Shown here: piece by piece, positions 1-64,000 of the stretch
Position numbering within the stretch: position 1 is the stretch's first letter
How the letters are laid out: every line of letters begins with the position of its first letter
Source of the DNA: Candidatus Venteria ishoeyi
Lineage (GTDB): Bacteria > Pseudomonadota > Gammaproteobacteria > Beggiatoales > Beggiatoaceae
Direction: 5' to 3'
Assembly (NCBI RefSeq): GCF_030378065.1
Contig: NZ_JAUCGJ010000016.1
Location: forward strand, 1 to 64,000
Length of the DNA: 64,000 bases
The notes under the pieces: model-generated
Seen by the model: the letters and a program-made list of their open reading frames with translations, nothing else
What the model was told of the DNA's origin: nothing
Databases searched by the model: none
Translations under genes and position numbers: made by a program

Positions 1-498
1 TCATCTTCAGCGCCAGGCTCTTCACCCAGGTCCAGACTCATGTCGTCATCGCCCAGGTCCAGCTCATCTTCAGCGCCAGGCTCTTCACCCAGGTCCAGGC
101 TCATGTCGTCATCGCCCAGGTCCAACTCATCTTCAGCGCCAGGCTCTTCACCCAGGTCCAGGCTCATGTCGTCATCGCCCAGGTCTAGCTCGTCTTCAGC
201 AACGCTGTCTTCACCCAGGTCCAGGCTCATGTCGTCATCGCCCAGGTCCAGCTCATCTTCAGCGCCAGGCTCTTCACCCAGGTCCAGGCTCATGTCGTCA
301 TCGCCCAGGTCCAGCTCATCTTCAGCGCCAGGCTCTTCACCCAGGTCCAGGCTCATGTCGTCATCGCCCAGGTCCAGATCCTCTTCAGCGCCAGGCTCTT
401 CACCCAGGTCCAGGCTCATGTCGTCATCGCCCAGGTCCAGCTCGTCTTCAGCGCCAGGCTCTTCACCCAGGTCCAGGCTCATGTCGTCATCGCCCAGA
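1..498. repeat. 63-bp in-frame tandem repeat inside fimV
   Basis: Seven full 63-bp units plus a partial one at the window edge, read on the minus strand as a 21-residue acidic unit of the type GDDDMSLDLGEEPGAEDEL plus two residues. Units are nearly identical. One (about 190-215) replaces the EEPGA core with a variant containing SVAED. The unit length is a multiple of three, so gain or loss of copies keeps the frame. Acidic repeats are known from Vibrio HubP. The true copy number cannot be read because the array continues beyond base 1. Confidence 0.95.
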
Positions 499-3077
499 TT
501 AAAATCTAAATCCATATCATCTGTAGCGGAGTCGGCATCTGTTTCAGTCTCTGAAGGCATTTCCAAACCACTATCACCAGATTCGGTAGCCATATCCAGA
601 TCGTCGCCCATATCGGTATCCAGATCAAAATTTAACTCATCTTCATCTGTCGCCGCTTCTGTTGTGCTACTAAAATCCAGTGAATCAGCTTCTTCTCCTG
701 GTATATCCAGGTCCATGTCCGCTTCGGGTGATGCGGCTTCAACATCTTCACTTGTCAATGCTGCTGTGGCAGCACCTGCCAGACCCACAGCCCCTGCAAC
801 AGCAGCAACTTCACCTAAGCCGCCATCTTCTGATTGTTTTAATAAAGGACGACCGGTTTCAAGCCCATCCCAAAGTTTTTGAGCAGTTTCCCACTCATCC
901 CCCTGGCCTCCAGTTGCTTGGTGTAATGCCATTGCGTGACTTTCAAAAGCATCTACTTGTTTTTGTGCCGCATCCAATTCCAGACGTTTAAGCAGGAAAG
1001 GGGGGTGATCTGGATTTTCAGCCAATGCAGCATCCAAGACTTCTTCTGCTTGCTCAAAACGCTCATAAACAATATAAACTTCAACCTCTTCCAGCACATC
1101 TGCGGTATTTGGTGCTACTTTACCCGTTTCCGTCTCGACGCCCTGTCCAGTTAAAGCATCTTCATCCCAGGTATCTGACTCAGTAGAGGTTTCAGCCTTA
1201 GAAGACTCAAGTTCTGCTTCGGGCATTTCTCCCTGATCTAATGCCTCCATTTCACGCTGCACTTCAGCTTCCATGCGACGTTTTTTAACCATCGGTATGC
1301 CAATTAACAATGCCAGTAAACCGCCAATACCACCAGCGACACTCATCCAGCCACCTGGTATCATTTCATTAATCGTTGCCAGCCAGCCATCAATAATTGG
1401 CATGATGCCGCCATCTTGCTCCATAACAACCGTTTTAGGTGGTGTTGCCGGTGTGGTTTCTACGGTTTCAGCTTGCTCAACTGCTGCCACTTCAGTTGCT
1501 TCACCTGGAGCAGTATCAACATCGATAGCAGTTTCAGTAGCCGCCGTTTCGTCCTCAGCCTCTTGCGCATCCACATCTTCTGCTGTGCTTACAGAAGCAT
1601 CTGCTTCTTCAGCAGTCGCCACTGTTTCATCTTCATCCGTTTCATCAGTACGACTGCCACCTGTCAAGTTTTTCAGAGAAATTCTTTTTACTGGTTTGCT
1701 GACAACTTCTGCTGGTGCTGCCTCTGGTGTCACTTCTGTTGTTGCAGCACTCTCTTCTGTTGTTTCAGTGGTTGCTTTCTCTGCTGTATCAGTCGTGGTT
1801 TCTACTTTTTCTGATGAGATTAGCGGGGCTGCCGCCGTTTCTACCGTTTCTACAGGTACTTCTGGAGCAGCTTTTCCTTGTCCTTCGGCCTGTTTAGCCA
1901 GTTTTGCTAAAACTTCACTATTAACCTGTAACAGTCTTTCCATTTTTGCTTGCGTGTCATCCATCATGCCACGCATTTCTGACAACTCTTTTCGGAATTG
2001 TTTATTTTCTTCTGCTAAAGCTTTATTTTCTTCTGCTAATGCCGTGATTTGCGCGCGTAAGGCACCATTAACCTTGTCGCCACTGCCACTTGCGGCTTGG
2101 CTGTCACCACCTGCGCTGAGAATGGATAAGCGGCCTTTTTCCGGCATCAGGGGAGTAACAGGCGCTATTGCAGGGGCGCTGGCAATGCGTTTAGTGCGTG
2201 CCGCTTTACTCGGTTTTGCCGCTAATTTATCTTGATAACGTCCCCAACTGCGTTTTTTCTGATGCATCATTTGCAATGCAGATTTATTACTGGCAGCAGC
2301 CAAATCTTCCTGTTCCGGCATATTTAATGTCGCGCCTTTGCGCAGCAAATTGATATTACCGCGAATAAATGCGTGAGGATTAGCCTCATACAGCGCAACC
2401 ATCATTTGCTCATGACTGATATCTGTGCCACGACGCATACGATTTGCAATCACCCACAAGGTGTCGCCTTTACGAATTTTTTTACTTTGTATGGGACTCC
2501 CCGCTGTTTTTGTTGAGGTGCGAGGTTTATCCGTTGCAGCCGGTACAAGAGAGCCATCGGCAGTAAATATCATGCGTTTGGGCTGATCAGGACGTGTGCT
2601 GAGGGTGCGGGAAGTGGTGCTGGCAGGACGCTTACTACGGGTTGCTGTTTGTACAGCAGCAGGTGTTTCATCGCCATATATCGGCGGATCCAGTAACACC
2701 GTATATTCCCGCAAAATACGCCCATTAGGCCAATTAACTTCAATCAGGAAATTTAAAAACGGCTGAGTGACCGGTTGCAGGGTGGATATGCGAATTGCAC
2801 CACGTCTGCCAGAGGTGATATGTACCTTGCTGAATTTCAGCGTCGAAAGAATCGAAGGTCGTTGCAGACCTGCACGCCGGAAAGCATCCTGGCTGGCCAA
2901 CGTCGCTTTGACGTTGTCATCATCTCCCCGGGGAATTGAGAGCAATTGAACGGTTGCATTCAATGGCTGGTTTAACTTGGATTTGACCTGAATATTCCCC
3001 AGTCCCAGTGCAAAAGCACCGCTGCTTAGAGCCATGCTGATCAAGAGGCTCAATACTACAGCAAGTTTACGCGTCAT
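1..3077 (-). CDS. fimV: FimV/HubP-family polar peptidoglycan-binding protein, 3' end missing
   Basis: Large polar scaffold of the FimV/HubP family, which organises type IV pili, twitching and pole identity. The protein starts at the ATG at 3077 with a signal peptide (MTRKLAVVLSLLISMALSSG) and a typical FimV N-domain containing EVNWPNGRILREYTVLLDPP near residue 125. A LysM domain follows (about 195-245, RKGDTLWVIANRM), then a coiled coil (about 335-390), long acidic Ala/Thr/Glu-rich linkers, one membrane segment (about 572-595, followed by KKRR) and a TPR-like stretch (about 655-715). From about residue 860 the protein enters a 21-residue acidic repeat that runs off the window, so the C-terminal FimV cap is not seen. 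The gene lies next to asd and leuB, as in Pseudomonas. The plus-strand frames here are antisense shadows. Confidence 0.93.
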   Translation of the reverse strand, partial: MTRKLAVVLSLLISMALSSGAFALGLGNIQVKSKLNQPLNATVQLLSIPRGDDDNVKATLASQDAFRRAGLQRPSILSTLKFSKVHITSGRRGAIRISTLQPVTQPFLNFLIEVNWPNGRILREYTVLLDPPIYGDETPAAVQTATRSKRPASTTSRTLSTRPDQPKRMIFTADGSLVPAATDKPRTSTKTAGSPIQSKKIRKGDTLWVIANRMRRGTDISHEQMMVALYEANPHAFIRGNINLLRKGATLNMPEQEDLAAASNKSALQMMHQKKRSWGRYQDKLAAKPSKAARTKRIASAPAIAPVTPLMPEKGRLSILSAGGDSQAASGSGDKVNGALRAQITALAEENKALAEENKQFRKELSEMRGMMDDTQAKMERLLQVNSEVLAKLAKQAEGQGKAAPEVPVETVETAAAPLISSEKVETTTDTAEKATTETTEESAATTEVTPEAAPAEVVSKPVKRISLKNLTGGSRTDETDEDETVATAEEADASVSTAEDVDAQEAEDETAATETAIDVDTAPGEATEVAAVEQAETVETTPATPPKTVVMEQDGGIMPIIDGWLATINEMIPGGWMSVAGGIGGLLALLIGIPMVKKRRMEAEVQREMEALDQGEMPEAELESSKAETSTESDTWDEDALTGQGVETETGKVAPNTADVLEEVEVYIVYERFEQAEEVLDAALAENPDHPPFLLKRLELDAAQKQVDAFESHAMALHQATGGQGDEWETAQKLWDGLETGRPLLKQSEDGGLGEVAAVAGAVGLAGAATAALTSEDVEAASPEADMDLDIPGEEADSLDFSSTTEAATDEDELNFDLDTDMGDDLDMATESGDSGLEMPSETETDADSATDDMDLDFNLGDDDMSLDLGEEPGAEDELDLGDDDMSLDLGEEPGAEEDLDLGDDDMSLDLGEEPGAEDELDLGDDDMSLDLGEEPGAEDELDLGDDDMSLDLGEDSVAEDELDLGDDDMSLDLGEEPGAEDELDLGDDDMSLDLGEEPGAEDELDLGDDDMSLDLGEEPGAED

Positions 3078-3210
3078 TACAGTCTCTCCGTTCCATCACC
3101 ATTTTTTATACGGATAGCAACCACCTTGAAAATAAAATTTTAAATAATTTCAAGGTGGCAATATTAAAAACTCTTAACAAGTTACTTTATAAGTTACCAC
3201 TAACTATAAA

Positions 3211-4233
3211 TTATATATAGTCTTTTATCAAAATTTCCGCAATCTGAATACTGTTGAGCGCAGCCCCTTTGCGGATATTATCGGCGACAACCCATAAATT
3301 CAGCCCTTTAGGGTGAGAAATATCTTCGCGGATACGTCCGACATAAACCGGATCGTTACCAGCACCCTCCGTCACTGCGGTCGGCCAACCACCATCTTCA
3401 TGCGCATCAACGACCACCACGCCCGGGAAGCTTTCCAACAATTCACGCGCATGTTCAGCCGTGATTTTGTCACGGGTTTCAATATGCAATGCTTCAGAAT
3501 GCCCAAAAAATACCGGTAAGCGCACTGCGGTAGGATTGACCTGGATATTATCATCTTCAAAAATTTTCTGGGTCTCCCACACCATTTTCATTTCTTCTTT
3601 GGTGTAGCCATTATCCATAAAAACATCAATCTGTGGCAATGCATTAAATGCAATCTGTTTAGGATAAACCTTAGTATCTACTTCTTTCATATTCAATAGC
3701 GCAGCAGTTTGTCCTGCTAATTCTTCCAAAGCAGGCTTGCCAGTACCCGATACCGACTGATAAGTGGCCACATTAATCCGCTCAATCCCTACCGCATCAT
3801 AAATGGGTTTTAAGGCAACCAGCATTTGAATGGTTGAGCAATTAGGATTGGCGATAATATTGTGCTTTTTATACCGAGCAATCGCATGAGGATTCACTTC
3901 CGGTACAATCAGTGGAATATCATCGTCATAACGAAACTGAGACGTGTTATCAATCACCACGCAACCCGCTTTACCCGCGATGGGCGCATAGACTTTAGAT
4001 ACTGAGGCACCGGGTGAAAATAAACCAATTTGCACTTTAGAGAAATCAAATTCTTCGAGGTTGCCAATTGTCAGCATTTTATCCTTGAAGCGAATTTTTT
4101 TACCCGCACTGCGACTGCTCGCCAGTGGGTAGACTTTACCTACCGGAAAATTACGCTCTGCAAGAATGGATAACATGGTTTCACCCACGGCACCGCTTGC
4201 GCCAACAACTGCAACATCGTATAAACGACTCAT
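3211..4233 (-). CDS. asd: Aspartate-semialdehyde dehydrogenase
   Basis: Reduces aspartyl phosphate to aspartate semialdehyde with NADPH, the branch point to lysine/diaminopimelate, threonine and methionine. The 340-residue protein has the N-terminal nucleotide-binding loop GASGAVGETML and the catalytic cysteine in NPNCSTIQM (about residue 130), both diagnostic for the family, and a usual length. It sits between fimV (134 bp downstream) and a HEPN cassette that separates it from leuB. In Pseudomonas leuB, asd and fimV are direct neighbours, so the cassette looks inserted. Confidence 0.97.
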   Translation of the reverse strand: MSRLYDVAVVGASGAVGETMLSILAERNFPVGKVYPLASSRSAGKKIRFKDKMLTIGNLEEFDFSKVQIGLFSPGASVSKVYAPIAGKAGCVVIDNTSQFRYDDDIPLIVPEVNPHAIARYKKHNIIANPNCSTIQMLVALKPIYDAVGIERINVATYQSVSGTGKPALEELAGQTAALLNMKEVDTKVYPKQIAFNALPQIDVFMDNGYTKEEMKMVWETQKIFEDDNIQVNPTAVRLPVFFGHSEALHIETRDKITAEHARELLESFPGVVVVDAHEDGGWPTAVTEGAGNDPVYVGRIREDISHPKGLNLWVVADNIRKGAALNSIQIAEILIKDYI

Positions 4234-4298
4234 TATTGCTATAACCTCTATCTATAAATTAAAATTATAAGTTGTGATGATAAATTAATACCACTCAG

Positions 4299-4856
4299 TT
4301 ATGTAGAATCAGGAATGTCTAAAGTTATTAATTTATTATGTAGTTTTTCTATAAAACCCTTCATCTCGCTAATTAATTCATTTAAGCTTGGACTAGTTAA
4401 GTTAGTCTTTTCATCTCTAATATTCTTACCATTTCTGTGGACAATATCATGGCGTTTTGAAATGGCTGAATAAATATATGTCAATTCTGCTGGAGTTTGT
4501 AAATCTATCACAATAAGATATACTATGATATTACGCCTATTATGAAATAGCATCCCCTTACCACTAGTACCAAGAATATAATTTTCCTCAATGGAGTTTA
4601 ATGTTTTATATATATTATTAACATTTATTTTTTCACTTTTAAACTTTAAATACTTTTCAATGAAAATTTTCTTTAAATTATCATCACTTGATATGGCATA
4701 CTTAAATGTATCCATTAAATATGTTTCCATCAATGTAATAACATTAGCATAGAGCAGTCGTTCTAAATGGGCTTTATTTTCTACATTAATATCAGATAAT
4801 TGCTCTATAGCTGATATATCAGTACAAAAATCGTCATATATTTTTTCTATACTCAT
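4299..4856 (-). CDS. HEPN-like protein, possible RNase toxin
   Basis: A 185-residue helical protein, AT-rich compared with its neighbours. Residues 135-140 read RHDIVH, followed by RNG. This is the R-x4-H motif that forms the active site of many HEPN ribonucleases, including MAE_28990/RiboL-PSP-type HEPN proteins. No signal peptide or membrane segment is visible. It overlaps the upstream acidic gene by four bases (ATGA, 4853-4856), so the two are translationally coupled. The pairing suggests a toxin-antitoxin or abortive-infection module, but function is inferred only from the motif and arrangement. Confidence 0.6.
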   Translation of the reverse strand: MSIEKIYDDFCTDISAIEQLSDINVENKAHLERLLYANVITLMETYLMDTFKYAISSDDNLKKIFIEKYLKFKSEKINVNNIYKTLNSIEENYILGTSGKGMLFHNRRNIIVYLIVIDLQTPAELTYIYSAISKRHDIVHRNGKNIRDEKTNLTSPSLNELISEMKGFIEKLHNKLITLDIPDST

Positions 4857-5212
4857 AACTCTTTTTCTGTCATATAGTCAGCACAACCAATATAAATTAC
4901 ACCAGTTTCATTAATTTCAAAAATATGTCCATAGTTCCCTATTTCTTTTACAGTACTAAAATTCATTTTGTCCATTGAGTGCCAACCTCCATAATCATAT
5001 TCTTCAGCATCATCATTATGAATATGATTTTTAATTTCATTTATTTCCTCTATTTCAGCTTCATCAAATATTTCTTCTACCTCTTCATTGCTCAATATTT
5101 TTACTATTCCTATTCCACTATTGAATCTTGATTTCTCGTCATCATTTAGCATATCTTCTATACACTTAGTGTCCAGGTTATCATTCATTTCTTCAATCCT
5201 GTTTATCATCAT
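4853..5212 (-). CDS. Small acidic protein coupled to HEPN gene
   Basis: A 119-residue protein with no family that I recognise. It is strongly acidic in the middle (runs of E/D such as EEVEEIFDEAEIEEINE) and ends in a compact Gly/Tyr-containing part (GNYGHIFEINETGVIYIG) that could be a small beta domain, similar in feel to SMI1/SUKH-type immunity proteins. It precedes and overlaps the HEPN gene. An antitoxin role is a guess from size, charge and position. Start codons at 5212 and 5209 are both possible; neither has a clear ribosome-binding site. Confidence 0.5.
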   Translation of the reverse strand: MMINRIEEMNDNLDTKCIEDMLNDDEKSRFNSGIGIVKILSNEEVEEIFDEAEIEEINEIKNHIHNDDAEEYDYGGWHSMDKMNFSTVKEIGNYGHIFEINETGVIYIGCADYMTEKEL

Positions 5213-5230
5213 ATTTATATAGAGTAGAGT

Positions 5231-5254
5231 CCAGTTGTTATAATCAACAACTGG
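5231..5254. terminator. Hairpin upstream of the HEPN cassette
   Basis: CCAGTTGTT and AACAACTGG form a perfect 9-bp stem around a 6-base loop. It lies between the acidic gene and repeat copy A. There is no T-run directly after it, so it may be an operator or a repeat end rather than a terminator. Confidence 0.35.
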
Positions 5255-5260
5255 ATACTT

Positions 5261-5420
5261 AGGAGTGAGAATTTTATAACTTCAGCAACTTGGCTGGTCT
5301 TTTTCTCCATTTTCTACGTTGTGAAAACAGTTACATAGCTTGCTATGCGCCTGTTTTCACGCCTTGAAAATGAATGAAAATCCTGTGCCCAGTTTCTGTA
5401 TTTATTTCATCCTCACTCCT
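5261..5420. mobile_element. 160-bp MITE-like element, copy A
   Basis: First of four copies (others at 36077, 42228, 52526). The ends are AGGAGTGAG and CTCACTCCT. The centre is a nested palindrome in which GAAAACAG and CTGTTTTC flank CATAGC/GCTATG. It has no coding capacity, lies between leuB and the HEPN cassette, and has the same orientation as copy B. Confidence 0.85.
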
Positions 5421-5448
5421 TAATCAGTGAGAATATGCCTGCAACTAT

Positions 5449-6522
5449 TTACAAAGCAGCCAAGACCGCATCACCCATTTGCGTGGTTGACACAGGTGTT
5501 TGTCCAGCTGCACAAATATCCGCAGTGCGCAGACCATCGGCTAAAACTTTCTGCACCGCAGTTTCCACCACATCAGCTAAAGCGGGTTGTTGCAGCGAAT
5601 AACGCAGCATCATTGCCACCGATAAAATCGTCGCCAGCGGGTTGGCTTTATCCTGTCCGGCAATATCCGGTGCCGAACCATGAATTGGCTCGTACATGCC
5701 TTTATTGTTTTTATCCAATGACGCGGAGGGCAGCATACCAATAGAGCCACTGAGCATAGAGGCTAAATCTGATAAAATATCACCAAACATATTAGTGGTT
5801 ACCAGTACATCAAATTGCTTGGGATCGCGTACCAACTGCATGGCGGCATTATCTACATACATGTGAGAGACTTCCACATCCGGGTAATCGCTGCTGATCC
5901 GGTTCACCACTTCACGCCATAACTCAGTGGATTCCAGCACATTGGCCTTATCCACAGAACATAATCTGCCATTGCGTTTTTGCGCTGCTCTAAACGCAAC
6001 CCGGGCGATACGTTCGACTTCACTTTCCCGGTATACCAGGGTGTTATAACCTTCACGCTCACCATTTTCCAGGGTGCGCACGCCACGCGGTTGACCAAAA
6101 TAGATGCCACCGGTTAATTCACGGACAATTAAAATATCCAGGCCCGCAACCACTTCTGGGCGCAAGGTTGAAGCTTGCGCTAATTCTTCAAACAATAAAG
6201 CCGGGCGTAAGTTGGCAAACAATTCCAGACCTGCGCGCAAACCTAACAGGCCTTTTTCCGGGCGAATCGAGGCATCCAGGGATTCCCACTGATAACCACC
6301 GACCGCGCCTAATAAAACTGCATCAGCGGCTTTCGCCAGGTTTAAGGTTTCTCCCGGCAAGGGGCCGCCTGTGGCATCAATCGCCGCGCCACCGACTAAA
6401 GCTTCCTGCATGGTAATATCCAGCCCTCGCTCATCACGCAGGTGTTCCAGGACTTTAACCGCTTGTGCAACGATTTCCGGGCCAATACCATCGCCCGGTA
6501 AAATAACAATATTCTGACTCAT
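5449..6522 (-). CDS. leuB: 3-isopropylmalate dehydrogenase
   Basis: NAD-dependent oxidative decarboxylation of 3-isopropylmalate in leucine synthesis. The 357-residue protein matches the usual family length. It shows the start [13 protein letters not shown], the substrate-binding arginine region [20 protein letters not shown], the [11 protein letters not shown] segment and the C-terminal [15 protein letters not shown] nucleotide-binding region. It is downstream of leuD in the same direction, with an 89-bp gap that holds a hairpin-repeat remnant. Confidence 0.97.
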
Positions 6523-6552
6523 GTGATTTTTTCTATGTTAAAGATTAAATCT

Positions 6553-6612
6553 TGGTGTTATGCAAAAGCTTCTTTTTTGTACTTTAAGGCACAAAAAAAC
6601 TGCTTTTTGCTT
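6553..6612. repeat. Hairpin-repeat remnant between leuD and leuB
   Basis: The gap contains GCAAAAGCTTCTTTTTTG, a short loop, then CAAAAAAACTGC and CTTCACGCTGA. The same pattern recurs near 7341 and 52711 and matches, in reverse, the ends of the repeats at 21938 and 43302. It probably belongs to one degenerate small-hairpin family. Confidence 0.5.
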
Positions 6613-7274
6613 CACGCTGATTTTTGGTTTAATTTAGCCGCAAACATCCAAGGTGTTATCTGGGCTTGTTTTTGTTCATACTGACGAATTTCTTGCGCAT
6701 GTTGCAAAGTCAGACCAATATCATCCAGCCCATTAAGCAAACAATGTTTACGAAATGGCTCAACTTCAAATTTAATAACCGGGCCTGAGGGCGCGCTAAT
6801 AGATTGCGTTTCCAGATCAATGTTTAAGCGATACCCTTCGCTACGGGTAACAGCCTGAAACAGATTTTCAATGACATCTTCTTCCAAAATAATCGGTAAA
6901 ATACCATTTTTAAAACAATTATTAAAAAAAATATCGGCAAAACTGGGGGCAATAATGGCGCGAAAACCATAATCTAACAATGCCCAGGGCGCGTGCTCCC
7001 GTGATGAACCACAACCAAAATTAGTGCGCGCCAATAAAATCTGCGCACCTTGATAACGTGGCTGATTTAACACAAAGTCCGTATTTAGCGGACGTGCGCT
7101 GCAATCCTGCCCGACTTCACCGCAATCCAGATAACGCCACTCATCAAACAAGTTCGGTCCAAAACCACTGCGGTGAATCGATTTAAGAAACTGCTTGGGA
7201 ATAATTGCATCGGTATCGACATTGGCACGATCCAATGGCGCAACCAAGGCATCTAATGTTGTAAAAGCATCCAT
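6612..7274 (-). CDS. leuD: 3-isopropylmalate dehydratase small subunit
   Basis: Small subunit of the isopropylmalate isomerase, acting with LeuC. Family segments are clear: [16 protein letters not shown] near the start, [18 protein letters not shown] in the middle and [16 protein letters not shown] near the end. The ATG at 7274 gives about 220 residues and fits the E. coli N-terminus; a TTG three codons upstream (7283) is also possible. The partner leuC is not adjacent and not in this window. Upstream is an intergenic region shared with the divergent oxidoreductase operon. Confidence 0.95.
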
Positions 7275-7340
7275 GAAAGGCAAAAAACCATCTGATTAAA
7301 AAAAAGCACATCATAGCATTATTAGACCTATGATTTCATA

Positions 7341-7415
7341 TTTAACCTGAGTTCGACATAAGCTTCTTTTTGCGCTAATTGCGCAAAAAACCGCTTTCTT
7401 CTCACGCCAAGTTAT
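7341..7415. repeat. Hairpin repeat in the leuD/porG divergent region
   Basis: Begins CTGAGTTCGACATAAGCTTC, continues with TTTTTGCGC/GCGCAAAAA as a stem around TAATT, and ends CTCACGCCAAG. This is the reverse orientation of the family seen at 21938, 33462, 35083 and 43302. It lies between divergent promoters. Confidence 0.55.
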
Positions 7416-7559
7416 TAGTAGCATGTACCAAATTTGACTGTTTTTTCTAAAAAAATCTTACGCCGGGTTCAAGTTATTTAGAAAATTTGCTAATGAAAAT
7501 ATCATAGGCCTGTGCTATGGTCTGCCCATCTTTTTCCTAAATTGAAGAGGCTTGGTGTT

Positions 7560-8126
7560 ATGCTGGAAATCCGCATTCATGGACGCGGTGGACAAGGCAA
7601 CGTGGTGGCGGCCTATTTGCTGGCTGCCGCAGCCTTTGAAGTCAACCGCTATGGGCAGGCGTTCCCCAATTTTGGCGCAGAACGGCGCGGTGCGCCAGTA
7701 ACGGCATTTGTACGCATTAAAGACAGCCCGATTAAACGGCGCAATCAGGTGCAGACGCCGGACTTTCTGATTATTCAGGATGAGGCGCTGTTACATGTAC
7801 CCGGCGTGTTAGACGGCTTAAAACCCGGTGGCGGCATCCTGGTCAATGCGCGCCAGCCCATTTCCGGCATCAGTAATGATTTTACCGTTGCGACCCTTCC
7901 CGCAACCGGATTGGCGCAGAAAATTCTGGGCAGGCCAGTGCCAAATACTGCTTTATTGGCAGCTTTTCTGACCCTGACGGACATCTTGCCGCTGGATGCC
8001 TTAAATCAAGCCCTGGGAAGACGTTTTCAGGGTAAGATTTTAGACAATAACCTGGCATTGATTGCAGAAGCAGCCACCCAGGTGCCGCAAGCAGCCTGGG
8101 CTGATTTACAAACGGAGGTGGCCTGA
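7560..8126 (+). CDS. 2-oxoacid:ferredoxin oxidoreductase gamma subunit (PorG-like)
   Basis: Gamma subunit of a multi-subunit pyruvate/2-oxoacid:ferredoxin oxidoreductase, which reversibly links 2-oxoacid decarboxylation to acyl-CoA and reduced ferredoxin. The 188-residue protein starts MLEIRIHGRGGQGNVVAAYL, the classical gamma-subunit motif, and contains GAERRGAPVTAFVRI. The ATG at 7560 was chosen because the domain starts there and GAAGAGG lies about 10 bases upstream. First gene of a tight operon; its TGA overlaps the next ATG (TGATG). Confidence 0.9.
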   Translation: MLEIRIHGRGGQGNVVAAYLLAAAAFEVNRYGQAFPNFGAERRGAPVTAFVRIKDSPIKRRNQVQTPDFLIIQDEALLHVPGVLDGLKPGGGILVNARQPISGISNDFTVATLPATGLAQKILGRPVPNTALLAAFLTLTDILPLDALNQALGRRFQGKILDNNLALIAEAATQVPQAAWADLQTEVA

Positions 8127-9298
8127 TGTTAGAAGCACTAGAAGGCTCTCAAGCCCTGGCGCGCGCGGTGGCCTTATGCCGTCCACAAGTTATTTCCGCT
8201 TATCCTATCACCCCGCAAACCCACATTGTGGAGAATATTTCCAAACTGGTGGCTGATGGTAAGCTGGATTGTGAATTTGTCAGCGTGGAAAGTGAATTTT
8301 CTGCCGCTTCAGTGGCATTGGGCGCGGCAATGGCGGGTTCCCGGGCGTATACTGCCAGCGCTTCCCAGGGAATTTTGTTGATGGCAGAGGTGTTGTACAA
8401 CATTGCAGGCAGTCGGGTGCCGCTGGTATTAACCTGTGCCAACCGCGCTGTTTCCAGTCCGCTTTCAATTTGGAATGATCAGCAGGATTCCATGTCAGTG
8501 CGTGATGCCGGTTGGATACAACTCTATTGCGCAGATAATCAGGAAGCCGTAGATACCACGATTCAAGCCTATCGCATTGCCGAGCGTTGTGAACTGCCGG
8601 TAATGGTCTGTGTGGATGGTTTTACCCTGACCCATACTTTAGAAGGCATTGATGTGCCGGAGCCGGAACAGGTGGATGGCTTTTTGCCTGCATATCAGTT
8701 CTCCCGCACCTTAACCCCTACTAATCCTATCAGCATGGGAACCCTGGTTTCTCCAGATTTTTATCCCGAAGCCCGTCACTCCCATCATCAGGCGTTACTC
8801 AATGCGGCAACAGAAATTATCGCAGCAGATGAAGACTGGGGCGAAGTCTGCGGACGTCGTTATGGTGGTTTGCTGAAAACGATGGGTGACCCGGAAGCTA
8901 AAACAGTGATTTTAAGCATGGGTTCAGTATTAGGCACTTTGCAGGCCTCATTACAGGAATACCCGCAACAGGAATCTATTAAACTGGTGCAACTGCGCTG
9001 CTTCCGACCTTTCCCACGTCAAGCGATACAACAGGCTTGCGCAGGTGCAGAACGAGTGATTGTGCTGGAGCGCGCCTTATCACCCGGCAGCGGTGGTATC
9101 GTCGGCAATGAGGTATTGGCGGCGCTCAGTGAAGTGGAAACCCGTCCACAACTGTTTAATTGCGCCGCTGGTCTCGGTGGGCGCGATATTCCGCTGGATA
9201 TTGTGCCACGCTTGCTGGATGCAGCAAGTCAGGCTACGCCTGGGCATTTCCAGATTCTGGATGTGCAACTGGATAAATTACCACAAGAGGATCGCTGA
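8126..9298 (+). CDS. 2-oxoacid:ferredoxin oxidoreductase alpha subunit (PorA-like)
   Basis: Alpha subunit of 390 residues. The N-terminal pyrimidine domain shows SAYPITPQTHIVENIS, then EFVSVESEFSAASVALGAAMAGSRAYTASASQG. The C-terminal part contains LRCFRPFP and SPGSGGIVGNEV, typical of PorA domain II. It is one base overlapped with the gamma gene and separated by one base from the beta gene. No delta (ferredoxin) subunit or fused 2[4Fe-4S] domain is seen, so electrons must leave through an external ferredoxin. Confidence 0.92.
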   Translation: MLEALEGSQALARAVALCRPQVISAYPITPQTHIVENISKLVADGKLDCEFVSVESEFSAASVALGAAMAGSRAYTASASQGILLMAEVLYNIAGSRVPLVLTCANRAVSSPLSIWNDQQDSMSVRDAGWIQLYCADNQEAVDTTIQAYRIAERCELPVMVCVDGFTLTHTLEGIDVPEPEQVDGFLPAYQFSRTLTPTNPISMGTLVSPDFYPEARHSHHQALLNAATEIIAADEDWGEVCGRRYGGLLKTMGDPEAKTVILSMGSVLGTLQASLQEYPQQESIKLVQLRCFRPFPRQAIQQACAGAERVIVLERALSPGSGGIVGNEVLAALSEVETRPQLFNCAAGLGGRDIPLDIVPRLLDAASQATPGHFQILDVQLDKLPQEDR

Positions 9299-9299
9299 C

Positions 9300-10292
9300 A
9301 TGCAGGAAACAACCATTCCCGCAACAAATTTGCGGCAAAAACAACCTCGTTTTCAGGGCATGACTGCCGGACACCGCGCCTGCCTGGGTTGTGGTGAAGC
9401 TTTAGGCGCGCGCCTGGTGACAGAGGCCGCTGGCCCTGATGTCATGATTGCCAATGCCACGGGGTGTCTGGAAATTTTTACCACATCCTGGCCAGAATCC
9501 GCTTGGCGCGTGCCCTGGATGCATTCTTTGTTTGAAAATACCGGAGCGATTGCCGCCGGTATGGAAGCGGCCTTAAAAGCCCAGAAAAAATCCACTAAGG
9601 TGCTGGCTTTCGGCGGTGATGGCGGCACTTTTGATATTGGCTTTCAGGCATTGTCCGGGATGCTGGAACGGGGGCATAATGTGCTCTACGTTTGCTTTGA
9701 CAACGAAGCCTATATGAATACCGGTATCCAGCGTTCCAGCTCCACTCCGCACGCGGCGATGACGACCACTTCGCCCCCCGGCAAAGAACGCATGGGAAAA
9801 CGTCATCTGAAAAAAGATATGGTATCAATTGTTGCGGCGCACCATATTCCTTATGCCGCTACCAGTTCTGTGGCATGGCCTTCAGATATTCGCAAAAAAG
9901 TACGCCGTGCAATGGCGATAGATGGCCCAACTTTTTTACAGATTCATGTGCCCTGTCCGCTGGGCTGGGGTTTTGATGGCGCAAAAACTATTGAGGTGGG
10001 ACGACTTGCGGTACAAACCGGTTTATTTCCTATTATTGAAATCGAGCGTGGCGGTTTAACTGGTGTATTACCTATCCGTAACCCCCGACCTGTAGAAGAT
10101 TATCTCAAGGAGCAGGGACGTTTCCGCCATTTATTCAAAAAAAATGATCTGCGCGCACAACAGGAATTAGCACATATTCAAGCGATTGCGGATCATAATA
10201 TTGAAGTATACGAACTGAAAGGTCACGGCAGTAGCGCGTTTGATGATGAGGGCATGACGCTGGTACAACGTGGAGGACTGCGGCGGGCTTAA
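9300..10292 (+). CDS. 2-oxoacid:ferredoxin oxidoreductase beta subunit (PorB-like)
   Basis: The 330-residue thiamine-diphosphate-binding subunit. Cysteines expected to hold the proximal [4Fe-4S] cluster are visible: HRACLGCGEA (two), NATGCLEIF (one) and VPCPLGWGF (one). The ThDP motif is GGDGGTFDIG, and NTGIQRSSSTPHAAMTTTSP is the PorB signature, favouring pyruvate as substrate. The ATG at 9300 follows the alpha stop directly. A long hairpin at 10313 closes the operon. Confidence 0.92.
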   Translation: MQETTIPATNLRQKQPRFQGMTAGHRACLGCGEALGARLVTEAAGPDVMIANATGCLEIFTTSWPESAWRVPWMHSLFENTGAIAAGMEAALKAQKKSTKVLAFGGDGGTFDIGFQALSGMLERGHNVLYVCFDNEAYMNTGIQRSSSTPHAAMTTTSPPGKERMGKRHLKKDMVSIVAAHHIPYAATSSVAWPSDIRKKVRRAMAIDGPTFLQIHVPCPLGWGFDGAKTIEVGRLAVQTGLFPIIEIERGGLTGVLPIRNPRPVEDYLKEQGRFRHLFKKNDLRAQQELAHIQAIADHNIEVYELKGHGSSAFDDEGMTLVQRGGLRRA

Positions 10293-10312
10293 ACCCCGTC
10301 CATTTTATATTG

Positions 10313-10349
10313 TTAAAGGCACACACGCCACAGGCGTGCGTGCCTTTAA
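10313..10349. terminator. Bidirectional terminator between porB and fabB
   Basis: TTAAAGGCACACACGCC and GGCGTGCGTGCCTTTAA form a 17-bp stem with one mismatch and a 3-base loop. It lies in the 60-bp space between two convergent genes, and the A/T-rich stem ends can serve both strands. Confidence 0.75.
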
Positions 10350-10352
10350 AGC

Positions 10353-11567
10353 TTACAGTTTTTGCATCACCAGACAGGCATTGGTGCCGCCAAAACCAAA
10401 GCTGTTGGACATCACGGTTTTGAGTCCAGCATTTTCAATTTTTTCACGCACAATGGGAATACCTGCCGCGCCGGGGTCAAGCTCTTGAATATTGGCTGAA
10501 GCAGAAATAAAATCATTTTCCAGCATTAACAAGCTGTAAATGGCTTCATTGGAGCCTGCTGCACCCAGGGCGTGACCCGTCAGGGATTTGGTGGAACTAA
10601 CGTGGGGCATTTTGCCATCGCCAAATACCGTGCGCATGGCTTCCAGTTCTTTTAAGTCGCCAGCAGGCGTGCTGGTGCCGTGAGCGTTGATGTAATCAAT
10701 CGGCGTGGAAACGGTTTCCATTGCCTGCTGCATACAGCGCACTGCGCCTTCACCAGAGGGCTGAACCATATCGTAGCCATCAGAGGTTGCGCCATAGCCA
10801 ATGACTTCGGCATAGATTTTTGCACCGCGTGCCTGCGCATGTTCCAGCGACTCCAGTACCACCACGCCACCGCCACCGGAAATCACAAAACCATCACGGT
10901 TGGCATCATAGGGACGCGAAGCAATGCCTGGGTTGTCGTTGTACTTGGAAGACAGCGCACCCATAGCGTCAAACAACATGGTCATGCTCCAGTGCAGTTC
11001 TTCACCGCCACCGGCAAACATCACATCCTGCTTGCCCATTTGAATTTGTTCCACGGCGTTGCCAATACAATGCGCACTGGTGGAACAGGCGGAACTGATA
11101 GAGTAGTTCAGCCCTTTAATCTTGAAGGCCGTGCTAAGACAGGCGGAAGTGGTACTGCACATGGTGCGTGGTACCATATAAGGCCCGACTCGGCGCAGCC
11201 CTTTTTTACGTAATAAATCTGCTGCCAGCACCTGATTTTCTGAGGAACCGCCACCAGAACCCATAATCAGGCCAGTGCGGGTGTTGGATACCAAGTCTTC
11301 ACTCAGTTGCGCATCGGCAATGGCCTCACGCATGGCGATATAATTATAAGCTGCGGCATCACCCATGAAGCGTTTGAGCTTACGATCAATTTCAGCCGCC
11401 AGATCAATATTTAAACCGCCATGCACATGGCTGCGAAAACCTAAATCTGCGTATTCCTGCACAAAATTGATGCCGGAGTCTCCATTTTGTAAAGATTTCA
11501 GAACTTCCTGTTTATTATTTCCAATACTGGAAACAATGCCGATACCGGTAATGACTACACGTTTCAA
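10353..11567 (-). CDS. fabB: Beta-ketoacyl-ACP synthase I
   Basis: Elongating condensing enzyme for unsaturated fatty acids. The 404-residue protein has the catalytic Cys in [13 protein letters not shown], the first His in [12 protein letters not shown] and the second in [14 protein letters not shown], completing the Cys-His-His triad. It lies 13 bp after fabA, the standard fabAB operon of gammaproteobacteria, which supports FabB over FabF. Confidence 0.96.
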
Positions 11568-11580
11568 TGTATTTAACTCC

Positions 11581-12114
11581 TTAAAAGTTTTCGGTATTCT
11601 GGAATAAACCTACGCGCAGATCTTTTGCGGTGTAAATTTCCTTGCCATCTACCGACATGCTGCAATCGCCAATGCCCATGACCAATTTCCGTATAATAAC
11701 GCGTTTCATATCAATATTGTAGACTACACGCTTTTTCTCCGGGGTAACTTGCCCGGTGAATTTCACCTCACCACCACCCAGCGCGCGACCACGTCCAGGG
11801 CCGCCCATCCAGCCAAGAAAAAAGCCGATCAACTGCCACATGGCATCTAAGCCCAAACAACCCGGCATTACCGGATCGCCAGGGAAATGACAATCAAAAA
11901 ACCATAATGATGGATCAATGTCTAATTCAGCAACAATCTGGCCCTTACCATAAGCACCACCATCTTCAGTAATACTGACAATGCGATCAAACATCAGCAT
12001 TGGCGGCATGGGCAGTTGTGCATTGCCAGGGCCAAACATTTTGCCCTGCGCGCAATCGAGCAGTTCATCGCGACTATAACTGTTTTGTTGGGTAAAGTTC
12101 GTTGAATTTGCCAT
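11581..12114 (-). CDS. fabA: 3-hydroxydecanoyl-ACP dehydratase/isomerase
   Basis: Makes and isomerises trans-2-decenoyl-ACP, the committed step to unsaturated fatty acids. The 177-residue protein shows the active-site histidine in [20 protein letters not shown] with the conserved Asp a few residues on (LGLDAMWQ), and the start [17 protein letters not shown] aligns with E. coli FabA. First gene of the fabA-fabB pair; the cbpA-like gene lies 33 bp upstream in the same direction. Confidence 0.96.
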
Positions 12115-12147
12115 AAAAGTGGTTCTTTAGTTGTTGTGAATAAGCGG

Positions 12148-13092
12148 TTAGGAGAAAAAGCTTTCTCGGGGATCCAGGGGCAGGCTGTTTGCCATCGTTT
12201 GGTAAAACTGCTGCGCTGTTTCATTATCCGCAGGCGGGGTGAATATCTGCAAAATCAGATACAAATCGCCACTGATTTTACCGGGCAGGCCACGACCTTT
12301 CAGGCGCATTTTTTTCCCGGACTGGCTGCCAGCGGGAATTTTAATACCTAAGGTACCACCCGGTGTTGGGATTTCAATGCGCCCACCTAAAGCAGCTTCC
12401 CAGGGGGTGATCGGTAAATCCAGATGTAAATCGCGCGCTTCAATTCGATATAAGGGGTGCTCTTCAAATGCGATTTCCAGATATAAATCCCCGGCTCTGG
12501 CACCATGTCTGCCAGGCCCGCCTTGCCCTGTGAGACGAATTTTTTGTCCGGCAATGACACCTTTGGGAATTTTGATATTCAAGGTACGTTTTTGTGAACG
12601 TAAGTGACCCTGAGCATTGGTTGCCGGAAGGTTTAACTGAATCGCGCGACTGGCACCAGAATACGCATCTTCCAGACTGATTAAAATTTTAGCGTGGTGA
12701 TCTTCACCTTTTTGTGGAAAACCCTGGCTGCCAGTATGACCGGAAAAGCCGCTGCGCTGACCAAAAAAACTTTCAAAAAAATCACTAAAACCTGCGCCAG
12801 TGCCTGCACCACCTCTGCCACTGAATTCAAAACCTGAGTCCCAGTTTGGCGGTGGTTTGAATTGTTCGCCGGCACGCCATTGAGAACCCAATTGCTCATA
12901 AGCCGCACGTTTTTCGGGATCTTTTAAGACTTCGTAAGCTTCACCAATTTCTTTAAATTTTTGTTCAGCATTGGCTTCCTTGCTGACATCAGGGTGGTAT
13001 TTACGCGCTAATTTGCGATAGGATTTTTTTAATGCATCCTGCGTGACATCACGGGGTACACCCATGATTTTATAATAATCCTTATATTCCAT
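12148..13092 (-). CDS. CbpA-like DnaJ-family co-chaperone
   Basis: A 314-residue J-domain protein: the J domain occupies about residues 4-70 with the DnaK-stimulating HPD (RKYHPDVSKEANAEQKF). A Gly/Phe-rich linker follows (about 85-130, GRGGAGTGAGFSDFFESFFG), then two C-terminal substrate-binding beta domains. It lacks the four CxxCxGxG zinc repeats of true DnaJ, as CbpA/DjlA-type class B proteins do. It lies directly downstream of rfbA (9 bp). Confidence 0.88.
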   Translation of the reverse strand: MEYKDYYKIMGVPRDVTQDALKKSYRKLARKYHPDVSKEANAEQKFKEIGEAYEVLKDPEKRAAYEQLGSQWRAGEQFKPPPNWDSGFEFSGRGGAGTGAGFSDFFESFFGQRSGFSGHTGSQGFPQKGEDHHAKILISLEDAYSGASRAIQLNLPATNAQGHLRSQKRTLNIKIPKGVIAGQKIRLTGQGGPGRHGARAGDLYLEIAFEEHPLYRIEARDLHLDLPITPWEAALGGRIEIPTPGGTLGIKIPAGSQSGKKMRLKGRGLPGKISGDLYLILQIFTPPADNETAQQFYQTMANSLPLDPRESFFS

Positions 13093-13101
13093 CTGGCGAC
13101 C

Positions 13102-13980
13102 TCAGCGCACATCCAAAGATAATAATTGCTGGAGATAAACACCATAACCACTTTTTAATAAAGGGCTGGCCAGGCGTTCAAGCTGAGCATCATCAATATA
13201 ACCCATGCGCCAGGCAATTTCTTCAGGACAGGCAATTTTCAGCCCCTGGCGTTTTTCAATGGTGGCAATATAAGCCGCCGCTTCCAGCAGCGAGTCATGG
13301 GTACCGGTATCCAACCAGGCCATGCCGCGACCCATGATTTCCACATTCAGTTGAGCATTATCCAGGTAGTGCTGGTTGATATCCGTTATTTCCAATTCAC
13401 CACGGGGTGAAGGTTTAATCTGTCGGGCAATATCCACCACTTGATTATCATAAAAATACAAACCGGTTACCGCGTAACTGGAACGGGGTTTTTGAGGTTT
13501 TTCCTCCAGGCTGATGACCTTATTGGAACCTTTCTCAAACTCAACCACGCCATAGCGTTCCGGATCGCCGACTTTATACGCAAATACGCGCCCACCCACC
13601 GTCAGGCTTGCTGCCTTATGTAACTGGGTTTGGAAATCATGCCCGTAAAAAATATTATCGCCCAGAATCAAAGCACAGGGAGAATTACCAATAAACGATT
13701 TACCAATAATAAAAGCCTGCGCCAGACCTTCAGGTTCTGGCTGTACCGTATATTGGATGGAAATCCCCCATTGGCTGCCATTACCCAGTAATTGTTCAAA
13801 ACGCGGAGTGTCTTGTGGCGTGGAGATCAATAAAACATCCTGAATTCCCGCCAACATCAGGGTAGACAGTGGATGATACACCATGGGTTTGTCATAAACT
13901 GGCAATAATTGTTTGGAGACGGCCTGGGTTGCGGGATGTAGTCGTGTACCGGAACCCCCAGCGAGAATAATGCCTTTCAT
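13102..13980 (-). CDS. rfbA: Glucose-1-phosphate thymidylyltransferase
   Basis: Makes dTDP-glucose, the first step toward dTDP-rhamnose and other surface sugars. The 292-residue protein starts with the nucleotidyltransferase signature [19 protein letters not shown] followed by [17 protein letters not shown], and contains [11 protein letters not shown] and the [18 protein letters not shown] stretch. No other rhamnose genes are adjacent, so it may stand alone or serve another pathway. Confidence 0.94.
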
Positions 13981-14015
13981 TGTGCCCTTGTCCGTGATGT
14001 TGAATGAAAAGTCTG

Positions 14016-14090
14016 TTTTTAATCCTTGTTTTTAGCACCTGTTTTTAATGAGGCGAGTTTTCCCCATAAAAATAAAAACAGGATTAAAAA
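14016..14090. terminator. Long inverted repeat between cytochrome c gene and rfbA
   Basis: TTTTTAATCCTTGTTTTTA (14016-14034) and TAAAAACAGGATTAAAAA (14073-14090) are inverted copies differing by one extra T, separated by 38 bases. Position after the cytochrome gene and before rfbA fits a terminator or a small palindromic repeat. The rest of the 200-bp gap shows nothing else. Confidence 0.5.
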
Positions 14091-14181
14091 AACCGGTCAG
14101 TATATCAAGTTTTTAATTTTTTTAATGATTTAATCACTAATGCTCACTAATGGATGCTAAGGCTTTAGTCTTTATTTTGGA

Positions 14182-14877
14182 TTATGGCGATAGATTTGGC
14201 ATTTTTGCCTGGGCTGCATAATATAACAGCAATAATTCCAGCCAATCCATTTCTTTAACACCTGCATTAATATCATCTAGTTCCGCCTCATTCATCGCAG
14301 TGAGACGTTTTACCATTTTTTGTGGCATTTCGCGTTTGTTTGTTTGAAAATCTGACATGCTGTGGCGCAGGTAAGGCAGCCATTGTCCGGCAAGTATGCC
14401 CACTCCATTGTTATCAATACGCCCCTGCTTTTTATGACACCTCGCGCAATAGGTCTGGTGCAACGCTTTCCCTTTTTCCATTTGTTGTGGCGTAAGCTGT
14501 TTAAATGCCTGAGTTTGCTCGGCAGGGGTAAAACCTAGTGCTGCATAATAGCGGGATAATTGCTGAATTTTTTCTCTTTGTCTTAAGTCGCTGTTGCCTT
14601 GCAATAAATGCGCTTGAATAGCGTGGCCCTGAGCAGTTAAATTAGGGCGTTTATCCGCCTGAAATGCAAATAAAGCACGTTGCAGGGTTTTCTTTGCCAG
14701 TCCTGCAATAATGGGAATCTCAGGATTTGTACTAATGCCATCCACGCCATGACATTCCGCGCAAATATTAAGCTGGGATTGTACATAGGGCGCTGCTGGA
14801 TTGGCTTCCTGCTGCTGGGCTGCTGCCAGACTGCTTGTTATCAATAATAGGTAAGCGGGGAAATGAGTTATCATCAT
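14182..14877 (-). CDS. Diheme c-type cytochrome (c4/c553-like), periplasmic
   Basis: A 231-residue secreted electron carrier. The N-terminal hydrophobic signal (AYLLLITSSLAAAQQ) is followed by two heme-binding motifs, CAECH at residues 39-43 and CARCH at about 142-146, each starting a cytochrome-c fold, with later methionines as possible sixth ligands (for example REMPQKMVKR). Length and two-domain layout fit cytochrome c4. Redox partners are not next to it; likely donors or acceptors are terminal oxidases or sulfur-oxidation enzymes, which is inference. Confidence 0.85.
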   Translation of the reverse strand: MMITHFPAYLLLITSSLAAAQQQEANPAAPYVQSQLNICAECHGVDGISTNPEIPIIAGLAKKTLQRALFAFQADKRPNLTAQGHAIQAHLLQGNSDLRQREKIQQLSRYYAALGFTPAEQTQAFKQLTPQQMEKGKALHQTYCARCHKKQGRIDNNGVGILAGQWLPYLRHSMSDFQTNKREMPQKMVKRLTAMNEAELDDINAGVKEMDWLELLLLYYAAQAKMPNLSP

Positions 14878-14963
14878 ATTACTTCTACTTTGTCAGATTC
14901 CAGGAAACCGCTATCACGCATTCCCGAAACAGTCTGTTTTAAAGAAAAAGTGACAAACTAGAA

Positions 14964-15509
14964 TTACCAGGTCGGTGTTTTCTCAGTCACTTCATTCGTC
15001 GTCCAATCCCAATCAATTGACTGCCGTGCTGATTTTAGTTTACCTTTGCTAAAGTCCAGTTCCGCAAAGGCATATTGAATATAGTTATACACCAGTTTAA
15101 CTGTTTCAGTGCCGCCGTCTTCAGCAGTAGGTTCAATCGTATAGTCGCTGATGTAGGCTTTTTTCATGCTAATCATCATGCTTTTATTATTTTTATAAAC
15201 CGGGCTGGCTTCCCCCAGAGAGCGATAAATACAGATTTGCGCATCCAGGCACTGCCCAATCCAACAGGCTTTGATTAAGTTATCTGAGGCATTGTCATTG
15301 TATTTTTTAAATTCCAGTCCTTCATGATTACAACGTGCGGAGGGACCGAGTTCGCTGCTACGGGTTGCCGAGCTGACAGGCTGCGTAAAGCTGTGACTTA
15401 AGTCAAAAATCTCTATCCATTCTTTATGGGTTTTAACCTGACTGTTGCCTTTAAAAAAACTGCCTTTTTGATCAGTGGGGTAAATTTTCAGATAAATACT
15501 GGCAGCCAT
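14964..15509 (-). CDS. Hcp-family type VI secretion tube protein, copy 1
   Basis: A 181-residue Hcp1-family protein, no signal peptide. Family features: ASIYLKIYPTDQKGSFFKGN near the start, WIEIFDLSHSFTQP, EFKKYNDNASDNLIKACWIG and the C-terminal VYNYIQYAFAELDFSKGKLK. Hcp forms the hexameric inner tube of the type VI system and can carry effectors. It lies 12 bp after a clear paralogue. No other T6SS structural genes (vipA/B, vgrG, tssJKL) are in the window, so this is an orphan pair. Confidence 0.85.
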   Translation of the reverse strand: MAASIYLKIYPTDQKGSFFKGNSQVKTHKEWIEIFDLSHSFTQPVSSATRSSELGPSARCNHEGLEFKKYNDNASDNLIKACWIGQCLDAQICIYRSLGEASPVYKNNKSMMISMKKAYISDYTIEPTAEDGGTETVKLVYNYIQYAFAELDFSKGKLKSARQSIDWDWTTNEVTEKTPTW

Positions 15510-15521
15510 TTTCTCTTCCCC

Positions 15522-16070
15522 TTACCAACTTGGTAATTTTGCAGTGATTTCGTTTGTTGTCCAGTTCCAGTCAACCGCCTGACGTGCGCTTTTGAGCTTG
15601 CCTTGGGCAAAATCAAGTTCCGCAAATGCGTATTGAATATAATTATAAACCACTTTAATTTCTTCCGTGCCACCTTCCTCAGCACCTGGCGTAATGTTGT
15701 ATTCAGTAATGTAAGCCCGTTCCATATTAATCACCAGGCTTTTATTATTTGGGCCTACAGGGCCTGTCAAATCCCCCAGTGAGCGATAAATACAAATGGT
15801 CAAATCCAAACACTGTCCCAACCAACAGGCTTTCATCAGGTTATCAGTGGCATTATCATTAAACTTTTTAAAGCTTGCGGGTTCATGATTACAACGTGCG
15901 GAAGGGGCCAGATCGCTGCTACGGGTCGCTGCGGTAATGGGTTGCTGGAATGTGTGACTGTATTCCTGAATCTCAATCCATTCTTTATGCGCCTTAACCT
16001 GAGAATTGCCTTTGAAAAAATCACCGGTTTTTGTCGTAGGATAAATCTTTAAAAAAACACTGGTACTCAT
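15522..16070 (-). CDS. Hcp-family type VI secretion tube protein, copy 2
   Basis: A 182-residue paralogue of the next gene, sharing most of its length (SVFLKIYPTTKTGDFFKGN, KKFNDNATDNLMKACWLGQ, AFAELDFAQGKLKSARQ). The ATG at 16070 was preferred over an upstream start at 16091 because AGGAGGGG lies a few bases before it and the family starts here. Upstream is a 190-bp intergenic region shared with a divergent LysM lipoprotein gene. Confidence 0.85.
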   Translation of the reverse strand: MSTSVFLKIYPTTKTGDFFKGNSQVKAHKEWIEIQEYSHTFQQPITAATRSSDLAPSARCNHEPASFKKFNDNATDNLMKACWLGQCLDLTICIYRSLGDLTGPVGPNNKSLVINMERAYITEYNITPGAEEGGTEEIKVVYNYIQYAFAELDFAQGKLKSARQAVDWNWTTNEITAKLPSW

Positions 16071-16263
16071 GACCCCTCCTCTCAGCAACAAGATTGCCCG
16101 TATAATGCGGGTACAGACTGTATTATGATAGTTTTACGATGAACTATAAGCGCCAAGCCGTTCAAAACTATCGATAAAAGACAGTTGATTTAGTATCAGA
16201 ATACAGTTACTTTAACAAGTTATTTTCCAGATTGAAAATTTTTTATTGAGGTTATTCTAAACC

Positions 16264-17802
16264 ATGAATACGACAGCCATGCTTTCTACATCGTACCCTT
16301 TGGCTAAAAAAACGCTGAAAATGTTAGTGCTGCTTACCCCTATTGTCGCCACTACCGCTTGCGGTCGTTTTCAGAATATTTTTGAAGATCCTCAACCGGT
16401 GGCACAAGTGCCTGGCGGCACGGTTGTAGTGCCTTCCGTTGAAACCGGCGAAGGGGGAATGTCCTCGCCCGTAATTGCTGCGCCAAGTATGCCAGCAAGT
16501 GGGCGCTTCCATACGGTACAGGCGGGTGATAGTTTATATAAAATCAGTCACTATTATGGCATTGATTATAAAAATGTTGCGCTGTGGAATGGCATCAGCG
16601 CGCCTGCTTACACCATTCACCCCGGTCAGCGCTTACGCCTGGAACCCGCAGCAGGTCTGCCAGCACCGGTTGCCAGTGCACCAGTGCATAGCTATCCCAG
16701 TGCACCACCGGTCAGCAGCACACCGCCTGCGGCAAGACCCGTCCCACCGGTTGCCAAACCTGAATCTTCTGAGCCGGTCAGATATGAATTTGACTGGGAT
16801 ACAGGCACGATTAAACCAAAAAAACCTGCTGCGGTGGTTGCTTCTGTACCAGTAAGACCGATTCCTGTGATTGCAGCAACCCCCACAAGGGAGCTTGCGC
16901 CCATTGTTATACCTGAAAATATCCCCCTGGTTAATATGCCTGTGCCCGTGACTGCCGTTGCCAATGCCTCGCAATACCATACCGTCAAACGGGGTGATAC
17001 ACTGTATGCCATTGCCAATCAGTATGGTTTAAAAACGGCTGAATTAGCGGCCTTAAACGGTATCAGCAAACCTTATTTATTAAAAATCAATCAAAGCCTG
17101 TTAGTTTCAGCACCCTCTGTTGCTCCAGCAATTGCTATGGCACCGGCTGAGTTTCAAATTACACCACCGGCTATTCCAGTCGCCAGCATCCCTGTCACTG
17201 CCCAAGCTTCAGTTGCGCCAGCCGGTAGTGCAACGATTTATCACACGGTACAACGCGGTGATACACTCTACAGTATTGCCACACATTACCAGGCCAATTA
17301 TCGTGATGTTGCAGCATTAAACAATTTACCCAAACCTTATCATCTAACGGTGGGACAAAGTTTACAAATCAACGCTGCAATGCCAGTAAATACCACAGTA
17401 ACAACAAAATCAGTCAGGCCGCAGATTCATACTGTTGCCAAAGGTGATACGCTTTCCAATATTGCGCGTCAATATAACCAGAAATTACAACAACTGGCCG
17501 CATTAAACCAGCTAAAAAAACCCTATATGCTGCAAATTGGTCAGGCATTAAAAATTACTGAACCAGTACCTGTAAAACAAAGCCTGATGCTCGCCAGTGC
17601 AGCACCCATTGCGCTTGTAGCAACAACAGAAAAACAGGACAGCTTAAGCGGTGAAGTGATTTATCACACGGTGAACACCGGGGAAAGTCTGGCAAATATT
17701 GCCACGCAGTACCAGGTAGGACTGAATGAACTGGCTTTATGGAATGGGATTGCGCCGCCTTACCGGATTTATCCCAATCAGACAGTAACCATTTACCGCT
17801 AA
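16264..17802 (+). CDS. Five-LysM lipoprotein
   Basis: A 512-residue cell-envelope protein. A lipobox-like TTACG near residue 33 ends the signal peptide, predicting a lipoprotein. Five LysM domains follow, each starting with a sequence like FHTVQAGDSLYKIS or YHTVKRGDTLYAIA (about residues 82, 238, 321, 393 and 468), separated by Pro/Ala/Val-rich linkers. It has no catalytic domain, so it probably binds peptidoglycan. It lies 13 bp before the NlpD gene and probably shares its transcript. Confidence 0.85.
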   Translation: MNTTAMLSTSYPLAKKTLKMLVLLTPIVATTACGRFQNIFEDPQPVAQVPGGTVVVPSVETGEGGMSSPVIAAPSMPASGRFHTVQAGDSLYKISHYYGIDYKNVALWNGISAPAYTIHPGQRLRLEPAAGLPAPVASAPVHSYPSAPPVSSTPPAARPVPPVAKPESSEPVRYEFDWDTGTIKPKKPAAVVASVPVRPIPVIAATPTRELAPIVIPENIPLVNMPVPVTAVANASQYHTVKRGDTLYAIANQYGLKTAELAALNGISKPYLLKINQSLLVSAPSVAPAIAMAPAEFQITPPAIPVASIPVTAQASVAPAGSATIYHTVQRGDTLYSIATHYQANYRDVAALNNLPKPYHLTVGQSLQINAAMPVNTTVTTKSVRPQIHTVAKGDTLSNIARQYNQKLQQLAALNQLKKPYMLQIGQALKITEPVPVKQSLMLASAAPIALVATTEKQDSLSGEVIYHTVNTGESLANIATQYQVGLNELALWNGIAPPYRIYPNQTVTIYR

Positions 17803-17815
17803 GTGCAGCTTAATC

Positions 17816-18694
17816 ATGCAATGGATAAAGCACAGTCAGTGCAATGGGCGCTTAAGCTGGCTGGCAATAATAGTATTATTCGGGCTTAATGCCTGCACCA
17901 GCCGTTATTACGCCGCGCCGGTTGAAAACCGGCAACAAAACGGCTATAGCGTGCCTGCCCCCGTTGTTGCCAAGCCTGCCAATAGCGCAACAAGGGCGGC
18001 ATCCGCCAGTTATCAAGCACTGGATACTCAGGGCCGCCACCAGGTAAAGGCAGGCGATACCTTGTACCGTATTGCGCGGCACTATCAACAAAGCGTCAGG
18101 CAATTAGCAGCCTGGAATCGTTTATCGCCCCCTTATACCGTATATCCCGGTCAGGTTTTACAAGTCAGGCCGGTTGTGGCAGCGCCGGTACAAACTTCAC
18201 CACGCACAGTGCCACACACAAGCAGTCAACGTCCAACGCGGCAGCTTGCACCGCGTGCCATGCGCCCGGTGCCTGCGCAAAGCCACGCCCGTACATCCGT
18301 TAATTGCACACCTAATGGTGGTTTAAGGCATTGGCGCTGGCCCACCCAGGTGCATAAAATCAGCACCACCTTTACCCGCAGTGGACGGCGTGGCATCACA
18401 ATTGCGGGGCAAACCGGACAACCGGTACTTGCCGCACATGCCGGTAAAGTGTTATACAGTGGTGTGGGCGTGAATGGCTATTATGGGGATCTAATTATTA
18501 TTCAACATCACCCGGCCTGGTTAAGCGTTTATGCTTACAATCGTACACTACGTGTACGCGAAAATGATCAGGTACAAGCCGGACAGATCATTGCCTCAAT
18601 GGGAAAAAACAGCCAGGGACAAACCGCCCTGCATTTTGAAATTAGTTGTGATGGTAAAACCGTCGACCCCTTAAAATTTTTACCTACTTTTTAG
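17816..18694 (+). CDS. nlpD: NlpD-like amidase activator, LysM + degenerate LytM
   Basis: A 292-residue outer-membrane lipoprotein (lipobox-like LNAC near residue 27). One LysM domain (about 75-120, HQVKAGDTLYRIARHYQQ) and a C-terminal LytM/M23 fold (about 195-290). The metal-binding histidines of active LytM enzymes are replaced: RRGITIAG instead of HxGxD, YAYN instead of YxHN, and TALHFEI retaining only one His. This degeneracy is typical of NlpD, which activates the amidase AmiC. Its place directly before rpoS is the conserved nlpD-rpoS arrangement. Confidence 0.9.
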   Translation: MQWIKHSQCNGRLSWLAIIVLFGLNACTSRYYAAPVENRQQNGYSVPAPVVAKPANSATRAASASYQALDTQGRHQVKAGDTLYRIARHYQQSVRQLAAWNRLSPPYTVYPGQVLQVRPVVAAPVQTSPRTVPHTSSQRPTRQLAPRAMRPVPAQSHARTSVNCTPNGGLRHWRWPTQVHKISTTFTRSGRRGITIAGQTGQPVLAAHAGKVLYSGVGVNGYYGDLIIIQHHPAWLSVYAYNRTLRVRENDQVQAGQIIASMGKNSQGQTALHFEISCDGKTVDPLKFLPTF

Positions 18695-18703
18695 GAAAAT
18701 TAT

Positions 18704-19774
18704 ATGTCACCGCGTCCGCCTAAGTCTGATACAGCACAGCAAAAAGATAAAGCGAATGTGGAAAAATCAGCCCATGAAACAGCCGTGACAAGTTCACAGA
18801 TTTCATCAGTCAGTGATGATGACATTGTGGAACTTCCTGATAAAGCCCTGCATGAAATCAATCAGGCGCTGGAAGAAAATGAGCTGGAAAAAGAAATCTT
18901 TGTACCCAGTGAAACACCTTTATTTGGCGCAAATAACAATGATAGTGAAAGAGATCCCACCCGCTTATATCTCAATGAAATCGGCTTTGTTCCCTTATTA
19001 ACGGCTGAAGAAGAAATCAATCTGGCCCGCCGCCTCCAAAAAGGTGATGAAGCTGCGCGCAAACATATGATTGAAGCCAATCTGCGTCTGGTCGTTAAAA
19101 TTGCAAGACGGCAGATGAACCGGGGACTGGCACTACTCGATTTGATTGAAGAAGGTAATATCGGTTTAATGCGTGCCGTTGAAAAATTTGATCCTGAACG
19201 TGGTTTTCGTTTTTCAACCTATGCCACCTGGTGGATACGCCAAACCATTGACCGCGCCTTAATGAATCAAACCCGCACCATACGCCTGCCAATTCATATC
19301 ATTAAAGAAATCAATCTCTATGTTCGCGCCACCCGCTATCTAGCCCATGTTTTAGGACGCGATCCCACTCCCGAAGATGTCGCGCGCCACCTGGATCATC
19401 CGATTGCAACCGTTAAAAAAATGATGGGCTTGAATGAGCGCACCACCTCGGTTGATGCAATACGTAATGACGATCAGGACAAGTCCCTGCTCGACACCCT
19501 GATTGATGAAAGCACGCCCGACCCATCAGAAGTACTGCAAGATGATGATTTACACCGGCATATCAACTTGTGGTTATCACAACTCAGCAACAAACAAAAA
19601 ACTGTGGTGGAATATCGTTTTGGCCTGCATGGCAAAGAAGTTTCAACCCTGGCAGAAGTAGGTGAAATTATCGGCATCACCCGCGAACGGGTGCGCCAGA
19701 TTCAAATTGAAGCACTACACCGATTGCGTGATATTCTGGAACGGGAAGGCTTGTCTGAAGATGTCCTAAAGTAG
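18704..19774 (+). CDS. rpoS: RNA polymerase sigma factor RpoS (sigma-38)
   Basis: Stationary-phase and general stress sigma factor. The 356-residue protein has an acidic N-terminus, then [21 protein letters not shown] (shortened region 1.2), region 2 with [17 protein letters not shown] and [20 protein letters not shown], and region 4 with [18 protein letters not shown]. It is shorter than RpoD and lacks the large non-conserved insert. It starts nine bases after nlpD. A hairpin overlaps its stop codon. Confidence 0.95.
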
Positions 19775-19803
19775 GGTGGAATAGCGCAGCGTATTCCACC
19801 CTA
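19772..19803. terminator. Hairpin overlapping the rpoS stop codon
   Basis: TAGGGTGGAATA, an 8-base loop, then TATTCCACCCTA: a perfect 12-bp stem whose first TAG is the rpoS stop codon. No T-run follows. The TAGGGTGG end matches the repeat family at 28102, so this may be a minimal member of that family acting as a 3' end. Confidence 0.6.
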
Positions 19804-19863
19804 TGATCTATTTATACCCTTTCAACAAAATATACAGCTAACAATACAAATCCAGGTTAAGCA

Positions 19864-20664
19864 ATGGAACTGACACAAATTATTTTCCTCGCCATCCTCC
19901 AGGGACTCACTGAATTTTTACCCATTTCCAGCTCCGCGCATCTAATTTTACTGCCTTACCTGCTCAACTGGCCCGATCAGGGACTGGCTTTTGACGTGGC
20001 GGTGCATCTGGGCAGTTTAGGCGCGGTACTGTGGTATTTTCGTCGGGACTTGCATCTTTTGCTGGGTAATTGGTTCAACAGCCTGCGCGGACGCGCGCAA
20101 ACGCCGGAAAGTCGTCTGGTCTGGGGCGTGGCCTTAGGCACCATTCCCGTTGCCTTATCCGGCCTGCTGTTTGCTGATGCCATTGAAACCCATTTACGCA
20201 ATATACCGGTGATTGCCTTAGCCACTATCGGTTTTGGTGTGTTGCTGGGTTATGCGGATTGGACGGGGAAACGCCAACGCAGTGAATACCAATTAAACTG
20301 GAAAGATATTTTGATAATTGGTCTGGCACAAGCCTTAGCCCTGATTCCTGGCACTTCACGTTCCGGTATCACGATTACTGCGGCACTATTGCTGGGTCTC
20401 AATCGTACCGCTGCTGCGCGTTTCTCATTTTTATTATCAATCCCCGTCATCCTGCTGGCAGGGGGTTATGACATCTTAAAACTACTGTTGCAGGAAGCCA
20501 GCGTTGATTGGTTTGCCCTGCTGTTAGCAGCGGTTATTTCCGGTTTAATGGCTTATGCCTGTATTTACACTTTTATCAAACTGCTGGATAAAATTGGGAT
20601 GCAGCCTTTTGTCATTTACCGTTTGTTGTTGGGTTTTGGTTTATTATTATTCTGGATATATTAG
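19864..20664 (+). CDS. uppP: Undecaprenyl-diphosphatase
   Basis: Integral membrane phosphatase (BacA family) that recycles the undecaprenyl carrier for peptidoglycan and O-antigen. The 266-residue protein has the signature [18 protein letters not shown] at the start and [20 protein letters not shown] at about residue 160, with about eight hydrophobic segments. It overlaps the convergent tsaD gene by four bases at its 3' end. Confidence 0.96.
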
Positions 20665-21665
20665 TCTGATGCCAGCGGCCAACGCGGTCTGGCACCAAAA
20701 GACAGGCTTTGCTGTTGCCCCCGCTGTAAATGAATAGCACCGGCATAGGCGATCATCGCACCATTATCCGTGCAGAATTCCAGACGCGGATAAAAAACCT
20801 CAATGCCTTGTTGCTTCAGTCTATTTAACTCGGTACGTAAAGCAGCATTGGCACTGACACCACCAGCCACGACCAGACGTTTCAGACCCGATTGTTTTAA
20901 GGCGCGTTTGCATTTAATCAGCAGTGTATCCACCACCGCATCCTGAAAAGCGCGGGCAATATCCGCTTTGCTTTGCTCGTTTTTGAATTCAGCTTTCTGC
21001 CAGGTATTCAGGGCAAAGGTTTTTAAACCACTGAAACTGAAATCCAGTCCTGGGCGGTTGGTCATGGGGCGTGGGAAACGGTAAATATCCGGGCGTCCTT
21101 GTTGTGCCAGCCTGGAAATGACCGGGCCGCCGGGATAATCCAAGCCTAACATTTTTGCCGTCTTATCAAAGGCTTCACCTGCTGCATCATCAATGGATTC
21201 ACCCAATAATTGATAATGCCCAATGCTTTCCACTGCAATAAGTTGGGTGTGACCACCGGAAACCAATAAGGCCAGAAAAGGAAATTGTGGGGGATTATCT
21301 TCCAGCATGGGGGCTAATAAATGGCCTTCCATATGATGCACGCCAACAGCAGGAATCCCCAATGTCCAGGCCAAAGCACGGCCTGTGGCAACGCCCACCA
21401 GCAATGCACCGATTAAGCCAGGGCCTTCCGTATAGGCAATACCATCCAGTTGCTGCTTGGTGGTATTGCTTGCGGTTAAAACCTGCTGAATCAGCGGTGT
21501 CAATTTACGGATGTGATCCCGCGAAGCCAATTCCGGCACCACGCCACCATAAACGCGATGCAAGTCTATCTGGCTGTATAAAGCATCTGCCAATAAGCCT
21601 TGCTCAGTGTCATAAATCGCAACTCCGGTTTCGTCGCAAGACGTTTCAATACCCAGTACACGCAT
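20661..21665 (-). CDS. tsaD: tRNA N6-adenosine threonylcarbamoyltransferase
   Basis: Transfers the threonylcarbamoyl group to A37 of tRNAs that read ANN codons. The 334-residue protein shows [16 protein letters not shown] at the N-terminus, the metal-binding HMEGH motif (about residue 110), [12 protein letters not shown] and a C-terminal [10 protein letters not shown] with CTDNGAMIA. Length and motifs are standard. It lies one base downstream of the small DUF3096-like gene. Confidence 0.96.
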
Positions 21666-21666
21666 A

Positions 21667-21813
21667 TCAGAAATGAATACCCGCAGCAGACATCAGCCCC
21701 AGCGCACCGGTGATGATGAGATAAAAAGCAATAATATAATTCAGCAGCCTGGGCTGAATCAGAATGGCAAAACCTGCCAGTAAAGACAACAAATAAAACA
21801 GATTTTGGCTCAT
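21667..21813 (-). CDS. 48-residue membrane protein, DUF3096-like
   Basis: Short gene reading [20 protein letters not shown], then [20 protein letters not shown] and a short tail. It resembles the DUF3096 family of tiny membrane proteins, whose core is PRLLNYIVAxYLIxxGxxGL. Two hydrophobic helices are separated by QPRLLN. AGGAA lies eight bases before the ATG, and the gene ends one base before tsaD starts, so they may be co-transcribed. The family has no known function. Confidence 0.75.
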
Positions 21814-21937
21814 AATATGATTTCCTGTTTCGGGAATGTCTGTTAAGGCTTTCCCGGAACATTGGGTCTGACGCTCCAGGAAATACGCTACGCTACATTG
21901 CCCGAAGTAAACGCTGAAATCCAGTACCTACTATCAA

Positions 21938-22003
21938 AAACTTAGCGTGAGACGCAGGCAGTTTTCAGCGCCATAAGCGCTGAAAGAAGCCTGTGTCGAA
22001 CTC
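21938..22003. repeat. Small hairpin repeat, 3' side of the maf gene
   Basis: Runs from AACTTAGCGTGAG through TTTCAGCGC/GCGCTGAAA (stem) to AAGAAGCCTGTGTCGAACTC. It ends four bases before the stop codon of the minus-strand maf gene. Same family and orientation as copies at 33462, 35083 and 43302. Confidence 0.65.
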
Positions 22004-22006
22004 CTT

Positions 22007-22609
22007 TTAAATAACCTGTAGGCCTGCATTTTCCAGCATCCGTACTAAACGGATCAAAGGTAGGCCAATGACCGCAGTAGGATCAGTACCTTCCATTTTA
22101 TCCAGCAAGGCAATACCAAAACCTTCAGATTTAAAGCTGCCGGAACAGTGATAAGGTTTATCTTTTTGCAGGTAGCGTTCAATTTGTACATCTTGCAGTT
22201 GACGAAAGTGTACGCTAAACACCACAATATCGGTCTGACTTTCTCCGGTCGCGGTATTATACAAACACAAACCGGTAAGAAAATCGACTTGTCTGCCACT
22301 GGCCATGCGCAATTGCTCGACTGCACGATCATGACAGCCGGGTTTGCCCAAAATCGTATCACCAACTACTGCCATTTGATCAGAGCCAATAGACAAGGCA
22401 TGATCATAATGTTCTTTGGCTTTCATGGCTTTTTCTTTTGCCAAACGCTGCACCAGTGCTTCCGGTTTTTCACCAGGTTTTGCGCTTTCATCAATATTAG
22501 GCGCAAACAATTCAAAAGATAAATGTAAGCGTTCCAACACAGTTTTACGAAATGGGGAAGTCGATGCCAACACCAGGGTAGGCTTATTTTTTTCAGTTAT
22601 CAGAGACAT
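22007..22609 (-). CDS. Maf-family nucleotide pyrophosphatase (YceF type)
   Basis: Hydrolyses modified or non-canonical nucleoside triphosphates; the YceF subgroup prefers 7-methyl-GTP. The 200-residue protein begins LVLASTSPFRKTVLERL, has the phosphate-binding start ASxSPxR, and IGSDQMAVVGD, where SDQ is the catalytic acid motif of the family. The substrate assignment comes from the subgroup pattern SDQxA. It lies 14 bp after dnaJ. Confidence 0.88.
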   Translation of the reverse strand: MSLITEKNKPTLVLASTSPFRKTVLERLHLSFELFAPNIDESAKPGEKPEALVQRLAKEKAMKAKEHYDHALSIGSDQMAVVGDTILGKPGCHDRAVEQLRMASGRQVDFLTGLCLYNTATGESQTDIVVFSVHFRQLQDVQIERYLQKDKPYHCSGSFKSEGFGIALLDKMEGTDPTAVIGLPLIRLVRMLENAGLQVI

Positions 22610-22623
22610 AAAAACCTTGCCAA

Positions 22624-23775
22624 TTACACCTTAAATTCTTCAAAAAAATTCTTTACCTTGTCCAGCCAGGATTGTGACTTTGGACTATGGGGCATGTTAC
22701 TTTCTTTCATGGAATCATCAAAAGCTTTAAGCAACTCTTTTTGCTGTGCGGTTAAACGTACCGGTGTTTCCAGCACAACTTTACAATGCAAATCACCCAC
22801 CGGACCGCCACGCACCGGTTTCACGCCTTTACCATGCAAGCGAAAAACTTTCCCCGTCTGGGTTTCTGTGGGGACTTTTAACACCACCCGCCCCCCTAAA
22901 GTCGGTACTTCCAGTTCGCCGCCCAAGGTTGCGGTGGCAATGCTGATGGGTACTTCGCAAAACAAGTGGCTTTCTTCACGGGTGAAAATAGGATGGGTTT
23001 TGACGTTAATCTGCACATAAAGATCACCGGCTGGGCCACCATTTGCACCCATTTCACCCTCACCGGACAGGCGAATACGATCCCCGTTGTCAACCCCGGC
23101 AGGCACTTGTACGGATAAGGTTTTATGCTCTTGTATACGACCATCACCGCCACAAGCAGGACACGGTTCTTTAATCATCTGCCCTTGCCCATGACAAGTC
23201 GGACAGGTCTGCTGCACGGAGAAAAAGCCCTGCTGCATACGCACCTGACCATTACCGCCGCAAGTGCTGCAAGTCACCGGCGCGCTGCCTTTTTTCGCGC
23301 CACTGCCATTACAGGCACCACATTTGCTCTGGGAAGGTATTCTGATTTTAACTTCAGTACCGGCAACAGCCTCTTCCAGTGTTAAGCCCAGATCATAACG
23401 TAGATCCGCGCCACGATAGACCCGGCTTTTACTGCCGCCACCGCGTCCGCCACCGCCGCCAAACATATCACCGAAGACGCTTTCAAAAATATCGCTGAAA
23501 CCAGCGCCACCGCCGCCGCCAAAACCAGCACCACCCATACCGGCAGCACCATCTAAACCCGCATGACCAAATTGATCATAGGCTGCGCGTTTATGCTCAT
23601 CAGAGAGCACTTCATAGGCTTCTTTAACTTCTTTGAACTGCGCTTCCGCTTTTTCATCCCCTGGATTTCTGTCAGGGTGATACTTCATCGCCAGACGGCG
23701 ATAAGATTTTTTCAGCTCAACTTGCGTGGCGTTATTTTTAACGCCGAGGACTTCGTAATAATCACGTTTAGACAT
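22624..23775 (-). CDS. dnaJ: Chaperone protein DnaJ
   Basis: Class A J-protein co-chaperone of DnaK, 383 residues. J domain with HPD ([18 protein letters not shown]), a very glycine-rich linker (about 78-125), the zinc domain with four CxxC motifs ([32 protein letters not shown]) and C-terminal beta domains. dnaJ normally follows dnaK directly; here about 6.7 kb of accessory DNA lies between them. I see no sigma-32-type promoter and no clear ribosome-binding site just upstream. Confidence 0.97.
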
Positions 23776-23813
23776 AGTGTATTAGGCTTTTGACAGAGTA
23801 AATAAAAACAGAC

Positions 23814-24284
23814 TTATTCAGTATGAGGAAAAAAAACCTTATTTAAAATCTGCTCTTGTGTATAAGGGCATTGTTCAGGAAAAGTTGCTGTTGGCAAACC
23901 TGTTTCATCACTTGCAAGCTCTACTGCATCTTGATATGCCTCTGTAATGACATCGGGCAACCGGGACTTTAGCCCCGGCGATTTACGTAAGCGTCGATTC
24001 AGGCGTAGACGCTGCTCAATGATGGTTGCCTTCCAGCTATCTCCCTTAAATTCTTGCCAGCGCTCGGATAATTGCGCATATTGAAATTGCCATTTTAACA
24101 GATGTGCCAACAAGATAATTAAACGGTTTTCCAACTCATTACGCTCAGCCCTGCCCATTTCTTCCAATTCTTCTAATAAATGTTGAATATCTAATTTGGA
24201 AAATTGCCCTGTTTTTAACAGAACCGCGTTTTGATGCGCCCAGGCAGTATAATTTTCCTCGTATAAATGGCTTAAGGTTTTCAT
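23814..24284 (-). CDS. DUF29-family protein
   Basis: A 156-residue protein starting MKTLSHLYEENYTAWAHQN, with the family core LDIQHLLEELEEMGRAERNE and LLAHLLKWQFQ, then a Trp-rich basic segment. DUF29 proteins are common in cyanobacteria and large sulfur bacteria, often in many copies near mobile DNA; their function is unknown. The ATG at 24284 was chosen because homologues start here; longer in-frame starts would overlap the upstream methyltransferase. It follows that gene after four bases. Confidence 0.8.
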   Translation of the reverse strand: MKTLSHLYEENYTAWAHQNAVLLKTGQFSKLDIQHLLEELEEMGRAERNELENRLIILLAHLLKWQFQYAQLSERWQEFKGDSWKATIIEQRLRLNRRLRKSPGLKSRLPDVITEAYQDAVELASDETGLPTATFPEQCPYTQEQILNKVFFPHTE

Positions 24285-24288
24285 ATAT

Positions 24289-25065
24289 TTAAATCTTCTT
24301 TCCGATGTAGAAAGCATAACCATAAAAATCTTTGTATTTATAATACAATTCAGCTTCAATCCGTTGGTTTTCCACGAACTCCTCGGCAATTTTATTGCCA
24401 GCATACTTTTTCAAAAATACTTCCTGCGCAAATACTTGTGGCGCATAAAAATGCTCTATCCAGCAATTTTCCGGCAGCACAAAAGCAGCAACTGGCATGT
24501 ACCCGGCTTTTTGCATTTGCATGAGCTTACGTGGAATCAGGTCTATTTCCGGGTAAGCATCTTCCCAGAAGGTTTCAATTTCCGCAGGTCGCTCCTGGGT
24601 AAACCATGAGGCTTCTGAAACGGCAATAAAGCCTCCCGGCTTTAAAAATCTGCGCCACTCGTTGATACCACGTTCAAACCCGATATTGTAAATTGCGCCT
24701 TCCGACCAGATTAAATCCAATGTTTCATCTTGAAAAGAAAGTTGATCCATTGAACCAACAACACCATTCACCCTGTCTTGAAGCTTTAGTTTCTGACTGT
24801 TTGCATTAAATAAATCGATAAAAATTGGAAACAGATCAATACCTGTAATATGACCGGGTGCATGATTCGCCATAACCATTGTCTGACCACCGGTTCCGCA
24901 ACCAATATCGGCAATTTTTGATTTACCCGTCAAATTATCAATAAAGCTCAAAGCCTTGGCAGTCACTTCAGGGCTTCCAGGCCCTTGCCGTTCTATGGTC
25001 GAAAAATACTCGCAAATTAATTTTAAGTCGAACTCATGAATTGATTTATTTTCATCGCTCATCAT
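24289..25065 (-). CDS. Class I SAM-dependent methyltransferase
   Basis: A 258-residue Rossmann-fold methyltransferase. Motif I is [16 protein letters not shown] (about residue 52), motif II contains [14 protein letters not shown], a motif IV region reads [18 protein letters not shown], and motif [13 protein letters not shown]. The substrate cannot be deduced; small molecules are more likely than nucleic acids because no target-recognition domain is seen. Starts at 25065 and 25062 are equivalent. First gene of a pair with the DUF29 gene. Confidence 0.85.
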
Positions 25066-25255
25066 TCTTTCCCTTTCTATAGATTTTTATATATTAAACT
25101 TCCAAATTGCGTACTGTTAACAAGCCAAGTATTATCACTACTGGGAAATTATTTATCTAAAAATCTATATACTGGACTATTAGCCAAACAGGGTTGAAAA
25201 AATCTGTGTAAGTTTTGTGCAAAAACAAGGTGTCATTGAACAGATTTTACTCCTC
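25066..25255. other. Non-coding region with half of a TAGGGTGG-family repeat
   Basis: No gene is seen. Bases 25185-25250 (AAAATCTGTGTAAGTTTTGT, then CAAAAACAAGGT and CAGATTTTACTCC) match the right half of the repeats at 28102 and 28911. The left half is missing, so this is a truncated copy. Confidence 0.55.
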
Positions 25256-25422
25256 CTAGGAGGCTATCCGAGAACAGAGGCCGTAGCGAGGGAAAGCTGG
25301 TTTGAGGCAGATTTTTTCATTATTTGAGGCAAATATTGGGTATATTTAACGAAAATAAGGGAGAAATCTGACCAAATCCAGCTTTTCCGCAGTAGGTCTT
25401 GTGTTCTCAGACAGCCTCCTAG
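25256..25422. mobile_element. CTAG-flanked 167-bp element with long inverted repeats
   Basis: Left end CTAGGAGGCTATCCGAGAAC and right end, read in reverse, CTAGGAGGCTGTCTGAGAAC. The inverted similarity continues with gaps for about 60 bases on each side (AAAGCTGG, CAGATTT). No coding capacity. This is a non-autonomous insertion-sequence derivative; a truncated inverted copy lies at 55115. Confidence 0.75.
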
Positions 25423-25430
25423 CTACTTAA

Positions 25431-25515
25431 CTATTCGTAGTGCGTCCACAACCTGAGAATCTTGACGATACGCTCACGCTCTAACACTTGATATACAACA
25501 CCGGGCTTAAGAATC
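25431..25515 (-). pseudogene. C-terminal remnant of a RelE/ParE-type toxin
   Basis: Read on the minus strand, the stretch encodes LILKPGVVYQVLERERIVKI and then LRLWTHYE followed by a stop. This resembles the last strand-helix of RelE/ParE-superfamily toxins (VxxVxxxxIxILRVWHxxR). No upstream part of a toxin is present: the HEPN gene occupies that place in another frame. I call it a fossil. Confidence 0.5.
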
Positions 25516-25953
25516 AGCTTGTATTTCAGTGCTTTCATCAAACTCAATTAATTCATTCAAAAGATTATCACAAATATTGACACTTTGTTTATAACCCTCA
25601 CAATCAATTAAAAAATTATATCTGTATTCTTCTGCACAAACAGTAATTACTTGGAGTGCCATAAAATATTTTGTTTTATCTGTTCTAAATTTTGTACTCA
25701 CGATGACCTCCTCTAATAATTTTTGTAATTTATGAGATTTGCTATATGATCCAAATTGGCTTTTTGTTTCTAGTAAATGCTTAAAAAATAATTCCATCAT
25801 TTGCTGGTAATGGAAACATTCTATTGAACAATCATTAATGTCAGCTTTTGATAACAAATCAATGGCCATAGCATGTTCCCACGCCTTTCCAGCAAGATTT
25901 TCAATATTCTTAAATTGCTCTAGTTTTTCTTGATAGGTAGTTGCAATGTTCAT
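25507..25953 (-). CDS. HEPN-domain protein (PF05168-like)
   Basis: A 148-residue helical protein. The N-terminal half contains KAWEHAMAIDLLSKADINDC and CFHYQQMMELFFKHLLETK, resembling the first HEPN helices. The C-terminal ITVCAEEYRYNFLIDCEGYK with a final amphipathic helix fits the HEPN domain often paired with minimal nucleotidyltransferases. No R-x4-6-H catalytic motif is obvious, and no nucleotidyltransferase gene is beside it, so it is an orphan. Function unknown; toxin-antitoxin origin is an inference. Confidence 0.6.
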   Translation of the reverse strand: MNIATTYQEKLEQFKNIENLAGKAWEHAMAIDLLSKADINDCSIECFHYQQMMELFFKHLLETKSQFGSYSKSHKLQKLLEEVIVSTKFRTDKTKYFMALQVITVCAEEYRYNFLIDCEGYKQSVNICDNLLNELIEFDESTEIQADS

Positions 25954-25973
25954 TCAATCATATCTGCCTTTGC

Positions 25974-26034
25974 TAACTTATTTTTAGCCAAGTAGGGTGG
26001 ATGAAATGCTGCCACAATATTTGTTTTTTGTTAT
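25974..26034. repeat. Left half of a TAGGGTGG-family repeat
   Basis: AACTTATTTTTAGCCAAGTA followed by GGGTGGATGAAATGCTGCC and ACAATATTTG matches the left half of the copy that begins near 28086. It stops where the next repeat (26039) starts, so it is truncated. Confidence 0.6.
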
Positions 26035-26038
26035 AATT

Positions 26039-26290
26039 ACCTTGTTCCCAACGTCCTCGTTAGGAATGCAGACCTGGAAGCTTCTGCCTCCCGTATCCAC
26101 TCAGCAAGCATGAGCTTGCAAGCAGCAATTCCCGCTCAATCTTCCAGTCCCTGTAATATGGAGTAGAAAATCACCATATTTGACAGCTTTGTGGACACAG
26201 AGAACGTAACTATCAGCACAGCAATCGATCAGGGCGGGAATTGCTGGCTTGCAAGGTAAATATTATCAACGCTGGAACTTGGTAACGAGC
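26039..26290. repeat. ACCTCGTT-type repeat interrupted by a 124-bp element
   Basis: Outer parts (26039-26122 and 26256-26290) match the uninterrupted repeat at 29545-29663: CCCAACGTCCTCGTT, GAATGCAGACCTGGAAGC, GCAAGCATGAGCTTGCA and CTTGGTAACGAG. The middle is a separate insertion described in its own entry. Confidence 0.75.
26123..26246. mobile_element. 124-bp MITE with perfect 9-bp target duplication
   Basis: Terminal inverted repeats CAGCAATTCCCGC (26123-26135) and GCGGGAATTGCTG (26234-26246) are perfect over 13 bp. Direct copies of GCTTGCAAG flank both sides (26114-26122 and 26247-26255). The related repeat at 29545 lacks this insert and has a single CTTGCA at that point, which is the empty site. 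No coding capacity. Confidence 0.85.
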
Positions 26291-26320
26291 TAATTTGATC
26301 TGCTCTTGCCTCTGGTTAGA

Positions 26321-26860
26321 TTATTCATTATTTTGAAATTCTTTTGATAATGGCTCAATAGAAATAACAAAAGACAGAGCATTAGTGAATTTGTCATAGA
26401 TCTCTTCAGATGTAAGGCCTAAAACAAACAGTGCATAATTATCATGGGCTAACTGATTTCTTAAGTTACCTAATTCTAAAAAGTCTCTTATTGAGGAATT
26501 TAAGTTCTCATCTTCTTTAACTTTTTTTATCATGAATTTTTTAAAATCTTCACCAAAAAGGCCAAAAAAACTATTTGCATTTTTATCTCTCCAATTAAAC
26601 AGAGTATGGTATTGCCTTGATAATGCTTTTTTAGTAATAAAGCTATATGTTAATTTACATTTTTTAGTATCCAGAACATCAAGAATAACATTGCAGATTT
26701 TTGTTTCAAAATAACTTGCACATGCTAAAAGCAGGACTTTTGAAAACTGCCCTTTGTACTCTGTTGCAAAACTAATTTCATTAGCCTTCTCAAGCCAGTG
26801 ATAATTGTTTATGTAACTCTTATAAAGTTCTTCAACCGCAATAAGTGCATCATCTTCCAA
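26321..26860 (-). CDS. HEPN protein (MAE_28990-like) paired with DUF262
   Basis: A 179-residue helical protein with the catalytic-type HEPN motif R134-NQLA-H139 (GNLRNQLAHDNY). This R-x4-H pattern is the active site of RNase HEPN toxins. A conserved-looking core LLACASYFETKICNVI fits the MAE_28990/RiboL-PSP group. It starts four bases after the stop of the DUF262 gene, so the two form an operon. AT-rich composition like the rest of the island. Likely a defence or toxin module effector; this is inferred from motif and pairing. Confidence 0.65.
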   Translation of the reverse strand: MEDDALIAVEELYKSYINNYHWLEKANEISFATEYKGQFSKVLLLACASYFETKICNVILDVLDTKKCKLTYSFITKKALSRQYHTLFNWRDKNANSFFGLFGEDFKKFMIKKVKEDENLNSSIRDFLELGNLRNQLAHDNYALFVLGLTSEEIYDKFTNALSFVISIEPLSKEFQNNE

Positions 26861-26864
26861 TAAA

Positions 26865-28028
26865 TTATCCTCTCAAAACTACATTTGCTCTTTCTAACCG
26901 TCCAAGCACGCTTGTTTTTAATGTTGTTTTACCATAGGTAAAATACTGAAAGTCATCATCATCTTTTAATCTATCAATAAATTCAGCAGTAATTGACTTT
27001 GCATTCAAATCTTGATTCTCAATAGCTGATTTTGTTGAGGCATAAAAAACAGACTCAAAAAGCATAATACTAAATCTATTTGATGTGATTCTAAAATTTG
27101 TTATATCTAAACCTTCACATCCATCTAAAAAAGATGACCAAATATTATTGTAATATTTGATTTTCTCGTTATCAAAAATTTTTGCATGATTTGCAAATTT
27201 ATTTATAAAGCCATTAATTGTAGCCTTGTAGTTATCAACAAAAGTAACCATGGCAAACACTCGTAATATTGCTTCAACATCATTTAACCGTATATCAGGA
27301 TTATCTTTACCAAGAAGCTTTCTCCATCTTTTATCTTTATTCATTTCTAATAAAGATTTTAGAAAGTTTGAATGGTAGAGACTCATTCTTATTTCCTGAG
27401 CACCTAAATTAACTCCACCACTATTGAGACGGTTAAAAATCTCAAACATTGCTCCACTTTCTTCACCACCTGACGCAGGTTTAACAACCATATTTCTTAT
27501 TGTGGCTAAATCTAATGATGTTTTGAATTCATCTAATGTCTGATAATTTTTACCATTAAAGCGATTTCCACCACCCTCAATAATCCCATCAAGTTTTAAA
27601 TTAAATTTTTGAAATAATTTATCATCTGCCATTACATCATCCGGCATATGACCATGCTCATCAAAAACATCACGTAATTCTGCTCTTTTTTCTTTTCTTG
27701 GAAAACGACCTTTTACAAAATAGTATATTGTCATTAATCTTTGCTGACCATCAATGACAAGGAATTCATTTCTGCCACTTTCATAAAGAAATATTTGTGG
27801 AATTGGCAAACCAATAAGTAAAGATTCTATTAGTTTCGATGCGCGCTTTAAATCCCATACGTAATGACGCTGAAATGATGGAATTTTAAACACCCTCGAT
27901 TCAATAAAACTGACAATTGTTAAAATGTTAAAATCATTTGGAGTTGTTGTTAGTTGATATTCATTCAGAGGATAGCCTTCTTCCTCTTTCTCAATATCTA
28001 GCTCTAACTCTTTTTCTTGAGTGCTCAT
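26865..28028 (-). CDS. DUF262 (GmrS N-domain/ParB-like) protein
   Basis: A 387-residue protein. Residues 47-59 read FKIPSFQRHYVWD and residues 93-97 DGQQR, the two hallmarks of the DUF262 domain found in GmrSD type IV restriction enzymes and SspE, where DGQQR binds or hydrolyses nucleotide. The usual C-terminal HNH-containing DUF1524 is absent (the tail after residue 250 is helical, no HNH seen). The first 25 residues are acidic. It is the first gene of a pair with a HEPN protein, suggesting a sensor plus RNase arrangement. Confidence 0.8.
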   Translation of the reverse strand: MSTQEKELELDIEKEEEGYPLNEYQLTTTPNDFNILTIVSFIESRVFKIPSFQRHYVWDLKRASKLIESLLIGLPIPQIFLYESGRNEFLVIDGQQRLMTIYYFVKGRFPRKEKRAELRDVFDEHGHMPDDVMADDKLFQKFNLKLDGIIEGGGNRFNGKNYQTLDEFKTSLDLATIRNMVVKPASGGEESGAMFEIFNRLNSGGVNLGAQEIRMSLYHSNFLKSLLEMNKDKRWRKLLGKDNPDIRLNDVEAILRVFAMVTFVDNYKATINGFINKFANHAKIFDNEKIKYYNNIWSSFLDGCEGLDITNFRITSNRFSIMLFESVFYASTKSAIENQDLNAKSITAEFIDRLKDDDDFQYFTYGKTTLKTSVLGRLERANVVLRG

Positions 28029-28101
28029 TTATTCTCCGTTTGTTTATTTACAATAATATTGATGGCCGATTGTTTATTGAGTCTAACTTGTTTTTAGCCA
28101 T
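28029..28101. other. Upstream region of the DUF262/HEPN operon
   Basis: AT-rich, no gene. It should hold the promoter for the DUF262 gene. From about 28086 it begins to match the sequence left of the repeat at 25974 (AACTTGTTTTTAGCCA). Confidence 0.4.
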
Positions 28102-28256
28102 GTAGGGTGGGCGAAATGCCGCCACAATATTTATTTTTGGTATGATTTTTATCGGCATTTTGCCCACCAATTGCCATTGATTGGGGAAATGGTGGGCAAA
28201 ATCCGTGTAAGTTTTGTATAAAAATAAGGTTTATTGGACGGATTCTGCCCACCCTG
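28102..28256. repeat. TAGGGTGG-family palindromic repeat, complete copy
   Basis: Left end GTAGGGTGGGCGAAATGCC, internal GCATTTTGCCCACCAATTG with inverted GGTGGGCAAAATCC, and right end GGATTCTGCCCACCCTG. It is built of several inverted modules of one motif, about 155 bp, non-coding. A second copy is at 28911-29041; halves are at 25185 and 25974; a minimal hairpin is at 19772. Confidence 0.75.
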
Positions 28257-28284
28257 TCATAGGAAGCAAAGCATTCCTGAGACC

Positions 28285-28348
28285 GTCAGACTATAGAAAA
28301 GACAACAACTTACGAAGACCTAAAAGAGTTGTCTTTTCTATAGCTGAC
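28285..28348. terminator. Strong hairpin beyond the yoeB remnant
   Basis: CTATAGAAAAGACAAC and GTTGTCTTTTCTATAG form a perfect 16-bp stem with a 21-base loop, extended on both sides by GTCAG/CTGAC after one bulged base. It lies 26 bp past the 3' end of the minus-strand yoeB remnant. It could be a terminator or the end of a lost element. Confidence 0.5.
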
Positions 28349-28373
28349 TACCTAGCTGAACAAGTAAAAAACT

Positions 28374-28633
28374 TTATTCAATATAATGAAAACGACAAGT
28401 AATAATTCTTACCGTATAATCAACAACTTCATAAACCAATCGGTGTTCATTGGTAATACGTCTTGACCAGCAGCCCTGTAAATGATGTCTTAACGCTTCA
28501 GGCTTTCCTGTAGCTGTAAATGGTGTTCTGGATATTTCTTTAATTAGATTATTTATTTTCTATAAAATTTTTTATCTGTTTTTTGCCAAAACAAATAATC
28601 CTTCCGGGACTCATCTGTAAACAGAATATTCAT
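28374..28633 (-). pseudogene. YoeB-type mRNA interferase toxin, one-base deletion
   Basis: Frame 1 reads MNILFTDESRKDYLFWQKTD then KKFYRK and stops; the next frame continues KINNLIKEISRTPFTATGKP, then EALRHHLQGCWSRRITNEHR and LVYEVVDYTVRIITCRFHYI. Joined, this is a full YoeB (RelE superfamily, ribosome-dependent mRNA cleavage) with its C-terminal HRLVYEV and CRxHY motifs. The 260-base length equals a complete gene minus one base. The loss lies near 28560 in an A/T run. A sequencing error remains possible. It follows its antitoxin gene. Confidence 0.8.
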
Positions 28634-28695
28634 TCTTCAATCAAATCACGCTGTATCATTTTCCCTGAACGTGCGTGTTCCAGTGAATTCAGTAA

Positions 28696-28887
28696 CTATT
28701 TTGCATTATGTGGGTTAGACAACAGATAATGCGTTTCTTGCCAGGCATTATAATCATCTAATGACATAATCACGACATTATGTTGATTTTGGCGTTGAAC
28801 TTCATAAGGCTCATGTGCTCTATAAACCTGCTCACACAGATTATCCAGATCCTGTTTGGCTTGTTTATAAGTGATGTTTTGCATCAT
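28696..28887 (-). CDS. YefM/Phd-type antitoxin
   Basis: About 63 residues: MMQNITYKQAKQDLDNLCEQ followed by a PYEVQRQNQHNVVIMSLDDY segment, the Phd/YefM pattern in which the N-terminus binds DNA and the C-terminus neutralises the toxin. AAAGGTG before the ATG at 28887 fixes the start; the longer in-frame extension runs into the repeat at 28911 and was rejected. The antitoxin is intact while the downstream yoeB is frameshifted. Confidence 0.85.
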   Translation of the reverse strand: MMQNITYKQAKQDLDNLCEQVYRAHEPYEVQRQNQHNVVIMSLDDYNAWQETHYLLSNPHNAK

Positions 28888-28910
28888 GATCACCTTTGTT
28901 ATATAACGCG

Positions 28911-29041
28911 CGGGGTGAGCTAAATTTACTTTAATATCAGCATTTTGCCCACCAATTGTCATTGATTGGGGAATGGTGGGCAAAATCTGTGTAAGTTTTA
29001 TACAAAAACAAGATTCATCGGATGGATTCCGCTCACCCTAC
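28911..29041. repeat. TAGGGTGG-family palindromic repeat, second copy
   Basis: Matches the 28102 copy through CAGCATTTTGCCCACCAATT, TGATTGGGG, GGTGGGCAAAATCTGTGTAA and the end GCTCACCCTAC. The left end is more diverged (CGGGGTGAGC). It lies just upstream of the yefM-like gene and may carry its promoter region. Confidence 0.7.
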
Positions 29042-29089
29042 CTGACTTTCTCTGCGTCCCTGTACCTCTGCGGGAGATAACAAGTGTAT

Positions 29090-29425
29090 TTAGTTTGGAT
29101 GTTCTTCATTCTCATAAATATAACTGAAATATTCACCTGACTCTTCCTGTACATTGTCAATTGTGATTTCTTCATTATCTTCTATTGCATGTTTTTGACA
29201 TAAATCTATATAAAGTTCTTTTGAATAGTTGAATAATGCTGTGTTAATGGCATTAGATTCTTCATTGCTTTGATTGGATTTATCCAAAAATATGGTTATT
29301 GCTTCTATAACACGCTTTATAAGCGGGATATATTCGGCATCATCTAAACCCATCTTTTCATTATAATCATTCAGGGATTTAATTATTTCCTTCCCTATCC
29401 CTTCAGCTATATTGTCTTGTTTCAT
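29090..29425 (-). CDS. Hypothetical acidic protein
   Basis: A 111-residue protein with no family that I recognise. It is acidic and helical, with a C-terminal tail rich in E and Y (EESGEYFSYIYENEEHPN). It follows the remnant gene at 29439 by 13 bp and shares its AT-rich composition, so the two may once have formed an operon. No motif or membrane segment is seen. Confidence 0.4.
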   Translation of the reverse strand: MKQDNIAEGIGKEIIKSLNDYNEKMGLDDAEYIPLIKRVIEAITIFLDKSNQSNEESNAINTALFNYSKELYIDLCQKHAIEDNEEITIDNVQEESGEYFSYIYENEEHPN

Positions 29426-29438
29426 ATTTTACTTCTTT

Positions 29439-29680
29439 TTATTGTTCTTCTTCAAGATCATCATTTAAATCTATATATTCCCACATTTCATTTTCATGCA
29501 GCCAAACTGGGTCAGCATTTCTTCTTATGAATTCACCTTTGTTTACCTCGTTCCCAACGTCCTCGTTGGGAATGCAGACCTGGAAGCTCATGCTTCCCGT
29601 ATCCATTCGGCAAGCATGAGCTTGCACGGTAAGCGTTACCAAGCTGGAGCTTGGTAACGAGGTAAAATTTTAACCACCAT
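29439..29680 (-). pseudogene. Small gene interrupted by a dispersed repeat
   Basis: The 5' part starts at the ATG at 29680 (MVVKI) and the 3' part (29439 to about 29544) encodes VNKGEFIRRNADPVWLHENE then MWEYIDLNDDLEEEQ. Between them lies the 119-bp repeat 29545-29663, and the two parts are in different frames. This is best explained as a short acidic gene broken by the repeat. An apparent frame from 29642 reads through repeat sequence and is probably not native. Confidence 0.5.
29545..29663. repeat. 119-bp ACCTCGTT-ended repeat (uninterrupted copy)
   Basis: Ends are ACCTCGTT and AACGAGGT. Inside are several hairpins: CCCAACGTCCTCGTTGGG, GCAAGCATGAGCTTGC and ACCAAGCTGGAGCTTGGT. It is the empty-site counterpart of 26039-26290, and it interrupts a small gene. 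Confidence 0.8.
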
Positions 29681-29688
29681 TTTTACTC

Positions 29689-30071
29689 TCAAGAAATAGC
29701 TTTAGAAAAATAACATACTTCTGGTAAATCTTTAAAATGACGATCTGAAGTGATTAACTCAACCCCAGTTTGTTGGGCAGTACTGTAAATCATTGCATCC
29801 ATTGCAGCCAATTTAAATTGACTTGCCATATCTGCTGCAAGTAAGGCAAGCCCTGTATCTAGAGTAATCACTGTTCCTTGCTCAGTAATTGCAATAACAT
29901 CCAGCGCTGTTGCTTCGTCTCGTTCTCGGCACACCCAGCGATAAAGTTCATATTGTTGCACACTGGGAATGATTAAATCTTTGGGTTGCTGCAAATAGGG
30001 TGCAAAACTATCCACCAGCACGCCATCAGTCAGCCACTCATCCAACCGCAAGTATCAACCAAATACTTCAT
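29689..30071 (-). pseudogene. VapC-type PIN-domain toxin, one-base deletion
   Basis: The ATG at 30071 reads MKYLVDTCGWMSG and stops; the other frame gives EWLTDGVLVDSFAPYLQQPK and continues to a normal end (LITSDRHFKDLPEVCYFSK). Adding one base near 30041 restores a 127-residue PIN protein whose acidic residues are visible (VDT, QYELYRW, LDTGLALLAAD, TSDRHF). The 383-base length is a full gene minus one base. It overlaps the antitoxin gene by four bases (ATGA). A translation start inside (30051) would lose the first catalytic Asp. Confidence 0.75.
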
Positions 30072-30277
30072 ATTCGTTCATTTCGGTCACGATACCCTTC
30101 AGGGTTTGCACCTTTTAATAAACCACGAACTGATGCCATCGTGCGTTTAGGTACAAGACTGATAACATCACCTTTAACAACACAGACAAATTGCTGCCTA
30201 ACTTGTAAATGCATACGTAGCCATAAGTCAGGCGGCAATGCCAATTGATGATTATCTTGAAGGATAGCATTTTCCAT
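30068..30277 (-). CDS. AbrB/VapB-family antitoxin
   Basis: A 69-residue swapped-hairpin DNA-binding antitoxin: MENAILQDNHQLALPPDLWL then GDVISLVPKRTMASVRGLLK and a C-terminal GANPEGYRDRNERI that binds the PIN toxin. The start at 30277 follows the family; a longer start at 30292 is unlikely. The gene is intact and coupled to the frameshifted vapC. It is the last accessory gene before dnaK. Confidence 0.85.
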   Translation of the reverse strand: MENAILQDNHQLALPPDLWLRMHLQVRQQFVCVVKGDVISLVPKRTMASVRGLLKGANPEGYRDRNERI

Positions 30278-30410
30278 TACATTAAATCCCAATTATTAAA
30301 TTAACCATGTAAGGAGAGGAAGACAGCCCTGTTCTTACAAGCTTTAATATTAGCATTAAATCATCATAAAATTTTGCCCAGCATTTTTTCCTTATGTACT
30401 TCAACCAAAA

Positions 30411-30459
30411 TCGCCGCAGAAGCGGCGAAGTATTCGTTCCCAGCAAGATGCTGGGAACG
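30411..30459. terminator. Two hairpins after dnaK
   Basis: TCGCCGC-AGAA-GCGGCGA (30411-30428) and CGTTCCCAGC-AAGAT-GCTGGGAACG (30435-30459), both perfect stems. They lie 36-84 bases beyond the dnaK stop codon and probably end the grpE-dnaK transcript. The second resembles the start of the ACCTCGTT repeat. Confidence 0.55.
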
Positions 30460-30494
30460 AGAAAATAAAGAAGTTAAAAAATCAGTATGATTTT

Positions 30495-32492
30495 TTAAGA
30501 TTTTTTATCCTTAACTTCTTCAAACTCTGCATCAACTACGTCATCATCAGCTTTTTTCTCAGCCTGACCCGCATCAGTGCCAGCGCCTGCTGCGGCAGCA
30601 GCGGCAGCGGCAGCAGCCGCATCACTAAAGCCCTCCGGCCCCGCAGCGCCAGCCGCACCTTCAGCACCACCGGCATTGGCGTACATCTGTTCTGCCAATT
30701 TACCGGACACTTCGGTTAAGGCTTTGGTTTTGCCTTCGATTTCTTCCAGGTCATCACCTTTAACAGCTTCACGCAAGGCTGCAATGGCTTTTTCAATGCG
30801 CTCTTTTTCATCTGCTTCGACTTTATCACCCATTTCACCAATGGATTTTTCCGTAGCGTGAATCATGGTATCAGCCTGATTACGCGCATTGACTAAGTCA
30901 TGGAATTTTTTATCTTCTGCGGCATGGGCTTCGGCATCTTTGACCATTTTATCAATTTCTGCTTCATCCAGACCACTGGAAGCAGTAATACGAATGGACT
31001 GCTCTTTGCCGGTGGCTTTGTCTTTTGCAGAAACGTGCAAAATACCGTTAGCATCAATGTCAAAAGCCACTTCAATCTGCGGAATGCCACGCGGTGCTGG
31101 AGGAATATCGCTTAAATCAAAACGTCCCAGTGATTTATTGGCGGAAGCCATTTCGCGCTCACCCTGCAATACATGCACAGTTACCGCAGTCTGGTTGTCA
31201 TCAGCGGTGGAAAATACTTGTGAGGCATTGGTTGGGATGGTGGTGTTTTTATCAATTAACTTGGTCATCACGCCACCCATGGTCTCAATACCCAGAGACA
31301 ATGGGGTAACATCCAGCAACAACACGTCTGTAACATCACCGGATAATACACCGCCTTGAATGGCTGCGCCCACGGCAACCGCTTCATCAGGGTTCACGTC
31401 TTTACGGGAGTCTTTACCAAAAAATCCAGAAACGATTTCCTGCACCTTGGGCATACGGGTTTGACCACCAACCAGAATGATTTCATCAATTTCAGAAGCA
31501 CTCAAGCCAGCATCCGTTAAGGCCGTTTTGCAGGGCGCAACAGTACGCTCAACCAACTCTTCAACCAGCCCTTCAAATTTTGCACGGGTCAGTTTGATAT
31601 TCAGGTGTTTAGGGCCGCTGGCATCGGCGGTAATATACGGCAGATTAATATCAGTCTGCTGGGTAGATGACAACTCAATCTTGGCTTTTTCAGCGGCTTC
31701 TTTCAGACGCTGCAAGGCCAGTGGATCATTGCGCAGGTCAACGCCGGAATCTTTTTTGAATTCTTCGACAAGATAGTCGATGATACGCATATCAAAATCT
31801 TCACCACCGAGGAAGGTATCCCCATTGGTGGATAACACTTCAAACTGGTGCTCGCCGTCAACTTCTGCAATTTCGATAATGGAAATATCAAAAGTACCGC
31901 CACCTAAGTCATAAACGGCTACTTTAGAGTCGCCGTGTTTTTTGTCCATGCCGTAAGCCAGTGCTGCTGCGGTTGGCTCGTTGATAATGCGCTTGACTTC
32001 AAGACCCGCAATACGTCCGGCGTCTTTGGTTGCCTGACGTTGGGAATCGTTGAAATAAGCCGGTACGGTAATTACTGCTTCGGTGACTTCTTCGCCGAGA
32101 TATTCTTCAGCGGTTTTTTTCATTTTCATCAGGATGCGCGCAGAAACTTCTGGCGGTGCCATTTTCTTGCCTTTGACTTCCACCCAGGCATCACCATTGT
32201 CAGCGCCGACAATGCTATAAGGCACCATGCTGACATCGCGCTGCACCACATCATCTTTGAAGCGGCGACCAATTAAACGTTTGATTGCAAACAGGGTATT
32301 ATCAGGATTGGTAACGGCCTGACGCTTGGCGGATTGTCCAACCAGAATTTCTTCATCATCTTTGGCAAATGCAACGATAGAAGGGGTGGTACGTGCGCCT
32401 TCGCTGTTTTCTATCACGCGCGCCTCTTTGCCTTCCATCACCGCAACGCAAGAGTTGGTTGTACCCAGATCGATCCCGATAATTTTACCCAT
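30495..32492 (-). CDS. dnaK: Chaperone protein DnaK (Hsp70)
   Basis: A 665-residue Hsp70, slightly longer than E. coli Dna[17 protein letters not shown] at the start, [16 protein letters not shown] and [12 protein letters not shown] are the ATPase signatures; [17 protein letters not shown] marks the substrate domain, and the tail ends [10 protein letters not shown]. The C-terminal linker contains 11 consecutive alanines followed by GAGTDAG, an unusual low-complexity tail. It is transcribed after grpE and also has its own sigma-32-like promoter. dnaJ, normally next, is displaced by the accessory island. Confidence 0.98.
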
Positions 32493-32555
32493 TGTTAAAT
32501 TCCTCTCCTAAATAATAGGTTTTTTTAATTCCAATATGTTTTAGCTGCTTGAGGA

Positions 32556-32582
32556 TGTTGGGGTCTTGCTGTTTTTTTCAAG
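32556..32582 (-). promoter_or_regulatory. Sigma-32-type heat-shock promoter of dnaK
   Basis: Read on the minus strand: CTTGAAA, a 12-base spacer, then CCCCAACA. The sigma-32 consensus is CTTGAAA-N11-16-CCCCATnT. It ends about 64 bases before the dnaK ATG, which has AGGAGAGGAA just upstream. Confidence 0.7.
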
Positions 32583-32597
32583 CAGTATCATTAAGGA

Positions 32598-33257
32598 TTA
32601 TTGGCAGACAATAACCAGCGCAGGGCGCAGTAAACGCCCATTTAATTGATAACCCTTTTGGTGGACATGTAAAACCGTGCCGGATTCTGCTTCAGGGTTA
32701 GGAGCCATTGACATGGCTTCATGTAAATCTGGATTAAATTTTTCATTGGCCGGATCAATGATTTCGATATTAAATTTATCTAATGCCCCGGAAAACATTT
32801 TTAAGGCCAATTCATTACCTTCACGCAAGGTGTCTATGCTGGCCTGTTCCTGTGTTGCTGCTTCCAGACCCATTTCCATGCTGTCTTTAATGGGTAATAA
32901 TTCCAGCGCAAAATTTTTCAGTCCGTATTTATGCGCATCTTCGACTTCCCGGTTCAGGCGTTTACGGACATTTTCCTGTTCTGCCTGTTGGCGTAATAAC
33001 TGCTCCTGCAATGCAGTAATTTTTTGCTGTGCGGTATCTAATTCGATTTTCAGCGCATTGGCATCCAGTTCAGCGTCTGCTACAGTTTTTTCAGTGCTGG
33101 CTTGCTCTTCAACCACCTCTTGCTCTGCTTCTTCAGTCTCCGCTGCTGCAACCGTTTCCGGGCTTTCATTGTTGTCTGTTACGGTTTCCGTGCTGGCAGC
33201 TTCATTAACGTCTGCTGTTTTATCGTTCACTTCAGCGGCTTCTGTTTCTTTGCTCAT
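32598..33257 (-). CDS. grpE: Nucleotide exchange factor GrpE
   Basis: ADP-release factor for DnaK. The 219-residue protein has a long acidic Glu/Ala/Thr/Val-rich N-terminal extension (residues 1-65), a coiled coil (QQKITALQEQLLRQQAEQEN) and the C-terminal beta-wing with the family signature ending in GYQLNGRLLRPALVIV. First gene of the grpE-dnaK operon, behind a sigma-32-like promoter and an AGGAGA ribosome site. Confidence 0.95.
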   Translation of the reverse strand: MSKETEAAEVNDKTADVNEAASTETVTDNNESPETVAAAETEEAEQEVVEEQASTEKTVADAELDANALKIELDTAQQKITALQEQLLRQQAEQENVRKRLNREVEDAHKYGLKNFALELLPIKDSMEMGLEAATQEQASIDTLREGNELALKMFSGALDKFNIEIIDPANEKFNPDLHEAMSMAPNPEAESGTVLHVHQKGYQLNGRLLRPALVIVCQ

Positions 33258-33290
33258 GAGGTTCTCCTGGATGAAATTTTTGAGTACAGG

Positions 33291-33318
33291 TTATGGGGCT
33301 GGATTACAGTGCTTCAAG
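33291..33318 (-). promoter_or_regulatory. Sigma-32-type heat-shock promoter of grpE
   Basis: Read on the minus strand: CTTGAAG, a 13-base spacer (CACTGTAATCCAG), then CCCCATAA, a near-consensus heat-shock promoter. It lies 34 bases before the grpE ATG. Confidence 0.8.
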
Positions 33319-33412
33319 GGGAAAGGCGTGATTTTGACGATAAGCCGCGTATAAATCCAAACTGGGTTTAAAGTTGTGGGGAATCGCTTTAAAAACTATC
33401 AGGCTTAAAGCA

Positions 33413-33450
33413 TGAAAACCATGATATAGCAAGCTACATCATGGTTTTCA
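33413..33450. terminator. 38-bp palindrome between gatB and grpE
   Basis: TGAAAACCATGA and TCATGGTTTTCA form a 12-bp stem around TATAGCAAGCTACA, itself nearly palindromic. The centre resembles the CATAGC-AA-GCTATG core of the 160-bp MITE. It lies 3' of gatB, so it may terminate that gene. Confidence 0.5.
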
Positions 33451-33461
33451 CAAGATTTTGG

Positions 33462-33507
33462 CGGCTTTCATCGCAATAAGCGATGAATGAAGCCTAAATC
33501 GAACTCA
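33462..33507. repeat. Small hairpin repeat at the gatB stop
   Basis: CGGCTTTCATCGC, loop AATAA, GCGATGAATGAAGCC, then TAAATCGAACTCA; the final TCA is the reverse of the gatB TGA stop. Nearly identical to the copy at 35083. Confidence 0.7.
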
Positions 33508-34935
33508 GGCTAACTTGCTTTTCAGTAGTTCATTAACCTGTTTAGGATTGGCTTTACCCTTGGTGGCTTTCATAACCTGGCCCACAAAGAAACCAAATAA
33601 CTTATCCTTGCCACCTCGATAAGCTTCAACCTGGGCGGCATTATTACTGATGATCTCATCAATCACCGCTTCAATCGCACCGCTGTCCGTGACCTGTTTC
33701 AAGCCTTTTTGCTCGATAATGGTATCGGCATCACCTTCCTGGTTCCACAGGGCTTCAAAGACCTGTTTTGCGATTTTCCCGGAAATGGTGTTATCTTCAA
33801 TACGCTTGAGCATACCCGCCAGTTGCGCGGCGGACACCGGGGATTGGGTAATATCCAGGCTGTTTTTATTTAACGCACCGGCAAGTTCGCCCATCACCCA
33901 GTTGACACACAGTTTGGGGCTGCCGCCGGATGCTGTGATGACAGCTTCATAATAATCGGCTAAGTCGCGACTGGACGTCAGTATTTCAGCATCATAAGCG
34001 GATAAACCAAAATCTGATATAAAGCGATGTTTTTTATCATCTGGCAATTCCGGCAAGGTGGCTTTGACTGCATCTAAAAAGTCATCTTCCACTGTCACTG
34101 GCAATAAGTCGGGATCGGGGAAATAACGATAATCGTTGGCTTCTTCCTTACTGCGCATGGGGCGGGTTGTATTGTTATCAGCATCGTATAAGCGCGTCTC
34201 CTGACTCACTTCTCCGCCACCTTCCAGCACGTCAATCTGGCGCTCAATTTCGTAATTAATCGCGCGTTCTACAAAGCGGAAAGAATTCAGGTTTTTTAAT
34301 TCAGTACGGGTGCCAAAAGCTTCCTGGCCTTTAGGACGCATAGAAACATTGGCATCACAGCGCAAAGAGCCTTCCTGCATATTGCCATCGCAAATCTCCA
34401 GATAACGCACCAGAGAATGGATTTTTTTCATATAAGCCACGGCTTCTTTGGCGGAGCGCATATCTGGCTCAGATACGATTTCCAGCAATGGCGTGCCTGC
34501 GCGATTCAAATCAACGCCGGTTTTACCGTGAAAATCTTCATGCAGGGATTTACCGGCATCTTCTTCAAGATGAGCGCGAGTAATACCAACAACTTTAGTT
34601 TTACCGTCAACCTCAATTTCCGTTTTACCGGTTTCAACAATCGGCAGTTCAAACTGGCTGATTTGATAACCCTTGGGCAGGTCTGGGTAAAAATAGTTTT
34701 TACGCGCAAAAACAGAACGTCTTGCGACATTAGCACCAATAGCTAAACCAAATTTAGCCGCCATACGCACCGCTTCTTTATTCAGTACCGGCAAGACACC
34801 AGGAAAACCCAGATCCACTGTACAGGCTTGCGTGTTAGGCGCAGCGCCATAAGCCGTGGAAGCACGGGAAAAAATTTTACTTTTGGTTGCCAATTGGGCA
34901 TGAATTTCCAGGCCGATAACGACTTCCCATTCCAT
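33505..34935 (-). CDS. gatB: Aspartyl/glutamyl-tRNA amidotransferase subunit B
   Basis: Subunit B of GatCAB, which converts Glu-tRNA(Gln) and/or Asp-tRNA(Asn) to the amides. The 476-residue protein starts [20 protein letters not shown] and has the GatB signatures [17 protein letters not shown] and the tail domain ending [16 protein letters not shown]. gatC and gatA usually precede gatB; they are not here, since the next upstream gene is a beta-lactamase-fold protein, so the operon is split. Confidence 0.96.
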
Positions 34936-35082
34936 AGTTCACCTTATCTTTCTTTATTTTAAATTAAAACAACGCGAGATTTTAACGCGATCAGCGCAAA
35001 ATAGTGAATAAAACCTGAATCAATTTTACCCAAAAATGCTTAACTCCAGCGCGTACTATAAATAAATAGTGTGAGAGTTTGA

Positions 35083-35129
35083 CGGCTTTCATCGCATTAA
35101 GCGATGAATGAAGCCTAAATCGAACTCAG
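35083..35129. repeat. Small hairpin repeat after the beta-lactamase-fold gene
   Basis: CGGCTTTCATCGC, loop ATTAA, GCGATGAATGAAGCC, then TAAATCGAACTCAG, ending five bases before the downstream stop of the minus-strand gene. Differs from the 33462 copy by one loop base. Confidence 0.7.
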
Positions 35130-35134
35130 ATCAT

Positions 35135-36055
35135 TTACTTGCTCAAGTCAATGATTTTGCCTTCACGCGCAATATGACAACGCAACGGAGATTGTGCCTC
35201 ATCAACCACTTTTAATACATCTTGATGCAATAAATCAATCTTATTGTCATCATAATTCGGATCAACATGAAACAAATACAGATCCCCTACCTTGGCATCA
35301 ATTGCAAACTGCGTGGTTTCAAGGTAACAGGAATGTCCCCAGCCCCGTTTTTTAGCGTAGTCTTCTTTCGTGTATTGTGCATCATGAATAAATATATCGG
35401 CTTGATTGATATCCTTCAGCGCATTTTCTCGCTCTTCTTCCTGCATGGCAAGAATCAAGCGATGCTCTTCTTCTTCCAGTTCTTCAGCCCGCATCCGAAT
35501 ATTATGATCAATAAACGCCAGTTCATTATCTGATATGTAAACCAGGGATTTTCCGGCAAACTCAATATGATAACCAAAGGTTGTGCCAGGATGATGGACA
35601 TTAAAATGGCGAATCTTAAACGGGCCTTGCTGAAAAGATTCCTGATGCGTTGGCAAATATTTGATGTCTGCCAGCCAGGTTTCAACTTCGACCGGGAAAT
35701 AAGGGCTTTGCATTTGCCCGGAAATACGTTGTTCAATTTCTGCGGGGCAATCGCCTGGGCCAAAAAAATTTACTTTCCAGCCCGGTACAAACGCAGGCAC
35801 AAAAAAAGGCAAGCCAGAAATATGATCCCAATGGTAATGGGTGAGTAAAATCGTAACTTCACGAATTTCTGATTGCCCCATCAGCATATTGCCTAAGGGA
35901 ATAATGCCCGTGCCGCCATCGCAAATGAGCAAATGCCCATCCGAAAAAATTTCAATGCAGGAGGTATTCCCCCCCACCTTCAGGTGGCTGGCAAAAGGGG
36001 CGGGATAGGAACCACGCACACCCCAGAAGCGTAAATAGTGATCAGGTAAAGTCAT
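35135..36055 (-). CDS. Metallo-beta-lactamase-fold hydrolase
   Basis: A 306-residue soluble protein. The HxHxDH motif is visible as LTHYHWDHISGLPFFVP (about residue 94), and later metal ligands fit NVHHPGTTFGY, YISDNE and FIHDAQYTKEDY. The start RFWGVRGSYPAPFASHLKVG and the pattern GGNTSC match the RNase Z/PhnP-like cyclic-phosphodiesterase group of MBL proteins. A helical insertion of about 40 acidic residues (EELEEEEHRLILAMQEEERE) lies between the SDNE and FIHD motifs. Substrate unknown; a nucleotide or cyclic phosphodiester is likely. Confidence 0.85.
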   Translation of the reverse strand: MTLPDHYLRFWGVRGSYPAPFASHLKVGGNTSCIEIFSDGHLLICDGGTGIIPLGNMLMGQSEIREVTILLTHYHWDHISGLPFFVPAFVPGWKVNFFGPGDCPAEIEQRISGQMQSPYFPVEVETWLADIKYLPTHQESFQQGPFKIRHFNVHHPGTTFGYHIEFAGKSLVYISDNELAFIDHNIRMRAEELEEEEHRLILAMQEEERENALKDINQADIFIHDAQYTKEDYAKKRGWGHSCYLETTQFAIDAKVGDLYLFHVDPNYDDNKIDLLHQDVLKVVDEAQSPLRCHIAREGKIIDLSK

Positions 36056-36076
36056 CCAGTTACAGTCATTGGTATT

Positions 36077-36235
36077 AGGAACGAGGATTTTATAATTCCC
36101 GAAACCAGGCTGGCCTTTTTCTCCATTTTCTGCGTTATAAAAACACTTACATAGCTTGCTATGCGCCTGTTTTCATGCCTTGAAAATGAACAAAAATCCT
36201 GCGCCCGGTTTTGGTTCTTATTTCATCCTCGTTCC
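36077..36235. mobile_element. 160-bp MITE-like element, copy B
   Basis: Ends AGGAACGAG and CTCGTTCCT; internal core CATAGC-TT-GCTATG between AAAAACAC and CTGTTTTC. Same orientation as copy A, more diverged than copies C and D. It fills most of the gap between the CheY-like and beta-lactamase-fold genes. Confidence 0.85.
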
Positions 36236-36295
36236 TTAGAAAAATATTTTCCAACCGATTGTACAGGATTTACCCGCATTTCATCCAGTGATTCT

Positions 36296-36718
36296 TCATG
36301 ACGAGGGGGCTTTGTTTGCCTGCTCATTTAAAGCAGGTGGTTTGCGGGTCGCGTGTTGGTAAACCAATGCGCGAATTTCTTTAAAACGCAGCGGTTTGAT
36401 CAAAAAATCCAGCGCACCCAATTGCTTTGCAATATAACGGTCCTGGGCATAGTCTTTAGAAGTAACCATTACTACGGGTGTGGTTTTTTGATGGGAGAAG
36501 TCGCGCAGTTTTTGTAAAAACGTAAGGCCATCCATTCCTGGCATAATAATATCCAGAAATATCAGATCAGGGGTATGTTCGGCAAGATAGGGCAAGGCAT
36601 CAAGTGGGGAAGTAAACCCCTGAAAGTGAATACCTAAGGGTTCGAGACTGAACTGATACAACGAGATTGAAGTTGTACTGTCATCTACCACCACGATGAT
36701 TGGCATTTTTTCTGTCAT
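36296..36718 (-). CDS. Single-domain response regulator (CheY-like)
   Basis: A 140-residue receiver with no output domain. The acidic pocket is VVVDDSTTS, the phospho-acceptor is Asp in LIFLDIIMPGMDGL, the switch Thr is in VVMVTSKD and the Lys in DFLIKPLRF, a complete set of receiver residues. The short C-terminal tail has no domain. No histidine kinase is adjacent, so its partner is unknown. Such proteins act on motility or as phosphate sinks; no context favours one. Confidence 0.9.
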   Translation of the reverse strand: MTEKMPIIVVVDDSTTSISLYQFSLEPLGIHFQGFTSPLDALPYLAEHTPDLIFLDIIMPGMDGLTFLQKLRDFSHQKTTPVVMVTSKDYAQDRYIAKQLGALDFLIKPLRFKEIRALVYQHATRKPPALNEQANKAPSS

Positions 36719-36772
36719 CGACTCTAAACCCGTTTGTTATGAAATCCAAGTCCTGCTTGCATAATAAACAAA

Positions 36773-36846
36773 TGGAGCCCCGGGAGGGAATCGAACCCCC
36801 AATAAGTGATTACAAATCACCTGTTATACCATTTAACTACCAGGGC
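36773..36846 (-). tRNA. tRNA-Thr, anticodon UGU
   Basis: Read on the minus strand: acceptor GCCCTGG/CCGGGGC, D-arm GTTAAATGGTATAAC, anticodon stem GGTGA/TCACT with loop TTTGTAA (anticodon TGT), T-arm GGGGGTTCGATTCCCTC, discriminator T and encoded CCA. All arms pair (three G-T wobbles). The 7-base D-loop and U73 are more typical of bacterial tRNA-Gly bodies than of the E. coli tRNA-Thr isoacceptors. Confidence 0.93.
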
Positions 36847-36998
36847 ACTTAATTTTGCTTGCAAAGCCTGTTAACCAAGGCTTTTACGCTTAATCTGCCG
36901 ACTGCACTTCATGAGCAAGCGCGTATTCTATGCAATTTCTGTGCTTAAGGCAATACCTTATATTTATATTTTTTACAGCAAGGCTTCATTCAGCCAAG

Positions 36999-38390
36999 TT
37001 AACCTTTACAGGATATGCGTTTTGGTCTTAGCACCTTAAAGGCATTTACAAAAGATTTCAATATGCCTGTGCGGTTTTCTGGTATTTTCAAATACAACCA
37101 ATACTGCCGAGCACCTTGGTAACGCCGTAAAATTTTAACCTCATGAAAGCCTAAATGATGCAGTTGCACCATTCTACGCTGTGCGCCATCTGCATCCCGA
37201 AAAACTCCCAAAGAAATCGAATTATCGGCATTTAACTGGTAATCCCGAATCCCTCTTTGGGTTAATTGTTGTACCATATATTGTGCCACAGCGCGCGTTT
37301 GATAGGCAGGTAAATATACTTTGGAAGTCGTTAATTTAGGTTTACCCTGTATTTTCAGTTTGCTGCGCATCCCTTTTTTCTGAAACCAGCGTTGTGCATG
37401 TTCAGCACTTTGGCGCTTTGAATAGGTGCCTGTGCGATAACATAACTGTTTTGATGATTTTTTATGTTTTTTGCGGGGTATTTTTTTTGCTGACACGGAT
37501 TTTGCCGTGCTGGTTTTTTTCTCAGGTTTTTTTTCTGATTTTTGAGCACTGGCAGTTTTTGGGATAACCAGTGGTGGCGTTGCTTGTGGCAAGGCCATTG
37601 GTAATTTGGCTAAGGTTTGCGTTGTCATTGCCGTGCTTGTTGCAAAAGGCCCTAATTGTGGTGGCGGCGTGGTCATTGCCTGCATGGCCTTTTTTGCTTG
37701 CGGCGTGCTGCTGAGCACTGCCGGAGAGCCAGACAGCGCGGCAGGTAATTTCATGAATGCGGGTGCGGCTGAAGCTTGATTGGCACCACTGCTCGTATCC
37801 GTTACAGGTTTTGCCTTTGCTTCGGGTTTGATACGAAATTGTCGTAAATCGCTGAATGCCTGCCCCATATTATCCGGTAAATTAGAGAGTTTTTGCACAA
37901 AAGCGGGATCTTTCTGTCTGCTGCCTTGCTGCTCGCTGACAGTCTTAGGTTGTGGGATCGGCATTGATGGGGTTGCTGCTTGTGCAATTATTGTTGTCGT
38001 CAACTCATCACCACTGACAGTACCTGCCTGTATTTTATTTTCGCCAGCTTCTGTTGGCGCTTCTGCCAAGTCAGTTACAAGGGGCTGTTCCGTGCCGTCC
38101 TCATTGACAAAAGGAGGGGCAACAGTTTTAGAAATGGCTGGAGGTTCAGTTGCGCCTTTCATTGCAACAGCGATAACTTCAGCTTCAGCAGGTGTTATGG
38201 ATGCTGTTTGCGTTGCAGGGCTGGTCTGTAATAAAGCCGCCGGTGCCTGCTCGGATAATAGCGCAAGTTGTGGAACACCCTTGGGTAACTTGGCAACTGA
38301 TGTTTTTTCAGCTTGTGGCGGGGCATAAAATTGCCAGTAATAAAAGGCTGCTAAATTGCCTAATAATAAAAATAAAGCAATGCTTCTCAT
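36999..38390 (-). CDS. SPOR-like domain protein downstream of coaX
   Basis: A 463-residue protein. One N-terminal membrane helix (RSIALFLLLGNLAAFYYWQF), a long Ala/Pro/Thr-rich low-complexity region (about 35-300), a Lys-rich patch (KKPEKKTSTAKSVSAKK) and a C-terminal part (about 315-435: CYRTGTYSKRQSAEHAQRWF to ISLGVFRDADGAQRRM) that fits the SPOR fold, which binds denuded glycan at the septum. It overlaps coaX by four bases (ATGA). A coaX-SPOR pair is known from Pseudomonas and relatives. Role in division or wall remodelling is inferred. Confidence 0.8.
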   Translation of the reverse strand: MRSIALFLLLGNLAAFYYWQFYAPPQAEKTSVAKLPKGVPQLALLSEQAPAALLQTSPATQTASITPAEAEVIAVAMKGATEPPAISKTVAPPFVNEDGTEQPLVTDLAEAPTEAGENKIQAGTVSGDELTTTIIAQAATPSMPIPQPKTVSEQQGSRQKDPAFVQKLSNLPDNMGQAFSDLRQFRIKPEAKAKPVTDTSSGANQASAAPAFMKLPAALSGSPAVLSSTPQAKKAMQAMTTPPPQLGPFATSTAMTTQTLAKLPMALPQATPPLVIPKTASAQKSEKKPEKKTSTAKSVSAKKIPRKKHKKSSKQLCYRTGTYSKRQSAEHAQRWFQKKGMRSKLKIQGKPKLTTSKVYLPAYQTRAVAQYMVQQLTQRGIRDYQLNADNSISLGVFRDADGAQRRMVQLHHLGFHEVKILRRYQGARQYWLYLKIPENRTGILKSFVNAFKVLRPKRISCKG

Positions 38391-39169
38391 GATGTTTTTT
38401 CCGCAATAACCGCAATACCTTGCAGTACCAATTCAGGCACCCAGTGGCAGGTATCGGGCAGGTAAGGATATAAAATTTTTGCATCCCCGCCTGTCAGCAG
38501 GCAAGTGACCGGCATTTTAGTATTCTGTTCCACTTCATTTAATAAACGCATAACTGCTCCAGATACAGCATATACGGTGCCAATTTCTATACATTGTTGC
38601 GTATTCCGTCCCCAATATTGCTGCTGTTTTGGATTTGATTCCCGTTTGCTATTTTGTTGGATTTGAGCGCACTTAGTCAGGGTGTTTGTGCTTGCTGACA
38701 AGGCATGGGTGCGCTGCCCCAGAGATTGTGCCATCATTGTTAATCCAGGTAAAATCATTCCACCTTTATGATGACCGTTTTTATCTAAAATATCCACTGT
38801 TACCGCTGTGCCACAGTCAACAACACAAACATTTGCACTTGTTTTTTGACGCGCTGCCAATAACGCCAGCCAGCGATCCACGCCCAGTTGCTGCGCCTGT
38901 TCATAGCCATTTAACACACCAAAAGCCTGGGTTTGTACTTTTACCCAGTGCAGCGGTACATCCCAACGCTGCGCCACCCATTGCGTCAATAAGCGGTTTT
39001 GTGCGGGACTGACAACACTGGCTATCCAGACTGCTTCAGGTTTTTCGGCTAGTGTAATCTCATTTAAGGCACTTAAATTGTAAGCACTATCGTGCATTTT
39101 GCTACAACGAGATTGCTGTAGTAAACACCATTTTAAGCGTGTATTGCCAGCATCAAGCAATAAAATCAT
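38387..39169 (-). CDS. coaX: Type III pantothenate kinase
   Basis: Phosphorylates pantothenate in coenzyme A synthesis. The 260-residue protein shows the ATP-binding start LLLDAGNTRLKWCLL, the segment VDRWLALLAARQ, VVDCGTAVTVD and KGGMILPGLTMMAQSL, all CoaX signatures. It overlaps ubiB (39166-39169) and the SPOR gene by four bases each, so the three are translationally coupled. birA, often the partner of coaX, is absent and ubiB takes its place. Confidence 0.93.
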   Translation of the reverse strand: MILLLDAGNTRLKWCLLQQSRCSKMHDSAYNLSALNEITLAEKPEAVWIASVVSPAQNRLLTQWVAQRWDVPLHWVKVQTQAFGVLNGYEQAQQLGVDRWLALLAARQKTSANVCVVDCGTAVTVDILDKNGHHKGGMILPGLTMMAQSLGQRTHALSASTNTLTKCAQIQQNSKRESNPKQQQYWGRNTQQCIEIGTVYAVSGAVMRLLNEVEQNTKMPVTCLLTGGDAKILYPYLPDTCHWVPELVLQGIAVIAEKTS

Positions 39170-40824
39170 AACCAGGATAATAAAAACAAAACCATACCCA
39201 AACTTGCCAGTACAACGCCCAGCAATGGCATATTCAACACATACAGGCTTTCCAGGGCAAGAATCAAAGCACCACTGATGAGCAGCGCGCCACCACCGAT
39301 AGAAAACCGGTTTTTCTGACCTAATTGTTCAACTTCACTGCGTAAGGCGCGTAATTCTGTAATGGTTTCCGTGCGGTGTTTGCGTACATGACGGATTTCC
39401 GCAAGATTATCATGAATTAATCCCGGTAATTCCGGCAAAGCCTCTAATAATTCAGGCATGTGCTCTTTGAAATTATGAAAAACTGCGCGCACCCCGATTC
39501 GCTCACGCACCCAACGCTCCAGAAAAGGCTGAGCCGTTTGCCAGAGATCCAGGTCAGGATAAAGCTGCCGCCCCAAGCCTTCGATATTAAGCAGGGTTTT
39601 TTGCAACAAAACCAACTGTGGCTGAATTTCCATATTAAAACGCCGCGCAGTCTGAAACAATCGCAGCAACAGTAAACCGAAAGAAATTTCTTTCAGTGGG
39701 CGGTTAAAAATCGGCTCACAGACACTGCGAATTGCACTTTCAAACTCTTCCACCCGCGTACCTAGCGGCACCCATTCGGAATCAACGTGCAACTGCGCAA
39801 CCTTGCGATAATCACGGTTAAAAAAAGCCAGAAAATTTTCTGCCAGATAATGCTGATCGGAAGGGTTTAAGGTGCCAACGATACCAAAATCCACTGCGAT
39901 ATAAGCAGGATATTCGGGATTGGTTATGTCGATAAAAATATTTCCGGGGTGCATGTCGGCATGAAAAAAATTATCCCGGAATACCTGGGTGAAAAACACC
40001 TCAACACCGGCTTCAGCCAGATAACGAAAATTAACCCCCGCATCTCTTAAAGTTTGCATATCACTGACGGGTACGCCATGCATCCGTTCCATGACCATGA
40101 CATTTTTATGGGTGTAATCCCATTCCACTTCAGGAATATAAAGCAGTTCAGAGTTTTCAAAATTACGCCGCAACAAGGTACAGTTAGCCGCTTCCTGAAA
40201 TAAATCCAATTCGTTATACAGGGTGTGTTCAAATTCCTGAACCACTTCCACCGGTCGCAGTCTGCGCCCATCCGCAGAATAACGCTGTGCCAGATGTGCC
40301 AGCAGATACATGACTTCAACATCCTGACGAATTTTAGGACGGATGCCGGGGCGCACCACCTTAACCACAACGTCTTCACCATCATTTAGCGTGGCTTTGT
40401 GTACCTGGGCAATGGATGCCGCAGCCAGTGGTTCTGGATCAAATTCACGAAACAGAACATCTAAAGGTTTGCGATAGGCCTGGGTGATAATCTCCTCAGC
40501 CTGACCGGGAGGCAAGGGCCTGACCCGATCCTGTAGCTTGGCTAATTCCTCAGCAATATCATCAGGCAGTAAATCACGCCGGGTGGATAAAATCTGCCCA
40601 AATTTGATAAAAATCGGGCCTAACTCTTCCAGCGTATGACGGATACGCTCACCTCGGGGACGGGTTTTATCACTCAGCCAATAGCTTGGGGTTAAATATA
40701 AAGGTAAACGAAAAACCCAGGAAACCTGAGTTTCTTCAAGCATTTCATCTAAACCATTGCGTACCAGGGTATGGTAGATGTTAAACAGGCGTAAAACCTG
40801 ACGAAAAGGAAGTAAAGAAGCCAT
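39166..40824 (-). CDS. ubiB: Ubiquinone biosynthesis regulatory kinase-like protein
   Basis: An ABC1/ADCK-type atypical kinase-like ATPase needed for ubiquinone synthesis. The 552-residue protein has the KxGQ motif (FIKFGQILSTRRDLLPD), the Ala-rich loop AAASIAQVHKATL, the catalytic loop NFFHADMHPGNIF, the DFG-like VDFGIVG, and two C-terminal membrane helices (FSIGGGALLISGALILALES, LLGVVLASLGMVLFLLSWL). First gene of ubiB-coaX-SPOR. It confirms aerobic-type ubiquinone metabolism. Confidence 0.95.
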   Translation of the reverse strand: MASLLPFRQVLRLFNIYHTLVRNGLDEMLEETQVSWVFRLPLYLTPSYWLSDKTRPRGERIRHTLEELGPIFIKFGQILSTRRDLLPDDIAEELAKLQDRVRPLPPGQAEEIITQAYRKPLDVLFREFDPEPLAAASIAQVHKATLNDGEDVVVKVVRPGIRPKIRQDVEVMYLLAHLAQRYSADGRRLRPVEVVQEFEHTLYNELDLFQEAANCTLLRRNFENSELLYIPEVEWDYTHKNVMVMERMHGVPVSDMQTLRDAGVNFRYLAEAGVEVFFTQVFRDNFFHADMHPGNIFIDITNPEYPAYIAVDFGIVGTLNPSDQHYLAENFLAFFNRDYRKVAQLHVDSEWVPLGTRVEEFESAIRSVCEPIFNRPLKEISFGLLLLRLFQTARRFNMEIQPQLVLLQKTLLNIEGLGRQLYPDLDLWQTAQPFLERWVRERIGVRAVFHNFKEHMPELLEALPELPGLIHDNLAEIRHVRKHRTETITELRALRSEVEQLGQKNRFSIGGGALLISGALILALESLYVLNMPLLGVVLASLGMVLFLLSWL

Positions 40825-41003
40825 ATCACGCGCTTTTAATTAGGAAACAGGCAAAACGTATTATATTAACCCGAATTCCATATCAATTTCAGATTAATTT
40901 ATAGGCTACTGCCGGAATCAAGGGAGACAATATCTGTATAAACCTGCTTTATGGTTTCGTTATACTGGACATTTGTTGCAAAAACATTTTTACTCTTTCC
41001 ATG

Positions 41004-41066
41004 AGCACCTGTTTTTTTTGAATATCTTGTTGTGGAAAACAGCATTATCCAATAAACAGGTGTGCT
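41004..41066. promoter_or_regulatory. Inverted repeat upstream of hldD
   Basis: AGCACCTGTTT (41004-41014) and AAACAGGTGTGCT (41054-41066) are inverted, apart from one inserted GT pair, with 39 bases between. It lies just upstream of hldD, in the region divergent with ubiB, and could be an operator or a small repeat. hldD has AAGGAA five bases before its ATG. Confidence 0.35.
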
Positions 41067-41097
41067 TCTGATTAAGTTACCTATTTAAGGAATTTCT

Positions 41098-42066
41098 ATG
41101 TATATCGTAACTGGCGGTGCCGGTTTTATTGGCAGTAATATTGTAAAAGCCCTCAATGAACGCGGAGAAAGCGACATTCTGGTAGTCGATAATCTGGAAA
41201 ACGGCATCAAATTTAAAAATCTGACAGATTGTGAAATTGCTGATTTTCAGGATAAACGTGATTTTATTCAGGATATTCGCCAGGGCAAAACTGCTTTTGA
41301 TCCGCAGCGTGTGCGCGGTGTATTTCATCTTGGTGCCTGCTCTTCCACCACCGAATGGGACGGGCGTTATATGATGGATAATAATTATGAATACACAAAA
41401 ACACTGTTTCTGGCTTGCCAGGAATATCAGATTCCGTTTTTATACGCTTCCAGCGCCTCGGTTTACGGTGATGGTAATGTATTCAGTGAGCAGCGAGACC
41501 ATGAAGCACCGCTGAATGTTTACGGTTATTCCAAATTTTTGTTTGACCAATATCTGCGCCGGTATATGGCAAAACATCCACAGCACAGTCAGGTTGCGGG
41601 TTTTCGTTATTTCAACGTGTATGGGCCGCGTGAGCAGCACAAAGGCACCATGTCCAGTGTCGCCTTTCATTTTAATAACCAGGTTCAGGAAAACAGCAAG
41701 CTCAAATTATTTGAAGGCTGTGATGGTTATGCCAACGGTGAGCAGCGCCGGGACTTTATTTATGTCGGTGATGCAGTTGGCGTTAATTTATGGTTCCTGG
41801 ATAACCCCGAAGTTTCCGGCATATTCAACGTTGGTACCGGGCGCAGCCAAAGCTTTAATGATGTTGCCAATGCCGTGTTAGCTTGGCACCAGCAGGGGGA
41901 AATTGAATATATTCCTTTTCCTGAGCATCTCAAAGGCCGCTATCAGAGTTTTACCCAGGCAGATATCAGCACCTTGCGTCAGGCGGGTTATGATAAACCC
42001 TTTAAGACCGTAGAAGAAGGGGTGAAAGCGTATCTGGAACAGTTGAACACGCTGGAAACCAAATAA
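41098..42066 (+). CDS. hldD: ADP-L-glycero-D-manno-heptose 6-epimerase
   Basis: Last step of ADP-heptose synthesis for the lipopolysaccharide core. The 322-residue short-chain dehydrogenase has the NADP-binding [16 protein letters not shown], the segment [20 protein letters not shown], the catalytic YGYSK and [20 protein letters not shown], all HldD features. Single-gene unit with its own upstream region. Confidence 0.95.
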
Positions 42067-42227
42067 ACATCTATAGCGCCTAACGTAGGCCAAGCGTACC
42101 AGTTGCCACCAGTTTTTGTTCAATGTTCAGTACTGGAAAGTACACGAGTATTGGCAATGCTGGCGGCCTATTGCAATAGACTTGTTGTCAGGAACTTGGT
42201 TCGGTGTGTAGATAATGCTGTTCCCTT
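42067..42227. other. Gap between hldD and MITE copy C
   Basis: 160 bases after hldD without any gene or clear hairpin. The remaining gap up to the Nudix gene is MITE copy C. Confidence 0.4.
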
Positions 42228-42387
42228 AGGAGTGAGGATAAAATAAATACAGAAACTGGGCGCAGGATTTTTATTCATTTTCAAGGCGTGAAAACAGGCG
42301 CATAGCAAGCTATGTAACTGTTTTCGGAACACAGAAAATGGAGAAAAAGACCAGCCAGGTTGCTGAAGTTATAAAATTCTCGCTCCT
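42228..42387. mobile_element. 160-bp MITE-like element, copy C
   Basis: Ends AGGAGTGAG and CTCGCTCCT; core CATAGCAAGCTATG between GAAAACAGG and CTGTTTTC. Inverted relative to copies A and B. Its last base is also the last base of the minus-strand Nudix stop codon, so insertion fixed or shortened that gene's 3' end. Confidence 0.87.
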
Positions 42388-43235
42388 TAAGAAACTAACC
42401 CCTGCACAATTTCACTATAATGTGTTTCATCTGGTGTTAAATAACCATAACGCACCATAAAATCAATAATCACTAAATTGCTATTGGTTTTAAATTCATC
42501 AGTCTCTTTAACCTTTGCAATCACTTCATCAATTGGCAGACAATAAAAATCTTCAACTTCGCCATCGGTATTTTGTGGCTTAAAGTCTTCAGGTAGAAAG
42601 ATATCATATAAAAACAGGGTATTGGACAAACAAGTCTGTTCCTGATCCATAGTATAAGTCAGTAACCCCACGGCTTTTGCCTGTTTTACCAGTTTTTCCG
42701 GGATATTCGCTTCTTCTGCCGACTCTTTCAGCAACACTTCCTGGGCAGTGTAACCCGCAGTTAAACCACCAGCAACCATTTGATCCAGGCGTAAGGGGAA
42801 AATTGGGCAAGCAGCACTGCGTCTGGCGATCCACATATGCAATTGCCCATCGCGCCAGGTTAGACCATTAAGATGTATGCCGTATTTACGTACACCAAAT
42901 AAACTGGTTGCACCACGATCCATTTCCATTAATGCTGGCAAAGTAAAGTCGGTACACACGCGATAGTATTCATTGCGGCCTCGAAAATAATTTTTTTGCT
43001 GCCAGTGGCTTAATATCTCTGCCAGTGCGTGAGTGCGTTGCACTGGTGTATGCAAGTGATCCTGGAGAACGATGGCCTCAGATGTGACAGTAAAAATATC
43101 AGGATGTTCCTGAAACAGTTCAATACGGCTGTGGTGAATCGCGCCTACGGCCTGGCTTTGAATATAAAATGGAATAAAATGCTGCGGATTGTGCTGGTTG
43201 CATTGTGTTACCCAGCGTAATAATTTTTTTGACAT
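42387..43235 (-). CDS. Nudix hydrolase with DUF4743 N-domain
   Basis: A 282-residue protein. An N-terminal domain (about 1-115) fits DUF4743; the Nudix box is AGGLTAGYTAQEVLLKESAE then EANIP (about residue 155), with the KE-x2-EEA variant seen in plant and bacterial enzymes that hydrolyse thiamine diphosphate or related compounds. The usual early Glu of GxxxxxE is Tyr here, as commonly seen in this subgroup. Function as a damaged-thiamine or nucleotide diphosphatase is inferred from the family. The gene ends in a MITE. Confidence 0.8.
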   Translation of the reverse strand: MSKKLLRWVTQCNQHNPQHFIPFYIQSQAVGAIHHSRIELFQEHPDIFTVTSEAIVLQDHLHTPVQRTHALAEILSHWQQKNYFRGRNEYYRVCTDFTLPALMEMDRGATSLFGVRKYGIHLNGLTWRDGQLHMWIARRSAACPIFPLRLDQMVAGGLTAGYTAQEVLLKESAEEANIPEKLVKQAKAVGLLTYTMDQEQTCLSNTLFLYDIFLPEDFKPQNTDGEVEDFYCLPIDEVIAKVKETDEFKTNSNLVIIDFMVRYGYLTPDETHYSEIVQGLVS

Positions 43236-43301
43236 GATTTAACCTGGATTCTACCTATGGTTTTTTATCCAAAACACTTAAATCTGGAGCGCAGCATCAA
43301 T

Positions 43302-43366
43302 AACTTAGCGTGAGGTGAAAGCGACTTTCAGGAGCACAGTGTATGAATGAAGCTTACACCGAACTC
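43302..43366. repeat. Small hairpin repeat after the PilZ gene
   Basis: AACTTAGCGTGAG, a degenerate stem (GAAAGCGACTTTC), then ATGAATGAAGCTTACACCGA and ACTCAAG, ending eight bases before the stop codon of the minus-strand PilZ gene. Same ends as the 21938 copy. Confidence 0.55.
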
Positions 43367-43373
43367 AAGTTAT

Positions 43374-43964
43374 CTATAAAATAACCAGATGCGCCCGAAT
43401 CCCCTGCGCTGTAATTTGCTGTAAAATTTGTGCCGACCCCACTTCACCTAATTCATATTGTATGATCATTAAATGCGGGTTATCCGATTCAAACACGGCA
43501 GAAGCCACGCCTTCTGTTTCACAAACCGCCTCTTCCAGACGCTGGCGTTCTTGCGCATTGGTAATGTCATCAATTTGAATCATAATATCAACAAATTGAT
43601 AAATACCAATCTGACGAATCAGTAAACGAATGGCATCCAGGTCTTCTGCACTGATTTCTGTAATCATAAACCCTAACATATAAAGATTGTTATTAATGGG
43701 TTTACTCCAACGGCTACTGGCGCGAAAGTGAATGTAAGATTTACCGCTTTCCTGTTGGTTATCGTGGCTGGGCAATTTTTCCAGATGGATGCTGAGCAAA
43801 TGTTCTTCTTCTAGCGCTATGGGTTTCTCACTTAACACCATAACCCCCATGGTGGTAATATCGGATAGATAACCGATAATACGACCTTCTTTTTGATCGA
43901 TGACAGGCAGATATAAGACCAAATCCCAGCGGCGATTACGGCGTTTTTCTTTGTGAGTATCCAT
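43374..43964 (-). CDS. PilZ-domain protein with extra C-terminal domain
   Basis: A 196-residue protein. The N-terminal half is a PilZ domain: the arginine motif is KEKRRNRRWDL and the second c-di-GMP motif appears as LSDITTMGVMVLSE (DxTxxG for D/NxSxxG). The second half (about 125-196) contains ERQRLEEAVCETEGVASAVF and looks like a ferredoxin-type HMA fold but without a CxxC metal site. Likely a c-di-GMP receptor with a protein-interaction tail; target unknown. It lies nine bases after dacB. Confidence 0.75.
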   Translation of the reverse strand: MDTHKEKRRNRRWDLVLYLPVIDQKEGRIIGYLSDITTMGVMVLSEKPIALEEEHLLSIHLEKLPSHDNQQESGKSYIHFRASSRWSKPINNNLYMLGFMITEISAEDLDAIRLLIRQIGIYQFVDIMIQIDDITNAQERQRLEEAVCETEGVASAVFESDNPHLMIIQYELGEVGSAQILQQITAQGIRAHLVIL

Positions 43965-43973
43965 CGCGCTAAC

Positions 43974-45500
43974 TTATTGAATCAAACTGCTGAGGATAGG
44001 CGGATTACGCAACGGATGCGGCTGCCCGTCCTTACCTTGCTGAAATAGTGCATGTAAAATAGCATCTTCCACCTTATCTGCACCTCTATAACCACAGCGA
44101 TTTTTATTCAGAAAAAATGCAAAAGCATACAAGTTTTTGCCACTACGATCAGGGATATAACCAGCCAGTGTACTCACCTGGTGCAAGGTACCGGTTTTTC
44201 CACGCACCCGGCCTTTGGCAGGGGATTTTTTCAGGCGTCGGGAATGTGCGCCAGAAGCCCCCATCACGCGCAAAGAGCTTAAAAAATCTGGGCCAATATC
44301 AAAACGTGGGTAGGTTTTAACTAATAAATCAGTCATCGCACGGGCAGTGAAACGATTTTTTCTGGATAAACCAGAACCGTCTGTCAAATGAATGTTTTGC
44401 AGGGAAATGTCTTGCTGTTGCAAAAACTGACGAACCAGGCTTAGCGCATTCTCGTGACTGCCAGCCTGTTTGGTTTTTTCAGCAGCCAGTGTTTTTAATA
44501 CCTGCTCCGCCATAAAATTACTGGAATAGGTATTTAATTCTTTTAAGATAATCGACAAGGGCGCTGATTTATAGCGATATAACATTGCAGAAGCCACTTT
44601 ATCATGGCTGATATGCACCTTATCACGCACCCGTATACCTTGTTGTTGTAAAAAACCATGAAATGTAGCAATCGCATAATGTGCGGGATTATTGACGTTC
44701 AGAAAAAACACCTGCTCTGAAGCATTGACTGGCAAATGACCTTTGACTTCAATAGGTAAATGTTGATTGGCTAAAACGCTTTTGCGTTGTGCCCAGATGC
44801 CCTTACGCTTGTGATTTTTTCGGGTATTCTTTGTGGTTTTGCCTAAATTCATCAACTGCATATAAGCAGGATTCGGTTGCAGCCAGACATTCAGATCATC
44901 ACCCACCTCATCACCCGGCTGCACATGCACGGCTACGCTGTTAAAATTCAGCGATAAAGCACTGAGCTTGGCATCATAAGCGCGTTGACTGCGTTTAACT
45001 TTCCAGGCAGGCGCACGATCATACTGATCAAAATAACTGACATCGGCAATTAAATTACCTGTAATTTCAGTAATACCACTTTGGCGCAATTTACGCGCAA
45101 TTTCCCACAAACGTTCAGTATTTAAGGTGGGATCGCCCCCCCCTTTTAAAATCAAATTACCTTTGATTTTTCCTTGCTCAATTTTACCCGTATGCCGCAC
45201 ATCCGTGGTAAAACGAAATTCAGGCCCCAGGTAATGCAGGGCGGCTGCGGTAGTGACCACTTTTTGTATGGATGCAGGCAACAATGCCTCATCACTGTTG
45301 TAACTGAATATTTCTTTACCATCAGGCACGGATACCACGCGAATTGAGGTATTTTCAGCATTCAGGCAGCTAGGTTGCAGGGCTGTTTTAATTTGCCGGG
45401 AAAGCGTCTGAGGCTCTGTAGCCATGAGCGAGGTTGAAAAGGAGAATAGCAAGCAGCTAATTGTACAATTTAATAAAAATTTTCTCAGCATATCAAGCAT
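43974..45500 (-). CDS. dacB: D-alanyl-D-alanine carboxypeptidase/endopeptidase (PBP4)
   Basis: Periplasmic class C penicillin-binding protein of 508 residues, trimming peptidoglycan stem peptides and cross-links. Signal peptide CTISCLLFSFSTSLMA; active-site motif PASIQKVVTTAAALHYLG (S-x-x-K), second motif YSSNFMAEQVLK (S-x-N), third motif RGKTGTLHQVS (K-T-G). The insertion domain between motifs one and two is typical of PBP4/DacB. Confidence 0.94.
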   Translation of the reverse strand: MLDMLRKFLLNCTISCLLFSFSTSLMATEPQTLSRQIKTALQPSCLNAENTSIRVVSVPDGKEIFSYNSDEALLPASIQKVVTTAAALHYLGPEFRFTTDVRHTGKIEQGKIKGNLILKGGGDPTLNTERLWEIARKLRQSGITEITGNLIADVSYFDQYDRAPAWKVKRSQRAYDAKLSALSLNFNSVAVHVQPGDEVGDDLNVWLQPNPAYMQLMNLGKTTKNTRKNHKRKGIWAQRKSVLANQHLPIEVKGHLPVNASEQVFFLNVNNPAHYAIATFHGFLQQQGIRVRDKVHISHDKVASAMLYRYKSAPLSIILKELNTYSSNFMAEQVLKTLAAEKTKQAGSHENALSLVRQFLQQQDISLQNIHLTDGSGLSRKNRFTARAMTDLLVKTYPRFDIGPDFLSSLRVMGASGAHSRRLKKSPAKGRVRGKTGTLHQVSTLAGYIPDRSGKNLYAFAFFLNKNRCGYRGADKVEDAILHALFQQGKDGQPHPLRNPPILSSLIQ

Positions 45501-45707
45501 TCCTTACATCATTATTTTTACAGGAAAACATCCAAATCACTCAAACCAAACAAGCTTCATAAAACAACATAAATGAATAAAGCACTATATTGCGGGTAAA
45601 ATCTGAATTATTTACTTTGAATATAAAGTATATAACGAATTAAACTGAAAGTTTACTTTTATTCAGCATTCTGGTTTTACATTCCCATCCAATTTTTTTC
45701 TATGAGA

Positions 45708-46952
45708 TTAAATAAATACACCCACCAAAGCCCCAGTCATACATGTGGCTAATGTACCGGCGATGATGGATTTCAAGCCCAGTCCTACAATTTCCTGGCG
45801 GCGTTCCGGTACCATAGTGCCAATACCACCAATCATAATGCCAAGGCTGCCAAAATTTGCAAAACCGCATAAGGCATAGGCCATAATTAAACGGCTGCGC
45901 TCGCTCAATGCGGTTTCAGGTAATTGCGTCATGTTCAAATAAGCCACAAATTCATTGAGAATGGTTTTCACGCCCATTAATGCGCCAGCCGCTTGCGCCT
46001 CACTCCAGGGAATGCCCATTAACCACACAACGGGAGCCATGAGCCAGCCTAATATGCGTTGCAGGGTCAACGCTTCCTGATTGATTGTGGGTAAAAGTGC
46101 CAGCAGGCTGTTGATAAGTGCAACCAGCGCAACAAATACCAGCAGCAAGGCGATCACATTAATTAACAGTTGTATGCCATCTAATGTACCTTTGCTTATC
46201 GCATCCATTGCACTGTGGGCTTGTTGCGGCGGCAGTAATGCACCCGCTGTCGGCTCCTTGGTTTCGGGCACTATAATTTGGGCAATGGCAATCGCCGCTG
46301 GAGCACTGATAACAGAGGCAATCAGCAAATGCCCCATTATATCCGGCACAACATCGCGCAGAATATTAGCATAGACAACCAATACGGTACCGGCTATGGT
46401 TGCCATGCCGGTTGCCATCAGCGTAAATAATTCGCTGCGCGTTAATTCCTTGAGATAAGGACGAATAAACAGGGGTGCTTCTGTCATGCCTACGAAGATA
46501 TTTGCCGCAGTGGACAAACCCAGTGCGCCACCAATATTCAGTGTTTTTTGTAAGCCCCAGGACAGGCCACGCACAATCCAGGGTAGGATGCGCCAGTAAA
46601 ACAGCAATGCGGACAAGGCGCTGACAACCAGCAACAAGGGCAGCGCCTGAAATGCCAGGATAAAACTGTTGTGGGGCGCGCTGGTGGTAAATGGCGTTTC
46701 GCCACCACCCACATAACCAAAAATAAATGAAGTACCCGCACGCGTCGCCGCTTCCAGCGCCAATACAGCGTCATTGAGCAGGGAAAATACCGTCTGTAAA
46801 AAAGGCAGATTTAATAACACTGAAGCCAGAATCAATTGTACAAGCAAACCAGCCGCCACGGTTTTCAGTTTTACTGCTCGATGGTTTTCACTTAAAGCCC
46901 AGGCCAGCAGTGGAAAAGTGAGCAAGCCCAGGATACTTTGCCAAATCATCAA
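45708..46952 (-). CDS. nupC: Concentrative nucleoside transporter (CNT family)
   Basis: A 414-residue inner-membrane symporter importing nucleosides. About ten hydrophobic segments, with the CNT signatures ANIFVGMTEAPLFIRPYLKE and GFANFGSLGIMIGGIGTM. Length fits NupC. It is the last gene after PBP1B, TPR and gspC on this strand, 20 bp after gspC. The 207-bp gap downstream toward dacB is AT-rich and empty. Confidence 0.92.
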   Translation of the reverse strand: MMIWQSILGLLTFPLLAWALSENHRAVKLKTVAAGLLVQLILASVLLNLPFLQTVFSLLNDAVLALEAATRAGTSFIFGYVGGGETPFTTSAPHNSFILAFQALPLLLVVSALSALLFYWRILPWIVRGLSWGLQKTLNIGGALGLSTAANIFVGMTEAPLFIRPYLKELTRSELFTLMATGMATIAGTVLVVYANILRDVVPDIMGHLLIASVISAPAAIAIAQIIVPETKEPTAGALLPPQQAHSAMDAISKGTLDGIQLLINVIALLLVFVALVALINSLLALLPTINQEALTLQRILGWLMAPVVWLMGIPWSEAQAAGALMGVKTILNEFVAYLNMTQLPETALSERSRLIMAYALCGFANFGSLGIMIGGIGTMVPERRQEIVGLGLKSIIAGTLATCMTGALVGVFI

Positions 46953-46972
46953 GCCGCTTCCTTCCCTTGTTT

Positions 46973-47854
46973 TTAAGGTGCCAAACGAAAATTAAAAGCC
47001 ATCACCCGTCCATTGCGCAGCACTTCAATGTCCACTGTTTGATTCGCTGCCAGTTGTTGCAAGACTTGTAAACCTTTTAATGGTGAATCCAGTTTGACAG
47101 CATTTAATTGTGTCACAATATCACCTGATTTTAAGCCTGCTTCTGTAAATAAGGCGGGTTGTTTACCAGGGTGAATGCGATAGCCCATGAATTTTCCATG
47201 CTGGCGCAGGGGCTGAATTCTAATGTAATGACCAATTGAAGCCGGATTTTCCAGAATCTGCTGGCGTTGTTTAGCAAGCTTATTTTCCAAAACCGATATG
47301 GGTTTGTTTGTCGGCATGGGGGCTGCTGAATATTGTAATTTAGCTGAGCTGTTTTTTTTACGTATCAGCTTCAGGGTTTCATAGGTTTGATTACGTTGCA
47401 ATATTACACGATCAACCTGTATATCATGCAGCTTAACGCCACCAGGCAAGGTTGCACCAATCTGATATTCCTTGCCCTTGCTTTTAGGCACGGAAACCAC
47501 AGCGATGGCTTGTTCTTTATCATCGCTGAATAAGGTGCCTTGCAGTGTCAGAGCAAGTTTTGTCTCTGGAATTTTTTGCAAAGCCTGGGACTGAATTTGC
47601 CGACTTGAGGTAGATAAACGCTGGCCTAATAAACTGTTTTGCAGCAATGGCTGAATGTCCAGCTTGGCTATACCGGGCTGGACAGAAGAGGTGGATGTTA
47701 TATGTTGTTTTTGGGTTTGTGCTAATGGGCGTTGAATCTGTAACCAGCCTTGCATTAAATGATAAGCAGCGAATGCCGCCAGACACAAATTCAATAAAAA
47801 TATCCAGGGAAAAGCTTTTAAGCGCCCCAGGAATGCAAAGTCTGGCACAAACAC
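46973..47854 (-). CDS. gspC: Type II secretion protein C (GspC)
   Basis: Inner-membrane clamp protein linking the T2SS platform to the secretin. The 293-residue protein has one N-terminal membrane helix (FPWIFLLNLCLAAFAAYHLM), an HR domain (about 100-165, LQGTLFSDDKEQAIAVVSVP) and a C-terminal PDZ domain (TEAGLKSGDIVTQLNAVKLD). Other gsp genes are not nearby. The start overlaps the TPR gene's end by one base. Confidence 0.85.
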   Translation of the reverse strand: MFVPDFAFLGRLKAFPWIFLLNLCLAAFAAYHLMQGWLQIQRPLAQTQKQHITSTSSVQPGIAKLDIQPLLQNSLLGQRLSTSSRQIQSQALQKIPETKLALTLQGTLFSDDKEQAIAVVSVPKSKGKEYQIGATLPGGVKLHDIQVDRVILQRNQTYETLKLIRKKNSSAKLQYSAAPMPTNKPISVLENKLAKQRQQILENPASIGHYIRIQPLRQHGKFMGYRIHPGKQPALFTEAGLKSGDIVTQLNAVKLDSPLKGLQVLQQLAANQTVDIEVLRNGRVMAFNFRLAP

Positions 47855-48282
47855 TAGTGACTGCGCGCTAATGCCTGAGCGCGGCTACGGGCTTCACGCA
47901 GACAACTGGCATCACCCATACCATCACAAGCCAGTGCAATTACCGTCCAATTGCGAATGCGCAGCCATTTATTATCACTGGACAAGGTATTGGATTTTGC
48001 TGCAAGACTGGCGGCTTTAGCCCACTCTTCCTGATTCAATCTGACGCCTGCCAGATTATGCCATAACACCGGATTTTGTGGCGCAATGCGCAATGCCCGT
48101 TCAAGCAGCGCCGCAGACTGTTCGCTATTGCCCTTGCTGAATTCTTCATGTGCACTTTTGAGCAGGGAAGAAACAGCCGCAGAAGCGTCTGCGGCTGACA
48201 GTGGCAGACTAAATGCCAGCAACCCTAGCAGCAACAAGACTTGTTTCAGCATCGCTGTATATTTCAAAAAAGACAATAACAT
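47854..48282 (-). CDS. Secreted TPR-repeat protein
   Basis: A 142-residue protein with a signal peptide (QVLLLLGLLAFSLPLSAADA) and tetratricopeptide-like repeats (HEEFSKGNSEQSAALLERAL, RLNQEEWAKAASLAAKSNTL). The start at 48282 has a GGAAA site upstream; 48252 is the other option. Between PBP1B and gspC and probably co-transcribed; may be an envelope accessory factor, for example of PBP1B or of the T2SS. That role is inference. Confidence 0.75.
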   Translation of the reverse strand: MLLSFLKYTAMLKQVLLLLGLLAFSLPLSAADASAAVSSLLKSAHEEFSKGNSEQSAALLERALRIAPQNPVLWHNLAGVRLNQEEWAKAASLAAKSNTLSSDNKWLRIRNWTVIALACDGMGDASCLREARSRAQALARSH

Positions 48283-48312
48283 TATTAATTTCCAGTTACT
48301 TTTTTCAGGGTA

Positions 48313-50619
48313 TTATCCCGGACTATAAGCCAACATGCCAGAGTCCTGGTTTACGATAAAAGGTATTTTCACCGTTCCAGCACGTTGCGTCAAACTGCCT
48401 TTAGGCGCATGGACTCTACGCCATTGCACATATTTAGGTGATGTCTTGCTTAACGATGACGCTTTTGCAATACGCATAAAATCAGCCCACACTTTCATTG
48501 CACCCCCGCCGCCGGTTAATTGAATGGATTTATTATCATCGCGCCCAACCCAGGCAACCGCCAGTAGATCACTACCGTAACCGGCAAACCAGCTATCGCG
48601 ATAATTATTCGTAGTACCGGTTTTTCCTGCCAATCGCATATGCTCAGGTAACAGCGCTTTGGCGGTGGAACGCCCTGTGCCACCGCGTACCGCCTGTTGC
48701 AAGGCATGATTAAGCAGGAATACAGAGGCAGGATTAAAACGTGGTTCAACCTGCACACCATAGCGGTTTAACGGTTTACCATCATGCGCCAGAACATCAC
48801 GAATGGTACGCAAAGGCGTACGGAAACCACCGCTGGCCAGGGTTTGATACATTTGCGTGACTTCAACCGGGCTGAGATCAATACCACCGAGCAAGGTTGC
48901 AGGATAAACGGTGATATCTTTATCCAAACCCAAGCGAATCAGGGTGTTTTTCACCGTATCCAAGCCCAATTCAAAACCCAGGTGTACTGTCGCCAGGTTA
49001 TAGGAATAACCCAACGCCTTAAACAGTGGCACCTTGCCGTGGATTTTTCCGCTGTAATTACGCGGTTTCCAAACCTTGCCGGTTTGTTTATTCGTCCATT
49101 CAAATTTGCTGTCATCCAACGAGGAAAGCAAGGAATAGGTACGGGAATTCTCCAGTGCCGTCAGATAAATGGCTGGTTTGATTAAAGAACCTACCGAGCG
49201 CTTAGCATTTAATGCGCGGTTAAAACCACTAAATCCCGCCCGGCGATCACCAATCACTGCCAGCACTTCACCATTTTCAGGGCGCGTCACCACCAGTGCA
49301 CCATTGAGTTTGCCACGCAATTTACGGTTTTGTTTTTCTAATTTATGTATGCGTTTCACCATTGCCGTTTGTGCCTGACGTTGACGCATGGGATCCAGGG
49401 TCGTAAAAACCTGCAAACCTTCAGAACGCAAATCTTCTTCCCGGTAATCCTCTTTTAACTGCAAACGCACCATATCCAGAAAAGCTGGATAAGGGGTTTT
49501 ACTGCGTGGCTGTTTTGCCACCACATTCAACGGCTCACCTAAGGACTCTTCCATCTGGACTTCGCTAATCACGCCTTGCTGATACATTTGTTTTAAGATC
49601 AAGGCACGGCGTTTTTTCGCCTTTTCCGGGTTTTTACGTGGATTGTAATAGGATGCGCCACGTATCAAACCCACCAACAGCGCAATTTCAGGAATATCCA
49701 ACTGTTCCAAAGGTCGGTTAAAATAAAACCAGGAAGCGGTAGCAACGCCATGAATTTCATGCGCACCGTTTTGACCAAAATATACTTCATTTAGATAGGC
49801 CTCCAGAATTTCATCTTTTTCGTAATGTAATTCCAGCAATAAAGCCATGCTGGCTTCATTAAACTTACGCTTGAGTGTACGCTCTGGCGTCAGAATCAGG
49901 TTTTTAACCAACTGTTGCGTCAGCGTACTACCCCCTTGTGACCAACTGCCGCCTTTGATATTCATCCATACGGCACGACCAATAGCATACAGATTAATGC
50001 CATTGTGCGTATAAAACTCCCGATCCTCGACTGCAATCAAAGCCTGAATCAGCAAGGGTGGCACTTTCTTGATTTTTACCAGGCTGCGATCTTCTTTATG
50101 CGTGGGGTAAATTTTGGCAATCTGCATCGGATCCAGGCGCAAGACTGGCATAAATTTGCGTTTTTCCAACTCTGCAATATGCGTGATTACCGTACCTTTA
50201 TTTTTAAATCGAATCCGAATTTTCCGCGCAGGTTCCTTACCATCCCAAAAGCTGAAAGGACGGGTATACACAAAAACATCCCGTCCACGGGTGTAATAAT
50301 CCCCTGGTTTGTCTAAACTCGAAGTTTTGCGATAACCTGAATCTGATAATTCTGTTTGCACCTCAGCCAGTTTGATTTCCATCCCCGCATAAATTTCTAA
50401 CGGGCGCGCAAATACCTTGGCAGGCAAAGCCCAGCGCTTACCCTCAAAACGCTCACGCACTTCTGCATCCATAGTCAGCGCGTAAGATAACAGGGGTATG
50501 GTAATCAGCAGCAATAATAACCAGCGCAATTTAAACAGGAAAAAACGCTGATTGTGCACTTTTTTCTGGCGCTGTTGCCGTAACTGGGAACGTCTTTTAT
50601 AAGTTTTTCCGTGAGCCAT
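48313..50619 (-). CDS. mrcB: Bifunctional penicillin-binding protein 1B
   Basis: Class A PBP with glycosyltransferase and transpeptidase activity, 768 residues from the ATG at 50619 (MAHGKTYKRRS). A membrane anchor (RWLLLLLITIPLLSYALT), a UB2H-like domain (about 60-150), GT51 motifs EDREFYTHNGI and GGSTLTQQLVKNL, and the transpeptidase set KRSVGSLIKPAIYLTALE, SYNLATVHLG and KTGTTNNYRDSWFAGY. Upstream start at 50646 is less likely. Confidence 0.94.
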   Translation of the reverse strand: MAHGKTYKRRSQLRQQRQKKVHNQRFFLFKLRWLLLLLITIPLLSYALTMDAEVRERFEGKRWALPAKVFARPLEIYAGMEIKLAEVQTELSDSGYRKTSSLDKPGDYYTRGRDVFVYTRPFSFWDGKEPARKIRIRFKNKGTVITHIAELEKRKFMPVLRLDPMQIAKIYPTHKEDRSLVKIKKVPPLLIQALIAVEDREFYTHNGINLYAIGRAVWMNIKGGSWSQGGSTLTQQLVKNLILTPERTLKRKFNEASMALLLELHYEKDEILEAYLNEVYFGQNGAHEIHGVATASWFYFNRPLEQLDIPEIALLVGLIRGASYYNPRKNPEKAKKRRALILKQMYQQGVISEVQMEESLGEPLNVVAKQPRSKTPYPAFLDMVRLQLKEDYREEDLRSEGLQVFTTLDPMRQRQAQTAMVKRIHKLEKQNRKLRGKLNGALVVTRPENGEVLAVIGDRRAGFSGFNRALNAKRSVGSLIKPAIYLTALENSRTYSLLSSLDDSKFEWTNKQTGKVWKPRNYSGKIHGKVPLFKALGYSYNLATVHLGFELGLDTVKNTLIRLGLDKDITVYPATLLGGIDLSPVEVTQMYQTLASGGFRTPLRTIRDVLAHDGKPLNRYGVQVEPRFNPASVFLLNHALQQAVRGGTGRSTAKALLPEHMRLAGKTGTTNNYRDSWFAGYGSDLLAVAWVGRDDNKSIQLTGGGGAMKVWADFMRIAKASSLSKTSPKYVQWRRVHAPKGSLTQRAGTVKIPFIVNQDSGMLAYSPG

Positions 50620-50755
50620 TTCTAAATAAACCTTGCAAATCAACAAGATGAACTAGATTGCTATAATTTACTTTACAATCTCATCCTTAAGATTATGATA
50701 ATACATGAATCTTTTATAAAATCATACATCGTTCCTATGTCTGGAAGAAGTATTT

Positions 50756-52504
50756 TTAAGGCAAACTGGCCTCTTCCGCTTCCTTATCTTTACCCATGCT
50801 GAATTCCTTGGCAACATGGAAGCCATGACAATCCACGCAGGTTGATTGCAAGCGGCTGTCATCATGCACGCCGCCGTGACAATTACGACAGGTCTCAATA
50901 TCCGGCAACAGAATTTCACTGCTGTTATTGGACTCCTGCGCCAGATGACAACTGGTGCAATTCATGGTCTGGTGTTTAATATGTGAATAACGGGCGCGGG
51001 GTAGCCAGTCCGAGTTAATACGGATGGGGATAATACGCCACTTTGGCGGACTTTCCTGCACCTTTTCAACTTGATGGCATTCAACGCAAACACTGAACTC
51101 AAACACCTCTTCGGCAACTTCTTCCGCTTTCTCCCGCGCCCAGTTCAGCGCGATCATGCGCTCTTCGCCTTCCAGTTCCTCATCGGGAAAACGCTCAATT
51201 TGCACGATTTCCGGCACATCAAAGTCGTTACGATAATTACCGCGCAGTGCCTGAGTGCTGTAATAATCTAAAATGGTGTAAAGCACCTCTCCCACTTCAC
51301 CATGCGGCACAACGCGATCCAGTTCCATCGGCTCAAAGCTGAGTTTATGGCATTCCTGACAGTGCTGTTCAAAATTGATCGGCTTAAAGCCTGCCCCGCC
51401 TGGTTCTAAAGTATGGCAATCATCACACCATAAACGATAAATGCCATCAATGGTTTCCAGGCCTTTACGCGAAAGATGCACATCATGTGGATGTTCCAGA
51501 TTTGATTGCTCCATATAACGGACTTCATCATCCATTGCAACCCGTTTGCTGATATCCTGACCATCAATATGACTGGTCAAGGTTGGTTTAAATGCTGGAT
51601 GCTGCTCACCAAAATCTCTCGCATCTTCCAGCGTAGTATTCACACCCTGTTCACTTAAATCTTTATGGCAATCACTACACAACTGATCATCACGGTTGAT
51701 CAGCGCGTGTTTGCCATTATGCTCAATATGGCAGATGGCGCAACGGTCATTAAAGCGATCCAGTTCAAAAAATTCCGGGTCAACATGAGGATGGGTTTTA
51801 TCGTGACAGGCCACGCAGGCTTTATCCTGCACCGGCTCAAAAGGCGTTTGATGGCAGGTGGTGCAATCTTCACGGAAAAAATGATGGGCTGCCGCAACCT
51901 CGCCGGAGTTCCAGAAATTATCTGTTAACAGTTTCGGCATGGCTGGCAGCTCTACATATTCCTCGTCTGTAGACAGGTATTCTTCAATATCTGAAACCCA
52001 GGGCTGATACCAGTCAGCTAAATAAATATAAGTCAGTGGCAGGGCAAAAAACAGTAATAATATGCTGAAAAAAGACCACAAAGACAAGCGCCGCATATTC
52101 AGCTTGGTATCACTGAGCGATAACTGCGCGCGAGTCTGGATATGCTCATCTATGTCCCGCAACAAACGCCGGGTTTCCACTTCCAGCACCAGATCATAAT
52201 TTTCACGGGTACTGACGTGGATCAGCGAATCACCAATCCGGATGGTGTCACCGGGTTTAATCAGCGTGTTTTGTACCAGCTGATCATTAACCCGCACCCC
52301 GGATACTGAACGGGTACGCAGCAAAAAACGTCCCGCCGCTGCGGTGGTAATTTCCGCATGTTGCAGCGCGACGCGTAAATCCGGCAAAAATACAATTTGC
52401 TCACCGCCGCGACCAATAGTGATCGGCAGACCATTATGAATGCGATCACGATAGACCGCGCCGGATTTAGCTTGGCGAATAATCGTACTAATAAGACAAA
52501 GCAT
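50756..52504 (-). CDS. FHA-domain membrane-anchored decaheme cytochrome c
   Basis: A 582-residue fusion. Residues about 27-98 form a forkhead-associated phosphopeptide-binding domain (ITIGRGGEQIVFL, LQHAEI, GVRVNDQ). A membrane helix at about 141-162 (SLWSFFSILLLFFALPLTYI) places FHA inside and the rest outside. Ten CxxCH heme motifs follow: CTTCH, CVACH, CAICH, CSDCH, CDDCH, CQECH, CVECH, CTSCH, CRNCH and CVDCH. Many extra histidines suit bis-His ligation as in NapC/NrfH-like or tetrathionate/sulfur-related multihemes. Substrate unknown. A b-type membrane protein gene lies upstream in the same direction. Confidence 0.88.
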   Translation of the reverse strand: MLCLISTIIRQAKSGAVYRDRIHNGLPITIGRGGEQIVFLPDLRVALQHAEITTAAAGRFLLRTRSVSGVRVNDQLVQNTLIKPGDTIRIGDSLIHVSTRENYDLVLEVETRRLLRDIDEHIQTRAQLSLSDTKLNMRRLSLWSFFSILLLFFALPLTYIYLADWYQPWVSDIEEYLSTDEEYVELPAMPKLLTDNFWNSGEVAAAHHFFREDCTTCHQTPFEPVQDKACVACHDKTHPHVDPEFFELDRFNDRCAICHIEHNGKHALINRDDQLCSDCHKDLSEQGVNTTLEDARDFGEQHPAFKPTLTSHIDGQDISKRVAMDDEVRYMEQSNLEHPHDVHLSRKGLETIDGIYRLWCDDCHTLEPGGAGFKPINFEQHCQECHKLSFEPMELDRVVPHGEVGEVLYTILDYYSTQALRGNYRNDFDVPEIVQIERFPDEELEGEERMIALNWAREKAEEVAEEVFEFSVCVECHQVEKVQESPPKWRIIPIRINSDWLPRARYSHIKHQTMNCTSCHLAQESNNSSEILLPDIETCRNCHGGVHDDSRLQSTCVDCHGFHVAKEFSMGKDKEAEEASLP

Positions 52505-52525
52505 GATAATAGACTTCAGAAGTTA
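52505..52525. other. Short space before MITE copy D
   Basis: Only 21 bases separate the FHA-cytochrome ATG from MITE copy D; no ribosome-binding site is clear in it. Confidence 0.3.
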
Positions 52526-52685
52526 AGGAGTGAGGATGAAATAAGTGCAGGAACTGGGCGCAGGATTTTTATTCATTTTCAAGGCGTGAAAACAGGCGCA
52601 TAGCAAGCTATGTAACTGTTTTCACAACGCAGAAAATGGAGAAAAAGACCAGCCAGGTTGCTGAAGTTATAAAATTCTCGCTCCT
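52526..52685. mobile_element. 160-bp MITE-like element, copy D
   Basis: Ends AGGAGTGAG and CTCGCTCCT. Very close to copy C over its whole length, and in the same orientation (CATAGCAAGCTATG core). It lies inside what would otherwise be a continuous cytochrome operon. Confidence 0.87.
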
Positions 52686-52710
52686 AAGTAACTTTCCAGG
52701 CATTAAATGG

Positions 52711-52775
52711 GTGTTACGCAAAAGCTTCTTTTTCGCAGGTTTTGCAACTTTGGAAACACGAAAAAACTGCTTTTG
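52711..52775. repeat. Hairpin-repeat relative before the b-type gene end
   Basis: GTTACGCAAAAGCTTCTTTT, then CGCAGGTTTTGCAAC, then CGAAAAAACTGC. Same type as 6553 and 7341. The remaining gap to 52966 contains the hairpin GGACTGGCAGTCC-TTAAA-GGACTGCCAGTCC (52819-52849), which could terminate the b-type gene, and no gene. Confidence 0.5.
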
Positions 52776-52966
52776 CTGTATACCAGTACAGTAACTGGTA
52801 AAAACAAATAATAACTTCAGGACTGGCAGTCCTTAAAGGACTGCCAGTCCTACGCTCAAAGTTATTATGTGAACTTAGTGTTCGCTGTACTAGTTTTCAT
52901 CTGCATCTTGCTAACATTAATTTTAATTATTATAGCTGCTGCGTAACGTAAGCGAAGCAGCAACTA

Positions 52967-53872
52967 TTACCAATATAAAAACACCGTAACAATATGAATA
53001 ATCAACGCTGCCAGCATAGCAAAAGATAAGGGTACATGCACATAACGCCAGATATCCATCCAGGCCTGATAACGCACACTGCGGCGCAGACGCCCCACCA
53101 ATGCATTTTTGCGCTCCAGCAACTCCAGTAAACGCCGCATTTGTCCAGCTTGTTCTTTGTTTTCAGTATGCAATAAATGCTCGGCAATCACAAACATGGC
53201 GTAATCATGGCTTTCATCGCCACTACCGCTACATGACTTTTTCAAGGCCTGGCGCTGTTGTTTGGAAATTTTACGTTGCAAACGGGGGTTAGCAGCGGTT
53301 AACTGCTGCCAGACATTGCCACCTAAAACGGTACGCTCAATGGAATGTAACAAAGCCGTGTGAATCTGCTCATTCAAGCCTTCACCCAATTCCAGCACTT
53401 CCTGTTCCAGGTCAATGATTTCATGCAATATCAAATCCTGTGTCATGCCCCCCTGATTATCCGCCATTTTTTGCGGTAGACGCAAATATGCACTGACCCC
53501 ATATAAACCACTGAATACCACCAGCATCATTAACACATAAGCCAGGGTATGGACATTCACGCCAAACTGGAAGCCGGTGTGCAAAGTGACTATCATCACC
53601 GTCGCCAGTCCCAGATAGATATGCGCAGAGACCCAGCTTTGTACACTGCCAATGTAAGAGCAATAGCAACGTTTACGCACCCCCAGCCACATCAGCCATA
53701 AAATTAATAAGCTGCCAAGAATACCCGTTGCGTAACCCAGTTGCGTACCACCATTATGCGGTACACCCAGCCCGGTGTCTTCCACCAGATACAACAGCAA
53801 CACCAAAGCCGACAACAGCAGCGCAATTTTAAGATGCAGCATCTGACGATAAAGTAAAAAAGATTGATGCAT
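52967..53872 (-). CDS. b-type cytochrome-like membrane protein
   Basis: A 301-residue protein with four hydrophobic segments in the first 130 residues and a fifth at the C-terminus (LSFAMLAALIIHIVTVFLYW). Two membrane helices carry histidines 13 apart: AHIYLGLATVMIVTLHTG and VHVPLSFAMLAALIIHI, as in di-heme b cytochromes. A soluble helical domain of about 140 residues lies between. It overlaps the preceding gene by one base. With the decaheme FHA protein it could form a quinone-to-periplasm electron module; this is inferred from proximity. Confidence 0.7.
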   Translation of the reverse strand: MHQSFLLYRQMLHLKIALLLSALVLLLYLVEDTGLGVPHNGGTQLGYATGILGSLLILWLMWLGVRKRCYCSYIGSVQSWVSAHIYLGLATVMIVTLHTGFQFGVNVHTLAYVLMMLVVFSGLYGVSAYLRLPQKMADNQGGMTQDLILHEIIDLEQEVLELGEGLNEQIHTALLHSIERTVLGGNVWQQLTAANPRLQRKISKQQRQALKKSCSGSGDESHDYAMFVIAEHLLHTENKEQAGQMRRLLELLERKNALVGRLRRSVRYQAWMDIWRYVHVPLSFAMLAALIIHIVTVFLYW

Positions 53873-55044
53873 TAGATTTTTTCCAGTAAACGGCTATCCA
53901 CTTCCTTGAGTACGGTTGCTGTGGTGCTTAATACACCCGCCATATCTTTCCAGTTGGTGGCAGATGCGGTCAAAGACAAATCAATTAACACCAGCCCTTT
54001 CTCAAAACAATCCACCCATTTGGAAGATTGCTCCTTGTGCAGAAAATTCAAAATATCCGCTGTATTTTTCTGCCAGACCAGACCTTCCTGCACCTTACCT
54101 TGCATTTCTATAGTCTGTTTGATTTTTCGGTCAACCATCAGTTCCAGTTGGGTTAAGGCTTTGCGTAATCGGGTGCTTTTTACGCTTTTAATTTCCTGGG
54201 ATAACTTACCAATATCAGTAATACACTGTTGCAAGGATTTAGAGACTTTATGGGAATTAACATCAACCCCCTGTAATTTATTAAAATATAAATCGTTATT
54301 GCTTTTTGCAGTACTGATTGTTGTTGTTACGTTAGTACCAAAAAGAAAGTTTAAAAAACCTTTGGCGGCTTGTTTGAGCTGTGATGTCGTTTTACCCTTT
54401 TTATTTTTATTATAGGATTTTTTCAGTTTCTCCAGCTCTTTAGTCACTTTTTTTCGTGCCTTATCGGCATCAATTGCCAGCTTGTAAACCTGGGTGGCTA
54501 ATGCCGCAACAGCCTTGACAATACCATAAATGCCCACAATTAAACCAAACCCTGCCGAGCCAATAGAGCCAACCACGCCAACCGTAATGCTGCCAAGTTC
54601 CAAACCAATGGCAACGGCGGCTTTTATTTTATACTTTTTATATTCGGCTTTGGTTTTAACATAATTATCCCAAGCTTTATTCATGCCAGTAATGGCTGCT
54701 TTTTGCAGTTTTTTCATCGCCTCCTGAATATCTTTTTTAAATTGTTGAATGCCCTGGCCTTTTTCTTTGGAAGTAACATCATCTTTGGTCAAACACAGCA
54801 CGTCCAATTCTTTAGCTTTTTTAATCAGACTTTGCAGCATTTTATTGTAGGCGGTGGTAGCGGGATTTGTGAGTTTTTGCTGCAACAGGGGGTCTTTGTT
54901 AATTTTTGCAAAAATTGTATTATCAATTTCACAGGCAACGGTAATCCAGACGGGCCGGGTTTTTGTGGCCTTCAAAGACTTTAATTTGGATTCATTGACG
55001 ATTGCTCGCCATACGTCAAACTCTAATAAGACTAATTGTGCCAT
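53872..55044 (-). CDS. Helical protein with hydrophobic Gly-rich core, unknown
   Basis: A 390-residue protein starting MAQLVLLEFDVWRAIVNESK. The N-terminal part is basic and helical, a central hydrophobic glycine-rich stretch (about 150-195, VGVVGSIGSAGFGLIVGIYG) resembles pore-forming or membrane-inserting helical hairpins, and the rest is lysine-rich coiled coil. I do not recognise a family. The ATG at 55044 is preceded by an ACAGGA site; an upstream extension is unlikely. Its stop overlaps the next ATG (TAATG), so it is coupled to the b-type gene. Confidence 0.6.
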   Translation of the reverse strand: MAQLVLLEFDVWRAIVNESKLKSLKATKTRPVWITVACEIDNTIFAKINKDPLLQQKLTNPATTAYNKMLQSLIKKAKELDVLCLTKDDVTSKEKGQGIQQFKKDIQEAMKKLQKAAITGMNKAWDNYVKTKAEYKKYKIKAAVAIGLELGSITVGVVGSIGSAGFGLIVGIYGIVKAVAALATQVYKLAIDADKARKKVTKELEKLKKSYNKNKKGKTTSQLKQAAKGFLNFLFGTNVTTTISTAKSNNDLYFNKLQGVDVNSHKVSKSLQQCITDIGKLSQEIKSVKSTRLRKALTQLELMVDRKIKQTIEMQGKVQEGLVWQKNTADILNFLHKEQSSKWVDCFEKGLVLIDLSLTASATNWKDMAGVLSTTATVLKEVDSRLLEKI

Positions 55045-55114
55045 GTCCTGTTTCCCCTTTTGTATAATGCGGCAGAAATCACAACAAATCAGATACACTC
55101 AGTGTTCTCAACAT

Positions 55115-55223
55115 CTAGGAGGCTGTCCGAGAACACAAGACCTACTGCGAAAAAGCTGGATTTGCTCAGATTTCTCCCTTATTTTCGTTAAATATACCCA
55201 ACAACGCCTCAAATAATAAAAAA
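55115..55223. mobile_element. Truncated inverted copy of the CTAG element
   Basis: CTAGGAGGCTGTCCGAGAAC, then ACAAGACCTACTGCG and CCCTTATTTTCGTTAAATAT match, in reverse, 25310-25422. The other end is missing; it stops just before the first REP unit. It marks a hot spot for insertions. Confidence 0.7.
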
Positions 55224-55259
55224 ATCGTAACCGTTCACCTACACCCCACATATAGGTAT

Positions 55260-55998
55260 AAAAGGGGACGCTACCCTTTTATTAAGAATTATTGTAAACT
55301 TAACTCATGCCCAGAATCGCTCGTACAGTTTTTGCAGAACTTCCGCACCATATTATCCAGCGCGGTAATCGTCGTGGAAATGTATTTTTCACTGATGAAG
55401 ACCGTGATGTTTATCTGGAATGGTTACAGGAATATTGCCAGAAACATGAGGTTGAGATATTAGCATATTGTCTGATGACAAATCATGTTCACTTGGTTGC
55501 TGCTCCCAAGACGGAATCCGGGTTGCAGCGCGTCTTCAAACCCATACATATGCGTTATGCTCAATATATCAATCGCCAATATGGATGGTCTGGTCATTTA
55601 TGGCAAGGTCGCTTTTTCTCCAGCCCTCTTGATGAAGCTTATTTGTGGTTTTGTGTGCGTTATGTAGAACGCAATCCGGTCAGGGCGGGCATGGTTGAAC
55701 GGGCAGAAGATTATCTCTGGTCAAGTGCTGCTGCGCATTGCGGTTTAAGAGATGATGCTTTATTAACAACAGATTCCATTCACTGCAAAGTTTTTGAAGA
55801 TATTTCAGATTACTCAGCCTGGTTAGGCGAGGATGATAACGATACACAATTGAATATCATGCGACGCAATATTCAAAAAAACTTGCCTTGTGGTTCGAAT
55901 CCATTTATTGAGCAATTGGAACGGATTTCTGGACGCATATTAAGTTTTCGACCCATTGGTAGGCCTAAAAAAGCAATAAAAGGGTAGCGTCCCCTTTT
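55260..55998 (+). mobile_element. REP-bounded RAYT unit 1
   Basis: Bounded by inverted 21-bp REP sequences (55260-55280 and 55978-55998), each itself a hairpin: AAAAGGG, a 7-base loop GACGCTA, CCCTTTT. The unit holds one transposase gene whose stop codon lies inside the right REP. Confidence 0.85.
55307..55987 (+). CDS. REP-associated tyrosine transposase (IS200-like), copy 1
   Basis: A 226-residue HUH-family Y1 transposase of the RAYT type. The HUH pair is in MTNHVHLVAAPKTESG, a candidate catalytic Tyr is in HMRYAQYINRQYGW, and SGHLWQGRFFSSPLDEAY plus YVERNPVRAGMV are RAYT signatures. It starts PRIARTVFAELPHHIIQRGN. RAYTs move or amplify REP sequences. Two base differences were noticed against copy 2, one changing Ala to Val. 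Confidence 0.92.
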   Translation: MPRIARTVFAELPHHIIQRGNRRGNVFFTDEDRDVYLEWLQEYCQKHEVEILAYCLMTNHVHLVAAPKTESGLQRVFKPIHMRYAQYINRQYGWSGHLWQGRFFSSPLDEAYLWFCVRYVERNPVRAGMVERAEDYLWSSAAAHCGLRDDALLTTDSIHCKVFEDISDYSAWLGEDDNDTQLNIMRRNIQKNLPCGSNPFIEQLERISGRILSFRPIGRPKKAIKG

Positions 55999-56280
55999 AA
56001 TCCAGATATTGTCGAGCTATTGATTCGTATTATTCAGAAAAAAGGGCTTAATAAAAGTAAACGCTATCCTCAATTTGTCTTTACCAGCCATCAAATCGAA
56101 CTTATGAAATCCTTAAGTAGTAAGCGTTCTATTTTCTTGGCTGAAAAAAATCGACATGGGGCAAGTAGTATTCAGTGTGCCGCAGATTTTGAAGGTATTG
56201 GTGGGGTACGGGACACCTACGCCAAGTATAAACATGGAAGATTAGGGGCGGTACCTAAATTAAGTGAAAAATTAGAACAT
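55999..56280 (+). pseudogene. Unrecognised protein fragment between the two RAYT units
   Basis: An open frame without start or stop of its own reads NPDIVELLIRIIQKKGLNKS and continues to FTSHQIELMKSLSSKRSIFL, AADFEGIGGVRDTYAKYKHG and AVPKLSEKLEH, then runs into the left REP of unit 2. I cannot assign a family. It could be the internal part of a host or mobile-element gene caught between two insertions. Confidence 0.4.
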
Positions 56281-57019
56281 AAAAGGGGACGCTACCCTTT
56301 TATTAAGAATTATTGTAAACTTAACTCATGCCCAGAATCGCTCGTACAGTTTTTGCAGAACTTCCGCACCATATTATCCAGCGCGGTAATCGTCGTGGAA
56401 ATGTATTTTTCACTGATGAAGACCGTGATGTTTATCTGGAATGGTTACAGGAATATTGCCAGAAACACGAGGTTGAGATATTAGCATATTGTCTGATGAC
56501 AAATCATGTTCACTTGGTTGCTGTTCCCAAGACGGAATCCGGGTTGCAGCGCGTCTTCAAACCCATACATATGCGTTATGCTCAATATATCAATCGCCAA
56601 TATGGATGGTCTGGTCATTTATGGCAAGGTCGCTTTTTCTCCAGCCCTCTTGATGAAGCTTATTTGTGGTTTTGTGTGCGTTATGTAGAACGCAATCCGG
56701 TCAGGGCGGGCATGGTTGAACGGGCAGAAGATTATCTCTGGTCAAGTGCTGCTGCGCATTGCGGTTTAAGAGATGATGCTTTATTAACAACAGATTCCAT
56801 TCACTGCAAAGTTTTTGAAGATATTTCAGATTACTCAGCCTGGTTAGGCGAGGATGATAACGATACACAATTGAATATCATGCGACGCAATATTCAAAAA
56901 AACTTGCCTTGTGGTTCGAATCCATTTATTGAGCAATTGGAACGGATTTCTGGACGCATATTAAGTTTTCGACCCATTGGTAGGCCTAAAAAAGCAATAA
57001 AAGGGTAGCGTCCCCTTTT
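56281..57019 (+). mobile_element. REP-bounded RAYT unit 2
   Basis: Same structure as unit 1: REP at 56281-56301 and inverted REP at 56999-57019 around a transposase gene. Near-identity to unit 1 shows a recent duplication. Confidence 0.85.
56328..57008 (+). CDS. REP-associated tyrosine transposase, copy 2
   Basis: A 226-residue protein identical to copy 1 except Val for Ala in LVAVPKTESG. All HUH, Tyr and C-terminal motifs are retained, so it may be active. The C-terminal coding sequence (RPIGRPKKAIKG) leads directly into the right REP, and this junction is repeated twice more downstream. Confidence 0.92.
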   Translation: MPRIARTVFAELPHHIIQRGNRRGNVFFTDEDRDVYLEWLQEYCQKHEVEILAYCLMTNHVHLVAVPKTESGLQRVFKPIHMRYAQYINRQYGWSGHLWQGRFFSSPLDEAYLWFCVRYVERNPVRAGMVERAEDYLWSSAAAHCGLRDDALLTTDSIHCKVFEDISDYSAWLGEDDNDTQLNIMRRNIQKNLPCGSNPFIEQLERISGRILSFRPIGRPKKAIKG

Positions 57020-57024
57020 AATCC

Positions 57025-57128
57025 TTCGACCCATTGGTAGGCCTAAAAAAGCAATAAAAGGGTAGCGTCCCCTTTTAATCATTGGTAGGCCTAAAAAAGC
57101 AATAAAAGGGTAGCGTCCCCTTTTAATC
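57025..57128. repeat. Two REP tails copied from the RAYT 3' end
   Basis: 57025-57080 repeats the last part of the transposase gene from TTCGACCCATTGGTAGGCCT through the REP to TTTTAATC. 57081-57128 repeats a shorter part from ATTGGTAGGCCT. The two copies have different 5' ends and the same 3' end, which looks like serial one-ended duplication. Confidence 0.85.
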
Positions 57129-57225
57129 TTAAACCTAAACCAATTATTGGAACTGCCTGTTAAAATGGGCGAACGGTGAGTTATCATTTAATAAATGTAG
57201 AAAATTTTATACATTCCCAACTATA

Positions 57226-57582
57226 ATGAATGATATGAATAACGAAAAGCCAATTACCTGGGTTGACTCGGCCTTAAAAGATTTGCTGAAATTTCCTGAC
57301 AAGGCCAAACGGGAAACAGGATTTCAACTGCATCGCATCCAATACGGTGAAGATCCCGACAACTGGAAACCTTTTAATCAGATTGGCGCGGGAGTCAGAG
57401 AAATACGCATTAGCGAAGATAACGGCATTTACCGGGTGATGTACGTAGCAAAGTTTGAGGAAGCTGTTTACGTGCTGCACGCATTTCAGAAAACATCACA
57501 AACCACCACTAAACACGATAAAGACATTGCGAGCGCACGCTACCAGCGTGTACTCAACTGGAGACGACAACATGGACACTGA
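57226..57582 (+). CDS. HigB-like (Gp49/RelE-type) toxin
   Basis: A 118-residue RelE-superfamily protein of the phage Gp49-like/DUF891 type: PITWVDSALKDLLKFPDKAK, then GAGVREIRISEDNGIYRVMY and AVYVLHAFQKTSQTTTKHD, where YVLHAFxKKT is the family signature. A start at 57235 (MNNEKP) is also possible. Toxin-first order and overlap with an HTH antitoxin gene fit HigBA modules. It appears intact, unlike the toxins of the dnaJ-dnaK island. Confidence 0.88.
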   Translation: MNDMNNEKPITWVDSALKDLLKFPDKAKRETGFQLHRIQYGEDPDNWKPFNQIGAGVREIRISEDNGIYRVMYVAKFEEAVYVLHAFQKTSQTTTKHDKDIASARYQRVLNWRRQHGH

Positions 57583-57868
57583 TACTGACACATGGCATAT
57601 CACGCCCACAGGTGGTAATGTTTTTGCCGATCTGGGGTTTGAGCCGGTAGAAGCGCAAAAGCTTAAAATCAAATCTGAACTAATGATTGAATTAAGCCGC
57701 TGGATTAAGGAGAACGAATTAAAACAGGAAGAAGCTGCAAAAGTGTTAAAGGTTTCACGCCCCCGCGTATCTGATGTCATGCGCGGTAAGGTTGCTAAAT
57801 TCACCATTGATGCCCTGGTTGATATGGTTGAATTAACCGGGCATCACGTCAATATGAGCGTGTCTTAA
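57572..57868 (+). CDS. HigA-like XRE-family antitoxin
   Basis: A 98-residue protein with an XRE helix-turn-helix (about residues 50-80, LKQEEAAKVLKVSRPRVSDV) and the segment VFADLGFEPVEAQKLKIKSE typical of HigA-type antitoxins. The ATG at 57572 lies inside the toxin's last codons (11-bp overlap), indicating coupled translation. It ends 16 bases before the convergent hrpA stop. Confidence 0.88.
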   Translation: MDTDTDTWHITPTGGNVFADLGFEPVEAQKLKIKSELMIELSRWIKENELKQEEAAKVLKVSRPRVSDVMRGKVAKFTIDALVDMVELTGHHVNMSVS

Positions 57869-57884
57869 AAATTTTAAATCAGCG

Positions 57885-60800
57885 TTAATGCGACAAAGTC
57901 GCATTAATCTGTTTCCAACGCTTTTCCAGTCTTGCCACTGACACCGGATGCACAGTGCGCAGTTCCTGGGCAAACAGCGATACCCGTAACTCCTCCAATT
58001 CCCAGCGGAATTTTTTTAATTCAGGGCTGAGTTGTGTTTGTTGTTGTTCCCAACATTGCCAATAACGCTGCCACAGTGGTGCGAGTTCCGCTTCTTTGCT
58101 GGCATCACGGGTAGGTGACTGGCTCAGGCGTTCCAGGCGTTTTTGCACGGCCTTGAGATAACGCGGCAGGTGGCGTAGTTGGGTGGCTGGGGTGTTCTGG
58201 ATAAACCCCGGATATACCAGATGATTTAAGTGCTGGCGTATGTCGCTTAATACCGGCAGGCTGAATAACTGGTCAGTTTTGTGTAAAGTTTGAAATACCT
58301 GGTGCCAGGTTTCCAGAATCAGGCTGACCTGTTTGCTGGTTTCCGCCATTTCACGGTATAACGTGTCTTTGGCGGTTTGCAGACGCTCCAGAAATTCACT
58401 GCGTTTGCGCGGCAAAGGCTGTTGCAGGGTGATGTGATCCAGTACGCTGTATAAAATATCATCTTTAAGCTGCTCGCAGATGCCGATACTGCTGTATTGC
58501 AAACAGGTGTTTTTTGCCAGATGAATTTGTTTGCGTAGTTTATTGGGGTTGGCTGCCAGTTTTTGCAGGAATAAGTAGCGCAGACCCCGGCGATGCTGTG
58601 TTTCTGCGGTTTCCGGGTCATCAAACAGGCGCAGGCATAAATTATCGCCTTGTTTTTTATCCTTATCCAGGGTGAGCGCAGGCCAGCCTTGCAGCGGTAC
58701 GCCTTTGCTTTGTAGTTCCACTGATTCCGGCAGTTCTCCAAAGTCCCAATCACGAATTTGCTCGCGCTCCCATTGCTGTTTGGGGAGTTCAGTAAATTTC
58801 TGGTGGCTGAGGGTTTTCCATTGTTGTTGTAGTTGTTTTAAGTCTCGCCCGGTGCCGAGTTTTTTGCCCTCACCATCAAGCACCGTATAGTTCATTTTCA
58901 GGTGTTCGGGCAGATTTTCTGGCTGCCAGAGATCATCGGGCAGGGCGGCACCGCTGATGCGCTGCAAATAGCTGCCCAGGGTTCGGGTAATGGATTGAGC
59001 GCCGGGTTCCAGGGCTTCAAAAGCGGCTTGGGCAAAATCGGGAATCGGCACGAAGTTTTTACGCCATTGTTTGGGCAGGCCGCGCATCAAAGCGATAATT
59101 TTTTCCTTGCGCAGTCCTTGCACCAACCAGTCAAACGGCTCCGGGCGCAGTTGTGCGAGCAGGGATACCGGAATTTCAACAGTGACGCCATCCTGGGCAT
59201 GACCGGGTTCAAAATGATAAGACAGTTTGAGGGTGCTGCCTTGCAGGGTCATTTCTGCTGGAAATTGATCATCGGTAATTTCGCTGCCGCTGCGTTGCAT
59301 CAAGTCAGCTTTTTCCAAGTGCAGCAGGTGTTTTTTCTGGGTTACATTTTTTTTATACCATTTTTCAAACGCAGGGCCGCTGTAAATATGCTCGGGAATG
59401 TGTTTATCGTAAAATTCATATAAACGCTGCTCATCCACCAAAATATCCTGACGGCGGGCTTTGTGTTCCAGGTTTTCGATATCCGCAATCAGTTGTTGAT
59501 TGTGTTTGAAAAAAACCTGACGGGTATGAAAATGCTGATTAACCAAGGCTTCACGGATAAAAATTTCCCGCGAGGTTTGGGGATCAATTTTGCCATAACT
59601 GACTTTGCGTTTGGCTACCAGGGTCAGGCCGTACAGCGTGACACGCTCAAATGCGGCAACCTGGGCGCGGCGCTTTTCCCAGTGTGGCTCAAAATAATTA
59701 TGGCGGCATAGCGCCCCGGCCACTTGTTCGATCCATTCCGGCTCTATTTTTGCCACGCAGCGACCGTAGAGCTTACTGGTTTCCACCAGTTCCGCCGCCA
59801 CCATCCATTTGGGTTTTTTCTTAAACAAACCGGAACCGGGAAATATTGCCAGCTTAATGCCGCGCGCACCGAGAAATTGCTCTTGCTCATGCTGAAATCC
59901 AATATGGCTGAGCAGGCCGCTGAGTAAAGCTTGATGTAGCGGCTGGTAAGGAATTTCACGTTCTTCCTCTGCGGATGCCTTTGCTGATGCCTTATCGTGT
60001 TTTTGTAACCAGCCCATATCCGCCAGCAGGGTGTGCAGTTGGCGATAAATATCTATCCATTCCCGCATTCGCAGCCAGGATAAAAAGTGTTTGCGGCAGA
60101 GTTTTCTGAGCTTGTTTTGGGACAAGTGGCGCGATTGTGACTGATAAAAATCCCAGAGTTTCAGATAACTTAAAAAGTCGGATTTTTCATCAGCAAACTG
60201 GGCTTGCGCTTCATCAGCCGCCTGTTGCGCTTCCAGCGGACGCTCGCGGGGGTCTTGCACGCTTAAAGCCGAGGTGATAATCAACATTTCAGGCAGACAT
60301 AAAGTGTCTTTGGCGGCAATCAGCATACGCCCCAGGCGCGGGTCTATGGGCAGGCGCGCCAGTTGTTTACCGATGTGGGTGAGCTGGCGTTGTTTGTTGA
60401 CTGCGCCGAGTTCTTCCAGTTGCCGGAAGCCATCGTTAATGGCGCGGCCTTCCGGGGCTTCCAGAAAAGGAAAGTCCTCAACTTCACCCAGCCTTAATTC
60501 CAGCATTTTCAAAATCACCGCCGCCAGTGAGGTGCGCAGTAATTCCGGCGGGGTAAAGGCTTCTCTTTGCTCAAAATCTTCTTCCGTGTATAAACGGATA
60601 CACAGCCCTGCGGCAATGCGTCCACAGCGGCCTTTACGCTGGTTGGCGCTGGCCTGGGATACTGGTTCTATTTGCAAACGCTGGACTTTGCTGCGTACAC
60701 TGTAGCGGCTGATACGAGCAAGGCCGGGGTCGATAACCGCGTGTATGCGCGGCACGGTGAGTGAGGTTTCCGCAACATTGGTTGCCAGCACGATGCGGCG

Positions 60801-61850
60801 TTGTTTGCCGGGTTTAAACACCCGATCCTGTTCACTGCTGGATAGACGCGCATACAGTGGCAGAATTTCTGTATTGGGTGGATGATGCTTGCGCAAGGCT
60901 TCGGCAGTTTCGCGAATGTCGCGCTCGCCACTGAGAAATATCAGCATGTCGCCATTAAACGGCGAGCGGGCAACTTCATCGGTGGCATCCAGTATGGCCT
61001 GCAAGCGATCAATTTCTGCTTTGCGCTGAGTTTTATTGCTGCTTTTGTCGCCTTCTTCCACCTGCGTATGCGGTGGTCGATAACGCACTTCCACCGGATA
61101 ACTGCGCCCAGCCACTTCTATCACTGGTGCATCGTTAAAATGTTTGGAAAAACGTGTTGTATCAATCGTGGCAGAGGTTACGATCAGCTTGAGTTGCGGG
61201 CGACGGGGTAATAATTGTTTGAGATAACCCAGCAGAAAATCAATATTCAGGCTGCGCTCGTGGGCTTCGTCAATAATCAGGGTGTCGTAGGCATTGAGAA
61301 AACGATCCCGCTGGATTTCTGCCAGCAAGATGCCATCGGTCATTAATTTGATGTAGCTGTTTTCACTGATTTTGTCGTGAAAACGTACCTGATACCCTAC
61401 CGTGTGCCCAACATCACTTTTTAATTCACTGGCGATACGATTGGCGATAGAACGCGCGGCAATGCGGCGCGGCTGAGTACAGCCGATTAAACCACTCACG
61501 CCACGCCCTGCTTGCAGGCAGATTTTGGGTAATTGTGTGGTTTTACCTGAGCCGGTTTCCCCGGCGACAATAATAACCTGATTTTCCAACAAGGCTTTAA
61601 TAATGTCGTCGCGGTGTTCGCTGACCGGTAAATCTTCAGGGAATTCCGGTGTTGGCAAGTTATTTTGCCGCCATAAGCGCTTGGCAGCAGATTCTATGAT
61701 AGCTTGACGCAGTTTCTCCAATTCTTTATCAGCCTCTTGCTTGGCATTCTGGCGCTTGGCCAGTTGCTGCAAGCGGCGTTTTAAGTGGAATTGATCGCGG
61801 TATAAGCAATGCGGAATTTGGTTAAATAAGGGGCGTAAGGCATTTGTCAT
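57885..61850 (-). CDS. hrpA: ATP-dependent RNA helicase HrpA
   Basis: A 1,321-residue DEAH-box helicase, the length of E. coli HrpA (1,300), with a role in ribosome rescue on stalled mRNAs. Motifs in order: GETGSGKTTQLPKICL (I), IIDEAHERSLNIDFLLGYL (II), TSATIDTTRFS (III), LATNVAETSLTVPRIHAVID (V), QRKGRCGRIAAGLC (VI). The C-terminal half holds the OB fold and the DUF3418 region typical of HrpA. Single-gene unit. Confidence 0.97.
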   Translation of the reverse strand: MTNALRPLFNQIPHCLYRDQFHLKRRLQQLAKRQNAKQEADKELEKLRQAIIESAAKRLWRQNNLPTPEFPEDLPVSEHRDDIIKALLENQVIIVAGETGSGKTTQLPKICLQAGRGVSGLIGCTQPRRIAARSIANRIASELKSDVGHTVGYQVRFHDKISENSYIKLMTDGILLAEIQRDRFLNAYDTLIIDEAHERSLNIDFLLGYLKQLLPRRPQLKLIVTSATIDTTRFSKHFNDAPVIEVAGRSYPVEVRYRPPHTQVEEGDKSSNKTQRKAEIDRLQAILDATDEVARSPFNGDMLIFLSGERDIRETAEALRKHHPPNTEILPLYARLSSSEQDRVFKPGKQRRIVLATNVAETSLTVPRIHAVIDPGLARISRYSVRSKVQRLQIEPVSQASANQRKGRCGRIAAGLCIRLYTEEDFEQREAFTPPELLRTSLAAVILKMLELRLGEVEDFPFLEAPEGRAINDGFRQLEELGAVNKQRQLTHIGKQLARLPIDPRLGRMLIAAKDTLCLPEMLIITSALSVQDPRERPLEAQQAADEAQAQFADEKSDFLSYLKLWDFYQSQSRHLSQNKLRKLCRKHFLSWLRMREWIDIYRQLHTLLADMGWLQKHDKASAKASAEEEREIPYQPLHQALLSGLLSHIGFQHEQEQFLGARGIKLAIFPGSGLFKKKPKWMVAAELVETSKLYGRCVAKIEPEWIEQVAGALCRHNYFEPHWEKRRAQVAAFERVTLYGLTLVAKRKVSYGKIDPQTSREIFIREALVNQHFHTRQVFFKHNQQLIADIENLEHKARRQDILVDEQRLYEFYDKHIPEHIYSGPAFEKWYKKNVTQKKHLLHLEKADLMQRSGSEITDDQFPAEMTLQGSTLKLSYHFEPGHAQDGVTVEIPVSLLAQLRPEPFDWLVQGLRKEKIIALMRGLPKQWRKNFVPIPDFAQAAFEALEPGAQSITRTLGSYLQRISGAALPDDLWQPENLPEHLKMNYTVLDGEGKKLGTGRDLKQLQQQWKTLSHQKFTELPKQQWEREQIRDWDFGELPESVELQSKGVPLQGWPALTLDKDKKQGDNLCLRLFDDPETAETQHRRGLRYLFLQKLAANPNKLRKQIHLAKNTCLQYSSIGICEQLKDDILYSVLDHITLQQPLPRKRSEFLERLQTAKDTLYREMAETSKQVSLILETWHQVFQTLHKTDQLFSLPVLSDIRQHLNHLVYPGFIQNTPATQLRHLPRYLKAVQKRLERLSQSPTRDASKEAELAPLWQRYWQCWEQQQTQLSPELKKFRWELEELRVSLFAQELRTVHPVSVARLEKRWKQINATLSH

Positions 61851-61958
61851 ATTTGTATTTTAGCTTAAAAAAGGTATTACCAACAATTCCCGCCTTCCAA
61901 TAAAACAGTTAGAATAATATTCCACCATTGCCAGGATAAGCGTTTGAACCTTATTCAA

Positions 61959-64000
61959 ATGCCAGCAAAACCACCTACTCACAAGAGCAGCGTTACTAAA
62001 AAAATAATGATTTATCAACAAAAACTGATTTATTTTTTCCAGATTTTCATCCTGTTGTTGTGTTCATTATTCACAACAATGGCGCTGGCAAGTGATAAGC
62101 AACATATTCTGGTATTAAATTCCTACCACCAAAGCATGTCCTGGGAAGAAGATATTTATCGTGCGTTAAAAGATGTATTTTCAGCCCAGTCGGGTGAATT
62201 TGATTTGCATGTTGATTACATGGACACTAAGCGGGTGCCTTATACGCCTGCTTATGAACGCCTGTTATTTGAGTTATATCATTTTCTTTATGTTGAGAAT
62301 AAAGTTAAACATGCTTTTGATGTGATTATTGCCACGGATAATAATGCTTACGATTTCATGCGTAAATATCGTGAACAATTATTTCCCGGTGTGCCTGTTG
62401 TGTTTTGCGGCGTTAATGATTTTCATCCCAGACAACTCCAGGGCTTACATAATTTTACTGGTGTCAGCGAAGTTTTTGATGTGGTAAAAACGCTGGAAGC
62501 TGCACTTAGATTACACCCCAATACCCGTCATCTGTTTATCATTAATGACTATTTGCCAACGGGAAAAGCCTCGACAGCAGTGATGCAGCGTGATTTAACA
62601 CGCTTTGAAAATAGTTTGGAGATTGAATACGCACAAAACTGGCCGATGCAAAAATTGTTACAACATCTGGAAAAACTGCCCGCAGATACTTTGGTATTGC
62701 TGGGTGTATATTTTCGTGATGCTGATGATAGATTTTTTAAGGGGGATAAAACCACGCAATTATTATCAAATGCCAGTACAGCCCCTATTTATGGTCTATT
62801 TGATTTGCATCTGGGGCATGGTCTTGTTGGCGGTAATTTAATCAGTGGTTATTATCAAGGGCAGAGCGCAGCAGCAATTGTGGCGCGTATTCTGAAGGGC
62901 GAAGCGGCGGAAACAATTGCCGTGCAAACCACTGAGAGTAATCGTTATTTATTTGATTATAAGCAATTACAACGCTGGCAGATTGAGGAAAGCAGCCTAC
63001 CCAGACTCAGTATTGTGATTAACCAGCCGTATTCTTTTTATCAAGAATATAAACAATGGGTATGGTTAATCATTTTTTTTATTTTATTGTTAGCATTAAT
63101 CATTTTCTCACAATCCCAACATATTTTTGCGCGTAAACGTGCGGAAGCAGCTTTGTCACGCGCCTATGATTCTCTGGAAGCAACCGTTCGACAACGTACC
63201 GTGCAATTGCATGACAGTGAGCAGAATCTGCGTATTTTGCTGCAAAATATCCCCATGCGTATTTATTATAAAAGTCAGGCGCTGATTTATCTTGCCGTCA
63301 ACCCGGCTTTTGCACAACACCTGAACAAAACACCACAAGTCTTTGAAGGTCAATCAGATACTGATTTTTATGATGCAACATCTGCTACCCGCTATCAGGC
63401 AGAAGATCAACAAGCAATGCAGCAAGAGAATACCATTGAATATGAACGAGAGAATAGTGAAGCGCGAACCACGCATGTTATTAAAACGCCGGTACGCAAT
63501 GAACAGGGGCAGGTTAAGGGTATTCTGGGTATTTTATTTGATGTGACTGAGCACAAAAAAGCGGAACGGGCAACCAAAGAAAGTGCCGCGCGTTATCATT
63601 ATTTATTTGTTGAAAATAAAGCCATTCATTTGTTAATTGATCCGCAAACGGGAGAAATTGTTGATGTCAGCGCGGGTGCCAGTCATTTTTATGGTTATTC
63701 CCGCAGCCAGTTAAAAAGTATGAAAATCACGCAGCTCAATATGCTGAGTCCTGAAGAAATCAAGCAGGAAATGCAGCAGGCAGAGACAGAGCAGCGCAAT
63801 TATTTCTATTTTACCCATCGCTTGGCTTCAGGTGAAAAACGCCATATTGAATTGTATTCCAGTCCGGTCGATCTTGATAACCGACATTTGCTGCACACCA
63901 TTGTCCATGATGTGACTGAACGTCATATGACAGAGCAGCGATTACGCATTAGTGAGGAAAATTATCACAGTCTGGTTGAGTCCGTCACCAGTGAATACAT
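61959..64000 (+). CDS. Periplasmic-sensor PAS signalling protein, 3' end missing
   Basis: The frame stays open to the window edge (about 680 residues). An N-terminal membrane helix/signal (QIFILLLCSLFTTMALA) is followed by an ABC-type periplasmic binding domain (about residues 45-335; HILVLNSYHQSMSWEEDIYR), a second membrane helix (WVWLIIFFILLLALIIFSQ), a coiled linker and at least two PAS domains (first about 410-510). A third seems to begin at the edge. The output (kinase, GGDEF or other) is not visible. Starts at 61959 and 62007 are both in frame; 62007 is closest to the signal sequence. Confidence 0.85.
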   Translation, partial: MPAKPPTHKSSVTKKIMIYQQKLIYFFQIFILLLCSLFTTMALASDKQHILVLNSYHQSMSWEEDIYRALKDVFSAQSGEFDLHVDYMDTKRVPYTPAYERLLFELYHFLYVENKVKHAFDVIIATDNNAYDFMRKYREQLFPGVPVVFCGVNDFHPRQLQGLHNFTGVSEVFDVVKTLEAALRLHPNTRHLFIINDYLPTGKASTAVMQRDLTRFENSLEIEYAQNWPMQKLLQHLEKLPADTLVLLGVYFRDADDRFFKGDKTTQLLSNASTAPIYGLFDLHLGHGLVGGNLISGYYQGQSAAAIVARILKGEAAETIAVQTTESNRYLFDYKQLQRWQIEESSLPRLSIVINQPYSFYQEYKQWVWLIIFFILLLALIIFSQSQHIFARKRAEAALSRAYDSLEATVRQRTVQLHDSEQNLRILLQNIPMRIYYKSQALIYLAVNPAFAQHLNKTPQVFEGQSDTDFYDATSATRYQAEDQQAMQQENTIEYERENSEARTTHVIKTPVRNEQGQVKGILGILFDVTEHKKAERATKESAARYHYLFVENKAIHLLIDPQTGEIVDVSAGASHFYGYSRSQLKSMKITQLNMLSPEEIKQEMQQAETEQRNYFYFTHRLASGEKRHIELYSSPVDLDNRHLLHTIVHDVTERHMTEQRLRISEENYHSLVESVTSEY

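What the first reader, a model, noticed from the sequence alone, without database searches (positions are those of the whole stretch)
50756..53872. FHA domain fused to a membrane-anchored decaheme cytochrome, next to a b-type membrane protein
Sequence shows an N-terminal FHA domain, one membrane helix and ten CxxCH motifs in one frame. FHA domains bind phosphothreonine peptides in the cytoplasm, while decaheme domains work in the periplasm. The fusion suggests that electron flow or complex assembly is tied to Ser/Thr phosphorylation. A neighbouring protein with two helices bearing His-13-His pairs could pass quinol electrons to it.
Basis: partly seen in the sequence, partly recalled or inferred. 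Interest (0 to 1): 0.7.

Follow-up and report, generated by a model that had tools for sequence, protein, structure and literature searches.

The report
FHA-anchored ten-haem electron conduit module
A real and widely conserved bacterial protein joins a cytoplasmic FHA domain to a periplasmic wire of ten haems; it nearly always travels with a two-haem-type membrane protein and a cyclic-nucleotide-sensing, NAD(P)H-type iron-sulphur reductase, so it looks like a regulated wire that carries electrons across the inner membrane, but its FHA domain has lost most of what is needed to read protein phosphorylation.

Summary
Window 50756-52504(-) encodes FHA (aa 1-111), one membrane helix (145-163) and exactly ten CxxCH. 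Window 52967-53872(-) is a five-helix protein with two WX3HX13H pairs.

The fusion is no assembly error: 168 related loci were found; all 76 aligned full-length members have ten CxxCH and ten further invariant His in the heme region, implying ten bis-His hemes (a wire, not an enzyme). The b-type gene lies directly upstream (median gap 7 bp) in all 71 database loci where it was found; exceptions are contig ends and the window's own family, where it is mostly unlinked but present.

The usual operon adds an FAD/NAD(P) reductase with two cyclic-nucleotide domains and four [4Fe-4S] motifs, plus an outer module. The window's genome keeps the inner three genes, which occur in exactly the same 7 of 43 family genomes.

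Phosphorylation coupling is not supported: FHA keeps Gly, Arg and His, but the phosphate-contacting Ser is replaced in 71/76 and Asn in 76/76; one locus has a kinase alongside. Cyclase or phosphodiesterase genes recur instead.

Best explanation: inner-membrane electron conduit, NAD(P)H to b hemes to decaheme, FHA as a largely phosphate-independent dock. New variant of a known kind (PCC-type electron transfer).

The parts
50756..52504 (-). FHA-TM-decaheme cytochrome gene, 582 aa
   Evidence: Open frame, Pfam, family of 76 aligned members
52172..52504 (-). FHA domain, aa 1-111, predicted cytoplasmic
   Evidence: PF00498 aa 28-91, AlphaFold2 strands to aa 111 at pLDDT about 95, FHA fold matches
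52016..52072 (-). Single membrane helix, aa 145-163, Lys/Arg-rich on the FHA side
   Evidence: Hydropathy and charge counts over 76 members
50816..51886 (-). Decaheme region, aa 207-563, ten CxxCH and ten further invariant His
52967..53872 (-). Five-helix b-type membrane protein, 301 aa, two WX3HX13H motifs and SGxxG
   Evidence: conserved neighbour in relatives
52505..52966 (.). Spacer between the two genes, holding two interspersed repeats (about 52523-52690 and 52785-52894)

Best explanation
The protein is the periplasmic electron acceptor (or donor) of an inner-membrane electron-transfer complex of three proteins: (1) a cytoplasmic NAD(P)H/FAD reductase carrying two cyclic-nucleotide-binding domains and four [4Fe-4S] motifs (own genome G000:C64:79101-81518), (2) the five-helix b-type membrane protein of the window, (3) the FHA-TM-decaheme protein. 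Shown by sequence: the domains, ten CxxCH with ten invariant extra His, the conserved linkage or co-occurrence of the three genes. Inferred: electrons run NAD(P)H to FAD to 4 x [4Fe-4S] to two b hemes to ten c hemes in the periplasm; in most relatives they go on to a tetraheme cytochrome and an outer-membrane module; in the window's family they must go to other periplasmic partners. The FHA domain most likely works as a cytoplasmic docking module that holds the reductase or another complex member at the membrane, largely without phosphothreonine; control of the flow is more likely by cyclic nucleotides than by a Ser/Thr kinase.
For: Fusion and ten CxxCH conserved in 76/76 aligned members; ten extra invariant His match ten hemes. 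b-type gene directly upstream, same strand, in 71/71 database loci where it was found, median gap 7 bp; in a 369-genome class sample all 16 FHA-decaheme genomes have it and only one more genome does. In the window's family the three genes are mostly unlinked yet occur in exactly the same 7 of 43 genomes. Reductase: FAD/NAD(P), 2 x cNMP, exactly 16 conserved Cys in four 4Fe-4S motifs, no conserved redox disulphide. WX3HX13H twice plus SGxxG as in the PCC3/PCC4 inner-membrane proteins. FHA fold clear but phosphopeptide-contacting Ser/Asn lost. CHASE2-cyclase beside the operon in about ten loci and a CpdA/SpdA-like phosphodiesterase directly downstream in Sphingobium plasmids.
Against: No expression, binding or redox data. 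The FHA Arg is invariant in 76/76, so an anionic ligand, phosphate included, remains possible. One member (L096) lacks FHA while its genome keeps a full-length reductase, so docking by FHA cannot be essential everywhere. Heme-b binding and fold of the membrane protein are not shown by structure. Co-occurrence within one family can partly reflect shared ancestry. Direction of electron flow is not determined.
Confidence: 0.6

Rival explanations
1. Quinol route: the b-type protein takes electrons from the quinol pool and passes them to the decaheme; the FAD/Fe-S protein is a regulator or a second entry point.
For: The same motif set was proposed to be quinone-active in PCC3/PCC4 (PMC5566968); the two genes are the closest-linked pair.
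Against: A four-cluster Fe-S NAD(P)H-type reductase is the third obligate partner and would have no clear role; no quinone site identified; no NapC-type or b561-type family match above cut-off.
Confidence: 0.2
2. Phospho-gated wire: FHA reads a phosphothreonine on a partner and so ties complex assembly or electron flow to a Ser/Thr kinase.
For: FHA fold and invariant phosphate-contacting Arg; about ten kinases in the own genome; a kinase gene directly downstream in G004.
Against: Ser lost in 71/76 and Asn in 76/76; kinase adjacency in one locus only; FHA missing in L096.
Confidence: 0.17
3. Electron uptake: the same chain runs inward, bringing electrons from outside or the periplasm to NAD(P)+ or quinone in lithotrophs.
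For: Hosts include sulphur-oxidiser relatives and Nitrosomonas; a ten-heme 'Forkhead-associated protein' is listed in 27 of 87 Gallionellaceae iron-oxidiser genomes (PMC10734462).
Against: Also common in Lysobacterales, Nevskiaceae and Sphingobium, not known as lithotrophs; the window's family lacks the full-length outer decaheme.
Confidence: 0.25

Closest known systems
PCC3/PCC4 putative porin-cytochrome clusters of iron oxidisers (He et al. 2017, PMC5566968)
   Same: Inner-membrane protein with five helices, two WX3HX13H motifs and SGxxG; multiheme cytochromes and a barrel; in PCC4 subgroup II a PF13247 Fe-S gene directly upstream of the membrane protein
   Different: PCC4 multihemes are described with 4, 5 and 10 hemes, here 10, 10 and 4; no FHA, cyclic-nucleotide or HbpS part is named in the passages read; the window's genome lacks the outer decaheme. 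Direct sequence comparison with named PCC4 genes could not be run
Gallionellaceae cytochrome cluster 403, 'Forkhead-associated protein', 10 CXXCH (PMC10734462, Table 1)
   Same: Same label and heme count; very probably this family (not tested by sequence)
   Different: Only listed in a table there; no operon, partner or function described in the passages read
Geobacter Ext selenite/tellurite operon, ExtM (PMC5877670)
   Same: The outer decaheme of the relatives matches ExtM distantly in all 13 members scanned
   Different: Far below the family cut-off (about 70 of 800 bits); Ext has a bc-type b cytochrome and a Rieske protein
GarA/OdhI FHA regulators
   Same: Among the closest solved FHA domains by sequence and structure; from general knowledge their FHA domain can bind a metabolic enzyme without phosphorylation, a precedent for FHA as an enzyme dock
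   Different: GarA keeps the Ser and Asn lost here (alignment); soluble, no hemes
NADPH oxidase/ferric reductase and FdnH-FdnI type modules
   Same: Cytoplasmic flavin or four-cluster Fe-S donor feeding a two-heme membrane b cytochrome (general knowledge)
   Different: The acceptor here is an FHA-anchored decaheme; no family match of the b-type protein above cut-off

Membership tests
Phosphothreonine-reading FHA domain | FHA beta-sandwich fold | tested here: met
   PF00498 above cut-off; VIA Z about 11, rmsd about 2.5, 90-95 residues, to FHA structures
Phosphothreonine-reading FHA domain | Conserved Gly and phosphate-contacting Arg (GR) | tested here: met
   76/76
Phosphothreonine-reading FHA domain | Phosphate-contacting Ser three residues before the conserved His | tested here: not met
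   Ser in 5/76, Ala in 39/76, Ala in the window protein; residue role from PMC4037201
Phosphothreonine-reading FHA domain | Peptide-contacting Asn before the conserved Gly of loop 4 | tested here: not met
   Asn in 0 of 76; Ala 45, Ser 13
PCC4-type porin-cytochrome cluster | Inner-membrane protein with five helices, WX3HX13H twice and SGxxG | tested here: met
   against the description
PCC4-type porin-cytochrome cluster | Multiheme set of 4, 5 and 10 hemes | tested here: not met
   Relatives have 10, 10 and 4; beside the window genes there is one decaheme only
PCC4-type porin-cytochrome cluster | Outer-membrane barrel gene in the cluster | tested here: inconclusive
   A candidate barrel gene (about 600 aa, no Pfam match, strands not predicted here) in 64 of 80 database loci; none beside the window genes; not searched genome-wide in the window's family
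PCC4-type porin-cytochrome cluster | Sequence homology to named PCC4 proteins | not tested
MtrA/DmsE-type decaheme (TIGR03508) | Score above family cut-off | tested here: not met
   17.5 bits against 192.2
NapC/NirT (CymA-type) quinol dehydrogenase | Match to the NapC/NirT domain in Pfam | tested here: not met
   No such match in the Pfam scans
Cytochrome b561 / Ni-hydrogenase cytochrome b | Pfam score above cut-off for the b-type protein | tested here: not met
   PF01292 14.8 of 30.1 bits, PF14358 18 of 26.7

The most novel reading that the evidence does not exclude
A quinone-independent, cyclic-nucleotide-gated NAD(P)H dehydrogenase that exports electrons through the inner membrane onto a ten-heme wire, in which an FHA domain has been turned from a phosphothreonine reader into a permanent or anion-sensing dock for the reductase; the outer-membrane half is an optional add-on that the window's family has dropped.
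Probability: 0.33. Interest if true: 0.8.

Novelty: new variant of a known kind. Interest (0 to 1): 0.58.

Why it matters
If right, it describes a widespread but uncharacterised way for Gram-negative bacteria to move reducing power across the inner membrane, with a signalling-type domain and second-messenger sensors built into the wire. It joins loosely listed parts (a 'Forkhead-associated' decaheme, PCC-type inner-membrane proteins, cyclic-nucleotide-binding reductases) into one three-gene core that stays together in genomes even when the genes separate, and it points to cultivated hosts (for example Sphingobium herbicidovorans MH, Nitrosomonas supralitoralis, Fontimonas thermophila) in which it can be tested.

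Tried and rejected
Assembly error as the source of the fusion: rejected, the same fusion is in 75 database loci from many independent assemblies, isolates included. Kinase association: a scan of the loci with the G004 kinase found one clear adjacent case. FHA loss explained by a changed reductase: in L096's genome the reductase is full length. Structure of the b-type protein: model of medium confidence, no Foldseek match below E 0.001, VIA matches only to helical bundles at uninformative Z. Placing the heme region by fold: the FHA domain fills the match list and AlphaFold2 has no hemes, so the heme-region fold stays untested. Paper searches for FHA plus CXXCH or multiheme gave no description of the family beyond the Gallionellaceae table.

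Full report
1. Observation. The frame at window 50756-52504(-) is open from ATG to stop and encodes 582 aa. It holds an FHA domain (PF00498, aa 28-91, 37.2 bits, cut-off 20.7), one hydrophobic helix (aa 145-163) and ten CxxCH motifs, where composition alone predicts 0.04. It is the only PF00498 match in the 4.4-Mb genome. The next gene upstream, 52967-53872(-), 301 aa, has five hydrophobic helices and two WX3HX13H motifs. The 462-bp spacer between them carries two interspersed repeat families found at dozens of places in the genome.

2. The fusion is genuine. Searching relatives found intact homologues in several genera, and a scan of 84,980 species genomes found 168 related loci, of which the best 80 were fetched: by record title Thiotrichales, Lysobacterales, Woeseiaceae, Nevskiaceae, Nitrosomonas, some Alphaproteobacteria and others, isolates included. 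Of these, 75 full-length members were aligned with the window protein. All 76 have exactly ten CxxCH; beyond these, exactly ten His in the heme region are invariant in 76/76. That is what ten bis-histidine hemes need, and it leaves no open heme for catalysis, so the protein is most likely an electron carrier (inference). Lys/Arg are more common before the helix than after it in 68 of 76 members, so FHA is predicted in the cytoplasm and the hemes in the periplasm. One member, L096, has lost FHA but keeps the helix and ten CxxCH.

3. Genomic setting. In most loci the gene sits in a conserved operon: (a) a protein of about 800 aa with an FAD/NAD(P) domain, two cNMP-binding domains and 4Fe-4S domains, with exactly 16 conserved Cys in four cluster motifs and no conserved redox disulphide; (b) the b-type protein; (c) the FHA-decaheme; (d) an HbpS-like lipoprotein; (e) a protein of about 600 aa that looks like an outer-membrane beta-barrel (judged by sequence character and position only; no family match); (f) a 1250-aa protein with ten CxxCH and LVIVD repeats, distantly like ExtM; and often (g) a tetraheme c554-like cytochrome. 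The b-type gene is directly upstream on the same strand in all 71 database loci in which it was found (median gap 7 bp); it is missing only at contig ends and in the window's own family. Sphingobium plasmids carry the same genes in two convergent units, a core (a-b-c plus a phosphodiesterase) and an outer one (g-d-e-f).

4. The window's family. There the outer decaheme (f) is not found as a full-length gene, and the three core genes are mostly unlinked; in the window (b) and (c) are still neighbours, and in G004 (a) and (b) are. All three core genes occur in exactly the same 7 of 43 genomes: FHA-decaheme (which covered 37 of the 43; the six others have neither partner), full-length b-type protein, reductase. 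The own copy of the reductase is at G000:C64:79101-81518. If the 7 were drawn at random, the chance of an exact overlap of two such sets would be 3e-8; the genomes are related, so the true surprise is smaller. In a class-wide sample of 369 genomes, 16 have the full-length FHA-decaheme (one of them, G296, matched from the membrane helix onwards), 17 the b-type protein (the same 16 plus one in which the gene lies at a contig end), and 12 the outer decaheme, all within those 17. G132 shows a complete core with tetraheme cytochromes and no outer module beside it (L149). The core is therefore a unit that can stand without the outer-membrane half.

5. The FHA domain. The fold is not in doubt. Of the five residues that mark phosphopeptide-reading FHA domains (PMC4037201), Gly and Arg are invariant and His is kept in 70/76, but the phosphate-contacting Ser is present in 5/76 and the peptide-contacting Asn in none; the alignment with GarA shows the same two losses. 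A kinase gene adjoins in one locus (G004). By contrast a CHASE2 class III cyclase accompanies the operon in about ten loci, another locus has a cyclase with an FHA-like tail next door, and Sphingobium has a CpdA/SpdA-like cyclic-nucleotide phosphodiesterase directly downstream. The signal most plausibly linked to this system is a cyclic nucleotide sensed by the reductase. The invariant Arg leaves room for an anionic ligand, so I give the phospho-link 0.17.

6. Mechanism (inferred). The reductase oxidises NAD(P)H and passes electrons over FAD and four clusters to two b hemes, which hand them across the membrane to the decaheme; FHA keeps the reductase or another partner at the membrane. A quinol route and an inward direction remain open; the rivals' probabilities overlap, since direction, entry point and FHA role are separate questions.

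7. Known or new. The b-type protein has the exact motif set of the inner-membrane proteins of the PCC3/PCC4 clusters (PMC5566968), and a ten-heme 'Forkhead-associated protein' is listed in a table for 27 of 87 Gallionellaceae iron-oxidiser genomes (PMC10734462). Heme numbers differ from PCC4 as described, and sequence identity with PCC4 proteins could not be tested. No paper found describes the FHA-decaheme, its partner reductase or the split core; subscription journals were not searched. I file it as a new variant of a known kind, multiheme trans-envelope electron transfer.

Noticed in passing
window 52523-52690, 5256-5423, 36075-36238, 42226-42389: Interspersed repeat of about 160 nt, four copies in the window and dozens in the genome; a second family at about 52785-52894 has about a dozen copies.
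   Followed up: partly
window 55307-55987 and 56328-57008: Two almost identical IS200-like (Y1_Tnp) transposase genes in tandem, 99 percent alike over the compared stretch.
   Followed up: no
window 53872-55098(-): 408-aa protein of coiled-coil and hydrophobic character whose end overlaps the start of the b-type gene; no Pfam match above cut-off, not seen beside the b-type gene in the relatives examined.
   Followed up: partly
L152:402-1385 (+): Class III cyclase with an FHA-like C-terminal region (by eye), tail-to-tail with an FHA-decaheme gene: possibly a second FHA-bearing protein at the same locus.
   Followed up: partly
L096:9968-11446: Natural FHA-less member of the family with helix and ten CxxCH kept, in a Burkholderiaceae MAG.
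   Followed up: yes
L148:10252-11727 (G004): Ser/Thr protein kinase gene directly downstream of the FHA-decaheme gene, the only such case seen.
   Followed up: yes
window 1-623: Direct repeat array with a 63-nt period, seven copies in register.
   Followed up: no
L067:1616-6759 and similar loci: CHASE2-cyclase, TPR and FecR-domain genes form a recurring block upstream of the reductase gene in Woeseiaceae-like genomes.
   Followed up: partly
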